Source: Desertivirga arenae (GTDB lineage: Bacteria; Bacteroidota; Bacteroidia; Sphingobacteriales; Sphingobacteriaceae). Taken from it: a stretch of DNA of 64,000 nucleotides. Within the stretch, counting starts at the first letter, position 1. Each line of letters begins with the position of its first letter. Shown piece by piece: positions 1 to 64,000 of this stretch. A program made the position numbers and the translations under genes. Below the pieces are notes generated by a model. The model was not told the origin of the DNA. It did not search any database and worked only from the letters and a program-made list of their open reading frames with translations. The DNA lies in the NCBI RefSeq assembly GCF_017355785.1, contig NZ_JAFEWE010000001.1, positions 930,001-994,000 on the forward strand, in the 5' to 3' direction.

Positions 1-1149
1 TCACATATCAAACATATCTACGGACTTGTTGATGCTGCAAAAGCACACCAGGTTAGTAATGTATTTATCCATGCATTCCTTGATGGTCGTGATACTGATC
101 CCAATTCAGGAAAAGGATTCGTTACAGATCTTCAAAATCAGATTAATGGAAATGCAGAGATTGCTTCTTTAATCGGCCGTTACTATGCAATGGATCGCGA
201 TAATCGCTGGGAAAGAGTAAAATTAGCGTATGACCTGATGGTTAACGGAACTGGTACTGCTTCCACCGACCTGATCGCCTCGATCGACGCATCCTATGCA
301 GAAGGTGTAACAGACGAATTTATCAAGCCTGTAGTTAAAGTAGGTGAAGATGGCCAGCCAGTAGCAAAAATTGAGACTGGAGACGTGGTTATCTGTTTCA
401 ACTTCCGTACCGACCGTGGTCGCGAAATTACGGTTGCCCTTACTCAGAAAGAATTTCCTGAGCAGCAAATGACTCCCCTGGCTTTGCATTATGTAACAAT
501 GACCACCTATGACGAATCATTTAAAGGAGTTAAGGTAGTTTTCAGAAAAGACGATCTAACAGAAACCTTAGGGGAAGTTCTTGAGAAGCACGGAAAAACT
601 CAGGTTCGTATTGCCGAAACTGAAAAATATCCTCACGTGACCTTTTTCTTCTCAGGTGGCCGGGAAAAGGAATTTATTGGAGAAAAGCGCCTTTTAGTTC
701 CATCACCTAAAGTAGCCACTTACGATCTTCAGCCAGAAATGAGCGCTGAAGGAATCAGAGACGCCATCTGTAAGGAGCTTGCAGAAGGAAAGCCCGACTT
801 CGTTTGCCTTAATTTTGCCAACCCCGACATGGTAGGACATACAGGAGTTTTTGAGGCTGTAGTTAAAGCCGTAGAAACTGTAGATGCTTGCTTACAAAAG
901 GTGGTTGAGACAGGTCTTCAACTTGGCTATTCATTTATAGTTCTTGCAGATCATGGCAATGCAGATTACATGATCAATGCTGACGGTTCGCCAAATACAG
1001 CGCACACTACCAACCTGGTACCTTGTATATTGATAGATAAAGATTACAAGCATATCAACAATGGTAAGCTGGGAGATATCGCTCCTACTGTTCTCCAAAT
1101 ATTAAATGTACCAATACCCGAGAAAATGACAGGCGACGTGCTTGTTTAA
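1..1149 (+). CDS. gpmI: 2,3-bisphosphoglycerate-independent phosphoglycerate mutase, 5'-truncated by window edge
   Basis: Interconverts 3- and 2-phosphoglycerate in cytoplasmic glycolysis/gluconeogenesis with Mn2+ and a phosphoserine intermediate. The frame is open from base 1, and its first codons read in-frame into HAFLDGRDTDP, a signature of this alkaline-phosphatase-superfamily enzyme. The ATG at 190 is therefore internal, not a start. About 382 residues are visible, so roughly the first 125 of a normal ~510-residue protein lie outside the window, including the catalytic serine. Metal-ligand motifs are present near the C terminus: LADHGNADYM and NTAHTTN. The stop is TAA. A small lipoprotein gene begins 3 bp after it, so the two are probably co-transcribed. 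Family assignment is very secure. Confidence 0.96.
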   Translation, partial: SHIKHIYGLVDAAKAHQVSNVFIHAFLDGRDTDPNSGKGFVTDLQNQINGNAEIASLIGRYYAMDRDNRWERVKLAYDLMVNGTGTASTDLIASIDASYAEGVTDEFIKPVVKVGEDGQPVAKIETGDVVICFNFRTDRGREITVALTQKEFPEQQMTPLALHYVTMTTYDESFKGVKVVFRKDDLTETLGEVLEKHGKTQVRIAETEKYPHVTFFFSGGREKEFIGEKRLLVPSPKVATYDLQPEMSAEGIRDAICKELAEGKPDFVCLNFANPDMVGHTGVFEAVVKAVETVDACLQKVVETGLQLGYSFIVLADHGNADYMINADGSPNTAHTTNLVPCILIDKDYKHINNGKLGDIAPTVLQILNVPIPEKMTGDVLV

Positions 1150-1152
1150 GGA

Positions 1153-1689
1153 ATGAGGTTAAAGTCAATACATATCATCAGCCTGCTTTTGCTACTAACG
1201 GGCTGTACGAATAAGCAAGAAGCTACTGAGGTCAAATCTTATTTTGACCTCAGTGGCTTTTTCTCTTCAGAGTCTGCGAGCTTACAGAACAAACATGCTA
1301 CAGTTATAAAGACAGTATTACAAAATGGCAGAGCAGAGCAAAAAACAATTGGTAACATAAACTGGGAGACAGAATTTGAGCTGTTCAGTAGCTCTGACAT
1401 TAATAAACCAGCATGGAACAAGAGTTATAGAGTACTTCACACTGCTCATGGCACTGAGTACATTGCCCTGGATAATAAACTTCGAACGAGAAGGATAAGG
1501 ATAGAAAAAGCTCAGCGAGGAAAAGCAAAGCATATCTATATCCGAAACGAAGTGAATAATATGCTCTATTCCACAACAGAAGAGCTTCATTATTATCCTG
1601 ATTCACTTTACGAGATCCGAAAGACGCAACATGTGATAATCCTGGGCAACAATACCTACAAAATATCAGGATTATTAAAAAATAAATAA
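1153..1689 (+). CDS. Small lipoprotein of unknown function
   Basis: 178 residues. The N terminus is a lipoprotein signal: MRLKSIHIISLLLLLTGC, with lipobox LTGC and the acylated Cys at residue 18. After cleavage the protein would be anchored in a membrane, facing the periplasm or cell surface. The mature part is polar and basic (for example RTRRIRIEKAQRGKAKH) with no domain I recognise. It starts 3 bp after the gpmI stop and so probably shares that transcript. This placement says little about its role. It could be a lineage-specific Sphingobacteriaceae family. Confidence 0.75.
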   Translation: MRLKSIHIISLLLLLTGCTNKQEATEVKSYFDLSGFFSSESASLQNKHATVIKTVLQNGRAEQKTIGNINWETEFELFSSSDINKPAWNKSYRVLHTAHGTEYIALDNKLRTRRIRIEKAQRGKAKHIYIRNEVNNMLYSTTEELHYYPDSLYEIRKTQHVIILGNNTYKISGLLKNK

Positions 1690-1740
1690 ACCTCCAATAA
1701 TTTTTTGCGTCTTACGTTCATAATCTGATTTAGTGCGATT

Positions 1741-2355
1741 ATGAGATATCTCCTGATAAGTATATTATCAATTTTAGTTACCAGCTTTTGTTCTGTTGCC
1801 ACACCTGCTGTAAAAACTCCCGTAAAGGGAAAAAAAACGAGCACTTCTAAAGCAAAAGAAAGCTTTACAAGCAAAACCCCTTTGCTTTCAGAAAAAACCA
1901 AAACAGTTGCGTCAGAAGACTTTAAGCAAGAATTCCTTTCCCGTATAAACAAACTAAGAGCTGAAGGTTGTAATTGTGGAGGAGACTACATGCCGCCGGT
2001 TGGCCCGTTGATCTGGAACGATCAGTTAGAGATTGCAGCCCTGGGTCACGCACAAGATATGAACCGAAATAAATACTTTGACCATATAAGCAAGAACGGA
2101 AGCAAACTTAAAGACCGTGTTTTCGCCGTTGGGTATACCTATGACGGGTTTAAAAGCTTCTTTATTGGTGAAAATATTGCATTGGGACAAAGATCTATTC
2201 GCGAAGTGATGAATGGCTGGATAGGTAGCGAGGGACATTGCAGAAACCTTATGAACCCTAATTTCAAGGAGGTAGGAATAGCTTTAGTTAATCACTACTG
2301 GGTACAAGACTTTGGCGCAAGGAACCCTTTCCAAAAGAAGAAAGGCTGGCTCTAG
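1741..2355 (+). CDS. Secreted CAP-domain (SCP/PR-1/YkwD-like) protein
   Basis: 204 residues: a signal peptide (about 1-20), a Lys/Ser/Thr-rich linker (about 21-60), then a CAP domain (about 62-195). CAP landmarks are visible in order: NKLRAEGC, ALGHAQDMNRNKYFDHIS with the conserved His, GENIALG with the conserved Glu, and EGHCRNLMNPNFKEVGIA with the second His. Bacterial YkwD-like CAP proteins are exported; the biochemical role of most is unknown and no enzymatic activity should be assumed. The gene converges on the following YceI gene with only 10 bp between the stops. Confidence 0.88.
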   Translation: MRYLLISILSILVTSFCSVATPAVKTPVKGKKTSTSKAKESFTSKTPLLSEKTKTVASEDFKQEFLSRINKLRAEGCNCGGDYMPPVGPLIWNDQLEIAALGHAQDMNRNKYFDHISKNGSKLKDRVFAVGYTYDGFKSFFIGENIALGQRSIREVMNGWIGSEGHCRNLMNPNFKEVGIALVNHYWVQDFGARNPFQKKKGWL

Positions 2356-2365
2356 ATTGAAAGGT

Positions 2366-2971
2366 TTAATCTATAACTTTTACTCTGAGTGCGAACATTA
2401 CACTTAGTTCATTATCGGTTTGGATCATACCTCCAATTTTCCTTGGAGGAGTGATATTGAAGTCGGTGAAGTTTATTTTCCGGGTTCCTATAAGATCCAG
2501 AACATCCTCTTTGCCAGAAAGGAATTTATAATCGACTTCGAAACGCCGTGTAACTCCCGCTAATTCGATACTTACCAGGCCTTTTACATAATCTTGTTTG
2601 ATAGCAAGGTTGGGATACTTGCTAAGGCTTAGAAATCGAATAATAAGATTAGGATATTGTTTTGCTTTTAAAGTTTTGCGGAGATCGGCAGTCATAACAG
2701 GATTATGGCAGTCAAAATTCTGCACGTTCAACTTCACATCACCTGCAATACTTAATGCACTTCGATCAGGATTTTTCGAAATGTTAATAGTGTCGGGATT
2801 GGAGTAATTAGTGATCTCACAATTAAACTTGTTAATATTAGTACTACCATCTACTCTTAATGAACCTCCTTTCATGATAACCCATTTAGTTACTTGAGAA
2901 TTATTAGTATTCCAACTAAAAGATGGAAGTACTATGATCAGGAAAAATAACAAATTACGTAATGGGAACAT
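2366..2971 (-). CDS. YceI-family periplasmic protein (divergent copy)
   Basis: 201 residues with a signal peptide (about 1-20, MFPLRNLLFFLIIVLPSFSW). The body has the YceI pattern: an early VDGSTNINKFNCEI resembling the usual GTS-NLHDW segment, a middle KAKQYPNLIIRF strand pair, and an IGGMIQTDNELSV strand near the end. YceI proteins fold as lipocalin-like barrels and some bind isoprenoid or quinone-like lipids, but the physiological role is mostly unknown. It lies downstream of the barrel gene at 3041-4381 with a terminator between, so it is probably transcribed separately or by read-through. It is clearly less canonical than the YceI at 4422-5024. Confidence 0.75.
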   Translation of the reverse strand: MFPLRNLLFFLIIVLPSFSWNTNNSQVTKWVIMKGGSLRVDGSTNINKFNCEITNYSNPDTINISKNPDRSALSIAGDVKLNVQNFDCHNPVMTADLRKTLKAKQYPNLIIRFLSLSKYPNLAIKQDYVKGLVSIELAGVTRRFEVDYKFLSGKEDVLDLIGTRKINFTDFNITPPRKIGGMIQTDNELSVMFALRVKVID

Positions 2972-2990
2972 GGCTACTCCTTTCTACTAT

Positions 2991-3025
2991 AAAAAAAGCA
3001 GGTTACCATGGCAACCTGCTTTTTC
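2991..3025 (-). terminator. Rho-independent terminator of the outer-membrane barrel gene
   Basis: Near-perfect inverted repeat with arms GCAGGTT and AACCTGC around a short centre. Read on the minus strand it is followed by TTTTTTT. It lies 16 bp beyond the stop of the 3041-4381 gene. Confidence 0.8.
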
Positions 3026-3040
3026 TAGTTTTAGTTTTTC

Positions 3041-4381
3041 TTAGAATCCAACGATAGCCTGGATAACATATCCATCAAATTTACCACCGTTCCTGATGTC
3101 TCCTACTGCAAAGTCTTTATATTCTTGTTTGCTATATTCACCTTTTAATAAGATGTTTTTTGTCAGGAACCAACCAGCTCCAAAAGAAACACGATTTACT
3201 TTTACATCCTGAATTGCAGTTCCTACAAGTAATTCAGATTTCACTGTGTTGTAACGCGCTCCAACAAACAGGTTTTCTTCTTTTCCAAATCTGTAAACAC
3301 CTTCAATAGCAGCCTGATTAGCGGTTCTTAATTCAAGCTCTTTATTAGATTTACCTTTAGATGTTTCGTAAGTTCCAAAAACCTCCAAACCTGCAGCTTT
3401 CACAAATCCGTTCACTTGGTAAGATGTTATTTTCTTAGTGAAACCAGGGTTAAATCTTCCAGAGAAGGCAGCAGATGCATAAGTTGGAGCTGCAGCAGGT
3501 GTACCTGTCAAAGCTGGTTCCAATACCATAAAGTAGTTAGATCCTGTTCTGTCTCCACCGTAAAGGGTATTACCGCCTGCGCCTGCACCACCATTATGAT
3601 AGAAAGATCCAGTTAATCTTACTCTTAGGTTTTCCTGTAATTGTTTATCAACTCCTAATTTACCAAAGATTGAAGGATACTTATGTTGAAGGTCATCTGT
3701 AACAGTACCATTAACCTTTGTAACAAGAACGCTGTCAATATTTCCTTTGATCAAACCATTAGTTACTCCTACCAAACCAAACAATCCGTTCTTTCTAACC
3801 ATAACCTCACCGCCGATCTCTGTCGCAAACGCGTCCATTATATAGTTCTCAACAAAGGGGTTGTAGATCGTTTGACCACCGTCAGATCTTCTGAAATGCT
3901 GATCACCGTAGTTGATCTCCATGTGCCCCACTTTGATCGTAGTCACCTTCATGATATCATCCCAGATCTGACCTTTGAATGGAAGCTTGTCGAATTGAAT
4001 ATATCCACCTTTTACCCAAGTTTCATTGTGGTGACGAGAAGAAAGGTAAGTGGTCAGATTTAAACGAATACCGTCTGCAAGTTGGACATCAAGAAACAGG
4101 TTAGCGTTAGCTGTATTAAATCCTGGACTAATTTTGTACAGGTTATTTGCGGTATTCTCGTGTTTTAAATTTTGGAAAGATTGGGTGAAGCCCGCTCCCA
4201 CCTTTACTTTCAAGTCCTCAAATACTGCGTTAGTATCCTTTGGAGCTTCGAAAACATTTATACCAGTTTTATCATAGGGACGTAGATTTGCAACTTTAGT
4301 TTGAGCATTTAATAATACTGGACTTGCTAATAAAAGTGCAGTAGTTGCGGTTTTAATAATGCTGGTTAATTGAGTTTTCAT
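3041..4381 (-). CDS. Putative outer-membrane beta-barrel (porin-like) protein
   Basis: 446 residues. Signal peptide about 1-26 ending LLNAQ. The rest alternates polar and hydrophobic residues as in transmembrane beta-strands, with many Gly/aromatic strand ends (VKVGAGFTQSF, RLNLTTYLSSRHH, VGARYNTVKSELLVG). It ends in a C-terminal Phe (QAIVGF), the usual signal for insertion by the BAM machinery. It resembles porin/phosphoporin-like barrels of Bacteroidota, but I cannot assign a substrate. It follows a canonical yceI gene by 40 bp without an intervening terminator, so the two probably form an operon. Confidence 0.7.
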   Translation of the reverse strand: MKTQLTSIIKTATTALLLASPVLLNAQTKVANLRPYDKTGINVFEAPKDTNAVFEDLKVKVGAGFTQSFQNLKHENTANNLYKISPGFNTANANLFLDVQLADGIRLNLTTYLSSRHHNETWVKGGYIQFDKLPFKGQIWDDIMKVTTIKVGHMEINYGDQHFRRSDGGQTIYNPFVENYIMDAFATEIGGEVMVRKNGLFGLVGVTNGLIKGNIDSVLVTKVNGTVTDDLQHKYPSIFGKLGVDKQLQENLRVRLTGSFYHNGGAGAGGNTLYGGDRTGSNYFMVLEPALTGTPAAAPTYASAAFSGRFNPGFTKKITSYQVNGFVKAAGLEVFGTYETSKGKSNKELELRTANQAAIEGVYRFGKEENLFVGARYNTVKSELLVGTAIQDVKVNRVSFGAGWFLTKNILLKGEYSKQEYKDFAVGDIRNGGKFDGYVIQAIVGF

Positions 4382-4421
4382 ATCTGAAAAAATTTATGTT
4401 GTCTTATTCTGTTAGTAATTA

Positions 4422-5024
4422 TTAGTTTTTAAGTTTTAGTGCGAGATCGATAGTTACTTCGTCGCCAGTTTTCAAAGCTCCCATCATAAAACTTGGTGCT
4501 TTAACCTTAAAATCACTCATCTTGATAACTTTAGAACCTTTAAACACCACCTCGTCGCCATTCACTACGTAATTTGCCTGAAGGGTTACTGGATTAGTGA
4601 CACCTGAAATGGTTAAATTTCCGGTTGCTTTTACTGTTTTTCCGCTTACGGCTGCATCTGTCAGCTTGAAGGTGATCTGATTGTATTTCTCCTGATTAAG
4701 AGCTTTATATGCCCTGGTATTCATTAGATCTTCTTTAGCCTTTAGATTTGTTACCGGTAGCACGAAGCTTAGAGCAGAAATATCCTGGATCTGATCGCCT
4801 TTAACTACCGCGGTGGCAGTACAATTGAAAGAACTGGCGGCCATTGTCCAATCGTGTAGATTTGAGGTGCCGTTTACTTTAATCTGAGAACCGGCAACAG
4901 CTTTGAATGCTGTTTGAGCTTTTGCATTTTGCAATAAACCATTTAGACCAAGAGCTAAAATCAGTGTTAAAATTCTTACTGAATATCTTTGGATTTTGTC
5001 TGTGTTTAATTTTGAAACTTTCAT
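4422..5024 (-). CDS. YceI-family periplasmic protein
   Basis: 200 residues. Signal peptide about 1-36 (ILTLILALGLNGLLQNAKAQ). The mature domain is a canonical YceI lipocalin-like barrel: VNGTSNLHDWTM near the start, the NTRAYKALNQEKYNQITF segment, GNLTISGVTNPVTL, and a final GDEVTIDLAL strand. The family is periplasmic and some members bind polyisoprenoid lipids; the function here is unknown. It is the first gene of an apparent operon with the barrel protein. A -7 element TACCTTTG lies 43 bp upstream (5067-5074). An AAGG stretch sits just before the start. Confidence 0.88.
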   Translation of the reverse strand: MKVSKLNTDKIQRYSVRILTLILALGLNGLLQNAKAQTAFKAVAGSQIKVNGTSNLHDWTMAASSFNCTATAVVKGDQIQDISALSFVLPVTNLKAKEDLMNTRAYKALNQEKYNQITFKLTDAAVSGKTVKATGNLTISGVTNPVTLQANYVVNGDEVVFKGSKVIKMSDFKVKAPSFMMGALKTGDEVTIDLALKLKN

Positions 5025-5066
5025 ACCTTTTGTTGTTTAAGGAAACCTGCGCTTGTTTCTATACTC

Positions 5067-5109
5067 CAAAGGTATGGCGACTATATGGGCTACAGAATGA
5101 TGTTACTTT
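5067..5109 (-). promoter_or_regulatory. Promoter of the yceI-barrel operon with a possible CRP/FNR half-site
   Basis: On the minus strand 5074-5067 reads TACCTTTG, a perfect match to the Bacteroidota -7 consensus TAnnTTTG. At 5098-5109 there is only one half (TGAT on the plus strand, distal half degraded) of the TGA-N6-TCA palindrome found before pflB, adhE and the usp genes. Its centre (5103.5) is at the same 29.5-nt distance from the -7 element as theirs. The -7 element is convincing; the half-site is weak by itself. Confidence 0.5.
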
Positions 5110-5119
5110 TCAAAAAATG

Positions 5120-5216
5120 TGATCTTAAACATTAAATAGAAAAAAATGTGACAATTGAGAAAACGATGATCAGGTGAAGGGACGATCTTAATCAAGTAAG
5201 TGAAAGATCTTAATCC
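5120..5216. repeat. Three copies of GATCTTAA upstream of the yceI operon
   Basis: GATCTTAA occurs at 5121-5128, 5184-5191 and 5206-5213, all in the same direction. The middle copy lies in CGATCTTAATCA (5183-5194), one base from the TGAT-N4-ATCA palindrome. The last two copies are 22 bp apart. They may be weak regulator sites for the yceI operon; they could also be chance repeats in A+T-rich DNA. Confidence 0.35.
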
Positions 5217-5220
5217 ATAT

Positions 5221-5262
5221 AAAAAAAAAGAAGCAGTCTCGGAGGGGATCCGAACTGCTTCT
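5221..5262 (-). terminator. Rho-independent terminator of the universal stress protein gene
   Basis: Hairpin with arms GAAGCAGT-CTCGGA and TCCGA-ACTGCTTC (one imperfection), followed on the minus strand by nine T residues. It lies about 40 bp after the stop of the 5302-6228 gene. Confidence 0.8.
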
Positions 5263-5301
5263 AGCTGGTGACTTTGAGAAATATGTATTGAAAGGATTAA
5301 C

Positions 5302-6228
5302 TTATCTAAGTTCATCTGTGTTGTAACTATAACGCTCGATTAGCTCGTTCGTCAGGTCAGTTACATTTACACTAAATGAATAAGGCATAACTAACAGTGG
5401 CACTTTTGCTGTATCTGCCATTTTTTTACTAATACTGGAATGAAACAGGCCCTGCAGGAAACCATACCTTTTGTGCACTAATGTTAAAATTCCAGGGCGG
5501 CTTGAAGTTGTTAATTGAGTGAGGCATTTAGCAATATTATCCCCCTTAATATTAATATAAGAGATCTTTGGATGCCCCTCCGGATACAACTCGTTTAACG
5601 TTCTTAATAAAATCTTTCCCGAATTCAGTCCTTCAAAACCCTTCCTTGAAATATGGCTTACAAGGATTTCGGCTTTAAAAGCAGAGGCAATTTTAGCAAG
5701 ATAACTGATTACCAAAGTATCACTGAAAGTTAAGTCAGTAGCGTAGGTTATCGTACTAAAATCAGTCATACTTAAACCCTCCGGCAATAAAAGTACAGGA
5801 CAGTTAACTTTGTCCAAAACTTCATGAGTATGACTACCCATTAGAAAACGGTTAAAACCCGTCGACTTATGTGCCCCCATAACCACCAGATCTGCACCTT
5901 TTTCCTTTACCAAACCTGCTGTTACCGGAGCTAACTTTCCAAATTCGCTAACGCAAGTAATAGAAGGCTGATAGGATGTTAAGTTTTGCTGTGCAAGCTT
6001 CTTTAAATGCTTACTTAAATCGCGAAGGTCCATCAAACTATCCTGCTTCAAAGCAATATTATCTGCTATGGGCCAGGAAATTCTTTCTGCCTCATCCTCG
6101 TCGTCTGCAAGCTCTATTGCGTGGCATAATACCAGATCTGCTTCGGTTTTAATAGCAATCTGTAAGGCAAACTCTGCAGCTTGCTGAGCACGAATGGTGA
6201 AGTCTGTAACTACGAGGATGGTATTCAT
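5302..6228 (-). CDS. Universal stress protein, two UspA domains
   Basis: 308 residues, cytoplasmic, with two UspA-type domains in tandem (about 1-150 and 155-290). Domain 1 begins MNTILVVTDFTIRAQQAAEFA and has the nucleotide-binding-type loop VVMGAHKSTGFNRFLMGS followed by CPVLLLP. Domain 2 is more diverged but keeps the closing VPLLVMP strand. Tandem Usp proteins are common in Bacteroidota and usually respond to stress, starvation or low oxygen. The promoter carries a CRP/FNR-type palindrome at the same position as in pflB and adhE, which suggests anaerobic or redox induction. A strong terminator follows the gene, so it is likely monocistronic. Confidence 0.9.
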   Translation of the reverse strand: MNTILVVTDFTIRAQQAAEFALQIAIKTEADLVLCHAIELADDEDEAERISWPIADNIALKQDSLMDLRDLSKHLKKLAQQNLTSYQPSITCVSEFGKLAPVTAGLVKEKGADLVVMGAHKSTGFNRFLMGSHTHEVLDKVNCPVLLLPEGLSMTDFSTITYATDLTFSDTLVISYLAKIASAFKAEILVSHISRKGFEGLNSGKILLRTLNELYPEGHPKISYINIKGDNIAKCLTQLTTSSRPGILTLVHKRYGFLQGLFHSSISKKMADTAKVPLLVMPYSFSVNVTDLTNELIERYSYNTDELR

Positions 6229-6246
6229 ATCCGTTCTGCTTGAGTG

Positions 6247-6289
6247 TAAAAGTGAGACTAAAAAATAACCCTGCGAATGATTTGCATCA
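6247..6289 (-). promoter_or_regulatory. Promoter of usp (5302-6228) with CRP/FNR-type palindrome
   Basis: TGATTTGCATCA at 6278-6289 (TGA-N6-TCA). On the minus strand 6254-6247 reads CACTTTTA, a -7-like element. The palindrome centre (6283.5) is 29.5 nt from the first base of that element, identical to pflB and adhE. This geometry suits an activator bound near -41.5. The start codon lies about 20 nt past the -7 element. Confidence 0.6.
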
Positions 6290-6335
6290 CTTTAAACTGT
6301 GATTGTTTGCAAATCCTTATATTTTTAAAAAGACC

Positions 6336-6746
6336 TTAGTAATGGGAATATAATTTGCCTGACATCTGCTTTACCGCATTAAATGCTCTCAAAAGATCTT
6401 TAAGCTTAACTTCTATCTTGAAATGATTTTCAAGAAGGCTGAGGTTATATACTGAATCAGGATGCTCTATCAGGGTAGCAACAAATGCAAGATAAGCCTG
6501 AGCTTCAATCCTTACATCTTCCATAATACTCCATACTTTATCAAAAAGGAATAATACTTCATCCGCTTCTTCGGAATTGTTTTCTGCCGATACACGGGAA
6601 AGCGCTTTCATATATCCCTTTTTCAAAACCCGTATATCTTTTTCAAGCAAATCGAGCTCTGAGAGCCAGTTTTTTCCTATTAAGGTTAGCTCCCTTAGTT
6701 CCTTGCTCAGTTCTTTATCTTCGATAGTAGTTGTCATAAGTATCAT
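6336..6746 (-). CDS. Hypothetical helical protein
   Basis: 136 residues from the first ATG, or 133 from a second ATG at 6739-6737 that gives MTTTIEDKEL. The composition is strongly helical and charged, with heptad-like Leu/Ile spacing (LSELDLLEKDIRVLKKGYMKAL), suggesting a small soluble coiled-coil or four-helix protein. There is no signal peptide or membrane segment. A -7 match TAATTTTG lies at 6761-6754 on the minus strand, so close to the first ATG that the second ATG is the more credible start. The gene sits between two usp genes and I do not recognise its family. Coding seems likely from length and context. Confidence 0.6.
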   Translation of the reverse strand: MILMTTTIEDKELSKELRELTLIGKNWLSELDLLEKDIRVLKKGYMKALSRVSAENNSEEADEVLFLFDKVWSIMEDVRIEAQAYLAFVATLIEHPDSVYNLSLLENHFKIEVKLKDLLRAFNAVKQMSGKLYSHY

Positions 6747-6806
6747 TTTAAAACAAAATTAAAACCGATCCTTCTGTTTTTGAATGACTTACAACCCGAC
6801 GATAAA

Positions 6807-6869
6807 TGATCTTCGTCAACCATTCCTTCTAAACTGGTCAGATAAGCCGATCCTTAATGATAAATATCA
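6807..6869. promoter_or_regulatory. Two upstream CRP/FNR-type palindromes in the usp intergenic region
   Basis: TGATCTTCGTCA (6807-6818) and TGATAAATATCA (6858-6869) both fit TGA-N6-TCA; the second is a perfect TGAT-N4-ATCA. Together with the site at 6919-6930 they make three sites in 124 bp between the small gene at 6336-6746 and the usp gene at 6989. Neither of these two sits at the 29.5-nt distance from a -7 element, so they would be auxiliary sites. Confidence 0.45.
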
Positions 6870-6918
6870 ATATGGCGATCTCGGCAACTCCAGGCCTTCC
6901 GAAAGTCACAGAGCCTCA

Positions 6919-6961
6919 TGATACCAGTCATTTTATCTCCTATTATTTTCCGGCAAATTTG
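6919..6961 (+). promoter_or_regulatory. Promoter of usp (6989-7885) with CRP/FNR-type palindrome
   Basis: TGATACCAGTCA at 6919-6930 (TGA-N6-TCA) has its centre at 6924.5. CAAATTTG at 6954-6961 is a -7-like element beginning 29.5 nt downstream, the same geometry as pflB, adhE and the other usp. A start site near 6966 would leave a leader of about 23 nt before ATG 6989. It would also exclude the longer frame starting at 6857. Confidence 0.55.
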
Positions 6962-6988
6962 ATAGAGACATTTAATCTAATCAGAGCT

Positions 6989-7885
6989 ATGGATTCAATT
7001 CTAGTACTTACCGATTTTTCATATACTGCATACAATGCAGCGAAATATGCAGTCAACCTGGCGAATAAATTGCCTGAAGCAAAAGTGATACTATTACACT
7101 CATTCAATAATTGTGAAGATCCTGCTCCCCCCTATGCATCGGAGGTTCAGGATCCCTGGATTAAAGCACTGGAACGATTAAACGATATGCAGGGACTTCT
7201 GGAATTATTTGCAAGCAAAACAACGCGTATCGAAATAAAAACAGATGAAGGCTGCCTTGAAAAGACGATTAAGAGGATCAGCGACGAAAAAGAGGTTGGG
7301 TTGATCGTTTTAGGTAGCAAGGGAAATTCTGACAAAACAAGCTTTATTGGAAGCAATACGCACAAACTTGCTCATATCTCTGAAATCCCCTTATTGATCG
7401 TTCCGCCCGATACCGAATTTCAAATCATTCAAAAAGCGGTCTTTGCCTGCGAACTCCATGAAACTGCTTCTATTTCCCTGCGTGATAACCGTAATTTCAT
7501 TCACCTTTTACATAGCAAGATCTCTTCTATTTTTTATCAGAACGAATCGGAAGATTTTGACCCAAGAGCAGCCAAACATTTAAAGGCTTTATATCAACTA
7601 CTTGACTCTATAGAACCAAATCTTTCTTATGTGCAAGGAGAACAAGCCGTTGAGAGTACAATCAGCTTTGCTCTTAATAATGATATGCAACTGGTAACGA
7701 TTATCTTAAAAACACCTGCCTTTTTAGATACTATTCTTCATCCAAATCCGGTAAGCCAACTGGCACAATACGCGGATTTTCCAATACTTGTTCTTAAACC
7801 CGTTAATTTCAAGAAAGAATTTTCTGATAGAGATAAGGAAAAAAATAATCGAAAAAAGCACGAGACAGCCGAGGACAGGCTTTAA
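6989..7885 (+). CDS. Universal stress protein, two UspA-like domains
   Basis: 298 residues from ATG 6989 (MDSILVLTDFSYTAYNAAKY), the natural beginning of a UspA fold. An in-frame ATG at 6857 would add 44 residues unlike any Usp N terminus and would lie upstream of the predicted promoter. Domain 1 (about 1-140) has the nucleotide-loop pattern IVLGSKGNSDKTSFIGS and ends IPLLIVPP. Domain 2 (about 145-275) is weakly conserved and ends FPILVLKP. The tail is very basic and acidic (DRDKEKNNRKKHETAED) and probably disordered. It is divergent from the small gene at 6336 and likely co-regulated with the other usp and the fermentation genes. Confidence 0.85.
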   Translation: MDSILVLTDFSYTAYNAAKYAVNLANKLPEAKVILLHSFNNCEDPAPPYASEVQDPWIKALERLNDMQGLLELFASKTTRIEIKTDEGCLEKTIKRISDEKEVGLIVLGSKGNSDKTSFIGSNTHKLAHISEIPLLIVPPDTEFQIIQKAVFACELHETASISLRDNRNFIHLLHSKISSIFYQNESEDFDPRAAKHLKALYQLLDSIEPNLSYVQGEQAVESTISFALNNDMQLVTIILKTPAFLDTILHPNPVSQLAQYADFPILVLKPVNFKKEFSDRDKEKNNRKKHETAEDRL

Positions 7886-7902
7886 GGCATTCAAAAAAGA
7901 GA

Positions 7903-7937
7903 AAAAGGCGAAGGGAATCATCTCTTCGCCTTTTTTT
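7903..7937. terminator. Bidirectional rho-independent terminator
   Basis: Arms AAAGGCGAAG and CTTCGCCTTT with a 10-nt loop, flanked by a T run on the plus strand and a matching A run on the other side. It can end usp transcription and also act on read-through from adhE. Confidence 0.85.
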
Positions 7938-7981
7938 ATGAAGGCCATTAATATTTATTATAAATGATGCGCAAAAATAAA

Positions 7982-8006
7982 GGCGGCCATCATAACAATG
8001 GCCACC
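7982..8006 (-). terminator. Terminator of adhE
   Basis: Inverted repeat GGCGGCCAT/ATGGCCACC (one mismatch). On the minus strand it is followed by TTTATTTTT. It lies 26 bp beyond the adhE stop. Confidence 0.75.
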
Positions 8007-8032
8007 TTCGGTACATCTATTTGTAATGAAGC

Positions 8033-10660
8033 TTATGCTAATTCAAGCTTTTTCTCTTTAGGAGCTTGTGCAGCTTCCTTTCCTTTAAAGGCCTTTATGT
8101 AAATTTCCTTCAATTCGCTGATTAAAGGATAACGAGGATTTGCGCCCGTACATTGATCATCAAAAGCTTGTTCAGACATGTTGTCTAATGAAGCATAAAA
8201 TTTCGCTTCTGGCACCCCAAACTCTTTAATGGATTTTGGAATACCAACTTTAGCTTTCAGCTCGTCTATAGCCTTGATCAAAAGCTCAATCTTTTCATCT
8301 TCGGTATTTCCTCCAAGGTTCAAATAGTCTGCTATACGTGCATATCTCCATTTTGCATTAGGATATTTATACTGAGGGAAGGCGGCTTGTTTGCGTGGGT
8401 TATCTACTGCGTTGAAACGAATCACCTCAGTGATTAACATTCCATTAGCTACACCATGCGGAACATGATGCGTAGCACCTAGCTTATGGGCTAAAGAGTG
8501 ACAAATACCCAGGAAGGCATTGGCAAAGGCCATTCCTGCAATAGAAGAAGCATGAGCCATCTTTTCCCTGGCCTTTATGTTCGTTGTACCTTCATTATAA
8601 GCATCCGGCAGGTATTTGAAAATCAAACGAATTGCTTCCAAAGCCAAGCCATTGGTAAACTCAGATGCAAGAACAGAAACGTATGCTTCGAGAGCGTGAG
8701 TCAAAGCGTCGATACCTGAAGCAGAGGTTAGGCCTTTTGGCATATTCATCATCAGCTCTGCATCAACAATCGCCATATCAGGAGTCAACTCGTAATCAGC
8801 GAGAGGATACTTGATGTCTGTATTTTCATCCGTGATAACAGCAAACGGAGTAACCTCTGAACCGGTACCAGCAGAAGTTGGTACTGCTACGAACATTGCC
8901 TTTTCGCCCATTTTAGGGAAACTATACACGCGTTTACGGATGTCCATAAAGCGCATAGCCAGGTCTTCAAATCTTTCTTTCGGATGTTCATACAATACCC
9001 ACATAATTTTGGCCGCATCCATTGGTGAACCTCCTCCCAAAGCTATAATGGTATCTGGATTAAAGATCGCCATCTCTGCAGCACCCTTTCTGGCACAAGA
9101 AAGCGTTGGATCTGGTTCAACATCGAAATAAACAGTATGCTCTATTCCTAATTCATCCAGGACTTTCGTAACGTGATCAATGAAACCTAAGTTGTAAAGA
9201 ACTTTATCGGTAACAATAAAGGCTCGCTTTCTACCGAGGTCTTTCAATTCACGTAAGGCCACAGGAAGACATCCATATTTAAAATAAACCTTTTCTGGCA
9301 TCCGGAACCAAAGCATATTTTCGCGACGTTTTGCTACACTCTTAATATTTAATAAATGTTTTACTCCTACGTTTTCTGAAACGGAATTTCCGCCCCAGCT
9401 ACCGCAACCTAAAGTTAAAGATGGAGACAGCTTAAAGTTGAAGATATCGCCAATAGCACCTTGAGAAGATGGCATATTGATGATCGTACGACCCGTTTTC
9501 ATAGCAGCGCCAAATTTCTCAATCCTCTCCTGACTCTTAACTGCATCTGTATAAAGAACAGAGGTATGACCAAATCCACCAGCTTTAACTAATTTCACCG
9601 CTTTATCCAATGCCTCGTCAAAACTCTTCGCTTTGTACATGGCCAGCACCGGTGACAGTTTCTCATGAGAGAATGGTTCTTCGTGCTCTACAGATTCTAC
9701 CTCTCCAATAAGGACCTTAGTCTCTTCCGGCACAGTAACACCTGCTAAGGCGGCGATCTTGTGAGCTGATTGACCAACAATGTTAGCATTCAGAACACCA
9801 TTGATCAGGAGAATTGCTCCGACTTTACTGGTTTCTTCTTTTTTCAGGATATATGCACCACGCTCTGCAAATTCGCGTTTCACTTCTTCATAGATCTTGT
9901 CTACCACAATCACGCTTTGCTCTGAGGCGCAGATCATTCCATTATCAAAAGTCTTAGAAAGCAGCACAGAGTTAACCGCCATTTTAAGGTGGGCAGTCTC
10001 GTCGATAATTGCAGGCGTATTACCTGCTCCCACTCCGATTGCTGGTTTACCAGAAGAATAGGCCGCCTTAACCATACCAGGACCACCGGTAGCCAAAATC
10101 AGGTCGGCCTGTGCCATTACGATTTGAGACAGTTCTACACTAGGCTCTTCAATCCAGCTAATGATCCCTTCAGGAGCTCCAGCTTTCACTGCCGCATCTA
10201 AAACGATCTTCGCAGCTGCAATAGTTGATTTCTTAGCCCGTGGGTGAGGAGAGAAAATAATACCGTTACGTGTTTTCAAAGCAATTAAAGCTTTAAAAAT
10301 AGCAGTAGAGGTTGGGTTGGTTGTTGGCACTACTGCAGCGATAACACCTATCGGTTCGGCAATCTTCACGATTCCAAACGCCTCGTCGGTTTCAATAACG
10401 CCACAAGTTTTTTCGTCCTTGTACTGATTATAGATGTACTCGGATGCGAAGTGGTTTTTGATCACCTTGTCTTCCACAAGCCCCATTCCCGTTTCAGCAA
10501 CGGCCATTTTCGCCAGCTCTATTCGAGCATTATTTGCGGCAATAGCTGCTTGTCTAAAAATCTCATCAACCTGCTCCTGGTTGAATGTTGAGAACTGCTT
10601 TTGTGCTTCCCGGATCTTTTCGATCTGGGCGATCAGCTTTTCGGTATTTGTTGTTTTCAT
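8033..10660 (-). CDS. adhE: Bifunctional acetaldehyde-CoA/alcohol dehydrogenase
   Basis: 875 residues, full length for AdhE. It reduces acetyl-CoA to acetaldehyde and then ethanol, using 2 NADH, and forms cytoplasmic spirosome filaments in known members. The N-terminal CoA-acylating aldehyde dehydrogenase domain (about 1-440) has the catalytic Cys244 in NGMICASEQ and the nucleotide motif GVGAGNTPA. The C-terminal iron-dependent alcohol dehydrogenase domain (about 455-860) has GGGSPMDAAK, PTSAGTGSEVTPFAV and the metal-binding GICHSLAHKLGATHHVPHG. It works with pflB/pflA nearby to dispose of reductant during fermentation. It has its own terminators, and two CRP/FNR-type palindromes lie upstream. 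The assignment is very secure. Confidence 0.98.
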   Translation of the reverse strand: MKTTNTEKLIAQIEKIREAQKQFSTFNQEQVDEIFRQAAIAANNARIELAKMAVAETGMGLVEDKVIKNHFASEYIYNQYKDEKTCGVIETDEAFGIVKIAEPIGVIAAVVPTTNPTSTAIFKALIALKTRNGIIFSPHPRAKKSTIAAAKIVLDAAVKAGAPEGIISWIEEPSVELSQIVMAQADLILATGGPGMVKAAYSSGKPAIGVGAGNTPAIIDETAHLKMAVNSVLLSKTFDNGMICASEQSVIVVDKIYEEVKREFAERGAYILKKEETSKVGAILLINGVLNANIVGQSAHKIAALAGVTVPEETKVLIGEVESVEHEEPFSHEKLSPVLAMYKAKSFDEALDKAVKLVKAGGFGHTSVLYTDAVKSQERIEKFGAAMKTGRTIINMPSSQGAIGDIFNFKLSPSLTLGCGSWGGNSVSENVGVKHLLNIKSVAKRRENMLWFRMPEKVYFKYGCLPVALRELKDLGRKRAFIVTDKVLYNLGFIDHVTKVLDELGIEHTVYFDVEPDPTLSCARKGAAEMAIFNPDTIIALGGGSPMDAAKIMWVLYEHPKERFEDLAMRFMDIRKRVYSFPKMGEKAMFVAVPTSAGTGSEVTPFAVITDENTDIKYPLADYELTPDMAIVDAELMMNMPKGLTSASGIDALTHALEAYVSVLASEFTNGLALEAIRLIFKYLPDAYNEGTTNIKAREKMAHASSIAGMAFANAFLGICHSLAHKLGATHHVPHGVANGMLITEVIRFNAVDNPRKQAAFPQYKYPNAKWRYARIADYLNLGGNTEDEKIELLIKAIDELKAKVGIPKSIKEFGVPEAKFYASLDNMSEQAFDDQCTGANPRYPLISELKEIYIKAFKGKEAAQAPKEKKLELA

Positions 10661-11078
10661 GACTAATAATTTGATCAGCTTTAGTGGCTGATTATTCCTT
10701 AATTAATTGAAATCAGTTGCATGCAAATCTCTCTTCACAAGTAAAGATGGTGTAATTACTACACTAAGGAAATGATAGTTATCAAGGCTGTTTATGATAC
10801 GTATCAAGAGTAGGACAAGAACAAAGTGAGCTAATAGATTTTTGGATCGATGTTCGGGTTAATTAAGGTAGCTAATCTCCCAAAATATTCTTATCCGGGA
10901 GGTTTAAGGCATAAAGTCACGAAACATTATTATCTGAATACAAGCCAGTTGAAACCAAAAAAACCACCAGACAAGGCTAAAGGGCAATGAACCTTTATAG
11001 GAGATAACAGGCGATTGAAAAAGATGAGGAGAATCAATTTTTGCTTTGATTCACCGGGCTGATATCACTCAACACCTC
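10661..11078. other. adhE-pflA intergenic region
   Basis: A 418-bp stretch without a convincing gene. The half next to adhE holds its promoter and two palindromes, plus a 10-nt palindrome TTGCATGCAA near 10718-10727. The half next to pflA has a weak inverted repeat GAATCAA/TTGATTC (about 11032-11053) with no T run, so no clear pflA terminator. A plus-strand frame of 47 codons from an ATG near 10850 has no features supporting it as a gene. Confidence 0.5.
10742..10806 (-). promoter_or_regulatory. adhE promoter with tandem CRP/FNR-type palindromes
   Basis: TGATAGTTATCA (10773-10784) and TGATACGTATCA (10795-10806) are both perfect TGAT-N4-ATCA with ATCAA on one flank, close to the FNR consensus TTGAT-N4-ATCAA. 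Their centres are 22 bp apart, about two helical turns. On the minus strand 10749-10742 reads CATCTTTA, a -7-like element. The nearer palindrome centre (10778.5) is 29.5 nt from its first base. Confidence 0.65.
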
Positions 11079-11864
11079 CTATTTCAGGATCACATTATCA
11101 AAATATTTGTCGAAAATCTTTTTCGCCTTTTGTTTCAATTCTTCTGAAGGGACCGGGGTATCTTTAAGAGGATAGTTCATCCCAAGAAGATCCCATTTAT
11201 GACTACCTAACTGGTGAAAAGGAATAAGCTCAACGCGTTCAACTGTTTTATAATTTGTAAAATGCTGCCCCCATTGCTCCAGATATTCCTCCTGATCAGA
11301 CCAGCCTGGCACAAGCACATAGCGCAACCACATTTTCCTTCCACTGTCTTCCCGGTATTTAGCCAATTCCAGCGTATTCTTATTGGTTAATCCAGTCAGC
11401 TTATGGTGCCATTCGTCATTAATATGCTTTACATCCAGCAAAAGGATATCGGTGTAGTCCAAAAGATCGTGTACTTCCTGGTTATTTAAGCGTCCATTAG
11501 AATCAAGACAAGTATTAATACCCTCCTCCTGCAAGCGTTTGAAGAAGGTAAGTAATTTAGTTCTCTGTAGTAAAGGTTCTCCACCGGATACTGTTACGCC
11601 ACCATCCTTTCTGAAATAAGCCCGCTGACGCTTGGCCCTTTTTACCAATTCTTCAATTTCAACCAAGGTTCCTCCCTTTACATCTATGGAGTCGGGGTTC
11701 TGGCAGTAAAGACATCTGAACTGGCATCCCTGAACAAAAACCACCATCCGGATACCGGGGCCGTCATGGGTACCAAAGGTCTCCAGTGAATGGATCCTCA
11801 AATGTTCCGGATCGTTCACATTCAACTTGGCAGCATCTATATCTTGTAAAGGGAAATAATTCAT
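11079..11864 (-). CDS. pflA: Pyruvate formate-lyase activating enzyme (radical SAM)
   Basis: 261 residues, usual for PflA without extra ferredoxin domains. It uses a [4Fe-4S] cluster and S-adenosylmethionine to make the glycyl radical on PflB. The cluster motif CxxxCxxC is Cys47, Cys51 and Cys54 (CQFRCLYC), preceded by the family segment SLETFGTHDGPGIRMVVFVQG. GGVTVSGGEPLLQ, the radical-SAM glycine motif, follows. It lies downstream of pflB on the same strand, but a strong terminator lies between them. It therefore depends on partial read-through or on its own promoter, for which I see no convincing match. Confidence 0.96.
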   Translation of the reverse strand: MNYFPLQDIDAAKLNVNDPEHLRIHSLETFGTHDGPGIRMVVFVQGCQFRCLYCQNPDSIDVKGGTLVEIEELVKRAKRQRAYFRKDGGVTVSGGEPLLQRTKLLTFFKRLQEEGINTCLDSNGRLNNQEVHDLLDYTDILLLDVKHINDEWHHKLTGLTNKNTLELAKYREDSGRKMWLRYVLVPGWSDQEEYLEQWGQHFTNYKTVERVELIPFHQLGSHKWDLLGMNYPLKDTPVPSEELKQKAKKIFDKYFDNVILK

Positions 11865-11987
11865 AGTGTATTTTACGTTTTCGGTAGCGTTTTGTTCCGA
11901 TTAAAGATCGAGATTAAAGCCTTTCATTTCTAAATCTGCAGTACAACTTCTTGCTGAGCGTCTTTATCAGGAGGCTGGGTATAGGGC

Positions 11988-12022
11988 AAAAAAAAGCCAG
12001 GCCCGGGGTAAAGGCCTGACTT
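11988..12022 (-). terminator. Terminator of pflB
   Basis: Hairpin arms AAGCCAGGCC/GGCCTGACTT (one mismatch) followed on the minus strand by TTTTTTTT. It lies 35 bp after the pflB stop and 124 bp before pflA. Confidence 0.8.
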
Positions 12023-12056
12023 CAAACCACAGACAAAAAACAGATTCTTTATCTAC

Positions 12057-14291
12057 TTACATACTTTCGTGGAAAGTACGTGTAATTACTTCTAATTGAT
12101 GTGCCCTTGATAATCTTACGAAGTTCACAGCGTATCCTGATACCCTGATCGTTAATTGAGGGTAGTTTTCAGGATGCTCGTAGGCATCGATGAGCGTTTC
12201 GCGGTTAAGCACGTTCACATTCAGGTGATGAGCATTTTGAAGGAAATATCCTTCCAACGTATTCACCAGGTTATTTACCTGTTCCTCTCTGCTATCTCCT
12301 AATGATTTCGGAACCATAGAGAAGGTGTTGGAGATCCCGTCCTGAGCGTCGTTATAATCCAGTTTACATACCGAATTTAAAGATGCTATAGCTCCGCTAC
12401 AGTCACGACCATGCATTGGATTTGCGCCTGGTGCGAAAGCTTCACCTGCTTTACGACCATCAGGAGTTGCTCCAGTGTTTGTACCGTACATCACGTTTGA
12501 GGTGATAGTAAGCAGTGATAGTGTTGGAGTTGCATTTTTGTAAGCTACGTGCTTACGAAGCTCTGCTACAAAATATTTGGTTACCTCCTGAGCGATGCTG
12601 TCTACTCTGTCATCATCATTACCATACTGAGGATATTCTCCTTCAATTTTGAAATCAACGGTTAAGCCTTTTTCGTTCCTTACAGGGGTAACTTTTGCAT
12701 ATTTAATAGCAGATAAAGAGTCGGCAATAATTGAAATACCTGCAGCACCATAAGCAATGTCGATATGCGGATCAGTATCAACCAGAGCCATCTGTGCTCT
12801 TTCATAGTAATACTTATCGTGCATGTAATGAATAATGAACATTGCTTTAGCATACACTCTGGCGAGTTCGCTTAACGTGCGTTTGAACACATCAAACACT
12901 ACGTCATAGTCCAAAGCGCCGTCTGCAATTTGAGGTATATTCTTGATCACCTCCACTCCGTCATGCTCTTCACGGCCACCATTCAAGGCAATTAATAAAG
13001 CTTTAGGAAGATTGGCTCTTGCACCAAAGTGTTGAATTGATTTTCCGATCTCCTGGTAAGATACGCAACAAGCGATACCATAATCATCTCCACCACGGAT
13101 ACTTCTCATCAAATCATCATTCTCATACTGGATAGAAGAGGTATCGATAGAAACCTGAGCACAGAACTTTTTGAAGCCTTCAGGTAATTGCTCAGACCAA
13201 AGCACTGTCAAGTTTGGCTCAGGTGATGCCCCTAAATTATAAAGGGTTTGAAGGAATCGGAATGAAGTACGGGTTACTTTCGTACGACCGTCATGTAAGA
13301 TACCACCGATGGATTCAGTTACCCAGGTAGGGTCTCCACCAAAGATCTCATCGTAAGATCCAGGGCGAAGGTGACGAACTAAACGTAACTTCATCACGAA
13401 CTGGTCGATCAACTCCTGAGCACCTTCTTCGTCTAACAAACCTGCTTCAATATCTCTTTCCAGGTAAACATCAAGGAATGAAGAAACGTTACCCAAAGAC
13501 ATCGCTGCTCCATCTTGTTCCTTTACTGCTGCCAGGTAGGCAAAGTAAACCCACTGTACTGCTTCACGGGCATTTTCAGCCGGTCTGCTAACATCAAAAC
13601 CATATTCAGCAGCCATTTTGATCATATCATTCAAGGCACTGATCTGAGTGTTGATCTCTTCACGTAGACGAACTTTATGTTCAGTCATTTCGCCACCTAC
13701 CTTAGAGAAGTCAGCTTTTTTGAATTTTATAAGCTGGTCAGCTCCGTACAGCGCAAGGCGACGGAAGTCACCAATGATACGACCGCGGGCATAATTATCA
13801 GGTAAGCCTGTTAAAACGTGTTTAGACCGGAAAGCACGGATCTCAGAGTCATAGGCATTAAACACCCCTTCGTTGTGGTTTTTAGCGTAATTAAATACAT
13901 CCAGAACCCGATCTGAAGGTTTAAGACCTCTTTCTTTCAAAGCAGATTCAACTAATTTGATTCCGCCGAAAGGCTTCATTGCTCGTTTAAGTAGTTTGTC
14001 TGTTTGCAGACCAACAATAACTTCGTCCTCTTTTTTAATATAACCCGGACGGAAAGCTGTCATTGTAGAAATAGTTTCAGTGTCAATTGCAAGGCATCCG
14101 TTATTTGCTCTCTCCTGCAATAAGGCAACTTTTACTGTATCCCAGAGGCTTTGAGTCCTTGGAGAAGGACCGGCAAGGAACGATGCATCGCCTGTATATG
14201 GCTTTATATTCTTTACAACAAAATCATATACATTTAGCGCTGTGTTCCAATCTCCTGGCACAAATGGGATTGCTTTGACATCTGTTTTCAT
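12057..14291 (-). CDS. pflB: Formate C-acetyltransferase (pyruvate formate-lyase)
   Basis: 744 residues, standard PflB length. It converts pyruvate and CoA to acetyl-CoA and formate anaerobically in the cytoplasm. The adjacent catalytic cysteines are Cys408-Cys409 (GIACCVS). The glycyl-radical site is Gly719 in RVSGYAV, 25 residues from the C terminus. Both are intact, so the enzyme should be active once charged by PflA. Its product acetyl-CoA is the substrate of AdhE encoded downstream. The promoter holds a perfect -7 element and a CRP/FNR-type palindrome, which fits oxygen control. Confidence 0.98.
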
Positions 14292-14315
14292 ACTGTTTTG
14301 CTTTTAATTATGATT

Positions 14316-14358
14316 CAAAAGTAGCGGGAATGGGGCGGCAGAAGTATGATTCGCATCA
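14316..14358 (-). promoter_or_regulatory. pflB promoter with CRP/FNR-type palindrome
   Basis: On the minus strand 14323-14316 reads TACTTTTG, a perfect TAnnTTTG -7 element about 25 nt before the pflB start. TGATTCGCATCA (14347-14358) has its centre at 14352.5, exactly 29.5 nt from the first base of the -7 element. This places an activator near -41.5. The site is also 75 bp from the start of the divergent araC gene and could affect it. Confidence 0.7.
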
Positions 14359-14427
14359 CAATTAAAAATGATTTGAGGATTTTGTGGGGGATACGCACTA
14401 ATATCTAACTTCGTAGCCTGGTTTTAT

Positions 14428-15285
14428 ATGAGAACAAAAAAAGCCGATCTCCCGGTTCAGGAATTACTGGAAGGTGAGTACTTACGGGTAACTCGTCTGC
14501 ATAAGGATTTAAATAATCTTTCAGTTGTCCCCCATCGTCATGATCATTACGAAATGATGATCGTAACAGAGGGTAATGGCACGCATTCCATAAACTTCAA
14601 AAACTATTACATAAAACCTAACAGGGTCTATTTCATTCATCCCGGACAAGTGCATATCATAGAACCCTTTGAACGGAGTGGTTGGCTCATCCTATTTGGG
14701 GAAGAACTTTTCAAACGTTTTCTGAACATTCATCCTCATGAAGATGAGTATGGATTACTTGACTCGTATACCCATAATCCCTTTGTGGATCTACATGCCG
14801 GTCTTAACAAAATATTCTCTCTCCTTATCGAGCAGTTAAACACAGAGTTATCCGACCCCAAACAAGACGTTGATATTCTATTACATTACGTATCTCTGCT
14901 ATTGCTGCATGCCAACCGGACTCAAATAGTCCAGCACCCACAGATTCAGCTCCCAGCCCGGAACAAGTTGCTATTCCATAAGCTCAAACAATTAATAGAG
15001 GCCAACTTCAAGCAAGAACATTTAGCTGCATTTTATGCTAGTGCTTTGGGTACAGATATCAAACAACTTAACAAAGTATGCCGGCTAGCTACCGGGTTAA
15101 CGGTTTTTGAATTACTACAGGAAAGACTATTAACTGAAAGCAAGATACAACTGCAAACTTCAGCAGGATCTGTAAAAGAAATAAGCTATGCCCTAGGCTT
15201 CAATGACCCCGCTTTTTTCGGACGTTTTTTCAAAAAACACACGCAGTTAACACCGGCCGAGTTTCGAAAAACCAGGATGATATAA
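14428..15285 (+). CDS. AraC-family transcriptional regulator
   Basis: 285 residues. An N-terminal cupin-like sensing domain (about 10-160; VPHRHDHYEMMIVTEGNGTHSI and FIHPGQVHIIEP) is followed by a C-terminal double helix-turn-helix AraC domain (about 190-285; VKEISYALGFNDPAFFGRFFKKHTQLTPAEFRK). It is divergent from pflB, sharing a 136-bp intergenic region, and upstream of an exporter gene. It may control either neighbour; the ligand is unknown. Confidence 0.92.
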   Translation: MRTKKADLPVQELLEGEYLRVTRLHKDLNNLSVVPHRHDHYEMMIVTEGNGTHSINFKNYYIKPNRVYFIHPGQVHIIEPFERSGWLILFGEELFKRFLNIHPHEDEYGLLDSYTHNPFVDLHAGLNKIFSLLIEQLNTELSDPKQDVDILLHYVSLLLLHANRTQIVQHPQIQLPARNKLLFHKLKQLIEANFKQEHLAAFYASALGTDIKQLNKVCRLATGLTVFELLQERLLTESKIQLQTSAGSVKEISYALGFNDPAFFGRFFKKHTQLTPAEFRKTRMI

Positions 15286-15347
15286 ACCACAAAACACCCG
15301 AAATGTACCAGATTTAACTTTTTATTCGCTCTACTTTTGCCAACATC

Positions 15348-16322
15348 ATGTCAGAGCAAAAGAAAGTAATAAATGCCATAGGCTGGGGAGTAGTTGCTTC
15401 CCTGTTCCTATCCTCAACTTTCATTATCAATAGCATCCTTGCAGGATCAGGTGGATATTGGGCATGGACAGCAGCACTTAGAAGCCTGTTCCTAATTCCC
15501 ATCCTTGGAATAGTGGTATTCTCCGCCAAGCAGTTGAAGCCATTAATAAGCGCATTTCTGCAGCAGCCCTGGATTTTTATAAAATGGGGAGTGATCGGCT
15601 TTGGTGTACTATATACGGCCTTAGCTGTTGCTTCACTTTTGTCTCCCGGATGGATGGTGGCCGCTACTTTCCAAATTAACATCCTTGCCGGAATACTATT
15701 AGCTCCGTTTATTTACCCGGATGAAAGAAGATCAATTCCACGCAGGGCACTTCTGCTTTCTGTGGTCATTATTGCCGGTGTTTTTGTTATGCAATTTGAG
15801 AAAATGAGTCAATTGAACTCAGCTAGCAATGTACTATTAAGCTTTTTCATAGTACTACTGGGCGCAATAGTATGGCCACTCGGAAACAGAAAATTACTGG
15901 TAGATCTGGAACATAAAGGAGTACATCTGAATGCTCTTCAAAGAGTGTTGGGTATGAGTGTAGGATGCCTTCCCCTGCTTGTAATTTTGAGTGTCGTTGG
16001 ATATATGAAGGTAGGATTGCCTCCCCTTGCTCAATGCGAATCATCCCTCTACTCCGCGTTATTCTCCGGCTTCCTTGGAGGGGTAGGTTTTTACCAGGCA
16101 ACTCAAATGGTGAAGAAAAACCCTGTAGCGTTGGCTACTATTGAAGCCACTCAGGTATTTGAAATACTATTTACCCTTGCAGGCGAAATGATTTTAAAAG
16201 GAACTCCCCTACCTGGCTTTTATGGCCTGCTTGGACTTATGATAGTGCTATCAGGTATGTGCTTCCATTTCTGGAACACTCTCCGGCACAGCAAGAAACT
16301 CTCTCTTGGGTTAATTAGTTGA
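15348..16322 (+). CDS. DMT-superfamily (EamA/EmrE-like) membrane transporter
   Basis: 324 residues with about ten hydrophobic segments, the pattern of two five-helix EamA repeats in the drug/metabolite transporter superfamily (for example IGWGVVASLFLSSTFIINSI, LLSVVIIAGVFVMQF, GLLGLMIVLSGMCFHFW). The sequence resembles a family labelled putative multidrug efflux transporter; the substrate is not predictable. It starts 62 bp after the AraC gene on the same strand and ends at a strong terminator, so the regulator and exporter may be co-transcribed. Confidence 0.82.
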   Translation: MSEQKKVINAIGWGVVASLFLSSTFIINSILAGSGGYWAWTAALRSLFLIPILGIVVFSAKQLKPLISAFLQQPWIFIKWGVIGFGVLYTALAVASLLSPGWMVAATFQINILAGILLAPFIYPDERRSIPRRALLLSVVIIAGVFVMQFEKMSQLNSASNVLLSFFIVLLGAIVWPLGNRKLLVDLEHKGVHLNALQRVLGMSVGCLPLLVILSVVGYMKVGLPPLAQCESSLYSALFSGFLGGVGFYQATQMVKKNPVALATIEATQVFEILFTLAGEMILKGTPLPGFYGLLGLMIVLSGMCFHFWNTLRHSKKLSLGLIS

Positions 16323-16330
16323 GCAAAATT

Positions 16331-16359
16331 GGCCGGTTAGTTCCGGCCTTTTTATTTTT
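16331..16359 (+). terminator. Terminator of the exporter gene
   Basis: Arms GGCCGG/CCGGCC with a 6-nt loop, then TTTTTATTTTT. Confidence 0.85.
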
Positions 16360-16390
16360 AAATTATTTCTGAGGGCCTTTCAAAAGAAAA

Positions 16391-16413
16391 GGCCTTCATA
16401 ATTCATGAAGACC
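16391..16413 (-). terminator. Terminator of the tRNA-Arg gene
   Basis: On the minus strand just past the tRNA: arms GGTCTTCAT/ATGAAGGCC (one G-U type mismatch) followed by TTTTCTTTT. Confidence 0.7.
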
Positions 16414-16419
16414 TTTTTG

Positions 16420-16491
16420 TGCACCCGATAGGAATCGAACCTATATCATGAGAACCGGAATCTCACATTCTATCCATTGAACTACGGATGC
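16420..16491 (-). tRNA. tRNA-Arg (anticodon CCG)
   Basis: The minus strand folds into a full cloverleaf. The 7-bp acceptor stem is GCATCCG/CGGGTGC (one T-G pair) with discriminator A. The D arm is GTTC/GAAT. The anticodon stem TGAGA/TCTCA has loop TTCCGGT, giving anticodon CCG for codon CGG. The T arm is ATAGG-TTCGATT-CCTAT. CCA is not encoded. Confidence 0.95.
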
Positions 16492-17179
16492 GGCTGGGCA
16501 AAGATAGGATTATGAGCTATTAAAAAAAATAAATGATAGAGAATTTAGTGAACACTGATCCTTCGGTTATATCCTTTGCTTCTTCTCTTCCCATAGTTTA
16601 TGGAACATCTCTAGTTCTGGATCTACTATATGTTCTGCGCAACGATTTTCGGAACTCCAATACACGGATTCCCTTTAAAATCGAAACATTTTGAATGTAA
16701 AAAAAAGAATTGATTTTCATCTGCAGATAAAATATATCTCCATTTCTCACTATTTAATGGAGCTATTACAGGTAAATAAATAATTAGTTGGTGTTTTATT
16801 ACTAATTAATAAAGTGACAGGCGAATCTTCTTTAATAATTCTATCAACTATTCTAAACTCAACCCTCATAGTCCTCTCTTTCTTTAAAGCACATGAGCAA
16901 GAGAATACATCAAAATAAAATTCATTAAAAACTTTGTCATATTTATTTTCTGTTTGTCCGCTTGCAAAATTGATCACACATTTTAAATTAAGATAAGGGA
17001 AGCTGATTGCTTTTCCAGCATGAGCTTAATTTAAATAGGCTACAGAGCGGTCAGAAAGACCAATATTTAAAATCATATTAAGTCGGGAATAACTTGGGAG
17101 GATATAAGCCTCTACTTATCCCCGACTTAATACGTCTAATAAGCAATTAACCGCTCTGAGGTTTAAGTTCTTTTCCTAT
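16492..17179. other. A+T-rich intergenic region beside the tRNA
   Basis: About 690 bp with no secure gene. A minus-strand frame at 16750-16977 (75 codons from GTG; upstream in-frame codons continue without ATG to about 17025) has plausible composition but no recognisable domain. It may be a decayed fragment. The right end contains the nested inverted repeats described at 17043-17158. I see no integrase or direct repeat of the tRNA end. Confidence 0.4.
17043..17158. ncRNA. Nested inverted repeats, candidate structured RNA
   Basis: Outer arms CAGAGCGGT (17043-17051) and ACCGCTCTG (17150-17158) pair perfectly over 9 bp. Inside, a 17-nt arm (17076-17092, beginning TATTAAGTCGGG) pairs with 17116-17132 with a single mismatch. 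Inside that, GAGG/CCTC closes a 7-nt loop. The result is a 116-nt rod with one large internal bulge. I cannot match it to a named RNA family, and the transcribed strand is unknown. A terminator-like or mobile-repeat origin is possible. Confidence 0.35.
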
Positions 17180-17284
17180 CTAAATTGAAAACAGAACAAT
17201 TAAGCCAACAATAGAAATAACAGCAGCCAGGATGATCAGGCATTCTTCAATGCTCAATCGAATGCGAAATGGCCTTTTATACAT
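17180..17284 (-). CDS. 34-residue single-pass membrane peptide
   Basis: A short frame starting MYKRPFRIRLSIEECLIILA: a basic N terminus (KRPFRIR) followed by one hydrophobic segment of about 20 residues ending GLIVLFSI. The basic end is predicted to face the cytoplasm. Its ATG lies 4 bp after the stop of the 86-residue gene upstream on the same strand, the spacing of translationally coupled genes. Function unknown. It could be a membrane regulator or toxin-like peptide, but nothing in the sequence shows that. Confidence 0.5.
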   Translation of the reverse strand: MYKRPFRIRLSIEECLIILAAVISIVGLIVLFSI

Positions 17285-17288
17285 ACCA

Positions 17289-17549
17289 CTATTCTTTTTT
17301 GCTATCGCCTGAGAGAGTTACGCTTTCTGGCTCCTTCACCGCCTGCTCGAGTTCATGCAAACGATCAAAGAACTGCGAGAGCTCCTGGAGATCCTCCTGT
17401 CCAACATCTCTGAAATCATCGTTCAGACATAGAAGGAACCAGTGCCAGAATAATTGTTCAGCTTTAGCAGCTGGGTAATCCTTGAAAAAATCCTGCATTA
17501 CTTTTACCTGAGAAAGGCTGCGGGAATCGGGGTTTAAGCTAGTACTCAT
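17289..17549 (-). CDS. Small hypothetical protein
   Basis: 86 residues, soluble and acidic, mostly helical (VMQDFFKDYPAAKAEQLFWHWFLLCL, LQELSQFFDRLHELEQAV). There is no signal peptide or known domain. Composition looks coding, in contrast to its A+T-rich flanks. It is the first gene of a probable two-gene unit with the membrane peptide 4 bp downstream. I do not recognise a function. Confidence 0.6.
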   Translation of the reverse strand: MSTSLNPDSRSLSQVKVMQDFFKDYPAAKAEQLFWHWFLLCLNDDFRDVGQEDLQELSQFFDRLHELEQAVKEPESVTLSGDSKKE

Positions 17550-18036
17550 TATGTAATTGTGTTAGAAAAAATAAGTTCGGTTATAGAGATTGAAACATCA
17601 AAGGACTCTGCCCTCATTTTATTTTTTCAAGCCGGAGAAACTTGAACAAAACAAGCAAGGGCAGAGCCTTTGAATAAGCACCCTTATTGTCCCCATTCTA
17701 ATCCCTGAGTTCCCACATTCAAGGTTCAGATACAATGCAGATGCTGCAATTTCTTCTAAGTATAAAACTTGCGAAATATAATAGAAAAAATTTCTAATCA
17801 ACTATCATTTTGAAATTTACGACAACACAATATTATAATTAATTATATAATTATAAAAACATTTATATATAAAAATATACAAACAAATAAAGAATATCCA
17901 AGTAAGCCTTCTAGCTAAGAGGATAAAATGATCCGCTGCGATAAATTCAAAGGGAAATACGCCCGTAGTAATAGCTCACGACAGGAGCAGATAAGTATAA
18001 AAGGGAGCTAGAAGAAGGATTGGTTTGTGGACCTTA
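17550..18036. other. A+T-rich intergenic region with inverted repeats
   Basis: A 487-bp stretch without a convincing gene. It contains the hairpin at 17598-17673, a very A+T-rich block at about 17815-17900, and a second long-range inverted repeat CTTCTAGCT (17908-17916)/AGCTAGAAG (18006-18014). Short frames here lack coding character. Confidence 0.45.
17598..17673. repeat. Hairpin-forming inverted repeat upstream of the small operon
   Basis: TCAAAGGACTCTGCCCT (17598-17614) pairs with AGGGCAGAGCCTTTGA (17658-17673) with one bulged base. An inner TTCAAG/CTTGAA hairpin lies near 17627-17646. On the minus strand this would fall in the 5' leader of the 17289-17549 gene. It could be a leader structure, a small RNA, or a terminator-like element. 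Confidence 0.4.
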
Positions 18037-18483
18037 CTATCCAAAAAAACCAATTCCCTTAGCCATCAGACCTGCAAGCAGAGGAATAATTAACAGTAAA
18101 AGCAGTTCTAACCTTAGGGACCAAAATACAGAAGCCGGAATTTGAACCAGGTCATCCGCATTACCCTTCCTTTGCTTAATAAAGAAGATAGTAGGATGAA
18201 TTGAAAGTAATCCGACTAAAATGAATAAGGTGATCTTAGTATGAAAGATCCAATTCTTCGTATAGAAAACAGTGGGCTTTCCTGCACCGCTTAACCATAA
18301 GGTTAATCCGGCACAAAGTAAAGTAAGTGCTGCGATACCGTATACTGCATCGATCCTGGCAAGGAGGCCGATCTCCTTTCTGACCAACTCCTCCTTCAAC
18401 AATAGATGTTCTGAAACAAGCGCGCTGAATATGGTAAAAATGCTTATAAAATGAATATAGCGAAGAAAGATTTCCAGGGTCAT
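18037..18483 (-). CDS. DUF2214-like integral membrane protein
   Basis: 148 residues with four hydrophobic segments (about 5-25, 45-65, 80-100, 122-142). RYIHFISIFTIFSALVSEHLLL at the N terminus and the WIFHTKITLFILVGLLSIHP segment match my recollection of the DUF2214 predicted membrane proteins. The role of that family is unknown. His10 and His85 lie in or beside membrane segments and could in principle bind haem or metal, which is speculation. The gene stands alone. Confidence 0.65.
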   Translation of the reverse strand: MTLEIFLRYIHFISIFTIFSALVSEHLLLKEELVRKEIGLLARIDAVYGIAALTLLCAGLTLWLSGAGKPTVFYTKNWIFHTKITLFILVGLLSIHPTIFFIKQRKGNADDLVQIPASVFWSLRLELLLLLIIPLLAGLMAKGIGFFG

Positions 18484-18668
18484 ATATAGTAGAGCTAATT
18501 TAATTTACCTTTCTTAGATTCTCCCTTGCTGAAAGAGTTACAGTGCCAAGAGCATTTTTGAATTTCTAAACCTGCAATACGCTCTTAAAAAAATCAATTA
18601 AACCTTCTTTATTTGATTTTTATAATTTTCGATTTGAATACCGTTATCCCTACCCCTGCATTCAGGTC

Positions 18669-18676
18669 TACCTTTG
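18669..18676 (+). promoter_or_regulatory. -7 promoter element of the SnoaL-like gene
   Basis: TACCTTTG matches TAnnTTTG exactly and lies 43 bp before ATG 18719. It overlaps an earlier in-frame ATG at 18674, arguing against that start. A clear -33 element at normal spacing is not evident. Confidence 0.5.
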
Positions 18677-18718
18677 TATCAACAATTAACAAAAAGAAAA
18701 TTAAAAGGAGATACAATC

Positions 18719-19171
18719 ATGAAATCACAAGAAAACACAAGAGAACTAGCACAACAAGCATTTAAAAATCACTTAGAGTACCTTTCAGCAGGAAGAATTC
18801 CTGAATGGGTAGATCTCTTCACAGAGGATGGCGTTCTTGAATTTCCTTACGGTCCGAAAGGCTTTCCTCAAAGCGTAAAAGGAAAACAGGAGCTTTTGGA
18901 GTATATGAAAAACTTCCCTGAGCATTTCAAGGTTGAGTTCGAGAATTTACATTTCCATGCAACGGAAGACCCAACTTTAGTGATCGCTGAATTCACAAGT
19001 AAAGGTCATGCCATTTCTACCGGTAAGCCTTACAATCAGAAATACATCTCTGTTGTAAATAACACTATTGACGGAAAGATAACGAAGTATGTAGACTTCT
19101 GGAACCCCCTGGTAGCAATGGAAGCCATTGAAGCCCCTCTCGAGACGTTTGTAAAAGATAGCGTCGCTTAG
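18719..19171 (+). CDS. SnoaL-like/NTF2-fold protein
   Basis: 150 residues from ATG 18719, which follows AAGGAG (18704-18709) by a normal distance. An ATG at 18674 is in frame but overlaps the promoter element. The protein has the SnoaL/ketosteroid-isomerase-like pattern of an alpha+beta cone: LAQQAFKNHLEYLSAGRIPEWVDLFTEDGVLEFP, then YMKNFPEHFKVEF and later VNNTIDGKITKYVDFWNPL. Members include isomerases, hydrolases and ligand-binding proteins, so substrate and activity cannot be named. It is cytoplasmic and followed by a terminator and an AraC regulator. Confidence 0.82.
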   Translation: MKSQENTRELAQQAFKNHLEYLSAGRIPEWVDLFTEDGVLEFPYGPKGFPQSVKGKQELLEYMKNFPEHFKVEFENLHFHATEDPTLVIAEFTSKGHAISTGKPYNQKYISVVNNTIDGKITKYVDFWNPLVAMEAIEAPLETFVKDSVA

Positions 19172-19180
19172 ATCAAACCG

Positions 19181-19210
19181 CAGGGGCAAACCTTGACTTT
19201 GTCCCTGTTT
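19181..19210 (+). terminator. Terminator of the SnoaL-like gene
   Basis: Arms CAGGGGCAAA and TTTGTCCCTG (10 bp with one G-T pair) followed by TTT. Confidence 0.65.
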
Positions 19211-19291
19211 CAAATCCAACAAATGAAATTTTTGCATAATTTTATAGCGGTTGTTGATAAGCATACCCGGCATTACAGGGAGTATTTACCG

Positions 19292-20191
19292 ATGAAACTG
19301 CAAACACTGGAACAATATTACACGGAAAGATTTCTTAAGAAACCTCTTGATTTTAATAACGGACGTGCTCATTTCAATGTATTTCAAATTAATGAGCTTG
19401 CAGCCACAGATTCACCGGCTGTTTCCTTCGATAAAAAGAACTACTTTAAGATCTGTTTGGTAAAAGGGAGAAGCAGGATCCATTATGCTGATAAAAGCTT
19501 CGAGATTTCGAACTACGCACTTCTTTTTGCAAATCCCATGATTCCTTACAACTGGGTGCCACTCGAGCCAGAGCAGAGGGGTTTTAGTTGTATCTTCTCT
19601 GAGGATTATTTCGACGGCTTTGGGGATTTAAAACGGTATCCTATCTTTCAGCCCGGAGGTTTTCCGGTGTATGAATTAGCAGATGAAGAAGTGGAAGGAA
19701 TTGCCTCCGTTTACCAGCAAATGCTGGAAGAGATCACTACCGACTTCAACTTCAAAAATGATGTGCTGCGAAACCTGGTATTCCAGCTCATTCATAGAAC
19801 CCTGAAGCTTCGGCCATCCGCAACCATCGCAGCCGATCCTTCTAACGCATCTTCAAGAATCTTCTCACTTTTCATCGACCTGCTGGAAAAGCAGTTCCCG
19901 ATCACCAATGTGGGACAAAGGCTTGCCTTTCGGTCCGCTTCTGATTTTGCGGAACAGTTGGCTGTACATGTTAATCATCTAAACAAGTCAGTAAAGGAAG
20001 CGACCAGTAAAACAACCTCCGAGCTTATTCTTCAGCGACTGCTAAAGGAGGCTAAGATCCTTTTAAAACATAGTACCTGGAACATTTCTGAGATTGCTTA
20101 TGCTTTGGGTTTTGAAGAAAGTACCCATTTCAATAATTTCTTCAAAAAGCATCTGGAGCTTACTCCATCTCAATTCCGGAAAAGCCAATGA
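19292..20191 (+). CDS. AraC-family transcriptional regulator
   Basis: 299 residues from ATG 19292 (MKLQTLEQYYTERF). A longer in-frame start at 19193 would fall inside the preceding terminator. The N-terminal cupin-like part (about 15-150) is followed by a C-terminal AraC double helix-turn-helix (about 200-299; WNISEIAYALGFEESTHFNNFFKKHLELTPSQFRKSQ region). It probably regulates the preceding SnoaL-like gene, a common arrangement in Bacteroidota. The inducer is unknown. Confidence 0.9.
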   Translation: MKLQTLEQYYTERFLKKPLDFNNGRAHFNVFQINELAATDSPAVSFDKKNYFKICLVKGRSRIHYADKSFEISNYALLFANPMIPYNWVPLEPEQRGFSCIFSEDYFDGFGDLKRYPIFQPGGFPVYELADEEVEGIASVYQQMLEEITTDFNFKNDVLRNLVFQLIHRTLKLRPSATIAADPSNASSRIFSLFIDLLEKQFPITNVGQRLAFRSASDFAEQLAVHVNHLNKSVKEATSKTTSELILQRLLKEAKILLKHSTWNISEIAYALGFEESTHFNNFFKKHLELTPSQFRKSQ

Positions 20192-20321
20192 GCATACTTC
20201 CCTTCTAATCCATATCGAGGTAAGAATTGATGCGGAAATGCTTCATCTATAAAAGAAGGTTTACCTTTACAGTTTGAATCTGAACTTTCAGGTTTTTTAC
20301 GATTACCTTGTCTTGTACTAG

Positions 20322-21317
20322 ATGAAAAAGCTTTTTCTGTTTATCTTATTATCAATATGTACGTTAGGCACTTATTCCCAGGTGCTTGGAAAAAGAACTA
20401 CTAAACTGATGGGTAGCCGTTGGGACATTACCCTGGTGGCGGCTGATTCGGTTACGGCTCAACGGGAAATAGATAAGGTTATTGCAGAGGTTAGCCGGAT
20501 TGAATACCTGATCTCGGACTGGAAGCAGGAGACGCAAATTTCTGAAGTTAACCGAAAGGCTGGTATCGAAGCGGTAAAGGTAGATAAGGAGGTTTTTGAA
20601 CTGACGGAAAGAGCGATTGAACTGTCCCGGTTAACGAACGGCGCTTTTGATATTAGCTTTGCAGCGATGGACAGGATCTGGAAATTCGATGGATCGATGA
20701 CTGAAATGCCCTCACCCGAAGCTGTTAAAAAATCAGTGGAGAAGGTGGGATACAAGGACATTGTCTTAGATAAAGAAAAATCCACAATCTTTCTGAGAAG
20801 AGCCGGGATGAAGATTGGGTTTGGTGCTTTGGGCGAAGGGTACGCTGCCGACCGCTGCCGTGAAATGATGCAGGCAAAAGGGATAAAAGCTGGAATCGTG
20901 AATGGTTCGGGAGATATGGCGGTGTGGGGTAAACATCCTAATGGAACCAATTGGAAGATCGGCATTACTAACCCCTTGAAAAATGACGAGATATTCAAGG
21001 TAATGACGCTAAGCAAAAACGCTGTGGTTACCTCTGGCAGTTACGAGAAGTTTGTTGTTTTTAATGGCAAGCGCTATGCTCATATAATTAACCCTGCGAC
21101 GGGTTATCCAGCAACAGGGGTTTGCAGTGTTACTATATTTGGTCCAAGCACAGAGAAGGCTAATGGTTTCAGTACTTCCATGATGGTACTTGGAAAAAAG
21201 TCAGGCATTGAATTAATCAGGAAATTTCCGGAATACAGCTATATTTTAATCACCGATAAAGGCCGTATCTATTCGTCAAAAGATCTGCGATTAAAAATGA
21301 AGCGATTGAAACACTAA
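20322..21317 (+). CDS. apbE: FAD:protein FMN transferase
   Basis: 331 residues with a signal peptide (about 1-20, MKKLFLFILLSICTLGTYSQ). ApbE transfers FMN from FAD to a Thr or Ser of target proteins outside the cytoplasm, using Mg2+. Family motifs are present: LMGSRWDITL, LTNGAFDISF, GFGALGEGYAADRC, IVNGSGDMAVWG and HIINPATGYPA. The gene converges on and overlaps by 4 bp the reductase gene on the other strand. The DUF2271-like gene at 23519 carries a plausible target motif (Ser96). Together they suggest a dedicated flavinylation module. Confidence 0.95.
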   Translation: MKKLFLFILLSICTLGTYSQVLGKRTTKLMGSRWDITLVAADSVTAQREIDKVIAEVSRIEYLISDWKQETQISEVNRKAGIEAVKVDKEVFELTERAIELSRLTNGAFDISFAAMDRIWKFDGSMTEMPSPEAVKKSVEKVGYKDIVLDKEKSTIFLRRAGMKIGFGALGEGYAADRCREMMQAKGIKAGIVNGSGDMAVWGKHPNGTNWKIGITNPLKNDEIFKVMTLSKNAVVTSGSYEKFVVFNGKRYAHIINPATGYPATGVCSVTIFGPSTEKANGFSTSMMVLGKKSGIELIRKFPEYSYILITDKGRIYSSKDLRLKMKRLKH

Positions 21318-23506
21318 TAACAATCCATTAGTAACTGGCCGTGAGATTGGTAATAGCTCAGATCTTTGCCGTTCTGCGTAGTACAGATGTTATTTAAAAG
21401 GGTAATCATATCTTTTTGCATAGATAGTGAACCGCAAAGCATAATTACTCCCTTATTTGCAAGAGACCCGGCAATAAAGGAAGCATCGCGTTCTACCAAA
21501 TTGCTTACGTACTGTTTATTTTCCTCCCGGGACAGTGCAAGCTCAATTCTTTGCACCCGTCCTTCTGCATGCTGCCTGTCAAGAAAATCCTCATAAACTT
21601 TAAAAGAGCTTCGCTGACGAAAACCGCAATAAAGAGTGACCGAAGTTCCTCTCCTGTTCTCTGCGATCATCCCCAGGAAAGGTGCGATACCCGTACCGTT
21701 GGCGATCAGAATAACCGAAGGGCTGCTTTCGGGAAAGTGAAAATGCGAGTTAGATACCAACCGCGCCTGGATCTCCTCACCTTCCTTTAATTTTTTTAAA
21801 TAACCTGAACCTAAGCCATTCTCGTGCAACTTTACACTTAGCTGGATCTCCTTCCCTATTTTTCCCACAGAATATAAGCGTTCTCTATGATCTCCGGCAG
21901 GATAGATAGCCAACAGATCACCAGACGTAAACTTAGCAGAACTTAAGCTCTCTATGCGAAGCAGGAAGGTTTCGTCCTTCCGGGCATCTGTAATAGCTAG
22001 TACCCGAAATTTCTCTAAGTTAACAGCCGCAGTAAGGTTGATGGAATCTTTTTGCTCGAGACTAATATTGGCCTGGCTGCTCCAGGCTTCCATCCATAAA
22101 TTAAACTCATCGATCGACTTATCGTTCACCGTATGAACTTCCAAAAGGGCCGAGGCCCAATCTTGCAAAGTCAGCTCATTATTCACCTCATAAGCAAAGC
22201 GACAGAAATCAGGATAGGCATGAGATCCAAAACCAAGCACAGAAAAGTTCAGCTTCTGCTGCTGGGGGTATTTTTTAAGAAGGGAAAGAAAACGATCTGC
22301 ATTACTCGGTGCCTCACCTAAGCCATAGGTAGAAGTCATTAGCAATAATTGTTCGGCCTTCGGAAATTGCTTATACCTGTTTAATTCGGTGATGAAGGAT
22401 TTCTCTCCTTTAGCAAGCAATTGCTCATGCACGATCTTAGCAAATTTGAAGGTGGTACCGTTCTCAGAGCCAACAAGAATAACAAAACGTGCGTCATCAG
22501 CACTATACCTGTTCTTTCCTAAATTCTTCCGGCGTTTAAAAGTGATGACGAATCCCGAATAGATAAAGAACAAGATATTTCCCGCAGCAATCATAAGCAC
22601 AACCGCCCAGATAGCATTCGTTCGGCCCGTATGCAGGTTGAGGCTTAATTTGCCAACCAGCGTAGCTTTTGACAGGGGTACTTCTGTTAGAACATCGCCC
22701 GTAACCTGATTTACCGTTATTTCCCGGTCTACCAGTTTTAGCGTATAGTAGTCTTCCACATCCTCCGAAAAAGGAAATTCTACCGATTCTACCTCCGACA
22801 GGGGGGTATGCTTGAATATCTCAATATTTTGTAGTTCTTCTTGGGGTGTTGATCGTATAGCATCAAAATTAACCTCCTTAGCTATCTTCTTTTCCTCTAC
22901 CAGCTTGAATCTAAGCAAAGACAGGTAGGTCCCGCTAAGTGCAATAATCAAAATAGGGATTAAGCTTAATCTTCCTAAAACTACGTGATAGTACTGAGCC
23001 CAACTATCCCTCGCTATTTTTGCAAAAAAACGCTTTATGCTACGTTGCCGCTGAATAACAAGGATGAGTCCGGATATAGTAATTAAAGACAGGAGAAAAG
23101 CGTCCAAGCCTATAATGAAACGGCCTGTTTCATGAAGAAAAAGAGAGCGATGGAAGCTGGTTACCCATTCAAAGAAATCGCTTTTCCTGGCAGGCTTTCC
23201 CAGGATGTTTCCATTAGCCGGATCTACATAAGCCTCCAGGGCTTCACCTTCTTCATCAGTAGCCTTAATAAGGACAAATCCGTTTTGATCAACAATTAAT
23301 TCGCTTATGTCAGCATATTTCTTTTTTAATACGGGCAGGGCTTTTGCCAGGGTGACTTGTTCAAAGTCAGACGATCGGAAAGGTTGAACTTTTTGGGTAA
23401 TTGGCTCAAAGGCAAGGATAATTCCCGTCAGAGATGCCAGTGTCAATAAAATAAAAGAAGATATAGCCAGGGCCAGGTGGCTATATCTCCAGATAGATAT
23501 CGTCAT
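21314..23506 (-). CDS. PepSY-TM/flavodoxin/NAD(P)H-flavin reductase fusion
   Basis: 730 residues. The N-terminal half (about 1-335) is a PepSY-associated membrane region with about four helices and periplasmic PepSY-like parts. Its membrane-adjacent histidines (WRYSHLALAISSF, FHRSLFLHE, YYHVVLGRLS) are of the kind that bind haem in related proteins. A cytoplasmic flavodoxin domain follows (about 345-480; VGSENGTTFKFAK, STYGLGEAPSNADRF). A ferredoxin-NADP reductase-like module ends the protein (about 500-730; ERLYSVG, NGTGIAPFLGM, CGSLSMQKDM, final Tyr). Electrons would pass from NAD(P)H via FAD and FMN across the membrane. It is the third gene of an operon with the DUF2271-like and ankyrin genes. 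Confidence 0.88.
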   Translation of the reverse strand: MTISIWRYSHLALAISSFILLTLASLTGIILAFEPITQKVQPFRSSDFEQVTLAKALPVLKKKYADISELIVDQNGFVLIKATDEEGEALEAYVDPANGNILGKPARKSDFFEWVTSFHRSLFLHETGRFIIGLDAFLLSLITISGLILVIQRQRSIKRFFAKIARDSWAQYYHVVLGRLSLIPILIIALSGTYLSLLRFKLVEEKKIAKEVNFDAIRSTPQEELQNIEIFKHTPLSEVESVEFPFSEDVEDYYTLKLVDREITVNQVTGDVLTEVPLSKATLVGKLSLNLHTGRTNAIWAVVLMIAAGNILFFIYSGFVITFKRRKNLGKNRYSADDARFVILVGSENGTTFKFAKIVHEQLLAKGEKSFITELNRYKQFPKAEQLLLMTSTYGLGEAPSNADRFLSLLKKYPQQQKLNFSVLGFGSHAYPDFCRFAYEVNNELTLQDWASALLEVHTVNDKSIDEFNLWMEAWSSQANISLEQKDSINLTAAVNLEKFRVLAITDARKDETFLLRIESLSSAKFTSGDLLAIYPAGDHRERLYSVGKIGKEIQLSVKLHENGLGSGYLKKLKEGEEIQARLVSNSHFHFPESSPSVILIANGTGIAPFLGMIAENRRGTSVTLYCGFRQRSSFKVYEDFLDRQHAEGRVQRIELALSREENKQYVSNLVERDASFIAGSLANKGVIMLCGSLSMQKDMITLLNNICTTQNGKDLSYYQSHGQLLMDCY

Positions 23507-23518
23507 ACCGGAAGGCTA

Positions 23519-24010
23519 TTAATTGGGCATGAAGCGAACATAGCGGATATAGCCTGTTCCTTCATTTTTTCCGGAAAGAGTTTCTGTAGTCAGGGGAACC
23601 TCAACATCCTTAAGCTGATACTTGTTATCCTCCACTGCACTTTCGAATCTCAGTTTATAGCCTGCGTTAATCTTTGCATTCTCCACCTCTATAACGTGTA
23701 CACTTCGATCTCCTCCGGCAACAGAAGCACCAGTAATAGCACTGATGTCCTGCTTTTTCTTAGCAAAAGCTTTATGCCATTCCTTCAGATCGGGATACCA
23801 TTTCTTGTCGGACCCCATCACATATAAGGTCTTATCATAAGCACCTTTGCTATCGATCAACGACACCACAATATAAGCTCCCTCGCCCATATAGTTCGTC
23901 ATCTGGATCATACACTTGTATTTGGATGATCCACTTTTCTGCGCGAAAGAAGCGGTCGAAATCGTTAACACTAATAAAGCGGCTGCTACCGCACCAAATA
24001 TCTTATTCAT
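23519..24010 (-). CDS. DUF2271-like secreted protein, probable flavinylation target
   Basis: 163 residues. Signal peptide about 1-24 (ending STASFAQ). The mature domain matches my recollection of DUF2271 (YKCMIQMTNYMGEGAYIVVSLID, KWYPDLKEWHKAF). At residues 90-96 it reads SAITGAS, close to the ApbE acceptor pattern (D-x-x-[ST]-G-A-[ST]), with Ser96 as the possible FMN-bearing residue. It lies 12 bp upstream of the membrane reductase and 3 bp after the ankyrin gene, in one operon, and opposite apbE. I infer that it is a periplasmic flavoprotein electron carrier; the family name and flavinylation are not proven here. Confidence 0.72.
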   Translation of the reverse strand: MNKIFGAVAAALLVLTISTASFAQKSGSSKYKCMIQMTNYMGEGAYIVVSLIDSKGAYDKTLYVMGSDKKWYPDLKEWHKAFAKKKQDISAITGASVAGGDRSVHVIEVENAKINAGYKLRFESAVEDNKYQLKDVEVPLTTETLSGKNEGTGYIRYVRFMPN

Positions 24011-24013
24011 CAG

Positions 24014-25486
24014 TTATTTTAAAAAATCTACAGAAACTTTATTTTTTGCCAGGAACTCATTTTCCGTTGCAAGATCGAATGCTGTTTCTTTGAAGTTAGT
24101 CTGAACATCCTTTTTTGCACCTAAGGAAACGAGGTATTTTAAAATGGCATCGTCTTTCGACACCATAGCGGCTTTATGAAGCGCTGTTAAACCTTCACTA
24201 TTTCTTGTATTAATATCGATCTTCAAACTTTCAAAACGTTTAAGCAGCGACAGGTCATTCTTTAATACCGCGAGGTGATAAAGTGTATTGCCATTCTTTT
24301 GTGCTGTTGCCAGATTTACACCCTTTTCTTCCAGCAACTTCCATTTAGCAGCAAAATCTTCTAAAGTGCGTGGCTGATAAGCCTGAAGCAAGTAGGCAGC
24401 TAAATTATCACCATTCTTGTCCACTACGTTTAAAGAAGCACCTTTGTCTATCAGATATCTTACAACAGCTTCTGAATTATTGCCTACTGCAAGGGCAAGA
24501 GCTGTTGCACCTTTATTGTTAGCCTGATTAATGTTTTTGGTTTTTGAAAGCAGTAGTGCTAGTGTAGCTGTGTCTCTGTTCATTGCAGCAGCGTTCATTA
24601 ACGGAGTATTTCCTTCCGCATCTGCTTTATTTACATCCACACCTTTCGAGATAAAATATTGGATGATCTCTTTTTGATTTGGTTTACGGGCAATGTTATG
24701 AAGTACATTCTCACCTCCCTTGCCTATTGCTGCCGGTTTTATTTTAAGGCTTTCAAGGTATTGGTAAACTTCAAGCTTTGTTGCGTCCCTTCGTGAACCC
24801 TGGCTCGCCATCAACATCGCGTTTTCATTAAAGCTGACACCTCTTTTTATGAGCGCCTGCATATTTTCAATATTGCCAGAACGTGCAGCATAATTAAAGG
24901 CTGTATTGCCTGCTGCATCAGTGCTTTTTATATCCACCCCCTTTGAGATGAAATAATCGGTAAGTGCAAGACCTTTATCATTGCCAACACCGATCAATAA
25001 GGCATTAGCTCCGTCGTGATTTACATCTTTCTTGAAATCTGCACCATTTTTCTGCAAAAGATCGTACAATTTTGTATTCTGCTGACCGGTTGTAGCGGCA
25101 AACGTTAAAGGCGTATACCCGTGACTGTCCTGAACTTTTACATCTGCTCCTTTCTGAAGCAGATACTCCATTATTTCAGTATTACCTTTACTGGCAGCCC
25201 AAAAAAGATAGGTGCGCCCATCATGGGTCAGTTTCTTAACATCATTGCCTTTTTGATCTAAAAGAAACTTCACTGTTTCATTTGGAGCCTGCGAATTAAT
25301 TGCCAGAACAACAGGATCCATACTCATAAAGTTTAACTGAGAGGGACTATTTCCTTTTTCAATTTCAGATTTCACCTGGCTAACGTCCGGCTTTGTTTGC
25401 CAGAAAGTTTGATCAAGGAAAACGTTTTTTTGCGCCTGAGTGGAAAGGGAGACTACTGTTGAGATAACAATAAGTAATTTCTTCAT
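24014..25486 (-). CDS. Secreted ankyrin-repeat protein
   Basis: 490 residues from MKKLLIVISTVVSLSTQAQ, a signal peptide cleaved near residue 19. An ATG four codons earlier is less likely to be the start. Most of the protein (about 50-490) consists of ankyrin repeats of about 33 residues, roughly ten or more (for example DGRTYLFWAASKGNTEIMEYL, HGYTPLTFAATTG, EGNTPLMNAAAMNRD, EGLTALHKAAMVSKD). Ankyrin repeats bind proteins. Exported copies are uncommon, and this one presumably scaffolds the periplasmic flavin module. It is the first gene of the operon with the DUF2271-like protein and reductase. Confidence 0.88.
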   Translation of the reverse strand: MKKLLIVISTVVSLSTQAQKNVFLDQTFWQTKPDVSQVKSEIEKGNSPSQLNFMSMDPVVLAINSQAPNETVKFLLDQKGNDVKKLTHDGRTYLFWAASKGNTEIMEYLLQKGADVKVQDSHGYTPLTFAATTGQQNTKLYDLLQKNGADFKKDVNHDGANALLIGVGNDKGLALTDYFISKGVDIKSTDAAGNTAFNYAARSGNIENMQALIKRGVSFNENAMLMASQGSRRDATKLEVYQYLESLKIKPAAIGKGGENVLHNIARKPNQKEIIQYFISKGVDVNKADAEGNTPLMNAAAMNRDTATLALLLSKTKNINQANNKGATALALAVGNNSEAVVRYLIDKGASLNVVDKNGDNLAAYLLQAYQPRTLEDFAAKWKLLEEKGVNLATAQKNGNTLYHLAVLKNDLSLLKRFESLKIDINTRNSEGLTALHKAAMVSKDDAILKYLVSLGAKKDVQTNFKETAFDLATENEFLAKNKVSVDFLK

Positions 25487-25641
25487 TTTTAAAGACAATG
25501 TTTACTGTACATGTAAGGCTGATTTCTGCTGCCTTAAGCTGGCGCTAAGTTAGTAAGAATTAGTCTAAATAAGGAAATTAAATAAAAAGGGATAAGGATT
25601 ACCGAGGATTGTTATACCTGAGATCACACTGATAATCTTCC

Positions 25642-27516
25642 TTATTGGTGGGGAAGATAAATTTTAAAACAGCTACCCTCCCCCAGGATACTATCTACTT
25701 CAATGCCTCCACCAACTGCTTCTACCTGAGTTTTTACTAATTTAAGTCCGATACCCCTGCCGCTACCATAACCACGCTGAAAATTGTTATAGAACTCAAA
25801 TATCTTGTTTCCGACTTTTTTAAGGTCAAGCCCTATTCCGTTATCTTGAAAAGTGATATAAACTCCCGTCCCGGCATCAAAGGCATGAATATGTATTTTA
25901 GGATTCCTGTCGGGATGCTTATACTTCAGCGCATTACTGATAAGATTATTAAAGATACTGTAAAGGTAGCTTTTCACTGTTTTGACCGTTTCTACTTCAA
26001 AAACATAGGTTAGATCTGCCTGAGTCCTGTTTAACTCGTTTTCAAGATTTTTTTTAGACTCTGCAATCAGATCAGCCAGTGACATTATCTCTACTAATTT
26101 CCCTGCAGAACTTTGATTAGCCAAAATAGTGTTCAGGTCTTTGACTACCGTATCAAGACTGGACACTTCACCGGCTATATGCTCAATCAACTCTCCATTC
26201 AGTGCTGTATCAGGATCCTCTTTATCAAATAAGGAGGCTAGTCCCAATACCTTACAGATAGGAGCGCGTAAGTGGTGAGACACGATATAAGAAAAATCAG
26301 TCAGCTCTATATTTTTCCTGATCAGATCTTCATTGATCTTTCTCTGCTTATCTTCCCGGATTTTCTTTTCCGTAATATCATCAATCACTACCAATATACC
26401 GTAGACTTCATCGTTTTGATCTTTCAGAGGTATTTTGGTCGTATCAAGCCAAAAAACTTCACCATTGCTCTGAGCATGAGTTTCAATGTAATGCATTTTT
26501 GGTTGCTTGCTCCTCATTACTTCCTGATCGTCCTTCTGGTACATCATGGCTTCTTCAGGAGTTGTTGAAAAATCAAAGTCGTTTTTACCGATCAGCGCTT
26601 TAACGTTATCCACTCCCATTAAATTAGCAAAAATGCTGTTTCCCCCCAGAAAGCAGCAATTAGCATCCTTCCAGAAAATAGCTTGAGGAATCAGATCAAG
26701 GATATGAGAAAGCATCCGCTCGTTCTTTTGAAGGGTCTCCTGAGCTGCCTTTCTTTCCGAAATATCAATCCCCATTCCCGCTATACAGTTTTTTCCGTCG
26801 ATAACTAACTTCTGTCCATTAAAGTAATACATGAAACTAAGACCACCTTTAACCTTTAGTCTCGCTTCTACATCTCCCTGTCCTTCCCTGAAAACTCCAA
26901 GCATCGCTTCTCTAACAGCGCAATGATCTTCTTCTTCAATAAAGTCCAATGGAGAGAGGTCTCTTATTTCGTCGGCCGTATATCCGGTTATCCTCTCAAA
27001 ATTCCGGTTCCAGCTTAAATAATGCCCGTCTTCATCAAAAAGGTAAAAGATCCCGGGAAGGCTATTGATTATATTCTCTGAAAGTTCCTTTTCTCTTATC
27101 GTTTGGAGTTCTGCTTGTTTGCGTTTGGTGATATCGTAAACCACGCCTTCTACGCGAATCATCGTCCCGGCTTCAAACACTGGAAGGGTTTTAACCTCCA
27201 GCCATCTTATACTCCCATCCGGATGAGAGATACGGTATTCTGCAACGCTTTTATTTCCGTTCTTAAGGTCCCGCATCTCCTCCTCAGTCACATGCCTATC
27301 CTCTTCAATAATCACCTCATACCATAGCTTGCTATTATTTCTGAATGCATCCAGATCGTATCCATAAATTCTAGGTAAACCTTCCGAAAGACTGAGATAT
27401 TTATCAGTGATGAGGTCTCGAGAGAAAAAACCAATGTTGATGCTATTCAACACCTCTGTCATCTGCCAGTTAGATAACTCGTGCTTATTTATCTCCGAAA
27501 CGTTTTTACTATCCAT
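25642..27516 (-). CDS. Soluble histidine kinase with three PAS domains
   Basis: 624 residues without membrane segments. Three PAS/PAC units (about 18-135, 145-258, 265-388) each end with a PAC-like segment (VEGVVYDITKRKQAE, IAGMGIDISERKAAQ, ILVVIDDITEKKIRE). The dimerisation/phosphoacceptor region has His414 in SYIVSHHLRAPI. The ATPase domain (about 510-624) has N-box NLISNALKY, G1 DNGIGLD and G2 GRGIGLKLVK. No response regulator gene is adjacent, so its partner and signal are unknown. The frame is intact. The 126 bp before the ankyrin operon show nothing that links them. Confidence 0.93.
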   Translation of the reverse strand: MDSKNVSEINKHELSNWQMTEVLNSINIGFFSRDLITDKYLSLSEGLPRIYGYDLDAFRNNSKLWYEVIIEEDRHVTEEEMRDLKNGNKSVAEYRISHPDGSIRWLEVKTLPVFEAGTMIRVEGVVYDITKRKQAELQTIREKELSENIINSLPGIFYLFDEDGHYLSWNRNFERITGYTADEIRDLSPLDFIEEEDHCAVREAMLGVFREGQGDVEARLKVKGGLSFMYYFNGQKLVIDGKNCIAGMGIDISERKAAQETLQKNERMLSHILDLIPQAIFWKDANCCFLGGNSIFANLMGVDNVKALIGKNDFDFSTTPEEAMMYQKDDQEVMRSKQPKMHYIETHAQSNGEVFWLDTTKIPLKDQNDEVYGILVVIDDITEKKIREDKQRKINEDLIRKNIELTDFSYIVSHHLRAPICKVLGLASLFDKEDPDTALNGELIEHIAGEVSSLDTVVKDLNTILANQSSAGKLVEIMSLADLIAESKKNLENELNRTQADLTYVFEVETVKTVKSYLYSIFNNLISNALKYKHPDRNPKIHIHAFDAGTGVYITFQDNGIGLDLKKVGNKIFEFYNNFQRGYGSGRGIGLKLVKTQVEAVGGGIEVDSILGEGSCFKIYLPHQ

Positions 27517-27697
27517 GCAATAAATTCAAACTTGATGTGAATACTCAAATCTTCTTTGGCGTGTGTGATCTATAAACAATTAAAAGATTAGGTTGATTGT
27601 AGTATAGATTAAAAAGGTTTGATTGTACGGTATTGTTGCAAAAATGTTTACCAGATTTGAGATCGTATCTTGCTTATAGGAAATGAAATCAAAGTAA

Positions 27698-27727
27698 AAA
27701 GCCTGGATCCCTTGAGAACCAAGCTTT
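27698..27727 (-). terminator. Terminator of the uxuB-uxuA operon
   Basis: Arms AAAGCTTGG/CCAGGCTTT on the minus strand (one G-T pair), followed by TTTTTA. It lies 46 bp after the uxuA stop. Confidence 0.65.
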
Positions 27728-27772
27728 TAAAATTATGACTTAACAGGTAAAATACCTGTGACAACGGTATAA

Positions 27773-28957
27773 TTATATTCCTGAGCGTTCGATACCCAAC
27801 TCCAGGCCTCTTAACTCGGCAAGTCCTCTTAAACGTCCGATAGCTGAATATCCAGGATTGGTTTTTTTATTCAGATCATCAAGCATCTTATGACCATGAT
27901 CCGGACGGAAAGGCATCCTAAGATCTTTACGACCTGCTGCCTCACGTTTCTTTTGCTCTTTTAATAAGGCTTTCATTACGGCATACATATCTACGTCGCC
28001 GGTCAAGTGATCCGCTTCATGGAAGTTTCCTTCCTCGTCGCGTTTGGTTGCACGAAGGTGAATGAAGTGAATGCGATCACCAAGGCGTTCAATCATACCA
28101 GGAAGGTCATTATCGGCTCTAACACCAAAAGAACCTGTACAATACGTTAAGCCGTTATTCGGAGAAGGTACAGCGGCATACAGTTCATGAATATCTGCTT
28201 CTGTACTTACTACACGGGGCAAGCCAAGGATTGGGTAGGGAGGATCGTCAGGGTGAATACACATCAATACTCCAGCCTCTTCCGCAGCGGGAACAACCTC
28301 TGAAAGGAAGCTAAACAGGTTAGCTTTTAGCTCTTTAGGTCCAATTCCATTGTAGCTTTCCAGTACCTTTAAAAACTCCTCTAAAGTATAACCCTCTTCA
28401 GATCCTGGCAGACCCGCAATAATATTTCTGATCAAAAGCTTTTGATTCTCCTCCGAAAGACCATCCAGAAAAGCTTTAGCTTTCGCCTTCTGCTCGTCAT
28501 TGTAGTCATTCTCAGCACCCGGGCGCTTTAAAATATATAATTCAAAGGCAGCAAAAGCAGCTGCTTCAAAGCGCAGCGCGGTAGATCCATCTTCCATACG
28601 GAAATCAAGATCCGTGCGCGTCCAGTCAAGTACCGGCATGAAATTGTAACATACGATGTCGATGCCACAGTCCCCAAGGTTCTTCAGGCTCTGTTTGTAG
28701 TTTTCGATATAAGTTTGGTAGTTACCTGTTCTTTTTTTGATATCCTCGTGTACAGGAACACTCTCTACAACAGACCAGGTTAAGCCAACCGCTTCCACCT
28801 CAGCCTTACGCTTTAAGATCTCTTCTTTTGTCCACACTTCACCATTAGGAACGTGGTGTAAAGCAGTTACCACTCCTGTTGCACCAGCCTGTTTAACATC
28901 CCAAAGGGAAACAGGATCTTTCGGGCCATACCAACGCCAGGTTTGCTCTAAGCTCAT
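27773..28957 (-). CDS. uxuA: Mannonate dehydratase
   Basis: 394 residues, usual UxuA length. It dehydrates D-mannonate to 2-keto-3-deoxy-D-gluconate in the cytoplasm, the last uronate-specific step of glucuronate catabolism. The N terminus [25 protein letters not shown] is typical. Metal-site motifs are present: [25 protein letters not shown] and FRPDHGHKM. It lies 35 bp downstream of the SDR gene on the same strand, so the pair is an operon. It links the polysaccharide-degradation genes on the right to central metabolism. Confidence 0.97.
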
Positions 28958-28992
28958 TGTATTCTATTATTTTTTTATGTGTTTCTATTAAA

Positions 28993-29835
28993 TTAAACTC
29001 CACTAAATGCACTGAATCCGCCGTCGACAGGTACTACTACACCCGTTACAAACTCAGAGCCATCGCCACACAGCCATAACAGAGTTCCTGTCAGATCATC
29101 CGCGGTACCAAACCTTCCCATCGGAGTATGCTCGATAATCGTATTACCGCGCGCAGTTAGGCTACCATCAGCATTGGTGAGCAAGGTACGGTTTTGTTCA
29201 GTAAGGAAAAAACCTGGCGCCAGCGCGTTTACGCGAATACCCACCTTACTAAAATGTGTTGCCAGCCATTGAGTGAAGTTTGAAATAGCTGCTTTCGCTC
29301 CGCTATACGCCGGGATCTTGGTAAGTGGACGGAAAGCATTCATCGAAGAAATATTGATGATAACCGAACCGGGTTTACTTACCATATCTTTAGCAAATAC
29401 CTGTGTTGGCAATAAACTTCCTATAAAATTAAGATCGAAAACAAATTTTATCCCTTCGGGGTCCAGATCAAAAAAGGTTCTGAGTCCTTCTGTTTGCGCA
29501 TCTACCTCTTCAGCTATTAAATGAGTTCCTGAAGTAGTTCCTTTAGGATGATTTCCTCCTGCTCCGTTGATCAATATATCACATGCTCCTAGTTTTTCTA
29601 GTACTATTGCATGCGCATCCTTTATACTATTTACATCAAGTACGTTACACGCTACACCTATTGCAACTCCTCCGGCTGCAGAAATTTCTTGAGCTACCAG
29701 TTCAGCATTTTCTGCTTTCAGGTCCAATACAGCAACTTTTGCTCCTTCTTTAGCAAGTGCTTTTGCCATGGTGCTGCAAAGTATTCCACCACCTCCGGTG
29801 ATGACAGCTACTTTGCCGTTTAGATTTGATGACAT
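28993..29835 (-). CDS. uxuB: SDR-family D-mannonate oxidoreductase (fructuronate reductase)
   Basis: 280 residues, short-chain dehydrogenase fold. The nucleotide motif is TGGGGILCSTMAKALA near the N terminus, with NGAGGNH at about 90. The catalytic residues are Ser163/164, Tyr177 and Lys181 (YSGAK). Directly followed by uxuA, it most likely reduces D-fructuronate to D-mannonate with NAD(P)H. This role is carried by an SDR rather than the long-chain UxuB in many Bacteroidota, so the symbol denotes function rather than homology to E. coli UxuB. The divergent AraC gene probably regulates it. Confidence 0.85.
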   Translation of the reverse strand: MSSNLNGKVAVITGGGGILCSTMAKALAKEGAKVAVLDLKAENAELVAQEISAAGGVAIGVACNVLDVNSIKDAHAIVLEKLGACDILINGAGGNHPKGTTSGTHLIAEEVDAQTEGLRTFFDLDPEGIKFVFDLNFIGSLLPTQVFAKDMVSKPGSVIINISSMNAFRPLTKIPAYSGAKAAISNFTQWLATHFSKVGIRVNALAPGFFLTEQNRTLLTNADGSLTARGNTIIEHTPMGRFGTADDLTGTLLWLCGDGSEFVTGVVVPVDGGFSAFSGV

Positions 29836-29859
29836 AAATAATGATTTAATGTAAATTAA

Positions 29860-29949
29860 GTTTATAATCCCCCTATGGAATTGAATATAATTACAAAGAA
29901 AACGGGTTAGAATCTGATAATAGATGTAAATTTTAACAGGATTATAAAC
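29860..29949. promoter_or_regulatory. 11-bp inverted repeat in the uxuB/araC divergent promoter
   Basis: GTTTATAATCC (29860-29870) and GGATTATAAAC (29939-29949) are perfect inverted copies with centres 79 bp apart. ATGTAAAT also occurs three times in this region (near 29849, 29923 and 29974). The layout fits two half-sites for the AraC regulator encoded at 29979, possibly with looping. Confidence 0.5.
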
Positions 29950-29978
29950 TATTTTAGCATGATGATTTAGATATGTAA

Positions 29979-30851
29979 ATGAGGGCTGAATTAAGAAAAG
30001 TTGCTTCGGGGGTCACAGAATCTTTTAGTGTACGAAGAGACCTGGTACCAGACATCAATAACCGGTGGCACTATCACAATGTTGTCGAGCTAATTTGCTT
30101 CAAAGAAGGTAGCGGAACACACTTCATTGGTGATAATGTGAGAAGGTTCAACAACAATGATGTTGTGCTGATTGGTTCCAACCTGCCACATTTTACCAAA
30201 TTTGATCCTGACTACTTTTCTACCTCAAAGCCTGATATCCTCGTGGTTCACTTCAGGGAGGATTTTTGGGGGAAGACCTTCTTAAACATTCCTGAAAATG
30301 CTCCGATCAAATCAATGCTGGAACGAAGTCACAGGGGTATTCTTGTCAATGGTGAGGCGAAAAAGAAAGTAGCTGCATTAATGGAGAGAATGCTCGAAGT
30401 GGGTGTTCAGGAACGTTTGATTATACTGCTGCAGATCCTCTATCTGATCGCTGACTCGAAATCTGAGGAACAGGTCCTTTCGTCAATTGGGTTTACCACC
30501 GAATACAGTGAAAGTGAACAGGACCGTATTTCTGCCATTTATAACTACACATTAAACAATTTCCATCGCAAGATCTATCTGGAGGAAATTGCAGAAGTAG
30601 CGAAAATGACTCCCGAGTCCTTCTGCCGCTATTTCAAATCGCGCATGAAAAAAACTTTTTCAGACTTCGTATTAGAGATACGGGTTGGGCATGCCTGCAA
30701 ATTGCTAATTGAGGATAGTTTGAACCTGAAGCAGATCTGCTACGAAAGTGGTTTTAATAATGGGGTTACTTTTCACCGTTACTTTAAAAGATATACGGGA
30801 TTGTCTCCCGCTCAATACCAGAGAGAATTTGGGTTAGACAAGGTTAAATAG
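29979..30851 (+). CDS. AraC-family transcriptional regulator
   Basis: 290 residues. The N-terminal cupin domain (about 10-140) includes NRWHYHNVVELICFKEGSGTHFIGD. The C-terminal AraC domain (about 185-290) includes IYLEEIAEVAKMTPESFCRYFKSR and LKQICYESGFNNGVTFHRYFKRY. It is divergent from uxuB-uxuA across 143 bp containing an 11-bp inverted repeat, so it is the likely regulator of hexuronate catabolism. The ligand is probably a uronate or an intermediate, by inference only. Confidence 0.92.
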   Translation: MRAELRKVASGVTESFSVRRDLVPDINNRWHYHNVVELICFKEGSGTHFIGDNVRRFNNNDVVLIGSNLPHFTKFDPDYFSTSKPDILVVHFREDFWGKTFLNIPENAPIKSMLERSHRGILVNGEAKKKVAALMERMLEVGVQERLIILLQILYLIADSKSEEQVLSSIGFTTEYSESEQDRISAIYNYTLNNFHRKIYLEEIAEVAKMTPESFCRYFKSRMKKTFSDFVLEIRVGHACKLLIEDSLNLKQICYESGFNNGVTFHRYFKRYTGLSPAQYQREFGLDKVK

Positions 30852-30856
30852 CAGAA

Positions 30857-30893
30857 ACAAAAAAGGAGCAACCAGATATCCCGAATTGCTCCT
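30857..30893 (-). terminator. Terminator of the GH2 gene at 30913
   Basis: Arms AGGAGCAA/TTGCTCCT with a 14-nt loop, followed on the minus strand by a T run. It lies between convergent araC and GH2 genes. Confidence 0.75.
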
Positions 30894-30912
30894 ATTGCCA
30901 CTACAACCTAAA

Positions 30913-33897
30913 TTAGATCTTTTGATATATCTCTGCTTCTATAATACTTAAGGACCCTTTTGAGTTGCCGTCAGTTCTTGCCACGCCATCGTCAAGTTTC
31001 TTTCCGCCCATTTCGGTGCCTATGTTAGAATCATCCTTTCCTGAATTTTCTGAGTTCAGGCGAACCGTTACTTTCTTCCCTTTAACAGGCTTGCATTTCG
31101 CTAAATAATAACCAAGACCTTTTTCTGTATTTCCGTCGAACACGATCTTATCATCCACCAGGATCTGAAGCGGGTATACACGGGTCCTGAAATTATTCAG
31201 CTTCAAATTCACTTCATTTACTATTGCTGCTTCTTTTAATGTATAGGTGATCCAGGCGGTATTTAATTTACCATCATTTACCCAATCGCTTAGTTCGTTA
31301 TCATCATAACTAGCCACAGCTTTATCAGCGTTCGCCCCTGCAGTAACGGCGGCTATCTTCAACGTTTTACGGGAAGGAATAAAGGACGAGGTTGTTGGGG
31401 TAGGTCCTCTTCTGAATGCCGGCTGCAAGCCATCTGCAGGCATATCCAATGACAAACCGCCTTCTACGGTTACCGGTACTGATTTAAATGCCACAGATAC
31501 AGTTTTTAGTCCCTCTGACTCTGCAGTCAGGCTGATCTGGCCTGCTCTGGTCGTAGAACGGATCAACACTCTATTAACACCACACTCAACAGGAAGGCTT
31601 TTAGAAAGAATATAATTATCCGGTCCCTGGGCCAGGCCTCCACGCCATTCTGCTTCTCCATCAAGCTTAAAGTTGATCATATTTAAAGCGGTAGGACAAC
31701 GGTTGCCGTCTTTGTCTACTACTTCAATTTGGGCGAGAACCAGATCCGCCCCATCTGCCTTGAACCCTGTGGGATTCATCTGGGTAGTTAAACGCAGCGC
31801 TGCTGGTTCTCCTGCTGTTTTAATCTCATTTTCAGCCACAGCCTTACCCTTAGTATCGTAGGTGATCGCTTTGATAAGCCCGGATTGCCATACTATATTC
31901 TTGAAGGTGAACAAGAAATTATTACTACGACTGCCAAAACCCATGGATTTCCCATTGATAAACAGCTCAGTTTTCTCTCCTGATGCTACCACATTGATGT
32001 CCTTGACAGTTCCGGGCTTATAGTTCCAATGGCCAATAATGTGAACGCGGTACTTTTCAGGATCAACCCATCCGTCCCACATTACCTGATGAGCATAGAA
32101 TCCATCTTTGGCAATCCTCAAGGCATCTACCTCACCACTTCTGCGGTAATTCTCCGCACCGCGGAAATGGGTGTTAGAATCAGAAAAAATAATGTTTACA
32201 CCACCGGAACTCGCTCTTTCACCTGTTCCAGGTCTTTCTTTCCAATAATCAAACCATCGAACCACATCTTCAATCGCATGCGAGTCCTGATTGCGATTGT
32301 ACTCCTTAGCCGGAGCATTGCGATAAAGAGGGCCATCACCGTCTTTGTGATAGGGAGGTGAAAACTCATCCCAATACTTTCTTAAACCCTCATCCCTCGA
32401 ATATTCGGTGGCCCATAGGGGGATATCTGCACTTTTATTAATATACAACATCTCCCCTCCATACTCTGCGACCTTACTATCCAGCATCTCTCGAGACCCG
32501 ATAGCTCTTCCTCCATTAGGATCGTATTTATACTTGATGGCCTTCATCTCTGCCATATGTTCTTCGCTGATCGACTCGTTACCACACTCGTAAAAAAAGA
32601 TACTTGGGGAGTTCCTGTTATAGATAATAGCATCGCGCATTACTTTAACCCTTTGTTCCCACCTCGTACCTTGTACATCAGCTTCCGCATCTCCTGCCGG
32701 CATCGCCTGAATTAAACCAACCCGGTCGCATGACTCAATATCCTGTTTCCAGGGGGTGATATGCATCCATCTTACGAGGTTTGCATTACTTTCAACCATC
32801 AGTCCATTGCTATAGTCGCTTAACCAGGGAGAGACCGAAAGACCAATAGCTGGCCATTCATTACTGGTACGCTGAGCATACCCTTTCATCATCAGTACGC
32901 GGTCATTCAGGTAAACCATTCCGTTCTTGTATTCCACCTTACGGAAACCGGTTTTTACAGGAACTTCATCTACCGTGGTTCCCTTTACTTTCAACCTGGT
33001 GCTAACTGTATACAGGTAACCGTAGCCCCAGCTCCAGAAATTGAGATCAGAAAGGCGGGCACTTGCAGAAACGATTTTGGATTCCCCAGCTTTGAGCAGC
33101 GTTTCTCCGCCTTGGAAAACTTTCACAACTTTATCGTTCAGATCTTTGACTTCCACTTCGTAAGTAAACCTCTGATCTTCTGTTTTTTCATTCTTCACCT
33201 CTGCTTCTGCTACTACAGTGGCCTTCCTTCCCTTAATATCGAAGTCTTTCGCATAAATATAGGTACCGGTGCTTTGCAAAAACGAATAAAGGGGAAGTGT
33301 TTGATGCAGTTTATCAGTTATATGCAACCAGACGTTTTTCGAAATCCCTCCATAGTTGGCGTTGAAGTTCTTATCGCTCCATTGAAACTTTGTGTTCGTT
33401 GTCTTTTCCCTGTAATCCCAGGAATTGTCTATTCTGGCGGCGATCACATTCTCCTCGCCAAACTTAATTAAGCTAGTAATGTCAAAACCAAAGGCTGTTA
33501 TCCCATTTTCATGGAGACCAATAGGCTTGCCATTCAAATAGAATTCTCCTGCCTGACGCACACCTTCAAACTCTATAAATACCTTCTTTCCAGCGGCATC
33601 TTTAGGAATGATAAAATGCTTTCTATACCAGGCAATCCCGGTAGGATGCTGATCTATCGCCACTTTAAAAGCCGCGTCTTCGTTCCATGCATGAGGAAGG
33701 GTTACAGATTTCCAATTCTCATCATTGAAGTCAGCGGCTTCTGCCCCTTGTATATCTCCAACCATCAATTTCCATGATGGATTGAAATTGTATTTAAGTC
33801 TGGCTGTTTGAGCGAAAAGCCCTGCAAATACAAGCGTATTTATCAGAAGGCAAATTGCTCTTTTAAAAATCTTAGGTTGGAGAATGTATTTCTGCAT
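30913..33897 (-). CDS. Glycoside hydrolase family 2 enzyme with C-terminal accessory domain
   Basis: 994 residues from ATG 33897 (MQKYILQPKIFKRAICLLIN), which begins a signal peptide ending GLFAQ. A longer in-frame ATG at 33984 adds an implausible leader. GH2 layout: sugar-binding jelly roll (about 30-195), immunoglobulin-like domain (about 200-305), then a TIM barrel with likely acid/base Glu in FYECGNES and likely nucleophile in ATEYSRD. Further Ig-like domains and a C-terminal F5/8-type-C-like domain follow (about 860-994; LNTAWITYTLKEAAIVNEVNL). Specificity (galactosidase, glucuronidase or other) is not clear. It is the last gene of the minus-strand degradation run and ends at a terminator. 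Confidence 0.9.
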   Translation of the reverse strand: MQKYILQPKIFKRAICLLINTLVFAGLFAQTARLKYNFNPSWKLMVGDIQGAEAADFNDENWKSVTLPHAWNEDAAFKVAIDQHPTGIAWYRKHFIIPKDAAGKKVFIEFEGVRQAGEFYLNGKPIGLHENGITAFGFDITSLIKFGEENVIAARIDNSWDYREKTTNTKFQWSDKNFNANYGGISKNVWLHITDKLHQTLPLYSFLQSTGTYIYAKDFDIKGRKATVVAEAEVKNEKTEDQRFTYEVEVKDLNDKVVKVFQGGETLLKAGESKIVSASARLSDLNFWSWGYGYLYTVSTRLKVKGTTVDEVPVKTGFRKVEYKNGMVYLNDRVLMMKGYAQRTSNEWPAIGLSVSPWLSDYSNGLMVESNANLVRWMHITPWKQDIESCDRVGLIQAMPAGDAEADVQGTRWEQRVKVMRDAIIYNRNSPSIFFYECGNESISEEHMAEMKAIKYKYDPNGGRAIGSREMLDSKVAEYGGEMLYINKSADIPLWATEYSRDEGLRKYWDEFSPPYHKDGDGPLYRNAPAKEYNRNQDSHAIEDVVRWFDYWKERPGTGERASSGGVNIIFSDSNTHFRGAENYRRSGEVDALRIAKDGFYAHQVMWDGWVDPEKYRVHIIGHWNYKPGTVKDINVVASGEKTELFINGKSMGFGSRSNNFLFTFKNIVWQSGLIKAITYDTKGKAVAENEIKTAGEPAALRLTTQMNPTGFKADGADLVLAQIEVVDKDGNRCPTALNMINFKLDGEAEWRGGLAQGPDNYILSKSLPVECGVNRVLIRSTTRAGQISLTAESEGLKTVSVAFKSVPVTVEGGLSLDMPADGLQPAFRRGPTPTTSSFIPSRKTLKIAAVTAGANADKAVASYDDNELSDWVNDGKLNTAWITYTLKEAAIVNEVNLKLNNFRTRVYPLQILVDDKIVFDGNTEKGLGYYLAKCKPVKGKKVTVRLNSENSGKDDSNIGTEMGGKKLDDGVARTDGNSKGSLSIIEAEIYQKI

Positions 33898-34116
33898 TTT
33901 AATTCTGGTGTATCTTATCTTAAATCCTCTGTTGGTTAGCAAATGTTGGTTCGTTACTAAGCAGCCTCTTCTTTGCAAAGGCAAACTGGTTTATAATTGC
34001 CGGGATAAAATTAGGCCATGGCTACAACACTAAATAAGTAATACCAGTCCAAAAAACCATTCAAACTGATCCATTTTTAGAGTTTGTCACCAGGATGTTG
34101 CAGATCTGTCTGAAGC

Positions 34117-34133
34117 CCCGGATTCGATCCGGG
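34117..34133. repeat. Short perfect palindrome (REP-like)
   Basis: CCCGGAT-TCG-ATCCGGG forms a tight 7-bp hairpin in the 266-bp gap between the GH28 stop and the GH2 start. There is no T run, so it is not an ordinary terminator. It may be a repetitive extragenic palindrome or an mRNA processing/stabilising hairpin. Confidence 0.5.
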
Positions 34134-34163
34134 ACTAACTATGTGAGTTGTATGATGGAGATT

Positions 34164-35780
34164 TTATTCCTTCCAGCCTTTAGGTTTTGCAGGTGTACAA
34201 TTTTTAAACTTTACATCATCTTCGGTAATTCCGGTCATCTTAACCTCCAGTTCTTTTCCTAACCCATCGAATCTGACATTATCGAAAAGTATATTTTTTG
34301 TATCAAGAAGGGATATAACGGGATTTTTTGTTGCTATAGTAGCATTCCTTACCGTAAATCCATCTACATCGGCCGCCTTAAACAAGTCATCCGCCTTAAC
34401 AGTTACATTTTCAATAAGCACGTTTTTTAAAGGACTTTCAGGGATACTGGTAACAGAAACAAATTGAGTAGATTTTTCTATCAGAATATCCCGTGCAACA
34501 ATATTTCTGAAGACTGGTGTAAGTGAGTTTACTGTTCTGACTGGAAGCCGGTTAGCCAGCTCACCAACGTATAACGTGCCACCAAGCATATCCCATCTGA
34601 ATGCTGCACCTGTTAAGTTCATCCTTAATCTTTCGTAGTAAAGGTTTTCGCCCCCACCTCCGCGTGGTCGGCGGGTTTTGAAGCGAATACCAATCCCTGT
34701 ATTATCAAAAACACAATCGTGCATGTATAGGTCGCGGATCATGCCAGCAGTCTCACTACCTACCGTTATCCCGCCGTGTCCCTCCCTGGCCAAACAATAA
34801 CGTACGACAATATTTTCGGAAGGCTTGTTCACTCGGATCCCGTCTTCTCCCCTGCCTGCTTTAATCGTAAAGCAATCATCACCACAGCTCAGTGTGCTGT
34901 ATTCAATTAATACGTTTTTAGAAGATTCAATATCTATCCCATCTCCCCGGGGAACACCAACTGAATTAACCGTAATTCCGCGGATAATAACTCCATCACA
35001 GTACACCGGAACAATATTCCAAAAAGCAGTATTCTCGAGAGAAATACCCTCAATCAGCACGTTTTTACAATTCGTTGGAGATATAAACATCGGAGGAAGG
35101 ATCTCAGCCCCATTGTAACCTTCGAACACTCTCTCAGACACGGGGGTAGCAGCATCGATAAACTTTTCGATCACATCACTCTTCATGATCTGCTTACGTA
35201 CAGATCCCCCTTTGGCTGGCCCTATTAAACGGCCCTTGCCTGTAATAGCTATGTTTTCCTGGTTATTGGCATAAATACAAGCGCCAAGCGACATCACTTC
35301 AACACCTTCATTCCTGGTAAAAACCGCTGGACGGTAATCCTCTACTTCACCACTAAAATAGAGTTCAGCACCATCCTCAAAATGCAGATTAACATTGCTT
35401 TTTAAACTAATCCTTCCGGTGTTCCATTTTCCTTCAGGAATAGTAACGGTTCCACCGCCCCGGCTATTTACCTCATCAATGCTTGCCTGTATCTCTTTGG
35501 TTACTTTTGCTCCTTGCTTTGCTCCTCTTTCGGTGATCCTTAAAGACAGGGCTGGAAACATTGGTCTCTTCAGCTGAGGCATGTTAAAGGGAGCCTTTAT
35601 GGGTTCAATATTCTCCGGGAGGTTCAGAGCTCCCACCTGTTCAACTGATGGAATTTCAGAAGTGGATTTCTGAGGCATATTGCTTCTTGTGGATGAACAA
35701 GAAATAAAGGTTGCAGCAGAAAGGATGAAAACAAAAGCTTGCCTGACGGCAGAGAGCTTAACCCTATGTTTATTGAGCAT
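34164..35780 (-). CDS. Glycoside hydrolase family 28 (polygalacturonase-like) lipoprotein
   Basis: 538 residues. The signal ends ATFISC, with lipidated Cys28. The right-handed beta-helix (about 95-520) is typical of GH28. The active-site motifs are seen: GDGIDIESS (Asp280), GDDC (Asp301-302), GHGGITVGSE (His335) and RFKT (Arg366-Lys368). GH28 enzymes hydrolyse alpha-linked galacturonic acid or related links, exo or endo; the substrate within the family is uncertain. A surface or periplasmic lipoprotein is expected. It lies between the GH2 at 30913 and the HIT gene, in a run of uronate-glycan genes. Confidence 0.92.
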   Translation of the reverse strand: MLNKHRVKLSAVRQAFVFILSAATFISCSSTRSNMPQKSTSEIPSVEQVGALNLPENIEPIKAPFNMPQLKRPMFPALSLRITERGAKQGAKVTKEIQASIDEVNSRGGGTVTIPEGKWNTGRISLKSNVNLHFEDGAELYFSGEVEDYRPAVFTRNEGVEVMSLGACIYANNQENIAITGKGRLIGPAKGGSVRKQIMKSDVIEKFIDAATPVSERVFEGYNGAEILPPMFISPTNCKNVLIEGISLENTAFWNIVPVYCDGVIIRGITVNSVGVPRGDGIDIESSKNVLIEYSTLSCGDDCFTIKAGRGEDGIRVNKPSENIVVRYCLAREGHGGITVGSETAGMIRDLYMHDCVFDNTGIGIRFKTRRPRGGGGENLYYERLRMNLTGAAFRWDMLGGTLYVGELANRLPVRTVNSLTPVFRNIVARDILIEKSTQFVSVTSIPESPLKNVLIENVTVKADDLFKAADVDGFTVRNATIATKNPVISLLDTKNILFDNVRFDGLGKELEVKMTGITEDDVKFKNCTPAKPKGWKE

Positions 35781-35969
35781 TGTATAAGAAAATTTTATTC
35801 TGTTAAAAAATGGTTCAAAAGCCTGTTATTCAGAAAGCCCTGGATCAAGGCCAAATCAAAAATGCTGCTGAATACGCCGGGCAAACCTACAGCTTATTAA
35901 AGAGAAATAAGATGAGATATGTATCACAAAGCAGTTACAAAGGAATACAAGAAGAAATGACGGTCTATA

Positions 35970-36004
35970 AAATTAAAAAGCAGCCTCAAGGGATGAGGCT
36001 GCTT
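35970..36004 (-). terminator. Terminator of the HIT-family gene
   Basis: Perfect 11-bp arms AAGCAGCCTCA/TGAGGCTGCTT with a 5-nt loop, followed on the minus strand by TTTTAATTTT. Confidence 0.85.
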
Positions 36005-36039
36005 AACATGAGGGTATTCTTTCGATCGAAAACGAACTG

Positions 36040-36468
36040 TTACAAATTTTCCTTGATCTTGTTAATCACTTCGGTATACTCGCTCTCTGAAAGATATACT
36101 TTTTCATCAGGCTGCATGTCGAAGGTACTTCCCCACTTCGGTGCATTCTCATATTTAGGTACGATGTGAAAGTGAATATGAGGCATTTTATCACCATAAG
36201 CCCCATAGTTGATCTTTCCCGGGCTAAAAGCCGTTTTTACAGCCTTTGCTACTCTTGCAACATCTTTGGTGAACAATATCATTTCTTCCTCGCTCAATTC
36301 AAAGATCTCGTTCTTATGTTCCTTTTTGTAAGCTACTACACAGCGGCCTTTATAGGTCTGCTCTTTAAAAAGATACAGGATCGAAGCATCTAATTCAGCA
36401 ACTTCTATCATCAGATCAGAAAGACGCTGATCTTTTGCGCAATACATGCACTCGGTATTTGTCGACAT
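36040..36468 (-). CDS. HIT-family (histidine triad) protein
   Basis: 142 residues, cytoplasmic. The histidine triad HIHFHIVP lies near residue 105. The N-terminal pair CMYC could form half of a metal site but lacks an obvious partner. HIT proteins are nucleotide-binding hydrolases or transferases (Hint-like, cleaving nucleoside phosphoramidates or AMP conjugates). The gene sits inside the glycan-degradation run, on the same strand, with its own strong terminator. It looks like a housekeeping gene rather than part of the pathway. Confidence 0.92.
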   Translation of the reverse strand: MSTNTECMYCAKDQRLSDLMIEVAELDASILYLFKEQTYKGRCVVAYKKEHKNEIFELSEEEMILFTKDVARVAKAVKTAFSPGKINYGAYGDKMPHIHFHIVPKYENAPKWGSTFDMQPDEKVYLSESEYTEVINKIKENL

Positions 36469-36577
36469 ACTAAATTTGAATATTTATTGGTTATTGCGGC
36501 AATATCTGAGTTTTAATTTATACTGAATATGTCTATTATCAAATTTCTGGAATTAACCGGCATTAATATCAATCGCT

Positions 36578-37735
36578 TTAATTTAGCCAGAGTATAGGAT
36601 GACGTACCGGAAGGTTTCTTAATACCTCCTCGACCTGTGGGTTATGGTCCAGGTCTTTCCAGGTATTGAACCAGGCTTTTTGCTTATAGGCCTTTGCTCC
36701 AAGTATCAGGAAAGGTTGGGCAACAGGCCAATTCTCCCAATACATCACATCCCAGGCAAAGGGCCAGTGCTTCTTATTCTTAACGTAGGGATACAGGAAC
36801 TCAATACCTTTCTTTATGCTTCGACCATCGCTTAACTTGTAATTGAACAGGTTCTCGGTCTTATCTGAAAGGATCATACAGGTCACAACCATTGCATCAA
36901 GATTGAATATGGAGTAGCCATAAGGCTTGGTGCGCTTAAGCTCTAAAGGGAAACTGCCATCCAGGGCCATTTGCCCTGGTAGTAAGGTGTTCTTGTATCG
37001 ATCTCTACAAATAGAGAGGATGCTTTTGTTATCAGTGAACCTTGCAAAAGCAGCAACCTGCATTACCCAACAGGTCCCATGATTGTTCGTAGCATTCATT
37101 TCGTCCTTTCCGTAAGGATGAGTTGTTAACCAGGTAATGTATAGACCGAACCAATTCTTAATTTTAGCAACAGTATTCTTTTCCATCGCCTTTGCCAGTT
37201 CCATTACCATGATCCCCTTTACCACTTCAATAAGATGGATCGTATCGATAATGCCTATACCCCGACCGGTAAACCGTCCTTTAATTGCCTGTGCATAAAG
37301 GAGATTGGGGTTCATTAAAGTACCCTCATCTACAAACCAGGCTTTCAGATGCATCAACGCGTGACGCACATATTTTTCGTCCCCCGTTATTTTGTAGGCT
37401 GATGCTAATGCTCCTATAATGCGACTGAAGCGAATCATGGCCTGACGATGCGCAACAAAGTTTTCAGGATTAGTGAGGCCGTCCTTTTGAATATAAGGAC
37501 CGGATGGATTTTTAGGGTCTGGCCACCAATAGTCGCCCTCTGAATAAAAATCGTGTTTGCCTCCGGCACTTCTTGGAGATGAAGCCGCAGTAACAGTTAC
37601 AGGTTGTTGCTGCAACGCCCAGGCCGCTTCTTCCAAAATTTGCCTCCGTAACACTTTAATGGCTTTTCCTTGAAAGCTGGCAAAACACTGAGCTACGATA
37701 AATAACTGTAAGATAATGATCCTTAGGACTCTCAT
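36578..37735 (-). CDS. Alginate-lyase-superfamily polysaccharide lyase
   Basis: 385 residues with a signal peptide (about 1-19, LFIVAQCFAS). It matches the alginate_lyase alpha/alpha-barrel superfamily used by PL5 and PL38: GDYWWPDPKNPSGPYIQKDG near the N terminus, ATNNHGTCW near residue 217 with Asn/His of the active site, and KPYGYSIFNLDAMV. PL5 cleaves mannuronan and PL38 glucuronan; sequence reading alone cannot choose between them. It starts 8 bp downstream of a GH88 gene, and the two are probably coupled: the lyase makes unsaturated uronic-acid ends and GH88 removes them. Confidence 0.82.
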   Translation of the reverse strand: MRVLRIIILQLFIVAQCFASFQGKAIKVLRRQILEEAAWALQQQPVTVTAASSPRSAGGKHDFYSEGDYWWPDPKNPSGPYIQKDGLTNPENFVAHRQAMIRFSRIIGALASAYKITGDEKYVRHALMHLKAWFVDEGTLMNPNLLYAQAIKGRFTGRGIGIIDTIHLIEVVKGIMVMELAKAMEKNTVAKIKNWFGLYITWLTTHPYGKDEMNATNNHGTCWVMQVAAFARFTDNKSILSICRDRYKNTLLPGQMALDGSFPLELKRTKPYGYSIFNLDAMVVTCMILSDKTENLFNYKLSDGRSIKKGIEFLYPYVKNKKHWPFAWDVMYWENWPVAQPFLILGAKAYKQKAWFNTWKDLDHNPQVEEVLRNLPVRHPILWLN

Positions 37736-37743
37736 GCTTAACC

Positions 37744-38910
37744 TTACTTCTTCTTGCTCCTTAATAAGGCCTCCAGATAGTAATAATCTGCGTAGGTCAA
37801 AGGAACATCAATTTCGCTTTTTGCCGGACGGTGCCCGGTACTGTGTATCAGAATAAAGCCTCCATTCTGATTTTTAGGAGAATGGTAGTTTTTGCTTAAA
37901 GAGGAAAGAATAGCATTAGCCTTTGCCCTGTATGTTTTATCATTTGCATAGCCCGACAGTTCATATAAGGCAGAAGCTGTAATTGCTGCAGCACTGGCAT
38001 CGCGACTGGTATTAGGTATTTCAGGATCATTGTAGTCCCAATAAGGAACGAGATCTTTAGGCATTGAAGGATTATTCAGGATAAATGAAGCAATATGTTT
38101 AGCCTGTTCAAGATACCTTTTATCCTTAGTTTCCCGGTAGCAGAGCGTATATCCGTAAAGGCCCCAAGCTTGTCCCCTTGCCCAGGCTGATTCATCAGCA
38201 TATCCCTGATGAGTCATTTTTTTATTCACCCCGCCGGTTTGTGGATTGTAATCTATTACATGATACGAGCTATAGTCCGGTCGAAAGTGGTTCTTCATCG
38301 TTGTATTAGCATGTGTAACAGCTATCTTATAAAAAGAAGAATCTCCTGAAAACTTAGTTGCATCAAATAACAATTCAAGGTTCATCATATTGTCAATTAT
38401 AACAGGGTACTGCCAGATATCCTGATGGTGATCCCAGGAGCGGATAACCCCCGTTTGAGGGTTAAAACGAGAGGAAAGGGATTTTGCTGCCTGAATAATT
38501 ATCGGCTTATATCTCTCATCTTTTGTTAAACGGTAAGCGTTGCCAACGCTGCAGTAGATCATAAAACCCAGATCATGGGTACCTTTATTGAACTGCTCTT
38601 TCTCTATATTTGCAGTAAATCTTTTAGCTTCATCAAGCCATTTCGGGCTTTTGGTATAGTCATACAGGTACCATAGAATTCCGGGAAAGAACCCGCTTGT
38701 CCAATCCTTTGACACTACAAGTTTTAATTTTGCGTCTTCGAAAGTGCGGGGGGATACCTGTCCCGGTTTAGCTTCGGCTTTAGGTATTTCCCGAAGCATA
38801 TAGCTGGTCTGACTTTGGGCGAAATCAAATTCTTTCTTCACATTTACCTTCTGGGCATAAAGCGTATTTAAGCCAGCGATAAGCGCAGTTAAAAGCAGTG
38901 TACGTTTCAT
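37744..38910 (-). CDS. Unsaturated glucuronyl hydrolase, GH88
   Basis: 388 residues with a signal peptide (MKRTLLLTALIAGLNTLYAQ). It hydrates and releases the 4,5-unsaturated uronic acid left by polysaccharide lyases. The two conserved aspartates are visible, Asp113 in THDLGF and Asp173 in IIDNMMN, with the usual spacing of 60 residues. YADESAWARGQAWGLYG and RDASAAAI are further family motifs. It lies 53 bp after a GH2 gene and 8 bp before the lyase gene. Export indicates that it acts in the periplasm. Confidence 0.95.
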   Translation of the reverse strand: MKRTLLLTALIAGLNTLYAQKVNVKKEFDFAQSQTSYMLREIPKAEAKPGQVSPRTFEDAKLKLVVSKDWTSGFFPGILWYLYDYTKSPKWLDEAKRFTANIEKEQFNKGTHDLGFMIYCSVGNAYRLTKDERYKPIIIQAAKSLSSRFNPQTGVIRSWDHHQDIWQYPVIIDNMMNLELLFDATKFSGDSSFYKIAVTHANTTMKNHFRPDYSSYHVIDYNPQTGGVNKKMTHQGYADESAWARGQAWGLYGYTLCYRETKDKRYLEQAKHIASFILNNPSMPKDLVPYWDYNDPEIPNTSRDASAAAITASALYELSGYANDKTYRAKANAILSSLSKNYHSPKNQNGGFILIHSTGHRPAKSEIDVPLTYADYYYLEALLRSKKK

Positions 38911-38963
38911 ATTGGTTTTCGTTTGAGTATGTGTTCTGATATTTTTTTTTACGCAGCTGGCGT

Positions 38964-41426
38964 TTAATCTCCAAGTTTTAAGAAAGCTGTTCCGATGCCA
39001 TCTATCGATGCACTTACAATACTGTTTCCCTTACCCGTATTTACCTTAATAATAGCGCGGCCATTGTATAGCTGTACAACCCTTGCCCCCGTTGAGGTTC
39101 CTTGATTATCGATCAGCTTACCATCCCCTGCAAGTCCGAACTTTACAACATTCGCTGCGTCCAGGCATTGTACCCCCGCAGCATCAAACAGTTTTACCTC
39201 CACGGTGATAGTTCCGTCCCTTTCATCTATTTTTTGAACTTCGAGTTTTGCTGGTGCTGTCCACTTCCTTGTTTCATAATTGAAGCTGATCGTATCCGAA
39301 ACTACGGTCCTTCCCTTTGTTGCCGCCACCCTGATCGTATTTTTACCGGCCTGCAGTGGTAGGTTCCATCGTAATCCGGCAGCAGGGAAATCCTGACTGT
39401 TTCTGGTTTTAATGCCATAGCTTTTATCGTTCAGAAAAAGCTCGGCTTTCTCACAATTGGAGTATACCTTAACCATTTTAGATTGGCCTGCACCGCCCCA
39501 CCTTACCGGCCAGCTGTGGCCATAGATATGCACCATGGGCTCGGTGGTCCAATAGGATTGAAAGACATAATAGGCTTCTTTTTTTGTAAGATCTCTTTCC
39601 ACCACACCTTTCTGATTTACGTATGGAACAGGATTATCTGGTCGAACAGGGGTTGAGAAATCCTTAAAGGTCCAAAAAGCAGAGCCGATTAACCATGGCA
39701 TGGTCTCCTGCTCCTTAAGATGCCAATCCATCAAATTACATATATACGATTCGCTCCAGTCGCCGTCTTTAGAAACACGGGCTGAACCTCCAAAAAGGGA
39801 AGCATCTCCGGCCCGTTCGTCTGCACCGTCACCTTCCTTCACCTGAATCAAGGCATTGTCGGGGTTTTCCGAATGACGGCGGGCATGGCTGTCGCCTCCC
39901 CACTCTGCATGAAAAAAATGTTTTACCCTCTGGTTCTCCTCCTCTGACACCTTTTTGTATTCGGTGTAGATTCCACGATACCAGCCTGCCCAAATTGAAG
40001 GAGAATAAACATCAACAATATCTTTGCAAAAATCACATCGACGTATGGCAGTTTTTCGTGTTGGATCAAGACGATGAGACAGATTGTTCAGCTCTTTCAT
40101 AAAAGTACGGATCTGCTGCTGATCGAATGCAGGAAAGTCCCCTGGCCAATCGTTCTCATTCCCCAATCCCCAGATGATAACGGAAGGATGGTTGTAATGC
40201 TGCTCGATCATATTGGTAAGCATCCTTTTTGCCTGTGTTTGATAAACCTCTCCGCCTAAACCTCCACGGCACCAGGGTATTTCTTCCCATACCAGTATCC
40301 CAAGACTATCACATAGGTTGAGTACTATGCGAGACTGTTGATAATGCCCCAGGCGAATGAAATTTGCTCCCATCTGCTTGATCAGCAGCATTTCATTCCT
40401 AATTTGATCTTCAGTCATCGCTGCAGCTACGCCTGCATGATCTTCATGGCGGTGAGTTCCCCTGAGAAGTAATCTTTTTCCATTCAGAATAAATGGTCCC
40501 TTATCCTGAAACTCAAATTTGCGAAAACCAACCTTCTCCACCTGCTTAAAACTTCCTTCCGGACTGATCACCGAAGCTTCTATTGAATATAGGAGTGGCT
40601 TGTCAGGTTGCCATTTATCAGGATTCTTAATCTTTAATGTGCCTAACGTTAAATCTCCATTCAAAGACGTTAAAGGACTTTTTATAGTACCGATCTCTTT
40701 ACCTTTCGGATCCTTGAGCTTAAGAACAAGGTTCCCCTTAACCAGATGATGAGGATTGTAGAATCGGCCCCTTACCTGAATTGTCCCAGTATTTAGATCA
40801 TTACTTAGCACTGCTTCTGCAAATAATTTGTCGAAACTTAAAGCCGGCACATAAACAAGATTGAGATACCGGTAAATTCCCCCATAGATATTAAAGTCAC
40901 TCAGGCTGGAAGGGATCATTTCAGCATCCCGGGAGTTATCACAACGAATGGAAACAGGTACCATTCCTTTAAACTGCTTCGTAAAAGCCTCAGTTCTTTT
41001 GAATGCTTCTACTGCTTCCGTAATATCAGTAGTCCATTCGTCATATCCACCTGTGTGCTCTGCAACTTTAGTAGTATAAACGTATACCGAGGTCTTCTGC
41101 CCGGCTCCTTCAAAATGTAGTAACGTACGGCCTTGATGATAAGGATTATCCACGCGGAGACTGGTCTTATACCAACCCGGGCCCTGATAATAGTTAAGTT
41201 CCGGATCCACTCCATCCTGTGCATTAAAGCAATGTGGCAAAGTAACATCTGTCCATAGGGGAACACTCTCTGAACTTCCCTTTGCTACTGGTCTGACTGC
41301 TTCCCATACGCTTCCCAGATCCTGTCGAAGGTACTGCCAGCCACTATTTATCCGTTTGGTTTGCTGGCTATAGCTATAGAGGGAGGTAACTACAAGGCTA
41401 AAAAGTAAAATATAAAATCTTCTCAC
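38964..41426 (-). CDS. Glycoside hydrolase family 2 enzyme
   Basis: 820 residues, signal peptide about 1-20 (ending YSYSQ). The domains follow the GH2 order: sugar-binding jelly roll (about 25-205, FEGAGQKTSVYVYTTKVAEHTGGYDE), Ig-like (about 210-310), TIM barrel (about 315-620), and C-terminal Ig-like domains. The likely acid/base is the Glu of WGLGNENDWP and the likely nucleophile that of HAEWGGD. GH2 covers beta-galactosidases, glucuronidases and mannosidases; the pathway context suggests an exo-enzyme on oligosaccharides from an acidic polysaccharide. It is part of the minus-strand run, 29 bp after the preceding GH2. Confidence 0.93.
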   Translation of the reverse strand: MRRFYILLFSLVVTSLYSYSQQTKRINSGWQYLRQDLGSVWEAVRPVAKGSSESVPLWTDVTLPHCFNAQDGVDPELNYYQGPGWYKTSLRVDNPYHQGRTLLHFEGAGQKTSVYVYTTKVAEHTGGYDEWTTDITEAVEAFKRTEAFTKQFKGMVPVSIRCDNSRDAEMIPSSLSDFNIYGGIYRYLNLVYVPALSFDKLFAEAVLSNDLNTGTIQVRGRFYNPHHLVKGNLVLKLKDPKGKEIGTIKSPLTSLNGDLTLGTLKIKNPDKWQPDKPLLYSIEASVISPEGSFKQVEKVGFRKFEFQDKGPFILNGKRLLLRGTHRHEDHAGVAAAMTEDQIRNEMLLIKQMGANFIRLGHYQQSRIVLNLCDSLGILVWEEIPWCRGGLGGEVYQTQAKRMLTNMIEQHYNHPSVIIWGLGNENDWPGDFPAFDQQQIRTFMKELNNLSHRLDPTRKTAIRRCDFCKDIVDVYSPSIWAGWYRGIYTEYKKVSEEENQRVKHFFHAEWGGDSHARRHSENPDNALIQVKEGDGADERAGDASLFGGSARVSKDGDWSESYICNLMDWHLKEQETMPWLIGSAFWTFKDFSTPVRPDNPVPYVNQKGVVERDLTKKEAYYVFQSYWTTEPMVHIYGHSWPVRWGGAGQSKMVKVYSNCEKAELFLNDKSYGIKTRNSQDFPAAGLRWNLPLQAGKNTIRVAATKGRTVVSDTISFNYETRKWTAPAKLEVQKIDERDGTITVEVKLFDAAGVQCLDAANVVKFGLAGDGKLIDNQGTSTGARVVQLYNGRAIIKVNTGKGNSIVSASIDGIGTAFLKLGD

Positions 41427-41455
41427 GATTGATTCTGGTGCTGTTTTTTGCTTGT

Positions 41456-44119
41456 TTAATTAATTCTAGTTACCTGCAGGGCATTTAAAACAGGTTGTCC
41501 TACAATAGCATTGAAAGAGATCTCTATTCCTTTGCCATGTTCAGCTACTACTTTTAAGCTTTCATAACCTGCTCTTAGCGGCCCATAACGTTTGGAGATG
41601 TCGAAGTTTTGGAAAACAGGAATCTTATTGACAGAAATATTAAAAACCCGGTTCTCTGCCTTATTTTTTTGAACCGAGTTATCCAGATTATAAGCAAGAG
41701 CTTCCTTAGCTTCTGAGGTAGTAAGTTCTGCAAAATGAAGGGTGAGTGAATACTCTCCGTCTGCCAGATCCAGCTTATATTTTTGTATCCCGGTAACCTG
41801 AGTTTGATAAACAGGGTCATTAGGAGTTTCTTTAATATCACGATCAGTACCGTAACTTTGACGGGCATTTCCAAGTTTAAAAGGTTTGCCACCTATATAG
41901 CCCCATGAGCCCGCCTTATACTGATTAGAGGGTATCCATACCTGCCCTTTATCGTCCTCAAAAGAGCGTTTTGCCCCTAAAAGCAGGTTCAGGTGATTGA
42001 TCTTATCGGGAGATTGCACATCGTAGTCTATTACCGCAACGTCACGGTATTCCTTACCATTAATCAAGGTCCTCGCCTCAATTTGGTTTTGTCCGTCTGT
42101 AAAAGGAACAAGCCAGGTGAAGCGTCCATTAAGTGGCTTTTTATGACCTAATGATCTCCCTGAATGAAAGAGTTCCACTTCAGAGGAATTTGAAAAAACA
42201 TCTAGTTCCTGAGTACTGGTTACTGATGCCGAATCTTGTTCCCCGCTTCTCTTTCTCCAATCTGAAATACTTAGATAAGGTGTCTTCAGGAGTTGCGACT
42301 GATAAAAGCGATATAAATCTTTAGGCACACGGTCCAGGGTAAGTAAACCTTTATTATTAATATGCGGCATAGTTTCCTCTCTTGTTTCAGAGTTGAAGTC
42401 GGCCAGGTTCCATATCATACCGGCAGCAACAAAGGGCCTTTCCATCATCGCTTTGAGGTAAATATCATGAAAATTCAATGAATACTGGATACTCTTATCA
42501 AAGCGTTCAGGGTTTGAAGCCCGGATCCGGGGATCAGCATCTGCTCCATATTCGGTGATCATGGTTGGCTTTTCGGGGAACTCTTTGTGATAACGATCTA
42601 AAAATTCTCCAAAATTGGCTGGTGATCCCGAATACCATCCCTGATACAGATTCCATCCTACCACTTGAGGAATATCAATAAGGCCTGCTTGCTTATAGCG
42701 GTTAAAGTCGCCGTGATGAGCAATCATGGTATACCGGGAAGGATCTTCTGCCCTTGTAAGACTATCAAGCGATTGCGCCAATCTGGTAATATTATTGAAA
42801 TAGGTCTTTTGACGTTCTGCCTGACCTATAAATTTAGGCCGAAGCATAATTTCATTCATATAGCCCCAAAGAACTACGGAAGGGTGGTTATAATTTTGCC
42901 TGATCATCTCCACTTGCATATTTCTGCAGTTCTGAGAAAATTCTTCTGTCTCAGTAATTGCATTGACTACCGGAATTTCTACCGAGGTAAGGATACCCAA
43001 CATGTCACAAGCATTAAGCACAGCTTGATCCTGAGGGTAATGAGCTACACGCAAAAAATTGCCGCCCATATCTTTTAATAGCTTTACATCCCTATAGTTA
43101 AAGTTTTCAGGGATAGCGTTGGCCATACCCTTGAAATCCTGATGCCGGCTTGCCCCGATAAGTTTATAGGGTTTTCCATTTAGATGGAAGCCTGTAGCGC
43201 CGTCGAACCTAAACCACCTAACTCCTAAAGGATTTACCACCTGGTCCAAAATATCACCTGATTTAGCATCCTTTATTTGAGATACCACCCGGTACAAATA
43301 AGGATTTTCCGGACTCCATAAAGAAGGACTTAGAATATTATCTAAGGCTTGCTTAACATCTTTGTGTTCCCCGGATCTTAAAGAAAGCGATGTTGCACTT
43401 TCTTTAATAACTTTTCCCGAAGCATCCAGAATTATATTTTTATAAATGAACTTCTGAACTTTGGAAGACTGGTTTTCAATAACACCTTTTACAAGTACAT
43501 ATGCCTTCTTTTCAGACACAGAAGGAGTTGAAACGAAAACACTGCTTGTTCCTTTAGAATGCTGAAAGTGTACCTGGTTATTGATGATGAGGTTAACATT
43601 ACGGTATATCCCGCCGAAAAAAGTAAAATCCGCTGAAAGTGGTGGAATATTATCGTTATGACTATTATCTACCTTCACAAGAAGCGTATTGGAAGCTCCC
43701 TCTTGGAAATTTAGAAAATTGTCTGCAGGAACAATGAACGCGGTATACCCACCGGTATGAGTGGCCGCTTGTTTACCATTTATATATACATGGCTAACCT
43801 GATTAGCTCCTTCAAATTGAAGGAAAATTTTCTTCCCTTTCAGTGACTTGTCTATTGTAAGTTCCTTCTTATACCAACAAGCTGCCCTGTAGTAATCCGG
43901 GGTATCATCAACTACATCTTCAGTATTCCAACTATGCGGAAGATTTATCCTCTCCCATTTGGTCTCAGGATCAACTTTATCTACCACTACCCTATCCTTG
44001 GTAAAATACCATCCTTGACTGAGGTTCAGCACCAACCTTCCCTGTTGCGCGAAGGCTGGACCAACAACACTAATCGTGATGATAAATACCAGGATTTGAA
44101 CATACCTGGCCCTTGACAT
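41456..44119 (-). CDS. Glycoside hydrolase family 2 enzyme with C-terminal malectin domain
   Basis: 887 residues from ATG 44119 (MSRARYVQILVFIITISVVG), a signal peptide ending GPAFAQ. An ATG at 44164 is in frame but adds an unlikely leader. GH2 domains: jelly roll (about 25-200), Ig-like, TIM barrel with likely acid/base Glu in WGYMNEIM and likely nucleophile in ITEYGADADP. The C-terminal malectin-like domain (about 715-885; YSLTLHFAELT, NISVNKIPVFQNFDI) probably binds carbohydrate. It is the first gene of the minus-strand degradation operon and has a promoter candidate about 150 bp upstream. Confidence 0.93.
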   Translation of the reverse strand: MSRARYVQILVFIITISVVGPAFAQQGRLVLNLSQGWYFTKDRVVVDKVDPETKWERINLPHSWNTEDVVDDTPDYYRAACWYKKELTIDKSLKGKKIFLQFEGANQVSHVYINGKQAATHTGGYTAFIVPADNFLNFQEGASNTLLVKVDNSHNDNIPPLSADFTFFGGIYRNVNLIINNQVHFQHSKGTSSVFVSTPSVSEKKAYVLVKGVIENQSSKVQKFIYKNIILDASGKVIKESATSLSLRSGEHKDVKQALDNILSPSLWSPENPYLYRVVSQIKDAKSGDILDQVVNPLGVRWFRFDGATGFHLNGKPYKLIGASRHQDFKGMANAIPENFNYRDVKLLKDMGGNFLRVAHYPQDQAVLNACDMLGILTSVEIPVVNAITETEEFSQNCRNMQVEMIRQNYNHPSVVLWGYMNEIMLRPKFIGQAERQKTYFNNITRLAQSLDSLTRAEDPSRYTMIAHHGDFNRYKQAGLIDIPQVVGWNLYQGWYSGSPANFGEFLDRYHKEFPEKPTMITEYGADADPRIRASNPERFDKSIQYSLNFHDIYLKAMMERPFVAAGMIWNLADFNSETREETMPHINNKGLLTLDRVPKDLYRFYQSQLLKTPYLSISDWRKRSGEQDSASVTSTQELDVFSNSSEVELFHSGRSLGHKKPLNGRFTWLVPFTDGQNQIEARTLINGKEYRDVAVIDYDVQSPDKINHLNLLLGAKRSFEDDKGQVWIPSNQYKAGSWGYIGGKPFKLGNARQSYGTDRDIKETPNDPVYQTQVTGIQKYKLDLADGEYSLTLHFAELTTSEAKEALAYNLDNSVQKNKAENRVFNISVNKIPVFQNFDISKRYGPLRAGYESLKVVAEHGKGIEISFNAIVGQPVLNALQVTRIN

Positions 44120-44766
44120 TATTCCTCTAAATTCAAATTGATTTAAAACACGCTCTAAGTTCATTTCCCTTTTTATTCATCTTACAAACCATCCTAATTA
44201 CGATGTTGCCATACGGTACTTTGAGCACTTGCCTAATCCATTACCATGGCTATTGTCTATAACTGGTTTTGTAAAGTTAGTGTAGAATATCTATACCAAA
44301 CAAGAGAAAAATCACTTAAAATATTGAAAATCAAAAGATTAAAACAAAAACAATACGCTTAAATCGCCTGAATATAAATCGTTATCCGGCTGATAGAGAT
44401 GCCCTAAAATAGGATTCGGCCAGGGATCAATTTATTTTCCGATACGTTTTACACACAATTAAAAAAAATAAGAACCTCAGTTGGCTGTGATGTACATAGA
44501 AGTCGTCATAACGGCATCCGAATAGATGGCTAAAAATTATTTTATTTTTTTTCATTGCTTTTTATGCGTATCACCTAGATCTGCCTTAAGGAAAAGAGCA
44601 GTCTGTTTATCAGACAATTACAAGATTATAAAATTGTTAAGCAAGCGCATCAAATACATTTTAAGTGTTTGATTTACAGATATTTATGTATTTTATAATT
44701 CAATTATTGCATTTACCTTAGCCCTCGTTAACGAATGTTTATTCATTTTTTTATTAACCAATTATT
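44120..44766. other. Divergent intergenic region between the GH2 operon and susC
   Basis: 647 bp, A+T-rich, no credible gene. It holds the candidate promoter at 44272-44300 and, 32 bp before susC, a 10-nt palindrome TCGTTAACGA (44725-44734) that could be a repressor or activator site. TACCTTAG at 44714-44721 is a weak -7 candidate for susC. Confidence 0.5.
44272..44300 (-). promoter_or_regulatory. Candidate promoter of the GH2-GH2-GH88-lyase operon
   Basis: On the minus strand: TTTG (44300-44297), 17 nt, then TAACTTTA (44279-44272), one base from TAnnTTTG. This matches Bacteroidota -33/-7 spacing and leaves a leader of about 145 nt. Confidence 0.4.
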
Positions 44767-47700
44767 ATGAGAAAGAAAATTACGCTATTAATTGCGTTTT
44801 TACTTGTCATCATCACAGGAGCGAGAGCACAAAACATTACCGTAACAGGAGTTGTGAAAGACAGTAAAGGGGAAACCCAACCTGGGGTATCTGTAAAAGA
44901 AAAAGGAACTACCAGAGGCACAGCCACAGACGCAAATGGAAAGTATTCTATTTCCGTTCCTCAAACAGCCACCTTGGTTTTCAGCAGTATAGGGTTCTCC
45001 TTACAGGAGGTACCTGTAAATAACCGTTCCACAGTAAACGTCACCCTTCGTACAGACAATACTCAATTACAAGAAGTCGTTGTTATTGGGTATGGAACTG
45101 CAACAAAGAAGGACGTAACCGGAGCAGTATCAAGTGTAAAGGCTACACAGCTTGAAAATGAGAACCCTCAGAGTGTTTCTGATATACTTAGAGGTAATAT
45201 TCCCGGTCTTAACGTAGGTTTAAGTACGAGCGCGAAAGGTGGAGGAGATCTTCTTGTTCGGGGAAAAACTACTTTAAGTGCTGGCACATCTCCCCTGATT
45301 GTATTGGATGGAGTTATTTATAACGGGCAGTTGTCTGATATAAACCCTAATGACATTGAGACCGTAGATGTTCTTAAGGATGCCAGTTCACTCGCTGTAT
45401 TTGGAGCGAAAGCAGCAACAGGAGTTGTGGCTATTACAACAAAAAAAGGGAAAAGCAGTACGCCGACAATTACAGTTAATACTAACATCGGTTTAGCAAA
45501 GCTTGCCAGAGACCAGGAAGTTTACAACGGCCAGGGATTTCTAGACTGGCGGGCCGATGTTGCCAGAAGTGGTGCGACAAGTGCTGCGTATCTCTACAAT
45601 AACCCTAATAATTTACCAGAGGGTGTAACGGAAGCACAATGGCGCAATGGTGTAACAGGAGACCTTACCAAGATTTGGCTTGACCGCCTCGGCTTGGTTG
45701 CGAATGAGCAAGCTAATTATCTCTCTGGAAAGACTACTAATTGGTATGATGAGATTTTCAGAACAGGCCAGAGACAAGACCATACAGTTAGCATTGCCGG
45801 TAGAAAAGATGAGGTAAACTACTATATGTCTCTTGGCTATCTTAAAAATGAGAACCTGATTCAGGGCGGACAGTTCAGTACTTTTCGTACCCGTGTTAAT
45901 TTGGAGGCAAAGGCAGCCAAATTTCTTACCCTTGGACTCAACCTGCAATATGCAGACCGGAATGAGGGGGCTATTGAAGCTGATTGGAATCAGCTAACCA
46001 ATTTGTCGCCCTATGGAGATATGTATAATGCCGATGGAACATTGCGTCGTATTCCAACGGACGACAACGGTTTAAATGCAAGAAATCCATTTCTTGATAT
46101 GACTTACAATGACCGGTTTGACAGACAGAATACGCTATTTGGAAGTCTTTATACAAAAGTAGCCCTGCCTTTTGGCATTTCTTATCAGCTCAACTTTAGT
46201 CCGGGCATTGATATGTTCCGGACTTTTAATCACGCGTCGTCATTGAATCCTAATGTAACCACTCCCGGAGGTTCAGTTACACGTGCACAGGAAACAAGGT
46301 ACAACTGGCAAGTGGATAATCTCCTTAAATGGAATAAAACCTTCGCGAAAATTCATAATGTTGATGTAACGCTTTTGGCAAATGCTGAAAAATATCAGAC
46401 CTGGTGGACCTCAGCATATAATGAAGGGTTTGTACCGGGCGACTTTCTTTCCTACCACAATGTGTCAAGCGGAGTTAAACCTGCCGTAAACTCAGAAGAT
46501 AAGGTTTATACCGGCGATGCACTAATGGGTAGATTAAACTATAGCTTGATGCAACGCTATAATTTAACATTATCCGTAAGAAGGGACGGGTACTCTGTAT
46601 TCGGGGTAAAATCTAAAAGAGCTGTATTTCCCGCAGCTGCTCTAGCATGGACATTTACGGAAGAATCCTTTATGAAATCCCTTCCCTGGTTGAATTATGG
46701 AAAGCTACGCGTTTCATATGGTATCAACGGGAATCGTGATTTAAGGAATCCTGATAATGGAACTGTTGACCCTTATGCTGCACTTGCCATATTAAATACT
46801 GGAAAATACCAGTTAGTGACGCCGAGCGGAACAGCGGTTGAAGCAAATACAGCTGCTTTAAACCCAAGAATGCCAAATCCTAACCTGCAGTGGGAACAGA
46901 CCGCTTCATTCAACGCTGGATTGGACTTCTCTATCCTTAGAGACAGAATAGGCGGAACTATAGAGGTGTACGATAAACAGACATCTGACCTTTTGATTCG
47001 AGAGTCGGTAGTTAGAGTTTCAGGATACAATAACGTATTTTCAAATATTGCCAAAGTTTCTAACCGAGGTTTCGAATTCAGTTTAAACACAAAAAACATT
47101 CGCAAAGACAATTTTAACTGGAATACCAACTTCAATCTCTTCTTCAACCGCAACCAGATAAAAATGCTTGCAAGTCCAACTGACGATCCAGGTAATGGCT
47201 GGTTCATCGGAAAGGATATTGATGTTATCTGGGACTACAAGATTCTAGGGGTATGGCAGGAAAGTGAATTAGCCGAGGCGAATAAATTCAATAAGGGAAT
47301 AAAGGCAGGAGACTTCAAACTTCTGGATGTGGACGGGAATTACGTTTATAATGACGTCGACAAACAATTCCTGGGCTATACAAGTCCGAGGTTCACCTGG
47401 TCAATGAGAAACGAGTTTAATATCCTTAAAAACTTCGACTTCTCATTCCAGCTTTTATCCAACTGGGGGCAGAAGAAACGTTTTGACCAAGCGAAAAATC
47501 AACCAGGAAGTGTGGGATTCGGCCGTTCTTCTTCTTACATCCTTCCTTACTGGACTCCTGAAAATCCGCGTAATGACTTCGCTCGTTTAAATTCCGGATT
47601 AAGTGGAACAAGCTTTGGCGTTTATCGTGATAACTCTTTTATCCGCCTTAATACAGTTGCAGTTGCCTACTCTGTGCCTAACAAATTCGTGAATCAGGTT

Positions 47701-47835
47701 AGATTAAAAAGCGCTAAGCTCTATCTTAATGTGAACAATGCAGCTCTTTATGCTCCAACATGGGACTACTGGGATCCTCAGAATAATGGTCCAACTCCAC
47801 GTTATTATACCCTTGGCCTCAATGTAACCTTATAA
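44767..47835 (+). CDS. SusC/RagA-family TonB-dependent outer-membrane transporter
   Basis: 1022 residues. Signal peptide about 1-22 (ending TGARAQ). Next comes a CarboxypepD_reg-like domain (about 24-100; [23 protein letters not shown] region), then a TonB-box-like VVVIGYGT and a plug domain with [15 protein letters not shown] and [22 protein letters not shown] 22-strand barrel follows, ending YTLGLNVTL. There is no STN domain, so direct signalling to an anti-sigma factor is not expected. It imports oligosaccharides using TonB energy together with the SusD encoded 11 bp downstream. Confidence 0.96.
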
Positions 47836-47846
47836 TTTTTATCAAG

Positions 47847-49727
47847 ATGAATACTCGAAAACAACTTAGTATATTTTTTATGGCGGCAGCATTAGTAGCT
47901 GCCGGCGGTTGCAAGAAAAGTTATCTGGACGCTGATCAGTTGTCCAGCTATGCGCCAGAAACCTCATTAGGTACTGCAACGGCGATGAAAGCAATGTTAA
48001 ATCAGTGTGGGTTACAAATTCGCGGAGAATACTTTGGAGACTCGGCGCCAATGTTAACGGAATCAATATTCTCGGATGTTGCGGTTGAAGGAACAACAGA
48101 CAAAAGCACACCAGCGCAGGACCTTATAACCAGGATCACTCCTGATGCGGAACTGAATAACAACGACTATAATAAAATTGGATATTATTGGGACGAAGGG
48201 TTTAGGGGAGTGCGCTACGCCAACACCATAATTACAAACATTGACCGTCCGAAATACGCTTCCGAGGCAGAAAAAAATGCAATTTTGGGATCTGCCTATT
48301 TCTATAGGGCCTATTTTTACTATCGCCTGGTTCATCAGTTCGGAGACGTTCCTTTACTCCTAAAGGATCTGTCTGAACCTAAAAAAGATTTTTACACCAC
48401 AAAGAGAGAGGTGATCTTACAAAAGATGAAAGAGGATCTGGACCTGGCGAAAACCTGGGTTCCGGATAATGTTAACAAAGGAGAGGTTACCAAAGGAGCT
48501 GTAAATCACCTTTTAACCAAAATTAACCTCGCATTAGGAAAATTTGATGATGCTATTGCATCTGCAACGAGTGTAATAAGCGGATCTCCCTATGGCTTAA
48601 TGACCCAGCGCTTCGGCAGTACAGCAGGAGATGTAACGAAGAATGTTGTTTGGGACCTGCACAGGATGGACAATAAAGCTTTAGCAACTAATAGAGAAGC
48701 TTTGTTTCTTGTTATTGACCGCGATAATCTTGCTTCAGGGTTTACTCCATTCGGAAGTCAGGTGATGAGGAACTGTGTTCCTGCCTGGCATTTTGCAAAT
48801 CTAAAAACGCCTACAGGAAAACAAGGGATTGTGGATGCTGTAACAGCAGAGTTTCCACTAACAAGGATGTACGGTAGAGGAATTGGCCGGTACCGGGGAA
48901 CACCATACAGCACTAAATACATTTGGACCGACAACACAGACCTGCGTCATGCTAAAGGGATGTGGATGGACATGACAGACCTTGTATATAACAATCCCGC
49001 CTTAAAAACCTCTACGGATGCGGCAGACAAAGCTATCTATGGGAAGCCGCTCCAGGAATACTCGAGCTCTAACTTAAATCAAAGGTTTACTAACGGAGGA
49101 TTCGATACTATTCGCCACTGGTTTGGCTGGCCTCACTACAAAGTGTTCATCAATTCAACCAACCAATACGCGAACGATCCTTATTGGACTCCACCAAGAG
49201 GTACAAATACAGACTGGTATGTTTTCCGCGTAGCTGAAACATTGCTACTAAGAGCTGAAGCATACTATTGGAAAAATGATCTGGGACTTGCAATGGCGGA
49301 TATTAATGCAGTAAGAGGCAGAGCTCAGGCTCAATTACTAACAGATGCGTCAAAGGTAACAATAGGAACAATCCTTGACGAGAGAGCCCGCGAGCTGTAT
49401 TGGGAAGAGCCACGGAAAACTGAGCTAACCCGGATCGCTTACATTTTTGCCGCAACAGGAAAGCCAGCATATAACGGTAAGACCTATACATTGGCGGCTT
49501 TCTCAGACAACAACTTCTTCTACGATAGGATTATAGAGAAAAATGATTTTTATAAGAATGAAGTACCTACGGTGCAAGGTGTTAAATACAGGATAGCACC
49601 TTACCATGTATTATGGCCAATTCCAGCAGATGCTCAACGGTTCAACACCAACGGTCGGATCAACCAAAACAAAGGTTACTCAGGCTACGAGAACAACGTT
49701 GCTCCTTTGGACAAAATCACAGAATAA
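47847..49727 (+). CDS. SusD/RagB-family surface glycan-binding lipoprotein
   Basis: 626 residues. The lipoprotein signal ends AAGGC (Cys22), followed by [15 protein letters not shown]. The SusD fold is rich in tetratricopeptide-like helices: [23 protein letters not shown] near 150, [20 protein letters not shown] near 215, and a C-terminal [23 protein letters not shown]. It caps the SusC pore and delivers glycan. It follows susC by 11 bp and ends at a terminator, so the pair forms a two-gene unit. Confidence 0.95.
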
Positions 49728-49794
49728 TTTGCCTCACTTCTCCGGCGGGATTCATCAATCCTTCTCATCATCCGGAATTATATAAATTGGTTAC

Positions 49795-49824
49795 ACGCGG
49801 GGTCTAAAGGGCCCCGTGTTTTTT
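49795..49824 (+). terminator. Terminator of the susC-susD pair
   Basis: Arms ACGCGGGG/CCCCGTGT with a 9-nt loop (one G-T pair), followed by a T run (49819-49824). Confidence 0.75.
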
Positions 49825-49837
49825 AACTAAATAATTT

Positions 49838-51055
49838 ATGACTCAGACTCTTTCAAAAACCAATAGATCTGCCTATTCTGAAGGTCACCTTGAATTGCGG
49901 CCCCACGCGAGCCTCAGAATACCATCGATCGATGTTCTTAGAGCTGTCGTTATGCTTCTGATGATCTTAGTGAATGATCTGAGCAGCGTTTCTAACCTCC
50001 CTAAATGGATAGGGCATGCTGAAGTAACTGAAAGCAGACTCGGCTTCGCTGACACAATTTTTCCGGCATTTTTATTTATAGCGGGTCTCTCCATTCCACT
50101 AGCCATTAATGGGAAAATTAAACAAGGAAAAACTTCACTTTCGATAGCTCTCTATATCCTTGGGCGATCTTTGGCATTAATTATTATGGGATTCTTTCAT
50201 GTGAATGCAGAAACCTACAACGACGCTTCAGGATTACCCAAAGCAACGTGGATCTTTCTGGTAACATCAGCCTTCTTCCTGATCTGGTTGCAGTACCCCA
50301 AAGGCTTTACAAAAGGAAAAATTTTCATATTGAGATTAGTGGGCGTTCTTCTTCTCCTGGGTATGGCTTACGTTTACAAGGGAGAAAATAAGGGGCAATT
50401 AGGGGGAATGCAACCATCCTGGTGGGGGATCTTAGGTATAATCGGTTGGGCGTATCTTGTTACTTCCTTCCTATTTTTAGTTTCCAGAAAATACGTGATT
50501 GCTCAGGCATTTCTACTCTTGGCTTTCTGTACTATAAATCTACTTACACATTTGAATCTTGTTCCTTTCAGTATTCCCATTGTAAACGATGCTTCAAGCA
50601 TAGCTCTGATGTTGTTTGGTACGTGCACCGTAACCCTTTATGCTACACAGCGGTCTAATATTGTAATTTATCTTCCGCTTGCCGCCCTTTTATTGATAGC
50701 CCTGGGAATGCTTCTTTCCCCCATAACAGGCGGTATTTCTAAAATAAACTCTACACCAGCCTGGGTTTTTATTTGTGCAGGAATAAGTGGTCTTACTTTT
50801 TATTCTTTTATTATCCTTATTGACCGAAAAAATAAAGCCAACTGGTTCAATCTTATTAAACCGGCAGGAACAAGTACACTTACCTGTTATCTTATCCCCT
50901 ATTTTTTATATTCCGGGTTTGAGCTTCTCCATTTCTGGTACCCTGGATTTCTAAACTCTGGTTTGTTGGGAATTTTAAGATCTCTCGGGGTTTCTTTTCT
51001 TATTATTCTATTTGTGGGGTACATCGAGAAAAAAGAGCTAATCCTAAAAGTTTAA
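49838..51055 (+). CDS. DUF5009/HGSNAT-like integral membrane protein
   Basis: 405 residues with about ten hydrophobic segments after a polar N terminus of about 30 residues. IDVLRAVVMLLMILVNDL and FADTIFPAFLFIAGLSIPLAI match membrane proteins related to heparan-alpha-glucosaminide N-acetyltransferase (DUF5009 and relatives). Such proteins may move acetyl groups across the membrane onto sugars. It lies between a susCD pair and a GH18 gene (9 bp apart from the latter), so a role in modifying an imported amino-sugar glycan is possible but unproven. Confidence 0.78.
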   Translation: MTQTLSKTNRSAYSEGHLELRPHASLRIPSIDVLRAVVMLLMILVNDLSSVSNLPKWIGHAEVTESRLGFADTIFPAFLFIAGLSIPLAINGKIKQGKTSLSIALYILGRSLALIIMGFFHVNAETYNDASGLPKATWIFLVTSAFFLIWLQYPKGFTKGKIFILRLVGVLLLLGMAYVYKGENKGQLGGMQPSWWGILGIIGWAYLVTSFLFLVSRKYVIAQAFLLLAFCTINLLTHLNLVPFSIPIVNDASSIALMLFGTCTVTLYATQRSNIVIYLPLAALLLIALGMLLSPITGGISKINSTPAWVFICAGISGLTFYSFIILIDRKNKANWFNLIKPAGTSTLTCYLIPYFLYSGFELLHFWYPGFLNSGLLGILRSLGVSFLIILFVGYIEKKELILKV

Positions 51056-51064
51056 TTCAACTAC

Positions 51065-52189
51065 ATGAAAACAATAAAGAAAAATTTTCCTGCTCTTCTA
51101 ATACTATTTCTGGCTCAATTTGCTCTTGGACAGCAAAGAATAGATAAACCTGTAATCATTGCATATGCAGGAGGATACAAGGGACTTATAGACACCTCGA
51201 AGATGGAGCCTCTTAAGATCACCCATATAAATTATGCTTTCATAAATATTAAAGATGGTAAGGCTTTTCTGGAAAATAAAAAGACAGACACTGTTAATTT
51301 CAAAAACCTCAATGCGCTGAAACGTATAAATAAGGATCTAAAAATTCTAATTTCCATTGGAGGATGGTCTTGGAGTGAAAACTTCTCAAATGCCGTTTTA
51401 ACCGACTCGTCTCGCAGAGCTTTCGCTAAAAGTGCAGTAGATATTGTGCGGGGATACAAACTCGATGGGGTAGATATCGACTGGGAATATCCGGGAATGG
51501 CTGGAGAAGCAGGAAATTTATACCGCCCTGAAGATAAGCAAAATTACACGTTGATGTTCGCGGTACTACGGGAGGAACTGAACATGCTGGAAAAACAAAG
51601 CGCTAAGAAATTACTCCTTACAACAGCCACTGCCGGATTTGCATCTTTTCTTGACAATACCGAAATGGCTAAGGCGCAACAATACCTGGATTATGTCAAC
51701 ATTATGACCTACGACTTTTATTCCAGTAAATTGGCGGGTCATCATACCAACTTATTTTCATCTTCGCTTAATCCCTCTGATAACTCTGCAGATAAAGCTG
51801 TCAAAGCCTACGTTGCCGCTGGAGTACCTACCAATAAACTTGTTATGGGGATTGCCTTTTATGGAAGGAATATGAAGATTTCAGGCGAGAGCAAAATTGG
51901 CCTGGGAGGCAAAATCACCTCACAAACCTTTGGGGATGGCTATTCAAAGATTAAAGATAGCCTGGTAAATAAGAACGGGTTTAAAGAGTATCGGGACGAA
52001 GAAGCTAAAGCGCCTTATTTATATAATGATCAATCGCAGCTGTTCATCACCTACGATAATGAATGGTCTGTAAAGCACAAATGTGATTATGTACTGGAAA
52101 AAGGAATGGCCGGAGTGATGTTCTGGGAGTATGACAATGATGAAAAAGGGTACTTATTAAGTGAGATAAATAAGGTGCTGGGGAAATGA
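51065..52189 (+). CDS. Glycoside hydrolase family 18 enzyme (chitinase-like)
   Basis: 374 residues, signal peptide about 1-23 (LFLAQFALGQ). The GH18 TIM barrel is complete: the substrate-binding ISIGGWSWSENF, and the catalytic DGVDIDWEYP with acid Glu141, then MTYDFYSSKLAGHHTNL. The motif is the chitinase type; endo-N-acetylglucosaminidases share the fold, so chitin oligomers or N-acetylglucosamine-containing glycans are both possible. It starts 9 bp after the DUF5009 gene, probably in one transcript, and converges on the next gene (1 bp between stops). Confidence 0.93.
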   Translation: MKTIKKNFPALLILFLAQFALGQQRIDKPVIIAYAGGYKGLIDTSKMEPLKITHINYAFINIKDGKAFLENKKTDTVNFKNLNALKRINKDLKILISIGGWSWSENFSNAVLTDSSRRAFAKSAVDIVRGYKLDGVDIDWEYPGMAGEAGNLYRPEDKQNYTLMFAVLREELNMLEKQSAKKLLLTTATAGFASFLDNTEMAKAQQYLDYVNIMTYDFYSSKLAGHHTNLFSSSLNPSDNSADKAVKAYVAAGVPTNKLVMGIAFYGRNMKISGESKIGLGGKITSQTFGDGYSKIKDSLVNKNGFKEYRDEEAKAPYLYNDQSQLFITYDNEWSVKHKCDYVLEKGMAGVMFWEYDNDEKGYLLSEINKVLGK

Positions 52190-52190
52190 T

Positions 52191-53282
52191 CTATTTCCCT
52201 TCGGCCCTCCTTCGTACTTTATTTACTAACAACTGCCATTCCATATAATCTTCATCACCGGATGCCTTTTTTATCACCTCTAAATAGGCTGGATCAAAGT
52301 AATCGGCTGTCACCAATGCCACAACTCCTTTAGATGGTATAAAATTAGCAACAATGAATCCTTTTTCATTATTATTGGCGCGTTGTCTGTCGAACTCAAC
52401 CTTACTGTTTTGAAATTCCTTGTGTGTTTTTGCACCTGTCATAAAAGGAACCAGAAAATCAGTAGATTTCTTGATTGAGCCCCCTTTGGAGGATTCGATG
52501 GTAAAGTAATTTTTACCGGTTGCTCTTTGAATTACTATAGCTGTTTTAAGCAAGGGCTCTACACTGAAGATATGGTAATTCAAAGCATCTCGCTCGTAAA
52601 AATCATGTGTAGACCCGTCAGGATTCAAATTCACCTCTAACTGCCTGTTCAATTCATTCTCAACTATTTTGTCGTACTTACCCTCTTTGAGCACATAATT
52701 TATCATTGTCATCATCTTAATCCGGTGAGAATTCCAATTATTCACGGCAGTCCCCTTGTTTCCTTTACCGGAAGGATGATTAACCTCAGCAGTAGCCATT
52801 GCATCTAACCAGGCATCAATTAGTTTACGATCGTTAATACTGAGGGCTTTTCTTATCAAATCATATCCGAATACCAGATCCTCCAATTTGGTTTCATTTA
52901 TAGGATTTCCATCAGGCTTATTTTCACGGGCCCAGGCTTTTAAAAATTCCACCGCTTTGTTTAGATATTTTCTTTCTCCCTTAAGTCTGTACATAAGTGA
53001 GAGAGCGAATATCTTATTCACATCTCCCAATGATTTCAAGCTGGACATCTTCGCAGGGTTCCCCATTAGAAGTCCCTGGGATTGAATCAGTTTAATCGGG
53101 TCTGGTGCATCCGTTAATGCTTTTTCAGCCCTGCTTTCAAATTCCTTAACTATATCCCTGGCTTTGGGATTATTCTTCAACTCCTTTTTCAACAACTTCA
53201 GTTCAACTTTTCTAAAACTTACATCTTGAGCATTTAATTGAGCTAAAGGGAATAAAAGTAATAGTGCTAGGATATTTCTCAT
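52191..53282 (-). CDS. Alginate-lyase-superfamily secreted protein (second copy)
   Basis: 363 residues, signal peptide about 1-18 (MRNILALLLLFPLAQLNAQ). It is mostly alpha-helical, like the alpha/alpha-barrel alginate_lyase family, with VNNWNSHRIKMMTMINYV near 180 and DGSTHDFYERDALNYHIFSVEPLL near 220 as likely active-site segments. It is much diverged from the lyase at 36578 and carries a different active-site pattern, so the substrates may differ. The gene is convergent with GH18. The 188 bp before it show nothing distinctive. Confidence 0.72.
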   Translation of the reverse strand: MRNILALLLLFPLAQLNAQDVSFRKVELKLLKKELKNNPKARDIVKEFESRAEKALTDAPDPIKLIQSQGLLMGNPAKMSSLKSLGDVNKIFALSLMYRLKGERKYLNKAVEFLKAWARENKPDGNPINETKLEDLVFGYDLIRKALSINDRKLIDAWLDAMATAEVNHPSGKGNKGTAVNNWNSHRIKMMTMINYVLKEGKYDKIVENELNRQLEVNLNPDGSTHDFYERDALNYHIFSVEPLLKTAIVIQRATGKNYFTIESSKGGSIKKSTDFLVPFMTGAKTHKEFQNSKVEFDRQRANNNEKGFIVANFIPSKGVVALVTADYFDPAYLEVIKKASGDEDYMEWQLLVNKVRRRAEGK

Positions 53283-53470
53283 CGAATGGCTGGTAATTGA
53301 TTTTTAAAACAGAATTTTACAGACTTTGATCCGGGAATTGAAGCATTATTACCAACAAGATCAGAAAGGGCACAGATATGCTTATCATAAGAATACGCAG
53401 TTGAACCAATTTAATCATTTTACTCTGCTTCCCTCTCTGAACCTTGCGGTAAATAGTAATTATTGGAAAA

Positions 53471-55771
53471 TTATTCTACCAATTCAAACTTGTTCTGAAG
53501 TGGTAAATTATCTGAAGCTGAACCAATCATCAGTTTAAACTCGCCCGGCTCGGCGTTCCAATTCATCCGCTGATCATAAAAGGCTAACTTTTCTTTATTG
53601 ATGGTAAAGGAGATTGTTTTGCTTTCTCCTGGATTTAACATGAGTTTCCTGAAGTCCTTCAATTCCTTAACAGGTCTGGTTACACTGGCTACAAGATCTT
53701 GTATATACAGTTGGACAACCTCTTCGCCTGCATATTTCCCTGTATTTTTCAATGTCATTGTTACAATTATCGAGTCTGATAACTTCATCTTTTGTTTATC
53801 AAGCTTCAAATCACTTAAGGCAAAAGTAGTATAACTTAACCCGTGACCAAAGGCATACTTTGGCGTATTGGGCAGATCGATATACACTGATCTGTAAGTT
53901 TTATCATTCTCATTCATTGACGGCCTGCCTGTATTTTTGCAATTATAAAAGAGAGGGATCTGACCTTCAGAGCGAGGAAAAGTCATAGGAAGTTTTCCTG
54001 CAGGATTATAGTCGCCATAGAGCACGTTTGCAATAGCATTTCCAGCTTCGCTTCCCAACCACCACGTGTACATGATCGCATCAGCATTGTCGGCGGTCCA
54101 ATTAAAAATCAAAGGACGCCCGGCCATTACCAATACAACCATGGGTTTTCCGGTGGCTTTTACCGCTTTAATAAGTTGTTCCTGACATCCTGGTAGTTTA
54201 ATTTCTGCCCGGCTCTTTCCTTCACCACTCATGTCAAAGGCTTCACCAACAGCCATGATTACAACATCTGCCTTCTTTGCCACTTCAATCGCTTCTTCAA
54301 AACCAGCGGAAGCAGTATCTGAAATGCCACAACCTTTTGCATACAGAAGTTTTGTTTGCTTGCCCACTTTATTCTCCAGACCTTCATACAAGGAAACCAG
54401 ATGATCATTATCCCATTTTACCGACCAGAAGCCTTTCATGTCTTCGTTTGACTTTGCCAGGGGACCTATTACTGCTATATTTTTAAGGTTCTTCGAAAGC
54501 GGCAATACCTGGTTCTGGTTCTTAAGTAAAACGATACTCTTTTCTGCCACTTCCCGGGCCGCCTTTCTATTTGCATCAGAGTTCAGTATCCTTTTCTCCC
54601 TGCTATCGCTACTAAATCTAAATGGATCTTCAAAGAGGCCAAGTTCATACTTCTTACGAAGAATTCTTCTCACCGCATCATCGATCAAAGCTTCAGACAC
54701 CTTACCCTCCTTAACTAGTTTTGGTAAGCTAGTGACATAGCTACGACTTTCCATATCCATATCACTTCCGGCATTGATTGCAAGGCGCCCAGCATCTGAA
54801 TTATCTTTAGCAAAGCCGTGCGGCACCATCTCCTTTATCGATCCCCAGTCGCTTACTATAAATCCTTTAAAATTCCACTTTCCTTTTAGAATATCTCTTT
54901 GAAGATAGCTGTTACCCGTTGCCGGGATACCATTCAGATCATTAAAAGAATTCATAAAAGTTGCTGCACCCTCATCTGCAGCAGCTTTAAAAGGAGGCAA
55001 ATAAGTTTCCCATAAAAGCCTGTCGCTCATGTCGACTGTATTATAGTCGCGTCCAGCAATAGCGGCACCATAAGCGGCGAAGTGCTTCACACAGGCCATT
55101 ACCGCATCAGTGCTACCCAAACCTTTGCCCTGGAATCCTCTTACCCTTGCCCTGGCAATTAGAGAGCCAAGGTAAGTATCCTCTCCAGCTCCTTCCATTA
55201 CCCGGCCCCATCTGGGGTCACGAGAGATATCAACCATCGGAGCAAAGGTCCAGTGAATACCAGCTGCAGCAGCTTCTGTTGCCGAAACCCGGGCAGAAGT
55301 CTCGATCGCCTTCAGATCCCAACTTGCAGCTTCTGCCAATGGAATTGGAAATGTAACACGATAGCCGTGAATAACATCCAAACCGAATAAAAGAGGGATC
55401 TTCAATCGCGATTGGAGCGCCAGCTCCTGGACCATCCGGGTATCTTTGGCACCGCGCACATTCAGCATGGAGCCAACTTTCCCTTCCTTAATTTCGTTGT
55501 ATTTAGTACTGTTTTCAGTAAGAGGGCCCGTTGCCAGACGGTCACTGGTATATTGGTTAAGCTGTCCAACCTTCTCTTCAAGGGTCATTCTAGCGAGAAG
55601 ACTTTCAACTTTAGCATCGATACCATATTGTGCTTGTGCAAAGACAATCCCATTAAATTTAAGGGCGAAAACAATTACTCCGCAAAGAGTTTTTCCAGAG
55701 GTATTAAAGAACCTTCTAAACACTCTCCTTCCCACTACTGAGCAATCGCTCACGAAGGCTATTTTAAACAT
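53471..55771 (-). CDS. Glycoside hydrolase family 3 beta-glucosidase-like enzyme
   Basis: 766 residues from ATG 55771 (MFKIAFVSDCSVV). A GTG at 55834 overlaps the susD stop and is a less likely start. The signal segment LCGVIVFALKFNGIVFAQA lies near residues 30-48. GH3 features: catalytic Asp308 in GFIVSDWG, EGAGEDTYLGS, VKHFAAYGA, and the second alpha/beta sandwich and fibronectin-like C-terminal domain (MKLSDSIIVTMTLKNTGKYAGEEVVQLY). GH3 enzymes release beta-linked glucose or related sugars from non-reducing ends. It is the last gene of the tandem susCD run. Confidence 0.93.
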   Translation of the reverse strand: MFKIAFVSDCSVVGRRVFRRFFNTSGKTLCGVIVFALKFNGIVFAQAQYGIDAKVESLLARMTLEEKVGQLNQYTSDRLATGPLTENSTKYNEIKEGKVGSMLNVRGAKDTRMVQELALQSRLKIPLLFGLDVIHGYRVTFPIPLAEAASWDLKAIETSARVSATEAAAAGIHWTFAPMVDISRDPRWGRVMEGAGEDTYLGSLIARARVRGFQGKGLGSTDAVMACVKHFAAYGAAIAGRDYNTVDMSDRLLWETYLPPFKAAADEGAATFMNSFNDLNGIPATGNSYLQRDILKGKWNFKGFIVSDWGSIKEMVPHGFAKDNSDAGRLAINAGSDMDMESRSYVTSLPKLVKEGKVSEALIDDAVRRILRKKYELGLFEDPFRFSSDSREKRILNSDANRKAAREVAEKSIVLLKNQNQVLPLSKNLKNIAVIGPLAKSNEDMKGFWSVKWDNDHLVSLYEGLENKVGKQTKLLYAKGCGISDTASAGFEEAIEVAKKADVVIMAVGEAFDMSGEGKSRAEIKLPGCQEQLIKAVKATGKPMVVLVMAGRPLIFNWTADNADAIMYTWWLGSEAGNAIANVLYGDYNPAGKLPMTFPRSEGQIPLFYNCKNTGRPSMNENDKTYRSVYIDLPNTPKYAFGHGLSYTTFALSDLKLDKQKMKLSDSIIVTMTLKNTGKYAGEEVVQLYIQDLVASVTRPVKELKDFRKLMLNPGESKTISFTINKEKLAFYDQRMNWNAEPGEFKLMIGSASDNLPLQNKFELVE

Positions 55772-55833
55772 ATTTATCAAAAATTGCAGGATTATCTTTA
55801 ATAGTTTAATAGAAACAATGAGAGGTACATACA

Positions 55834-57576
55834 CTAGTTATATCCTTTATTTTGGCCCAGTGCCGGTGCCCGGTTTAATTCATTTTGTGAAATAGGGAAC
55901 AAGTAATTTTTCTCTGTAAATACTCTGTTCTCTACATTAAACCTTTCGAAATTGAACGTACCGTTTGCATTTTTGGTAATGCGCATCCCGGTTACAGGCT
56001 TATTAAAATAGGTCTCACCTTCTTTCCAGCGACGAACATCAAAAAACCTATGCTCTTCAAAGCATAACTCTACACGTCTTTCATTACGTATTCTTGCTCT
56101 GATAGCTTCTTTGGTTGGGGCTACATAACCGTTCCCGGCAGGGTTGGTTGTTTGCAGTGCGGGCATTGCTACACCGGCTCTTGCCCTGATCTGGTTTATT
56201 GCGCCCAATACCTGAGTCATGGCTGCAACTCCCTGTGCTTCATTCAATGCCTCTGCATAGTTTAAAAGTGTTTCAGCATATCGGAAGAGGATCCATGGAC
56301 GGCGGCGATTAACTACAGGGTTGCTATTCCATGAAGCAGCCGGGTCCATAAACTTACGAAGGTAATAACCCGTTTTTGTGGCATTCACATTTACACCAAT
56401 TCCGTCTTTTCCACCAATAAAAGTTTCAACTACAGAGGCAGGAGTAGTTGTTTTATAGGTTTGTCCGTTGTACAGGATTGAAAATCCGAGCCTTGGATCT
56501 CGGTTTAAATAAGGATTTGCATCACTGTAAACAGCCAATGGATCTGTTATTAATCGGCCAGTAGTTTTCATTTCAAAAGCATCAACAAGCTCTTGAGTAG
56601 GATTGGTGCGCCCAAGTCCTCCCTCATAACTTACCGGCGCATTTTGCCTGTCAAACTCGGCTGCATTGTAGGTCTGGGTTGCAAAGATAACTTCATCATT
56701 GTACTGATTTGCAGCAGTATTCCACATCCAGAGATTGCCGTAACTACTAAAGATCTTGTGTTTGTTTAAATCCATAATTGCCTTAGCAACATCTGCTGCC
56801 TTTTGCCACTTAGTTTGATCTCCGGATGGATTATACAAAGGACTTGCTGCGTATAACAATATCCTTGATTTTAAAGCCATTGCCGCAGTTTGCGTAGCCC
56901 TACCGTAATTAGCTGTATTTGGATTATTATTAGGATCGCCAATCATCCAATCCTTTGTCCAGACCGGTAATCTTGCAATTGCTGAGTCACAGTCAAGGGT
57001 AATTTGCGCAACACATTCTTCGAAAGAATTTCGTGGCAGGTTTAAATTTTCATCCGGACTCAACTCTCTGGTTATGATAACAGCACTTCCGTATCTCTTT
57101 ACGAGCTCAAACAGGAAGAAAGCTCTGAGAAAAAAGGCCTGCCCGCGCATTCTTTTAACATCCTCATCATAGCTGAGGCCATTCATAGGAACAATGTTAG
57201 CAGTCTTGATTTTTTCAAGAAAAATATTAGTCTTACGAATTCCGCTATACATATCAGTCCAAACATCATCAACTGTTCTAACCGGTCCCCAGGTGCCATT
57301 GTTAAAAATACTGATATCACTATTTGGATTTGAACTCACGGCTTCGTCTGATGCATCTGCCAACAGAGACCATTCACCCAATACATTGAACCTATGTTCT
57401 ACATGTGAATAAATATTATTCAGATAGTTCCGCGACCAGTCAGCGTGATTCCAGAATTGTTCTTCAGTTACATCACCGTCCGCAGGAATAGTTCCATCCT
57501 GCAGAAAGTCATCTTTACAGGAAACTCCCAGAATTCCGACTACAAGTAAAAGAGTATAAAATATCTTCGTTTTCAT
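55834..57576 (-). CDS. SusD/RagB-family lipoprotein
   Basis: 580 residues. The lipoprotein signal ends LGVSC (Cys20), followed by KDDFLQDGTIPADGD. SusD signatures include RMRGQAFFLRAFFLFELVKRYG near 155, ALKSRILLYAASPLYNPSG near 235, and RNERRVELCFEEHRFFDVRRWK near 505. It pairs with the SusC encoded 17 bp upstream on the same strand. It ends next to the GH3 gene, whose GTG frame overlaps its stop. Confidence 0.95.
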   Translation of the reverse strand: MKTKIFYTLLLVVGILGVSCKDDFLQDGTIPADGDVTEEQFWNHADWSRNYLNNIYSHVEHRFNVLGEWSLLADASDEAVSSNPNSDISIFNNGTWGPVRTVDDVWTDMYSGIRKTNIFLEKIKTANIVPMNGLSYDEDVKRMRGQAFFLRAFFLFELVKRYGSAVIITRELSPDENLNLPRNSFEECVAQITLDCDSAIARLPVWTKDWMIGDPNNNPNTANYGRATQTAAMALKSRILLYAASPLYNPSGDQTKWQKAADVAKAIMDLNKHKIFSSYGNLWMWNTAANQYNDEVIFATQTYNAAEFDRQNAPVSYEGGLGRTNPTQELVDAFEMKTTGRLITDPLAVYSDANPYLNRDPRLGFSILYNGQTYKTTTPASVVETFIGGKDGIGVNVNATKTGYYLRKFMDPAASWNSNPVVNRRRPWILFRYAETLLNYAEALNEAQGVAAMTQVLGAINQIRARAGVAMPALQTTNPAGNGYVAPTKEAIRARIRNERRVELCFEEHRFFDVRRWKEGETYFNKPVTGMRITKNANGTFNFERFNVENRVFTEKNYLFPISQNELNRAPALGQNKGYN

Positions 57577-57593
57577 TTTTACAATCCTTAATA

Positions 57594-60500
57594 TTAAAAC
57601 TTAACATTTAAGCCCATCGAGTAGATGCGCATGTAGGGGTAAGTAGAATATCCGGCATCGGGTAATTCAGGATCTAAATCCAGCCCTTTCAGCTTGTCAA
57701 AAGTCAGCAGATTCAAACCGCTTATAAAAAATCTGCAAGTAGACAATTTTATCCTGCTTGTCAGAGAGGCTGGCAAGGTATAACCCAGCTCTGCATTCTT
57801 CAGTCGCAAATAATCGCCCGAACGAAGCCAGAAATCCGAATTTTGAGTATTATTATCACGGTCTCCGATTGCTAAACGAGGATATTCAGCTATTCCCGCA
57901 GTTTCCGGTGTCCAGCGATTTACACTAAACTGATTAACATAACCTGTGTTGTTACTACCCGCGTTAACTAAGTCTTTAATTGAAATAGTCCGTCCTTCAG
58001 TACCTTGAAACAGGAAGGAAATATCAAAACTTTTGTAGGATGCATTAGCGCCAAAACCAAAGAAAGCTTTCGGTACGAAATTGTAATCAGTTACAGAAAA
58101 GTCAAGATTATCAATTACGTTATCACCGTTGATGTCCTTGTAGCGGATATCCCCAGGCTTTACCGTTCTTGAAAATCGTTGCACAGGAGCCTTATCAATT
58201 TCTGCCTGGTTTTGGAAGATCCCGTCAGCCTTTAGGAAAGAGTTAACATAGGAGTTCCCCTGAATAACACTTGAAATAGCGTGCCCCTTTCTTTTCTGAT
58301 AATCGGGTAAACCAGCACTCTCATTAATTGAAACAATTTTGCTCTTTGTATAAGTGTAATTACCAAACAGGCTCAGGTTTAAATTACCAATCTTCTTATT
58401 AATATTTATGTCGGCTTCAACTCCCCGATATTCACCTTCGCCTTCATTTACATTTACTAAAGACTGTCCTAATATATTAGGTAGTAACGACCCTGTTAAC
58501 AGGTCAGACCTATTTTCATAAAAGTAATCTGCCGAAAGTGATAGTGCTTGTTTGAATAACTGACTATCAAAACCTAAGCTTGCTTTTTTCACCTTCTCCC
58601 AAGTCAGATTCTCGTTTCCAAGTGTACGTTCTGTAGAACCATTAGCGCCGTTGAATCCTGTACCAAAATTGTATCCTGTACCACCTCTATTCCAGGTACT
58701 GTTGAAGGAAAACCTCCTTGAAAGTCCCAGAGCATCACTGCCCATCAACCCGTAACTTCCTCTTAACTTTAAATAATCAAGGAAAGAAGCCGATTTCATA
58801 AAGTTTTCATCCGACACTATCCAGCCAGCAGAGAATGCTGGAAAGAAACCGTATCGCTTACCCGGCTTAAAATTCTCTGATCCGTAATAAGAACCTATAA
58901 GGTCAATGAAGTAACGTTGTTTATATCCGTAGGTTAGCCGGTTAGAAATTCCTTCTCTTTTTTCATCCAGGGCGAGGAATGTTGTAGCAACAGTTCGGTT
59001 AAACCTGTTTGAGAAGTTAAAACTGTGATCTCCAAAGCTTTTATCATAATCAAACCCAATCCATAGCTCATTATTCCTAAAATTTTCCCTGAATTCATTT
59101 GCTGAATAGTTAGCTACAGTTGCATTCCCAAAACGTGCATAGCTACCATTATCATTTCTTTGATATACCTCATAGGTTTGAGTAAAACCATGTCTGAACA
59201 ATCCTCTAACATCGTAGGAGTATAAGGCATTTAAACTTAATCCATCAATTATAGAACCCAGTTTCTGACGCACGTTAATGGTTGCGAGCATATTTCTACC
59301 CACATCTGTACTCACACCTCCAGCCTGAAGCATTGCCAGGGGGTTATTCGACTGAAAATTGGAAGTCCCACCGTAAGTACCGTCTTCATTCAATACGGGA
59401 AAGGCATTTGCCGGAGTACTATAAATAGCAGAAAGGATGCTTGATGTCCCTACTCTCGGGAATCTGAGGTTTGTGATCCGTCCGCCTACATCTAAACTAA
59501 CATCCAACGACTTATTTACATGCAGATCCAGATTAGTTCTCAAATTATAACGCTTAAAGTTTGTATTGGCATCATACAAGGGGTTCTCTGCGCCTTGATA
59601 AAAACCAGCCTGGTTAAGGTAGCTTATCATGGTATAGTACTTGATAAAGGCGTTTCCTCCGCTTACCGTTCCAATATATCGTTGAACTGGGGTAATGTCT
59701 TTTGTAAAACGGTCTACAAAATTGTTATTAGGATATAAATAGGGGTTAGAAGATGGATCCCTATAGGCAGCAAGTGTAGCATCGCTATAAGTTGGACTAC
59801 TACCGCTGTTGATCTGGGCCTCATTATAAAGGCTTGCAAATGTATAAGAATCAAGTGGCTGAGCTATTTGCATAGGTGTTTGCCAGCCGTTCTGAGCATC
59901 TACAGTAACCCTGGTTTGAGTAGCAGAACCACGTTTGGTTTTAACATAGATAATACCATTGGCTCCGTACATTCCATACCATGACAATGACGCTGCATCC
60001 TTCAAAACACTAATACTTTCAATTTCATTAGGATCCATTGCTTCAAAAGCACGTGCAACCCCGTCCACAAGAACAAGCGGCTCCTGATTATTATTATAGG
60101 AAGAACGACCACGGATCATAAATGAAGAGACATCATAGCCAGGCTGTTGCGACCCATTCTGATAGATGTATAAACCTGACACACGACCCGAAAGAACCGT
60201 ATTTAGTGATGATGAAGGAAGTTGAGGTAGCTGATCTCCATCAATCGAACTAATGGTGGCACTTACCTGCCTTTTCTTCCGGACTCCAAAGGGGATGTAA
60301 ACATTATCCTGATCTCCGGCATACAAAAGTGAACGTTCAAGGATAATTGTTGCATCTTTAAGTTCAGCCGCCGGCTTTATTAAAGTACGATATCCTGCTA
60401 ATTGAAAAACAATGGCATCACTTGAAGTACAGGTGATAGCGAAAAGCCCCTCCGCTCCTGTATTTAAACTCTTGGATTTTGATTCTTGCACAGAAATATT

Positions 60501-60644
60501 CACTCCTGCGAGAGGCCTCTTATTTTGATCTACCACTACCCCATTTATAGTAATGTTTTGATCAGGCTTCTGTGCAAATATTGATACGGATCCTGCCAGA
60601 ATAAATAGCAGGAGCATTAAAAATCTTTTTAGATTAAGTCTCAT
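57594..60644 (-). CDS. SusC/RagA-family TonB-dependent transporter with unusual TonB-box region
   Basis: 1016 residues from ATG 60644 (MRLNLKRFLMLLLFILAG), a signal peptide ending SIFAQ. An ATG at 60683 overlaps the upstream susD stop and is unlikely. The CarboxypepD_reg-like domain is at about 30-105; the segment that normally reads VVVxGYGT instead reads VYIPFGVRKKRQVSATI. The plug has LPSSSLNTVLSGRVSGLYIYQ and SISVLKDAASLSWYGMYGANG. The barrel ends RIYSMGLNVKF. No STN domain. It probably imports oligosaccharides together with the SusD downstream. Confidence 0.94.
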   Translation of the reverse strand: MRLNLKRFLMLLLFILAGSVSIFAQKPDQNITINGVVVDQNKRPLAGVNISVQESKSKSLNTGAEGLFAITCTSSDAIVFQLAGYRTLIKPAAELKDATIILERSLLYAGDQDNVYIPFGVRKKRQVSATISSIDGDQLPQLPSSSLNTVLSGRVSGLYIYQNGSQQPGYDVSSFMIRGRSSYNNNQEPLVLVDGVARAFEAMDPNEIESISVLKDAASLSWYGMYGANGIIYVKTKRGSATQTRVTVDAQNGWQTPMQIAQPLDSYTFASLYNEAQINSGSSPTYSDATLAAYRDPSSNPYLYPNNNFVDRFTKDITPVQRYIGTVSGGNAFIKYYTMISYLNQAGFYQGAENPLYDANTNFKRYNLRTNLDLHVNKSLDVSLDVGGRITNLRFPRVGTSSILSAIYSTPANAFPVLNEDGTYGGTSNFQSNNPLAMLQAGGVSTDVGRNMLATINVRQKLGSIIDGLSLNALYSYDVRGLFRHGFTQTYEVYQRNDNGSYARFGNATVANYSANEFRENFRNNELWIGFDYDKSFGDHSFNFSNRFNRTVATTFLALDEKREGISNRLTYGYKQRYFIDLIGSYYGSENFKPGKRYGFFPAFSAGWIVSDENFMKSASFLDYLKLRGSYGLMGSDALGLSRRFSFNSTWNRGGTGYNFGTGFNGANGSTERTLGNENLTWEKVKKASLGFDSQLFKQALSLSADYFYENRSDLLTGSLLPNILGQSLVNVNEGEGEYRGVEADININKKIGNLNLSLFGNYTYTKSKIVSINESAGLPDYQKRKGHAISSVIQGNSYVNSFLKADGIFQNQAEIDKAPVQRFSRTVKPGDIRYKDINGDNVIDNLDFSVTDYNFVPKAFFGFGANASYKSFDISFLFQGTEGRTISIKDLVNAGSNNTGYVNQFSVNRWTPETAGIAEYPRLAIGDRDNNTQNSDFWLRSGDYLRLKNAELGYTLPASLTSRIKLSTCRFFISGLNLLTFDKLKGLDLDPELPDAGYSTYPYMRIYSMGLNVKF

Positions 60645-60673
60645 AAAGAATGTTGATCTAATTATATGAATTA

Positions 60674-62428
60674 TTACTCCCACCCAGGATTTTGCTTAAG
60701 GATACCTTTACTTTTATAGATCTCCGTTCTCGGAACAGGGTACCGGTGTTGTCTGTCTTCAAAAATCTTCTGAAAAGCATCCCCTAACAGGGCTTTCGTA
60801 TAAGTAAAGGATCCATTTGCATTCTTTACCACATCCATTCTATACATGGGTGTATTTATAGTTTCGACACCAATTTTCCAGCGCATGATATCGTACCAGC
60901 GATGGTCTTCGAAAGCAAGCTCTATAGCTCTTTCATGCCTGATCCTGGATCTAAAGGCTTCCTGAGTTCTTTCAACATATCCAACGCCCGCAGGATTATC
61001 TGTCTGAAGAGCTGGCATATTTACTCGTGCTCTTATCTGGTTTACAGCACCCAGAATACTATTTTTGGAAAGATCAGATCCGGGGCCTTCTGCCTCATTC
61101 AAAGCCTCTGCATAATTCAATAGTATTTCAGCGTAGCGGAAGTAGATATAATTTAAGAGGGTTTGAGTACCACCATTGGTTGAATAAACTTCGGGCCAGT
61201 ATTTCTTACAATAGTAGCTTGTAGCCGTGAACTTGATATCGGTACCAGCGTCCTTTCCATAAGTGGTTTGCTCTTTGCCGTTCACAACGGTAGTTTGGCG
61301 CCAGGTTTCAATTTTCTTACCCTGCCAGTCTGCATTATTATATAATATATTCGCATAGAATCGTGGGTCTCGGCCAGTATATGGAGACTGTGCGTTATAA
61401 CCAGATCCAGTCTCGGCGGGCAGTTTTGCAGTTGCTGCCATCTCATACATATCCACATGATTCTGGGTTGGATTCATCTGTCCTTGTTGCCCGCCCGATG
61501 CTGGAGACATAGAGAAGTCTTGAAACATACCTGCAATAGGACGGTTTCCTCTCACCTTAATCATTATATATTCAGGAGATTCAGGAACATTTAATATATT
61601 ACTATAACTAGCCTGTAAGGAATACCAGCCCTTGTCTATAAGTCCTTTTGCTGAATCTGCAGCTAATTTCCACTTAGCTTTATCGTTAGTAGGATTGTTT
61701 ACAGGACTTGCAGCATATAACAGCACTCTTGACACCAGTGCTGAAGCCGCTCCTTTGGTAGCTCGTCCATAATTTGATGAACCATACTCCGGATCGGTAT
61801 CCATTCCCAACTCGTTTACAGCTAGCTTTAAATCAGAAAGAATAAAGTTAACGGTCTCCTCCACCGTCGCCCTCGGCAGGTCCACATCATCATTTACAGT
61901 GTAAACCTTGTCCATAAGGGGCACTCCACCAAAGCGTTTAAGTAATTCAAAATAGCACAAAGCTCTTACAAAATGCATCTCTCCTCTTACCCTTTTAGGC
62001 CTAAAAATCCCCTGCTGCTCTGCTGTTTGTTGAGGGACCTTATCGATATTTTCAAGCATTTTATTAGCTATAGCTATTCCCTGGTACGACCTTTCCCAAA
62101 CGTCACGTATATCATTAAGGGAGGCAGCTACAGCATGATCGTGATAGCGACCTTTATTTAGTGTAACTACTGTATTTTCTGAATTTCCGCTTACCGCTTC
62201 ATCTGAGGCCTGAGATGTAGCTCCACGGTAGGCATTAAATCGTACATAGTCATTGATGAGATAGTTGTATGCTTCATCTGCATATCTGGCAGCCTGAACA
62301 GCATCTCCAAATACCTTTTCATCATTCAGCTCAATTCCAGGGGCCCTATTAAGAAAATCTTTTTTGCAGGCTCCCTGTATTAAAGCTAGAGACAAAAGAG
62401 CTGCTATATATCTTTTACCAAAAATCAT
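60674..62428 (-). CDS. SusD/RagB-family lipoprotein
   Basis: 584 residues. The lipoprotein signal ends IQGAC (Cys21), followed by KKDFLNRAPGIELND. SusD signatures: GEMHFVRALCYFELLKRFGG near 155, ALVSRVLLYAASPVNNPTND near 235, and RIRHERAIELAFEDHRWYDIMRWK near 510. It is similar in layout to the SusD at 55834, suggesting that the two tandem pairs arose by duplication. It follows the last SusC by only 1 bp and precedes the next SusC by 29 bp. Confidence 0.95.
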   Translation of the reverse strand: MIFGKRYIAALLSLALIQGACKKDFLNRAPGIELNDEKVFGDAVQAARYADEAYNYLINDYVRFNAYRGATSQASDEAVSGNSENTVVTLNKGRYHDHAVAASLNDIRDVWERSYQGIAIANKMLENIDKVPQQTAEQQGIFRPKRVRGEMHFVRALCYFELLKRFGGVPLMDKVYTVNDDVDLPRATVEETVNFILSDLKLAVNELGMDTDPEYGSSNYGRATKGAASALVSRVLLYAASPVNNPTNDKAKWKLAADSAKGLIDKGWYSLQASYSNILNVPESPEYIMIKVRGNRPIAGMFQDFSMSPASGGQQGQMNPTQNHVDMYEMAATAKLPAETGSGYNAQSPYTGRDPRFYANILYNNADWQGKKIETWRQTTVVNGKEQTTYGKDAGTDIKFTATSYYCKKYWPEVYSTNGGTQTLLNYIYFRYAEILLNYAEALNEAEGPGSDLSKNSILGAVNQIRARVNMPALQTDNPAGVGYVERTQEAFRSRIRHERAIELAFEDHRWYDIMRWKIGVETINTPMYRMDVVKNANGSFTYTKALLGDAFQKIFEDRQHRYPVPRTEIYKSKGILKQNPGWE

Positions 62429-62429
62429 C

Positions 62430-64000
62430 CTATTGAAGATTAATATTTAAACCTAGATTATACACTCGTGAAGAAGGGTAAAGTGCCTGTAGTGGGAAGG
62501 CCTGATTTACCGTATTTAAATTCTCAGGATCCACATACATTCTGAACTTTGTCCATGTGTACAAATTCTGCCCGTTTGCGAATATTCTTATACCTCTGAT
62601 CTTCATCCTGTCTGTCCATCTGGATGGTACAGTCCACGCTAGTTCGACATTCCTTATTTTCAGGTAAGCTGAATTTTGAAGGATAAAATCATTAAGAGCA
62701 TAGTTTAAACCCGTATAGCCTCTGGAATGGAGTGCAGGCCAGGTAGCAGTAGACGCAGTTTCAGGAGTCCAACGTTCCAGTTGAACGGGATACATTTGCT
62801 GACCATTATTTTGCTCGTTCAGGATTAGATTTGAACTTACATGGGCTGCTCCCTGAAATAAAACAGATAGTGATACCCCTTTCCAGGAAGCCCTTGGTGT
62901 AAAGCTGTATATATATTCCGGATTACTCGAGTAGCCAATAGGTTGTCTGTCTTCAGACGTAATAACTCCATCGCCATCCAGATCTTTGAATTTAAGATCA
63001 CCCGGAATTATACTTTGTCCGGGGACAGCTCCCTGAGGTTTTACCGAATTATTAATATCCTCAATGGAAGTATAAAAACCATCAGTTACGTAACCAATAA
63101 ATTGATTAACCGGCTTTCCCTCTACTTTTAATCTATCCGGTGTCCCCTCTGGTTCATCAAAATTTCGTACCACATTTTTCGCAAAAGACAATTGACCATT
63201 AATACCTAATGTTAACTCCCCTGTCTTTCTTTCGTAGTCCAATTCCACCTCATATCCCTTGTTATAGACCTCGCCATTATTCAGCAGTGGATATTTGTGA
63301 CCGAATGAAAGTAGGCCTCTCTTAGCCTCGATAAGGATATTTTTTCTTGCCTCATCGAAGATATCGACATTAAATTTCAAAGCACCCTCGAAGAACCGGC
63401 TTTCCAAACCAATATTTCGCTTGGTGCTTCTTTCCCATGTCAATAGCTCATTACCAATATTGTCTGGCGAAATCCAGGTGATTGGATAATTGGTTGGCGA
63501 CTGAGGCGAACCAAATTGAACCGAGTTGCCTGGTCCACCAAAATTAGTTCCACCATTCGTGTAACTTGTTAGAAACAAAAATCTTCTACCGCCTATATTA
63601 TCGCTACCTACCTGTCCATAACTTCCCCTAACCTTTAAATAGCTGAGCCATTCAACCTTCTTCATAAAAGGCTCATTAGTTAGTGTCCAACCAAATGATC
63701 CGGCAGGGAAGAAACCGTACTGACGGCCTTTCATAAAGTTTTCGGAACCGTTATACGAAGCATTGAACTCGAAATAGTACTTATCTGCGTAGTTATAGGT
63801 GATCCGATTAACGAGGCCTTGCATAGCCCTTGGTGGAGACTGAAAGATATCAGCACCTGTATTAGTTCTCAAAAGCTGCCTTGTGCCCAATAGCAATGCA
63901 GTAAGACTATGCTTTTTAATACTCTTTTCATAGTTAAAGCCTACTTGCAAATTGGAATTGATATCCCCTGAAATAGGTGTGTAATCATTGGTTACGATTG
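62430..64000 (-). CDS. SusC/RagA-family transporter, 5' part cut by window edge
   Basis: The frame is open to base 64000 and continues beyond. About 522 codons are visible, the C-terminal half of a SusC barrel. An apparent TTG start at 63950 is internal, since the preceding in-frame codons continue without a stop. Barrel-strand patterns are clear (RQYGFFPAGSFGWTLTNEPFM, LKVRGSYGQVGSDNIGGRRF), with a calcium-site-like KFKDLDGDGVITSEDRQP loop and the ending VYNLGLNINLQ. It pairs with the SusD 1 bp downstream. Confidence 0.93.
   Translation of the reverse strand, partial: IVTNDYTPISGDINSNLQVGFNYEKSIKKHSLTALLLGTRQLLRTNTGADIFQSPPRAMQGLVNRITYNYADKYYFEFNASYNGSENFMKGRQYGFFPAGSFGWTLTNEPFMKKVEWLSYLKVRGSYGQVGSDNIGGRRFLFLTSYTNGGTNFGGPGNSVQFGSPQSPTNYPITWISPDNIGNELLTWERSTKRNIGLESRFFEGALKFNVDIFDEARKNILIEAKRGLLSFGHKYPLLNNGEVYNKGYEVELDYERKTGELTLGINGQLSFAKNVVRNFDEPEGTPDRLKVEGKPVNQFIGYVTDGFYTSIEDINNSVKPQGAVPGQSIIPGDLKFKDLDGDGVITSEDRQPIGYSSNPEYIYSFTPRASWKGVSLSVLFQGAAHVSSNLILNEQNNGQQMYPVQLERWTPETASTATWPALHSRGYTGLNYALNDFILQNSAYLKIRNVELAWTVPSRWTDRMKIRGIRIFANGQNLYTWTKFRMYVDPENLNTVNQAFPLQALYPSSRVYNLGLNINLQ

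Follow-up and report, generated by a model that had tools for sequence, protein, structure and literature searches.

In work on Escherichia coli FNR (PMC3688515), the site is placed near −41.5 in 19 of the 23 FNR-activated promoters with a known start, focA-pflB is among the FNR targets and 89% of the FNR peaks are single-site. For rhizobia, PMC4999443 describes the FixL-FixJ-FixK and hFixL-FxkR-FixKf cascades, in which the end regulator is of the CRP/FNR type and the site resembles TTGA-N6-TCAA. In Bacteroidota, a TAnnTTTG −7 box has been described for sigma-ABfr (PMC7366714), and the MalR/Cur-type CRP family of Bacteroidetes is treated as a family of carbon regulators, the Flavobacteriales homologues being assigned to MalR (PMC8510549). 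In the literature searched, little is described of oxygen control in Bacteroidota beyond a few gut and oral species.

A stretch of 64,000 nt from Desertivirga arenae (the window) was analysed, in which pflB, adhE and two usp genes had been described as each preceded by a CRP/FNR-type palindrome with its centre 29.5 nt from the first base of a −7-like box. All of the coordinates were confirmed, with 23 nt between palindrome and box at each of the four promoters (Table 1).

Layout of the four promoters

The gene identities given in the preliminary description (pflB, adhE and the usp pair) agree with the Pfam domains. The mechanically called usp2 reading frame starts at 6857, and its start was moved to the ATG at 6990. 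The radical SAM protein is probably the PFL-activating enzyme PflA, a name given from its position beside pflB. A two-fold symmetric TGA-N6-TCA is present at all four promoters, and its distance to the core element is fixed at these promoters and recurs across the D. arenae genome and in relatives. The pflB box alone is a full match to TAnnTTTG; the adhE, usp1 and usp2 boxes are imperfect.

Table 1. Coordinates of genes and promoter elements in the window.
Feature	Sequence	Position	Centre	Strand	Remarks
usp1, universal stress protein (Usp)		5302..6228		(−)	Pfam PF00582
usp1 −7 box	CACTTTTA	6247..6254		(−)	Located in sequence
usp1 palindrome	TGATGCAAATCA	6278..6289	6283.5	(−)	Genome-wide composite match
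usp1 near-palindrome	TGCAAACAATCA	6300..6311		(−)	22 bp upstream of usp1 site; 5/6 letters, best offset tested
usp2 degenerate element	TTCCGAAAGTCA	6897..6908		(+)	22 bp upstream of usp2 site; 4/6 letters, best offset tested
usp2 palindrome	TGATACCAGTCA	6919..6930	6924.5	(+)	Genome-wide composite match
usp2 −7 box	CAAATTTG	6954..6961		(+)	Located in sequence
usp2, universal stress protein		6990..7885		(+)	Pfam PF00582; start at ATG 6990 (MDSILVLTDFS)
adhE, bifunctional aldehyde/alcohol dehydrogenase		8033..10660		(−)	Pfam Aldedh + Fe-ADH
adhE −7 box	CATCTTTA	10742..10749		(−)	Located in sequence
adhE proximal palindrome	TGATAACTATCA	10773..10784	10778.5	(−)	Genome-wide composite match
adhE distal palindrome	TGATACGTATCA	10795..10806	10800.5	(−)	Exactly 22 bp upstream of proximal
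Radical SAM protein		11079..11864		(−)	Pfam Radical_SAM + Fer4_12
pflB, pyruvate formate-lyase		12057..14291		(−)	Pfam PFL-like + Gly_radical
pflB −7 box	TACTTTTG	14316..14323		(−)	23 nt 3' of palindrome
pflB palindrome	TGATGCGAATCA	14347..14358	14352.5	(−)	Genome-wide composite match; putative class II position
pflB −22 position	ATCCTCAAATCA	14369..14380		(−)	22 bp upstream of pflB palindrome
AraC-type regulator gene		14428..15285			Pfam AraC_binding; divergent from pflB

TGA-N6-TCA occurs 33 times in the window, compared with 20.4 (s.d. 4.4) in 200 dinucleotide shuffles. TGAY-N4-RTCA-N23-NANNTTTR was found four times on the two strands, exactly at pflB, adhE, usp1 and usp2, against a mean of 0.02 and a maximum of 1 in the shuffled window; the NANNTTTR part of this pattern was written after viewing the four boxes, and the tests outside the window carry the weight. 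The adhE site and a palindrome at 6858 had both been placed near the FNR consensus. The adhE proximal palindrome is the closest to it and the 6858 palindrome is real, but the latter has no box at the 23-nt spacing on either strand and was rejected as a fifth class II site.

The composite motif in the genome and its relatives

The composite was defined as palindrome, 23 nt and box, with the reversed pattern as control. A genome-wide scan, as proposed in the preliminary description, gave 23 composites against five reversed matches, with sites at pflB, adhE and five of the ten usp genes, where they lie 61–70 nt before the ATG; 21 of the 23 fall outside every ORF of at least 60 amino acids and the other two inside over-long usp ORFs. 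G precedes TGA in 13 of these 23 sites and T in four, and T is favoured after TCA. The consensus here is GTGAT-N4-ATCAT-TTT; the plain FNR consensus TTGAT-N4-ATCAA is ruled out by these flanking bases.

In 121 genomes of the family, 995 composites were counted against 172 reversed controls. The gap was exactly 23 in 45 of 124 palindrome/box pairs from ten relatives selected for high counts; in the D. arenae genome by itself it was 23 in five of 35 pairs (NANNTTTG) and in three of 16 (TANNTTTG). The layout upstream of pflB, with a strict TAnnTTTG, recurs in 15 of 70 related loci; these 70 loci contain 17 TGAN6TCA/TAnnTTTG pairs at gaps of 10–40, of which 15 have the gap of 23 and two a gap of 22. 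The pflB composite is kept in Sphingobacteriales and Flavobacteriaceae and, among the related pflB loci compared, is not conserved in Bacteroidales. In a genome of the same genus (G006) only one of eight usp genes has a composite-like site, with an imperfect box. The exact spacing in the genome and the family, together with the footprint at pflB, supports the class II geometry that had been suggested for the four promoters. The suggested low-oxygen or redox regulon is likewise supported by the low-oxygen or fermentation genes that stand behind composite sites in relatives, most of these genes having been named by eye from protein starts.

Palindromes also recur in tandem. The 22-bp step (a gap of 10) accounts for 31 of the 75 palindrome pairs listed for the family, and a tandem followed by the box was found in 146 of 395 genomes of the class, the reversed control being 0 in each row of the count. 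In 30 gap-10 tandems inspected, a strict TAnnTTTR stood at 23 nt in 13, versus two and one at two other gaps. Upstream of the 23 single-site matches in the D. arenae genome, offset −22 scored highest (2.74 of 6, other offsets giving 1.09–1.96). The adhE tandem is also present in four of five relatives with full-length AdhE, being absent from L190 (G014). No second palindrome was found at −22 of pflB, where three of the six TGA/TCA letters agree, no better than at other offsets there.

Candidate regulators

Ten HTH_Crp_2 matches were found in the genome, seven of them above the cut-off, and one of the seven (L006) reads as a different type of regulator. None of the ten falls in the window, consistent with the earlier statement that the regulator gene lies elsewhere. 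The genome encodes three receiver-CRP fusions (REC-CRPs) and two Cys-containing FNR-like proteins (Cys-FNRs). On contig C34 the gene for a FixL-like haem-PAS kinase adjoins that for a REC-CRP in one operon. The haem-PAS domain matches FixL with an E value of 4e-32 and contains the FixL His and Arg, the kinase also carries HisKA and HATPase domains, and both haem-ligand residues are retained in the 24 distinct kinases inspected (one Arg by eye). In BjFixL the proximal His is His200 and the distal Arg is Arg220. The neighbouring protein consists of receiver, cNMP and HTH_Crp_2 domains and has the recognition helix ETISR.

Directly behind this REC-CRP, TGAN6TCA is present in 20 of 30 family loci, and in all 20 of these TAnnTTTG follows exactly 23 or 45 nt on, six of them carrying both palindromes. 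Judged from the sequence, the gene served is the nearer ldhA-like gene. Service to hemN was rejected: this gene starts further on, and of 26 loci six carry a palindrome within 260 nt, in no case followed by a box at the 23-nt spacing. In the 220 nt upstream of the REC-CRP start, where the kinase gene intervenes, no palindrome was found in 27 of 30 loci; TGAN6TCA within 220 nt was found before three of 30 REC-CRP and one of 28 FNR genes, in no case with a box at 23 nt, and autoregulation through upstream palindromes was rejected; the conserved palindrome sits behind REC-CRP. A genome with REC-CRP in which no Cys-FNR was found (G084) has exact sites at pflB and 19 matches overall versus two for the control.

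On balance, the four promoters are probably of class II and belong to a low-oxygen regulon, the most likely activation route leading from the FixL-like kinase to REC-CRP. In the proposed mechanism, low oxygen would cause the haem-PAS kinase to phosphorylate the receiver domain of REC-CRP, by which the rhizobial FixL, FixJ, FixK route would be merged into one step. A CRP/FNR-superfamily dimer, presumably of the C34 REC-CRP and not of a paralogue, would occupy TGAY-N4-RTCA with its centre at −41.5, as deduced from the box, and would touch the Bacteroidota primary-sigma RNA polymerase 23 nt downstream, at a −7 box of the TAnnTTTG type. Alongside it, a second dimer could bind at adhE, perhaps cooperatively, 22 bp further upstream at a predicted −63.5; at usp1 and usp2 a weaker copy of the palindrome stands at the same step.

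Activation of all four promoters by a Cys-FNR acting as an iron-sulphur oxygen sensor, with the REC-CRPs serving other promoters, appears rather unlikely but is the strongest of the alternatives. In both candidates, L001 (C12:561272-562006) and L005 (C12:530138-530827), Cys residues form an N-terminal cluster and a further one lies centrally, at a spacing that differs from that of E. coli FNR. The Ser present in the FNR-type helix ETISR is missing from their recognition helices (ETVFR and ETFFK), the L001 gene lies within a nitrate-assimilation cluster and several Cys are lost in L244, L245 and L249, relatives of the Cys-FNR group. In a comparison that was uncorrected for descent and used cut-offs picked after viewing the lists, family genomes with Cys-FNR and without REC-CRP gave 129 composites versus 15 controls, those with REC-CRP only 370 versus 67, which argues against this alternative, and those in which neither was found 34 versus 15, a small excess. 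Since the Cys-FNR-only genomes carry the motif, REC-CRP is not its sole reader. A third FNR type (L312 and L313), whose gene is immediately followed by a composite and then by a Cys-rich protein resembling a copper ATPase, also speaks for this alternative, and the Cys-containing paralogues may be rivals or partners of REC-CRP.

It is unlikely that another REC-CRP paralogue (L003 or L004), each with its own kinase and possibly responding to a redox or stress signal other than oxygen, activates at least the usp genes. L003 and a fifth usp gene point away from each other, and a composite stands between them; in G006, pflB and adhE have in their neighbourhood a REC-CRP resembling L004, which is divergent from a usp gene and has a composite on its own strand. 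Against this, the helices of L003 and L004 (HESLIR and QESLIR) differ from ETISR, and no FixL-like kinase adjoins either gene in the stretches inspected. The divergent AraC-family gene adjoining pflB might encode the main pflB control, the palindrome being minor or repressing, but this is very improbable, as it would leave unexplained both the same layout at adhE, the usp genes and 19 other sites in the genome and the pflB layout in 15 of 70 loci. Chance occurrence of the four composites, which the absence of a chance-site scan from the earlier reading and the three imperfect boxes had left conceivable, is contradicted by the reversed controls in genome and family, the gap spectrum, the shuffles, the tandems with a control of 0 and the REC-CRP and pflB loci, and can be practically dismissed; one individual site, the weakest being usp2, could be inert.

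Comparison with known systems

More tentatively, and with slightly less confidence than an even chance would warrant, a low-oxygen code is proposed for the whole class in Bacteroidota, consisting of two adjacent CRP/FNR-type dimers upstream of TAnnTTTG, with centres near −63.5 and −41.5 and thus separated by 22 bp; in Sphingobacteriaceae a FixL-type haem kinase would act on the receiver-CRP fusion, and phosphorylation-driven pairing of dimers would activate fermentation, haem and stress genes. Neither the Bacteroidota FixL/REC-CRP pair nor the 22-bp tandem was described among the literature matches listed, which cover few subscription journals and give weak evidence of novelty. The palindrome, 22-bp step, 23-nt gap and TAnnTTTG can be scanned for in any genome of the class, and the analysis supplies target gene names and a candidate sensor-regulator pair. 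Promoters with single and double sites form a natural set for studying how a CRP-type activator and the unusual sigma factor of Bacteroidota act together.

The candidate regulator belongs to the same superfamily and phylum as the MalR/Cur-type proteins, whereas the targets here are fermentation, low-oxygen and usp genes. As at class II promoters of E. coli FNR, TGA-N6-TCA overlaps the upstream promoter element at a constant position; the differences are the Bacteroidota −7 box, the consensus GTGAT-N4-ATCAT-TTT instead of TTGAT-N4-ATCAA and the common second site 22 bp upstream. Cys-containing FNR-like paralogues, and a motif shared with Cys-FNR-only genomes, recall FNR proper, a [4Fe-4S] sensor, whereas the site-linked REC-CRP has no N-terminal Cys cluster and takes its input through a receiver domain. 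With the rhizobial cascades the system shares a FixL-type haem-PAS kinase and an end regulator of the CRP/FNR type; unlike them, the C34 operon has no separate FixJ or FxkR, the neighbour of the kinase being a REC-cNMP-HTH_Crp_2 fusion, and the linked targets are fermentation genes in place of fixNOQP or nif.

Promoter layout in the window and across the genome

Four promoters, before pflB, adhE and two usp genes (usp1 and usp2), had been described as sharing a CRP/FNR-type palindrome at one fixed distance from a −7-like box. All four pairs were recovered, each with 29.5 nt from the palindrome centre to the first base of the box, which leaves 23 nt from the end of the palindromic 12-mer to the box. 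The genes were assigned by Pfam as two Usp proteins, AdhE, PflB and a radical SAM protein adjoining pflB. The layout was formulated as TGAY-N4-RTCA-N23-NANNTTTR (the composite); on both strands of the window it matched these same four sites, and 200 dinucleotide shuffles of the window gave a mean of 0.02 matches (maximum 1). As the box pattern NANNTTTR was modelled on the four window boxes themselves, the spacing was tested outside the window.

Coordinates of the sites and neighbouring features (G000, D. arenae; other G numbers, relatives)
Feature	Position	Remarks
pflB palindrome centre/first box base	14352.5/14323	window
adhE palindrome centre/first box base	10778.5/10749	window
adhE second palindrome centre	10800.5	window
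usp palindrome centre/first box base	6283.5/6254	window
usp palindrome centre/first box base	6924.5/6954	window
AraC-type regulator	14428-15285 (+)	window; divergent from pflB, with the pflB palindrome in the intergenic region between the two genes
136-aa protein	6336-6746 (-)	window; between the two usp genes, no Pfam match
TGATCTATATCA + TATATTTG	G000:C12:929583	418 nt before the window; gap 24, ahead of a phosphoglycerate mutase-like gene
Nitrate-assimilation cluster (L057/L058)	G000:C12:545001-580000	contains the Cys-FNR-like gene L001
TGAT-N4-ATCA in the nitrate cluster	C12:555881, 562252, 568609	boxes not at 23 nt
Palindrome pair, gap 24	G054:C12:44733, G041:C3:358472, G020:C38:9986	conserved
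DUF4914 protein	G006 L188:13847-15799	directly behind a REC-CRP gene near pflB and adhE

The spacing recurred genome-wide: the D. arenae genome (6.19 Mb, with the window at C12:930001-994000; nearest to its pflB among the named loci are those of Desertivirga and Arcticibacter) contained 23 composites versus five with the pattern read backwards. Twenty-one were not located in an ORF of 60 aa or longer, and the remaining two (usp2 and a usp gene at C41) were inside ORFs with too-early starts. An ATG followed the box within 90 nt in 17 cases and within 62 nt in 16; the six composites lacking an ATG within 90 nt may be chance matches. The genes behind the composites were five usp genes, pflB, adhE and, by Pfam, a U32 peptidase and a DUF892 protein, together with QueD-like, atpA-like, ilvD-like and permease-like genes recognized by eye from the protein starts. 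Ten distinct usp genes are present in the genome, five of them with a composite 61-70 nt before the ATG. When the gap was left free between 10 and 40 nt using NANNTTTG, five of 35 pairs fell at gap 23.

The usp gene at C41 is followed by gapA- and pgk-like genes. The 136-aa protein of the window matched short proteins behind or beside such promoters in three relatives (L332 in G014, L324 in G006 and L310 in G084; phmmer E 8e-13 to 1e-6 in an eight-sequence comparison, with possible coiled-coil bias).

Conservation of the spacing and of a second palindrome

Across 121 genomes of the family, 995 composites were found versus 172 matches to the reversed control; the motif exceeded the control in 106 genomes and fell below it in five. 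In a gap spectrum of TGAT-N4-ATCA/TAnnTTTG (gaps 10-40) from ten genomes, 45 of 124 pairs were at gap 23, with six at gap 22, seven at gap 24 and a mean of 2.3 (maximum 6) outside 21-25; these genomes were picked for high composite counts, which favours gap 23, so that the peak counts as the result but its precise height does not. For the region before pflB, 80 loci were read (70 plus another ten), and the 70 to which the counts refer yielded 17 TGAN6TCA/TAnnTTTG pairs with gaps of 10-40, 15 at gap 23 (four Sphingobacteriales and eleven Flavobacteriaceae) and two at gap 22. The gap-23 layout was absent before pflB from the Bacteroides, Porphyromonas, Prevotella and other Bacteroidales loci read.

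The adhE promoter carries two palindromes with centres 22 bp apart. This tandem, with a box 23 nt past the proximal site, was present in four of the five relatives with full-length AdhE (G006, G041, G020 and G054) and absent from the fifth (G014). Pairs of TGAT-N4-ATCA with gaps of 0-30 occurred at no fewer than 75 distinct places in the family; among those listed, 31 of 75 were at gap 10 and seven at the second commonest gap, 24 (centres 36 bp apart). Three of these seven look orthologous. Thirty tandems were read with their flanks; in one orientation, 27 had a box 23 nt on by the loose pattern and 13 (four of them orthologous) by the strict TAnnTTTR; strict boxes at other gaps of 10-40 numbered two at gap 24 and one at gap 29.

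The 23 D. arenae composites, selected on the proximal site only, matched TGAN6TCA 22 bp upstream with a mean of 2.74 of 6, compared with 1.09-1.96 at other offsets of 13-45. Scores of 5 or 6 occurred in five composites at −22 and in at most one at any other offset; adhE scored 6, usp1 5, usp2 4 and pflB 3. Of 395 genomes in the class, 146 contained a tandem with TAnnTTTG at 23 nt, the reversed pattern giving 0 in every row, and 13 such places read (12 loci) all lay outside ORFs of at least 70 aa.

Candidate regulators

HTH_Crp_2 gave ten matches in the D. arenae genome. Two of the proteins (L001 and L005) resemble FNR and carry a cluster of Cys residues at the N-terminus plus a central Cys (Cys-FNR), and three (L002, L003 and L004) have a receiver domain fused to cNMP-binding and HTH_Crp_2 domains (REC-CRP). 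The 121 genomes were sorted by whether they encode Cys-FNR (cut-off, E < 1e-30) and REC-CRP (cut-off, E < 1e-38).

Composite counts in family genomes sorted by regulator
Regulators	Genomes	Motif/control	Motif per Mb	Density, genomes of at least 3 Mb
Neither	19	34/15	0.61	0.60
Cys-FNR only	16	129/15	2.42	2.12
REC-CRP only	48	370/67	1.83	1.84
Both	38	462/75	2.48	2.48

On these counts, both regulators go with the motif. In genomes of at least 3 Mb the motif/control ratio with neither regulator (23/5) was no lower than in the other groups, so it is the density and not the ratio that makes the case.

The L002 gene lies directly behind a gene for a kinase with a PAS domain that matches FixL structures (E 4e-32); in this domain the haem-binding-helix His and the IGIGR Arg are conserved. 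Family-wide, 24 distinct kinases encoded next to L002-like genes were read, and all retain both residues, the Arg of L261 being judged by eye and L266 matching in the wrong frame only. The recognition helix of L002 is ETISR, as is that of E. coli FNR. TGAN6TCA occurred within 260 nt past the REC-CRP stop codon at 20 of 30 family loci, all 20 with a strict TAnnTTTG exactly 23 or 45 (23 + 22) nt after the palindrome; six had both palindromes, four only the proximal and ten only the distal one. The gene behind is D-lactate-dehydrogenase-like in D. arenae (by Pfam), or a shorter homologue by eye, followed by hemN. The tandem is also present upstream of the kinase gene in the FixL-like operon of G006, with 57 nt counted from the box position; its box is imperfect. 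The relative G084 encodes REC-CRP, Cys-FNR was not found there, and exact sites are present at pflB, a transporter gene ahead of pflB, and genes of U32 peptidase-like and QueD-like type; three of these four also appear among the 23 of D. arenae.

A third FNR type (L312, L313 and L321) has CxxCx7C at the N-terminus and the helix TATET. Directly behind its own gene in L312 and L313 is a composite, ahead of a Cys-rich protein similar to copper-exporting ATPases (L321 has a tandem there); true FNRs, too, can thus share the code. REC-CRP is the preferred candidate reader of the window sites on three grounds: the conserved site that follows its gene, its FNR-type helix and the case of G084.

The nitrate-assimilation cluster that houses L001 also encodes nitrite reductase-like and molybdopterin oxidoreductase proteins; its palindromes possibly belong to a second, differently spaced regulon.

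Relation to known systems

Judged from sequence, the layout very probably reflects a low-oxygen regulon whose promoters have a genuine class II-type architecture. The FixL-like/REC-CRP pair is the candidate for its main driver at these promoters, more probable than each rival taken by itself. Neither FixL cascades nor class II promoters of the FNR kind are new; as far as the literature search reaches, the novelty would lie in the direct output through REC-CRP, in the 22-bp tandem and in the spread of this tandem over the class.
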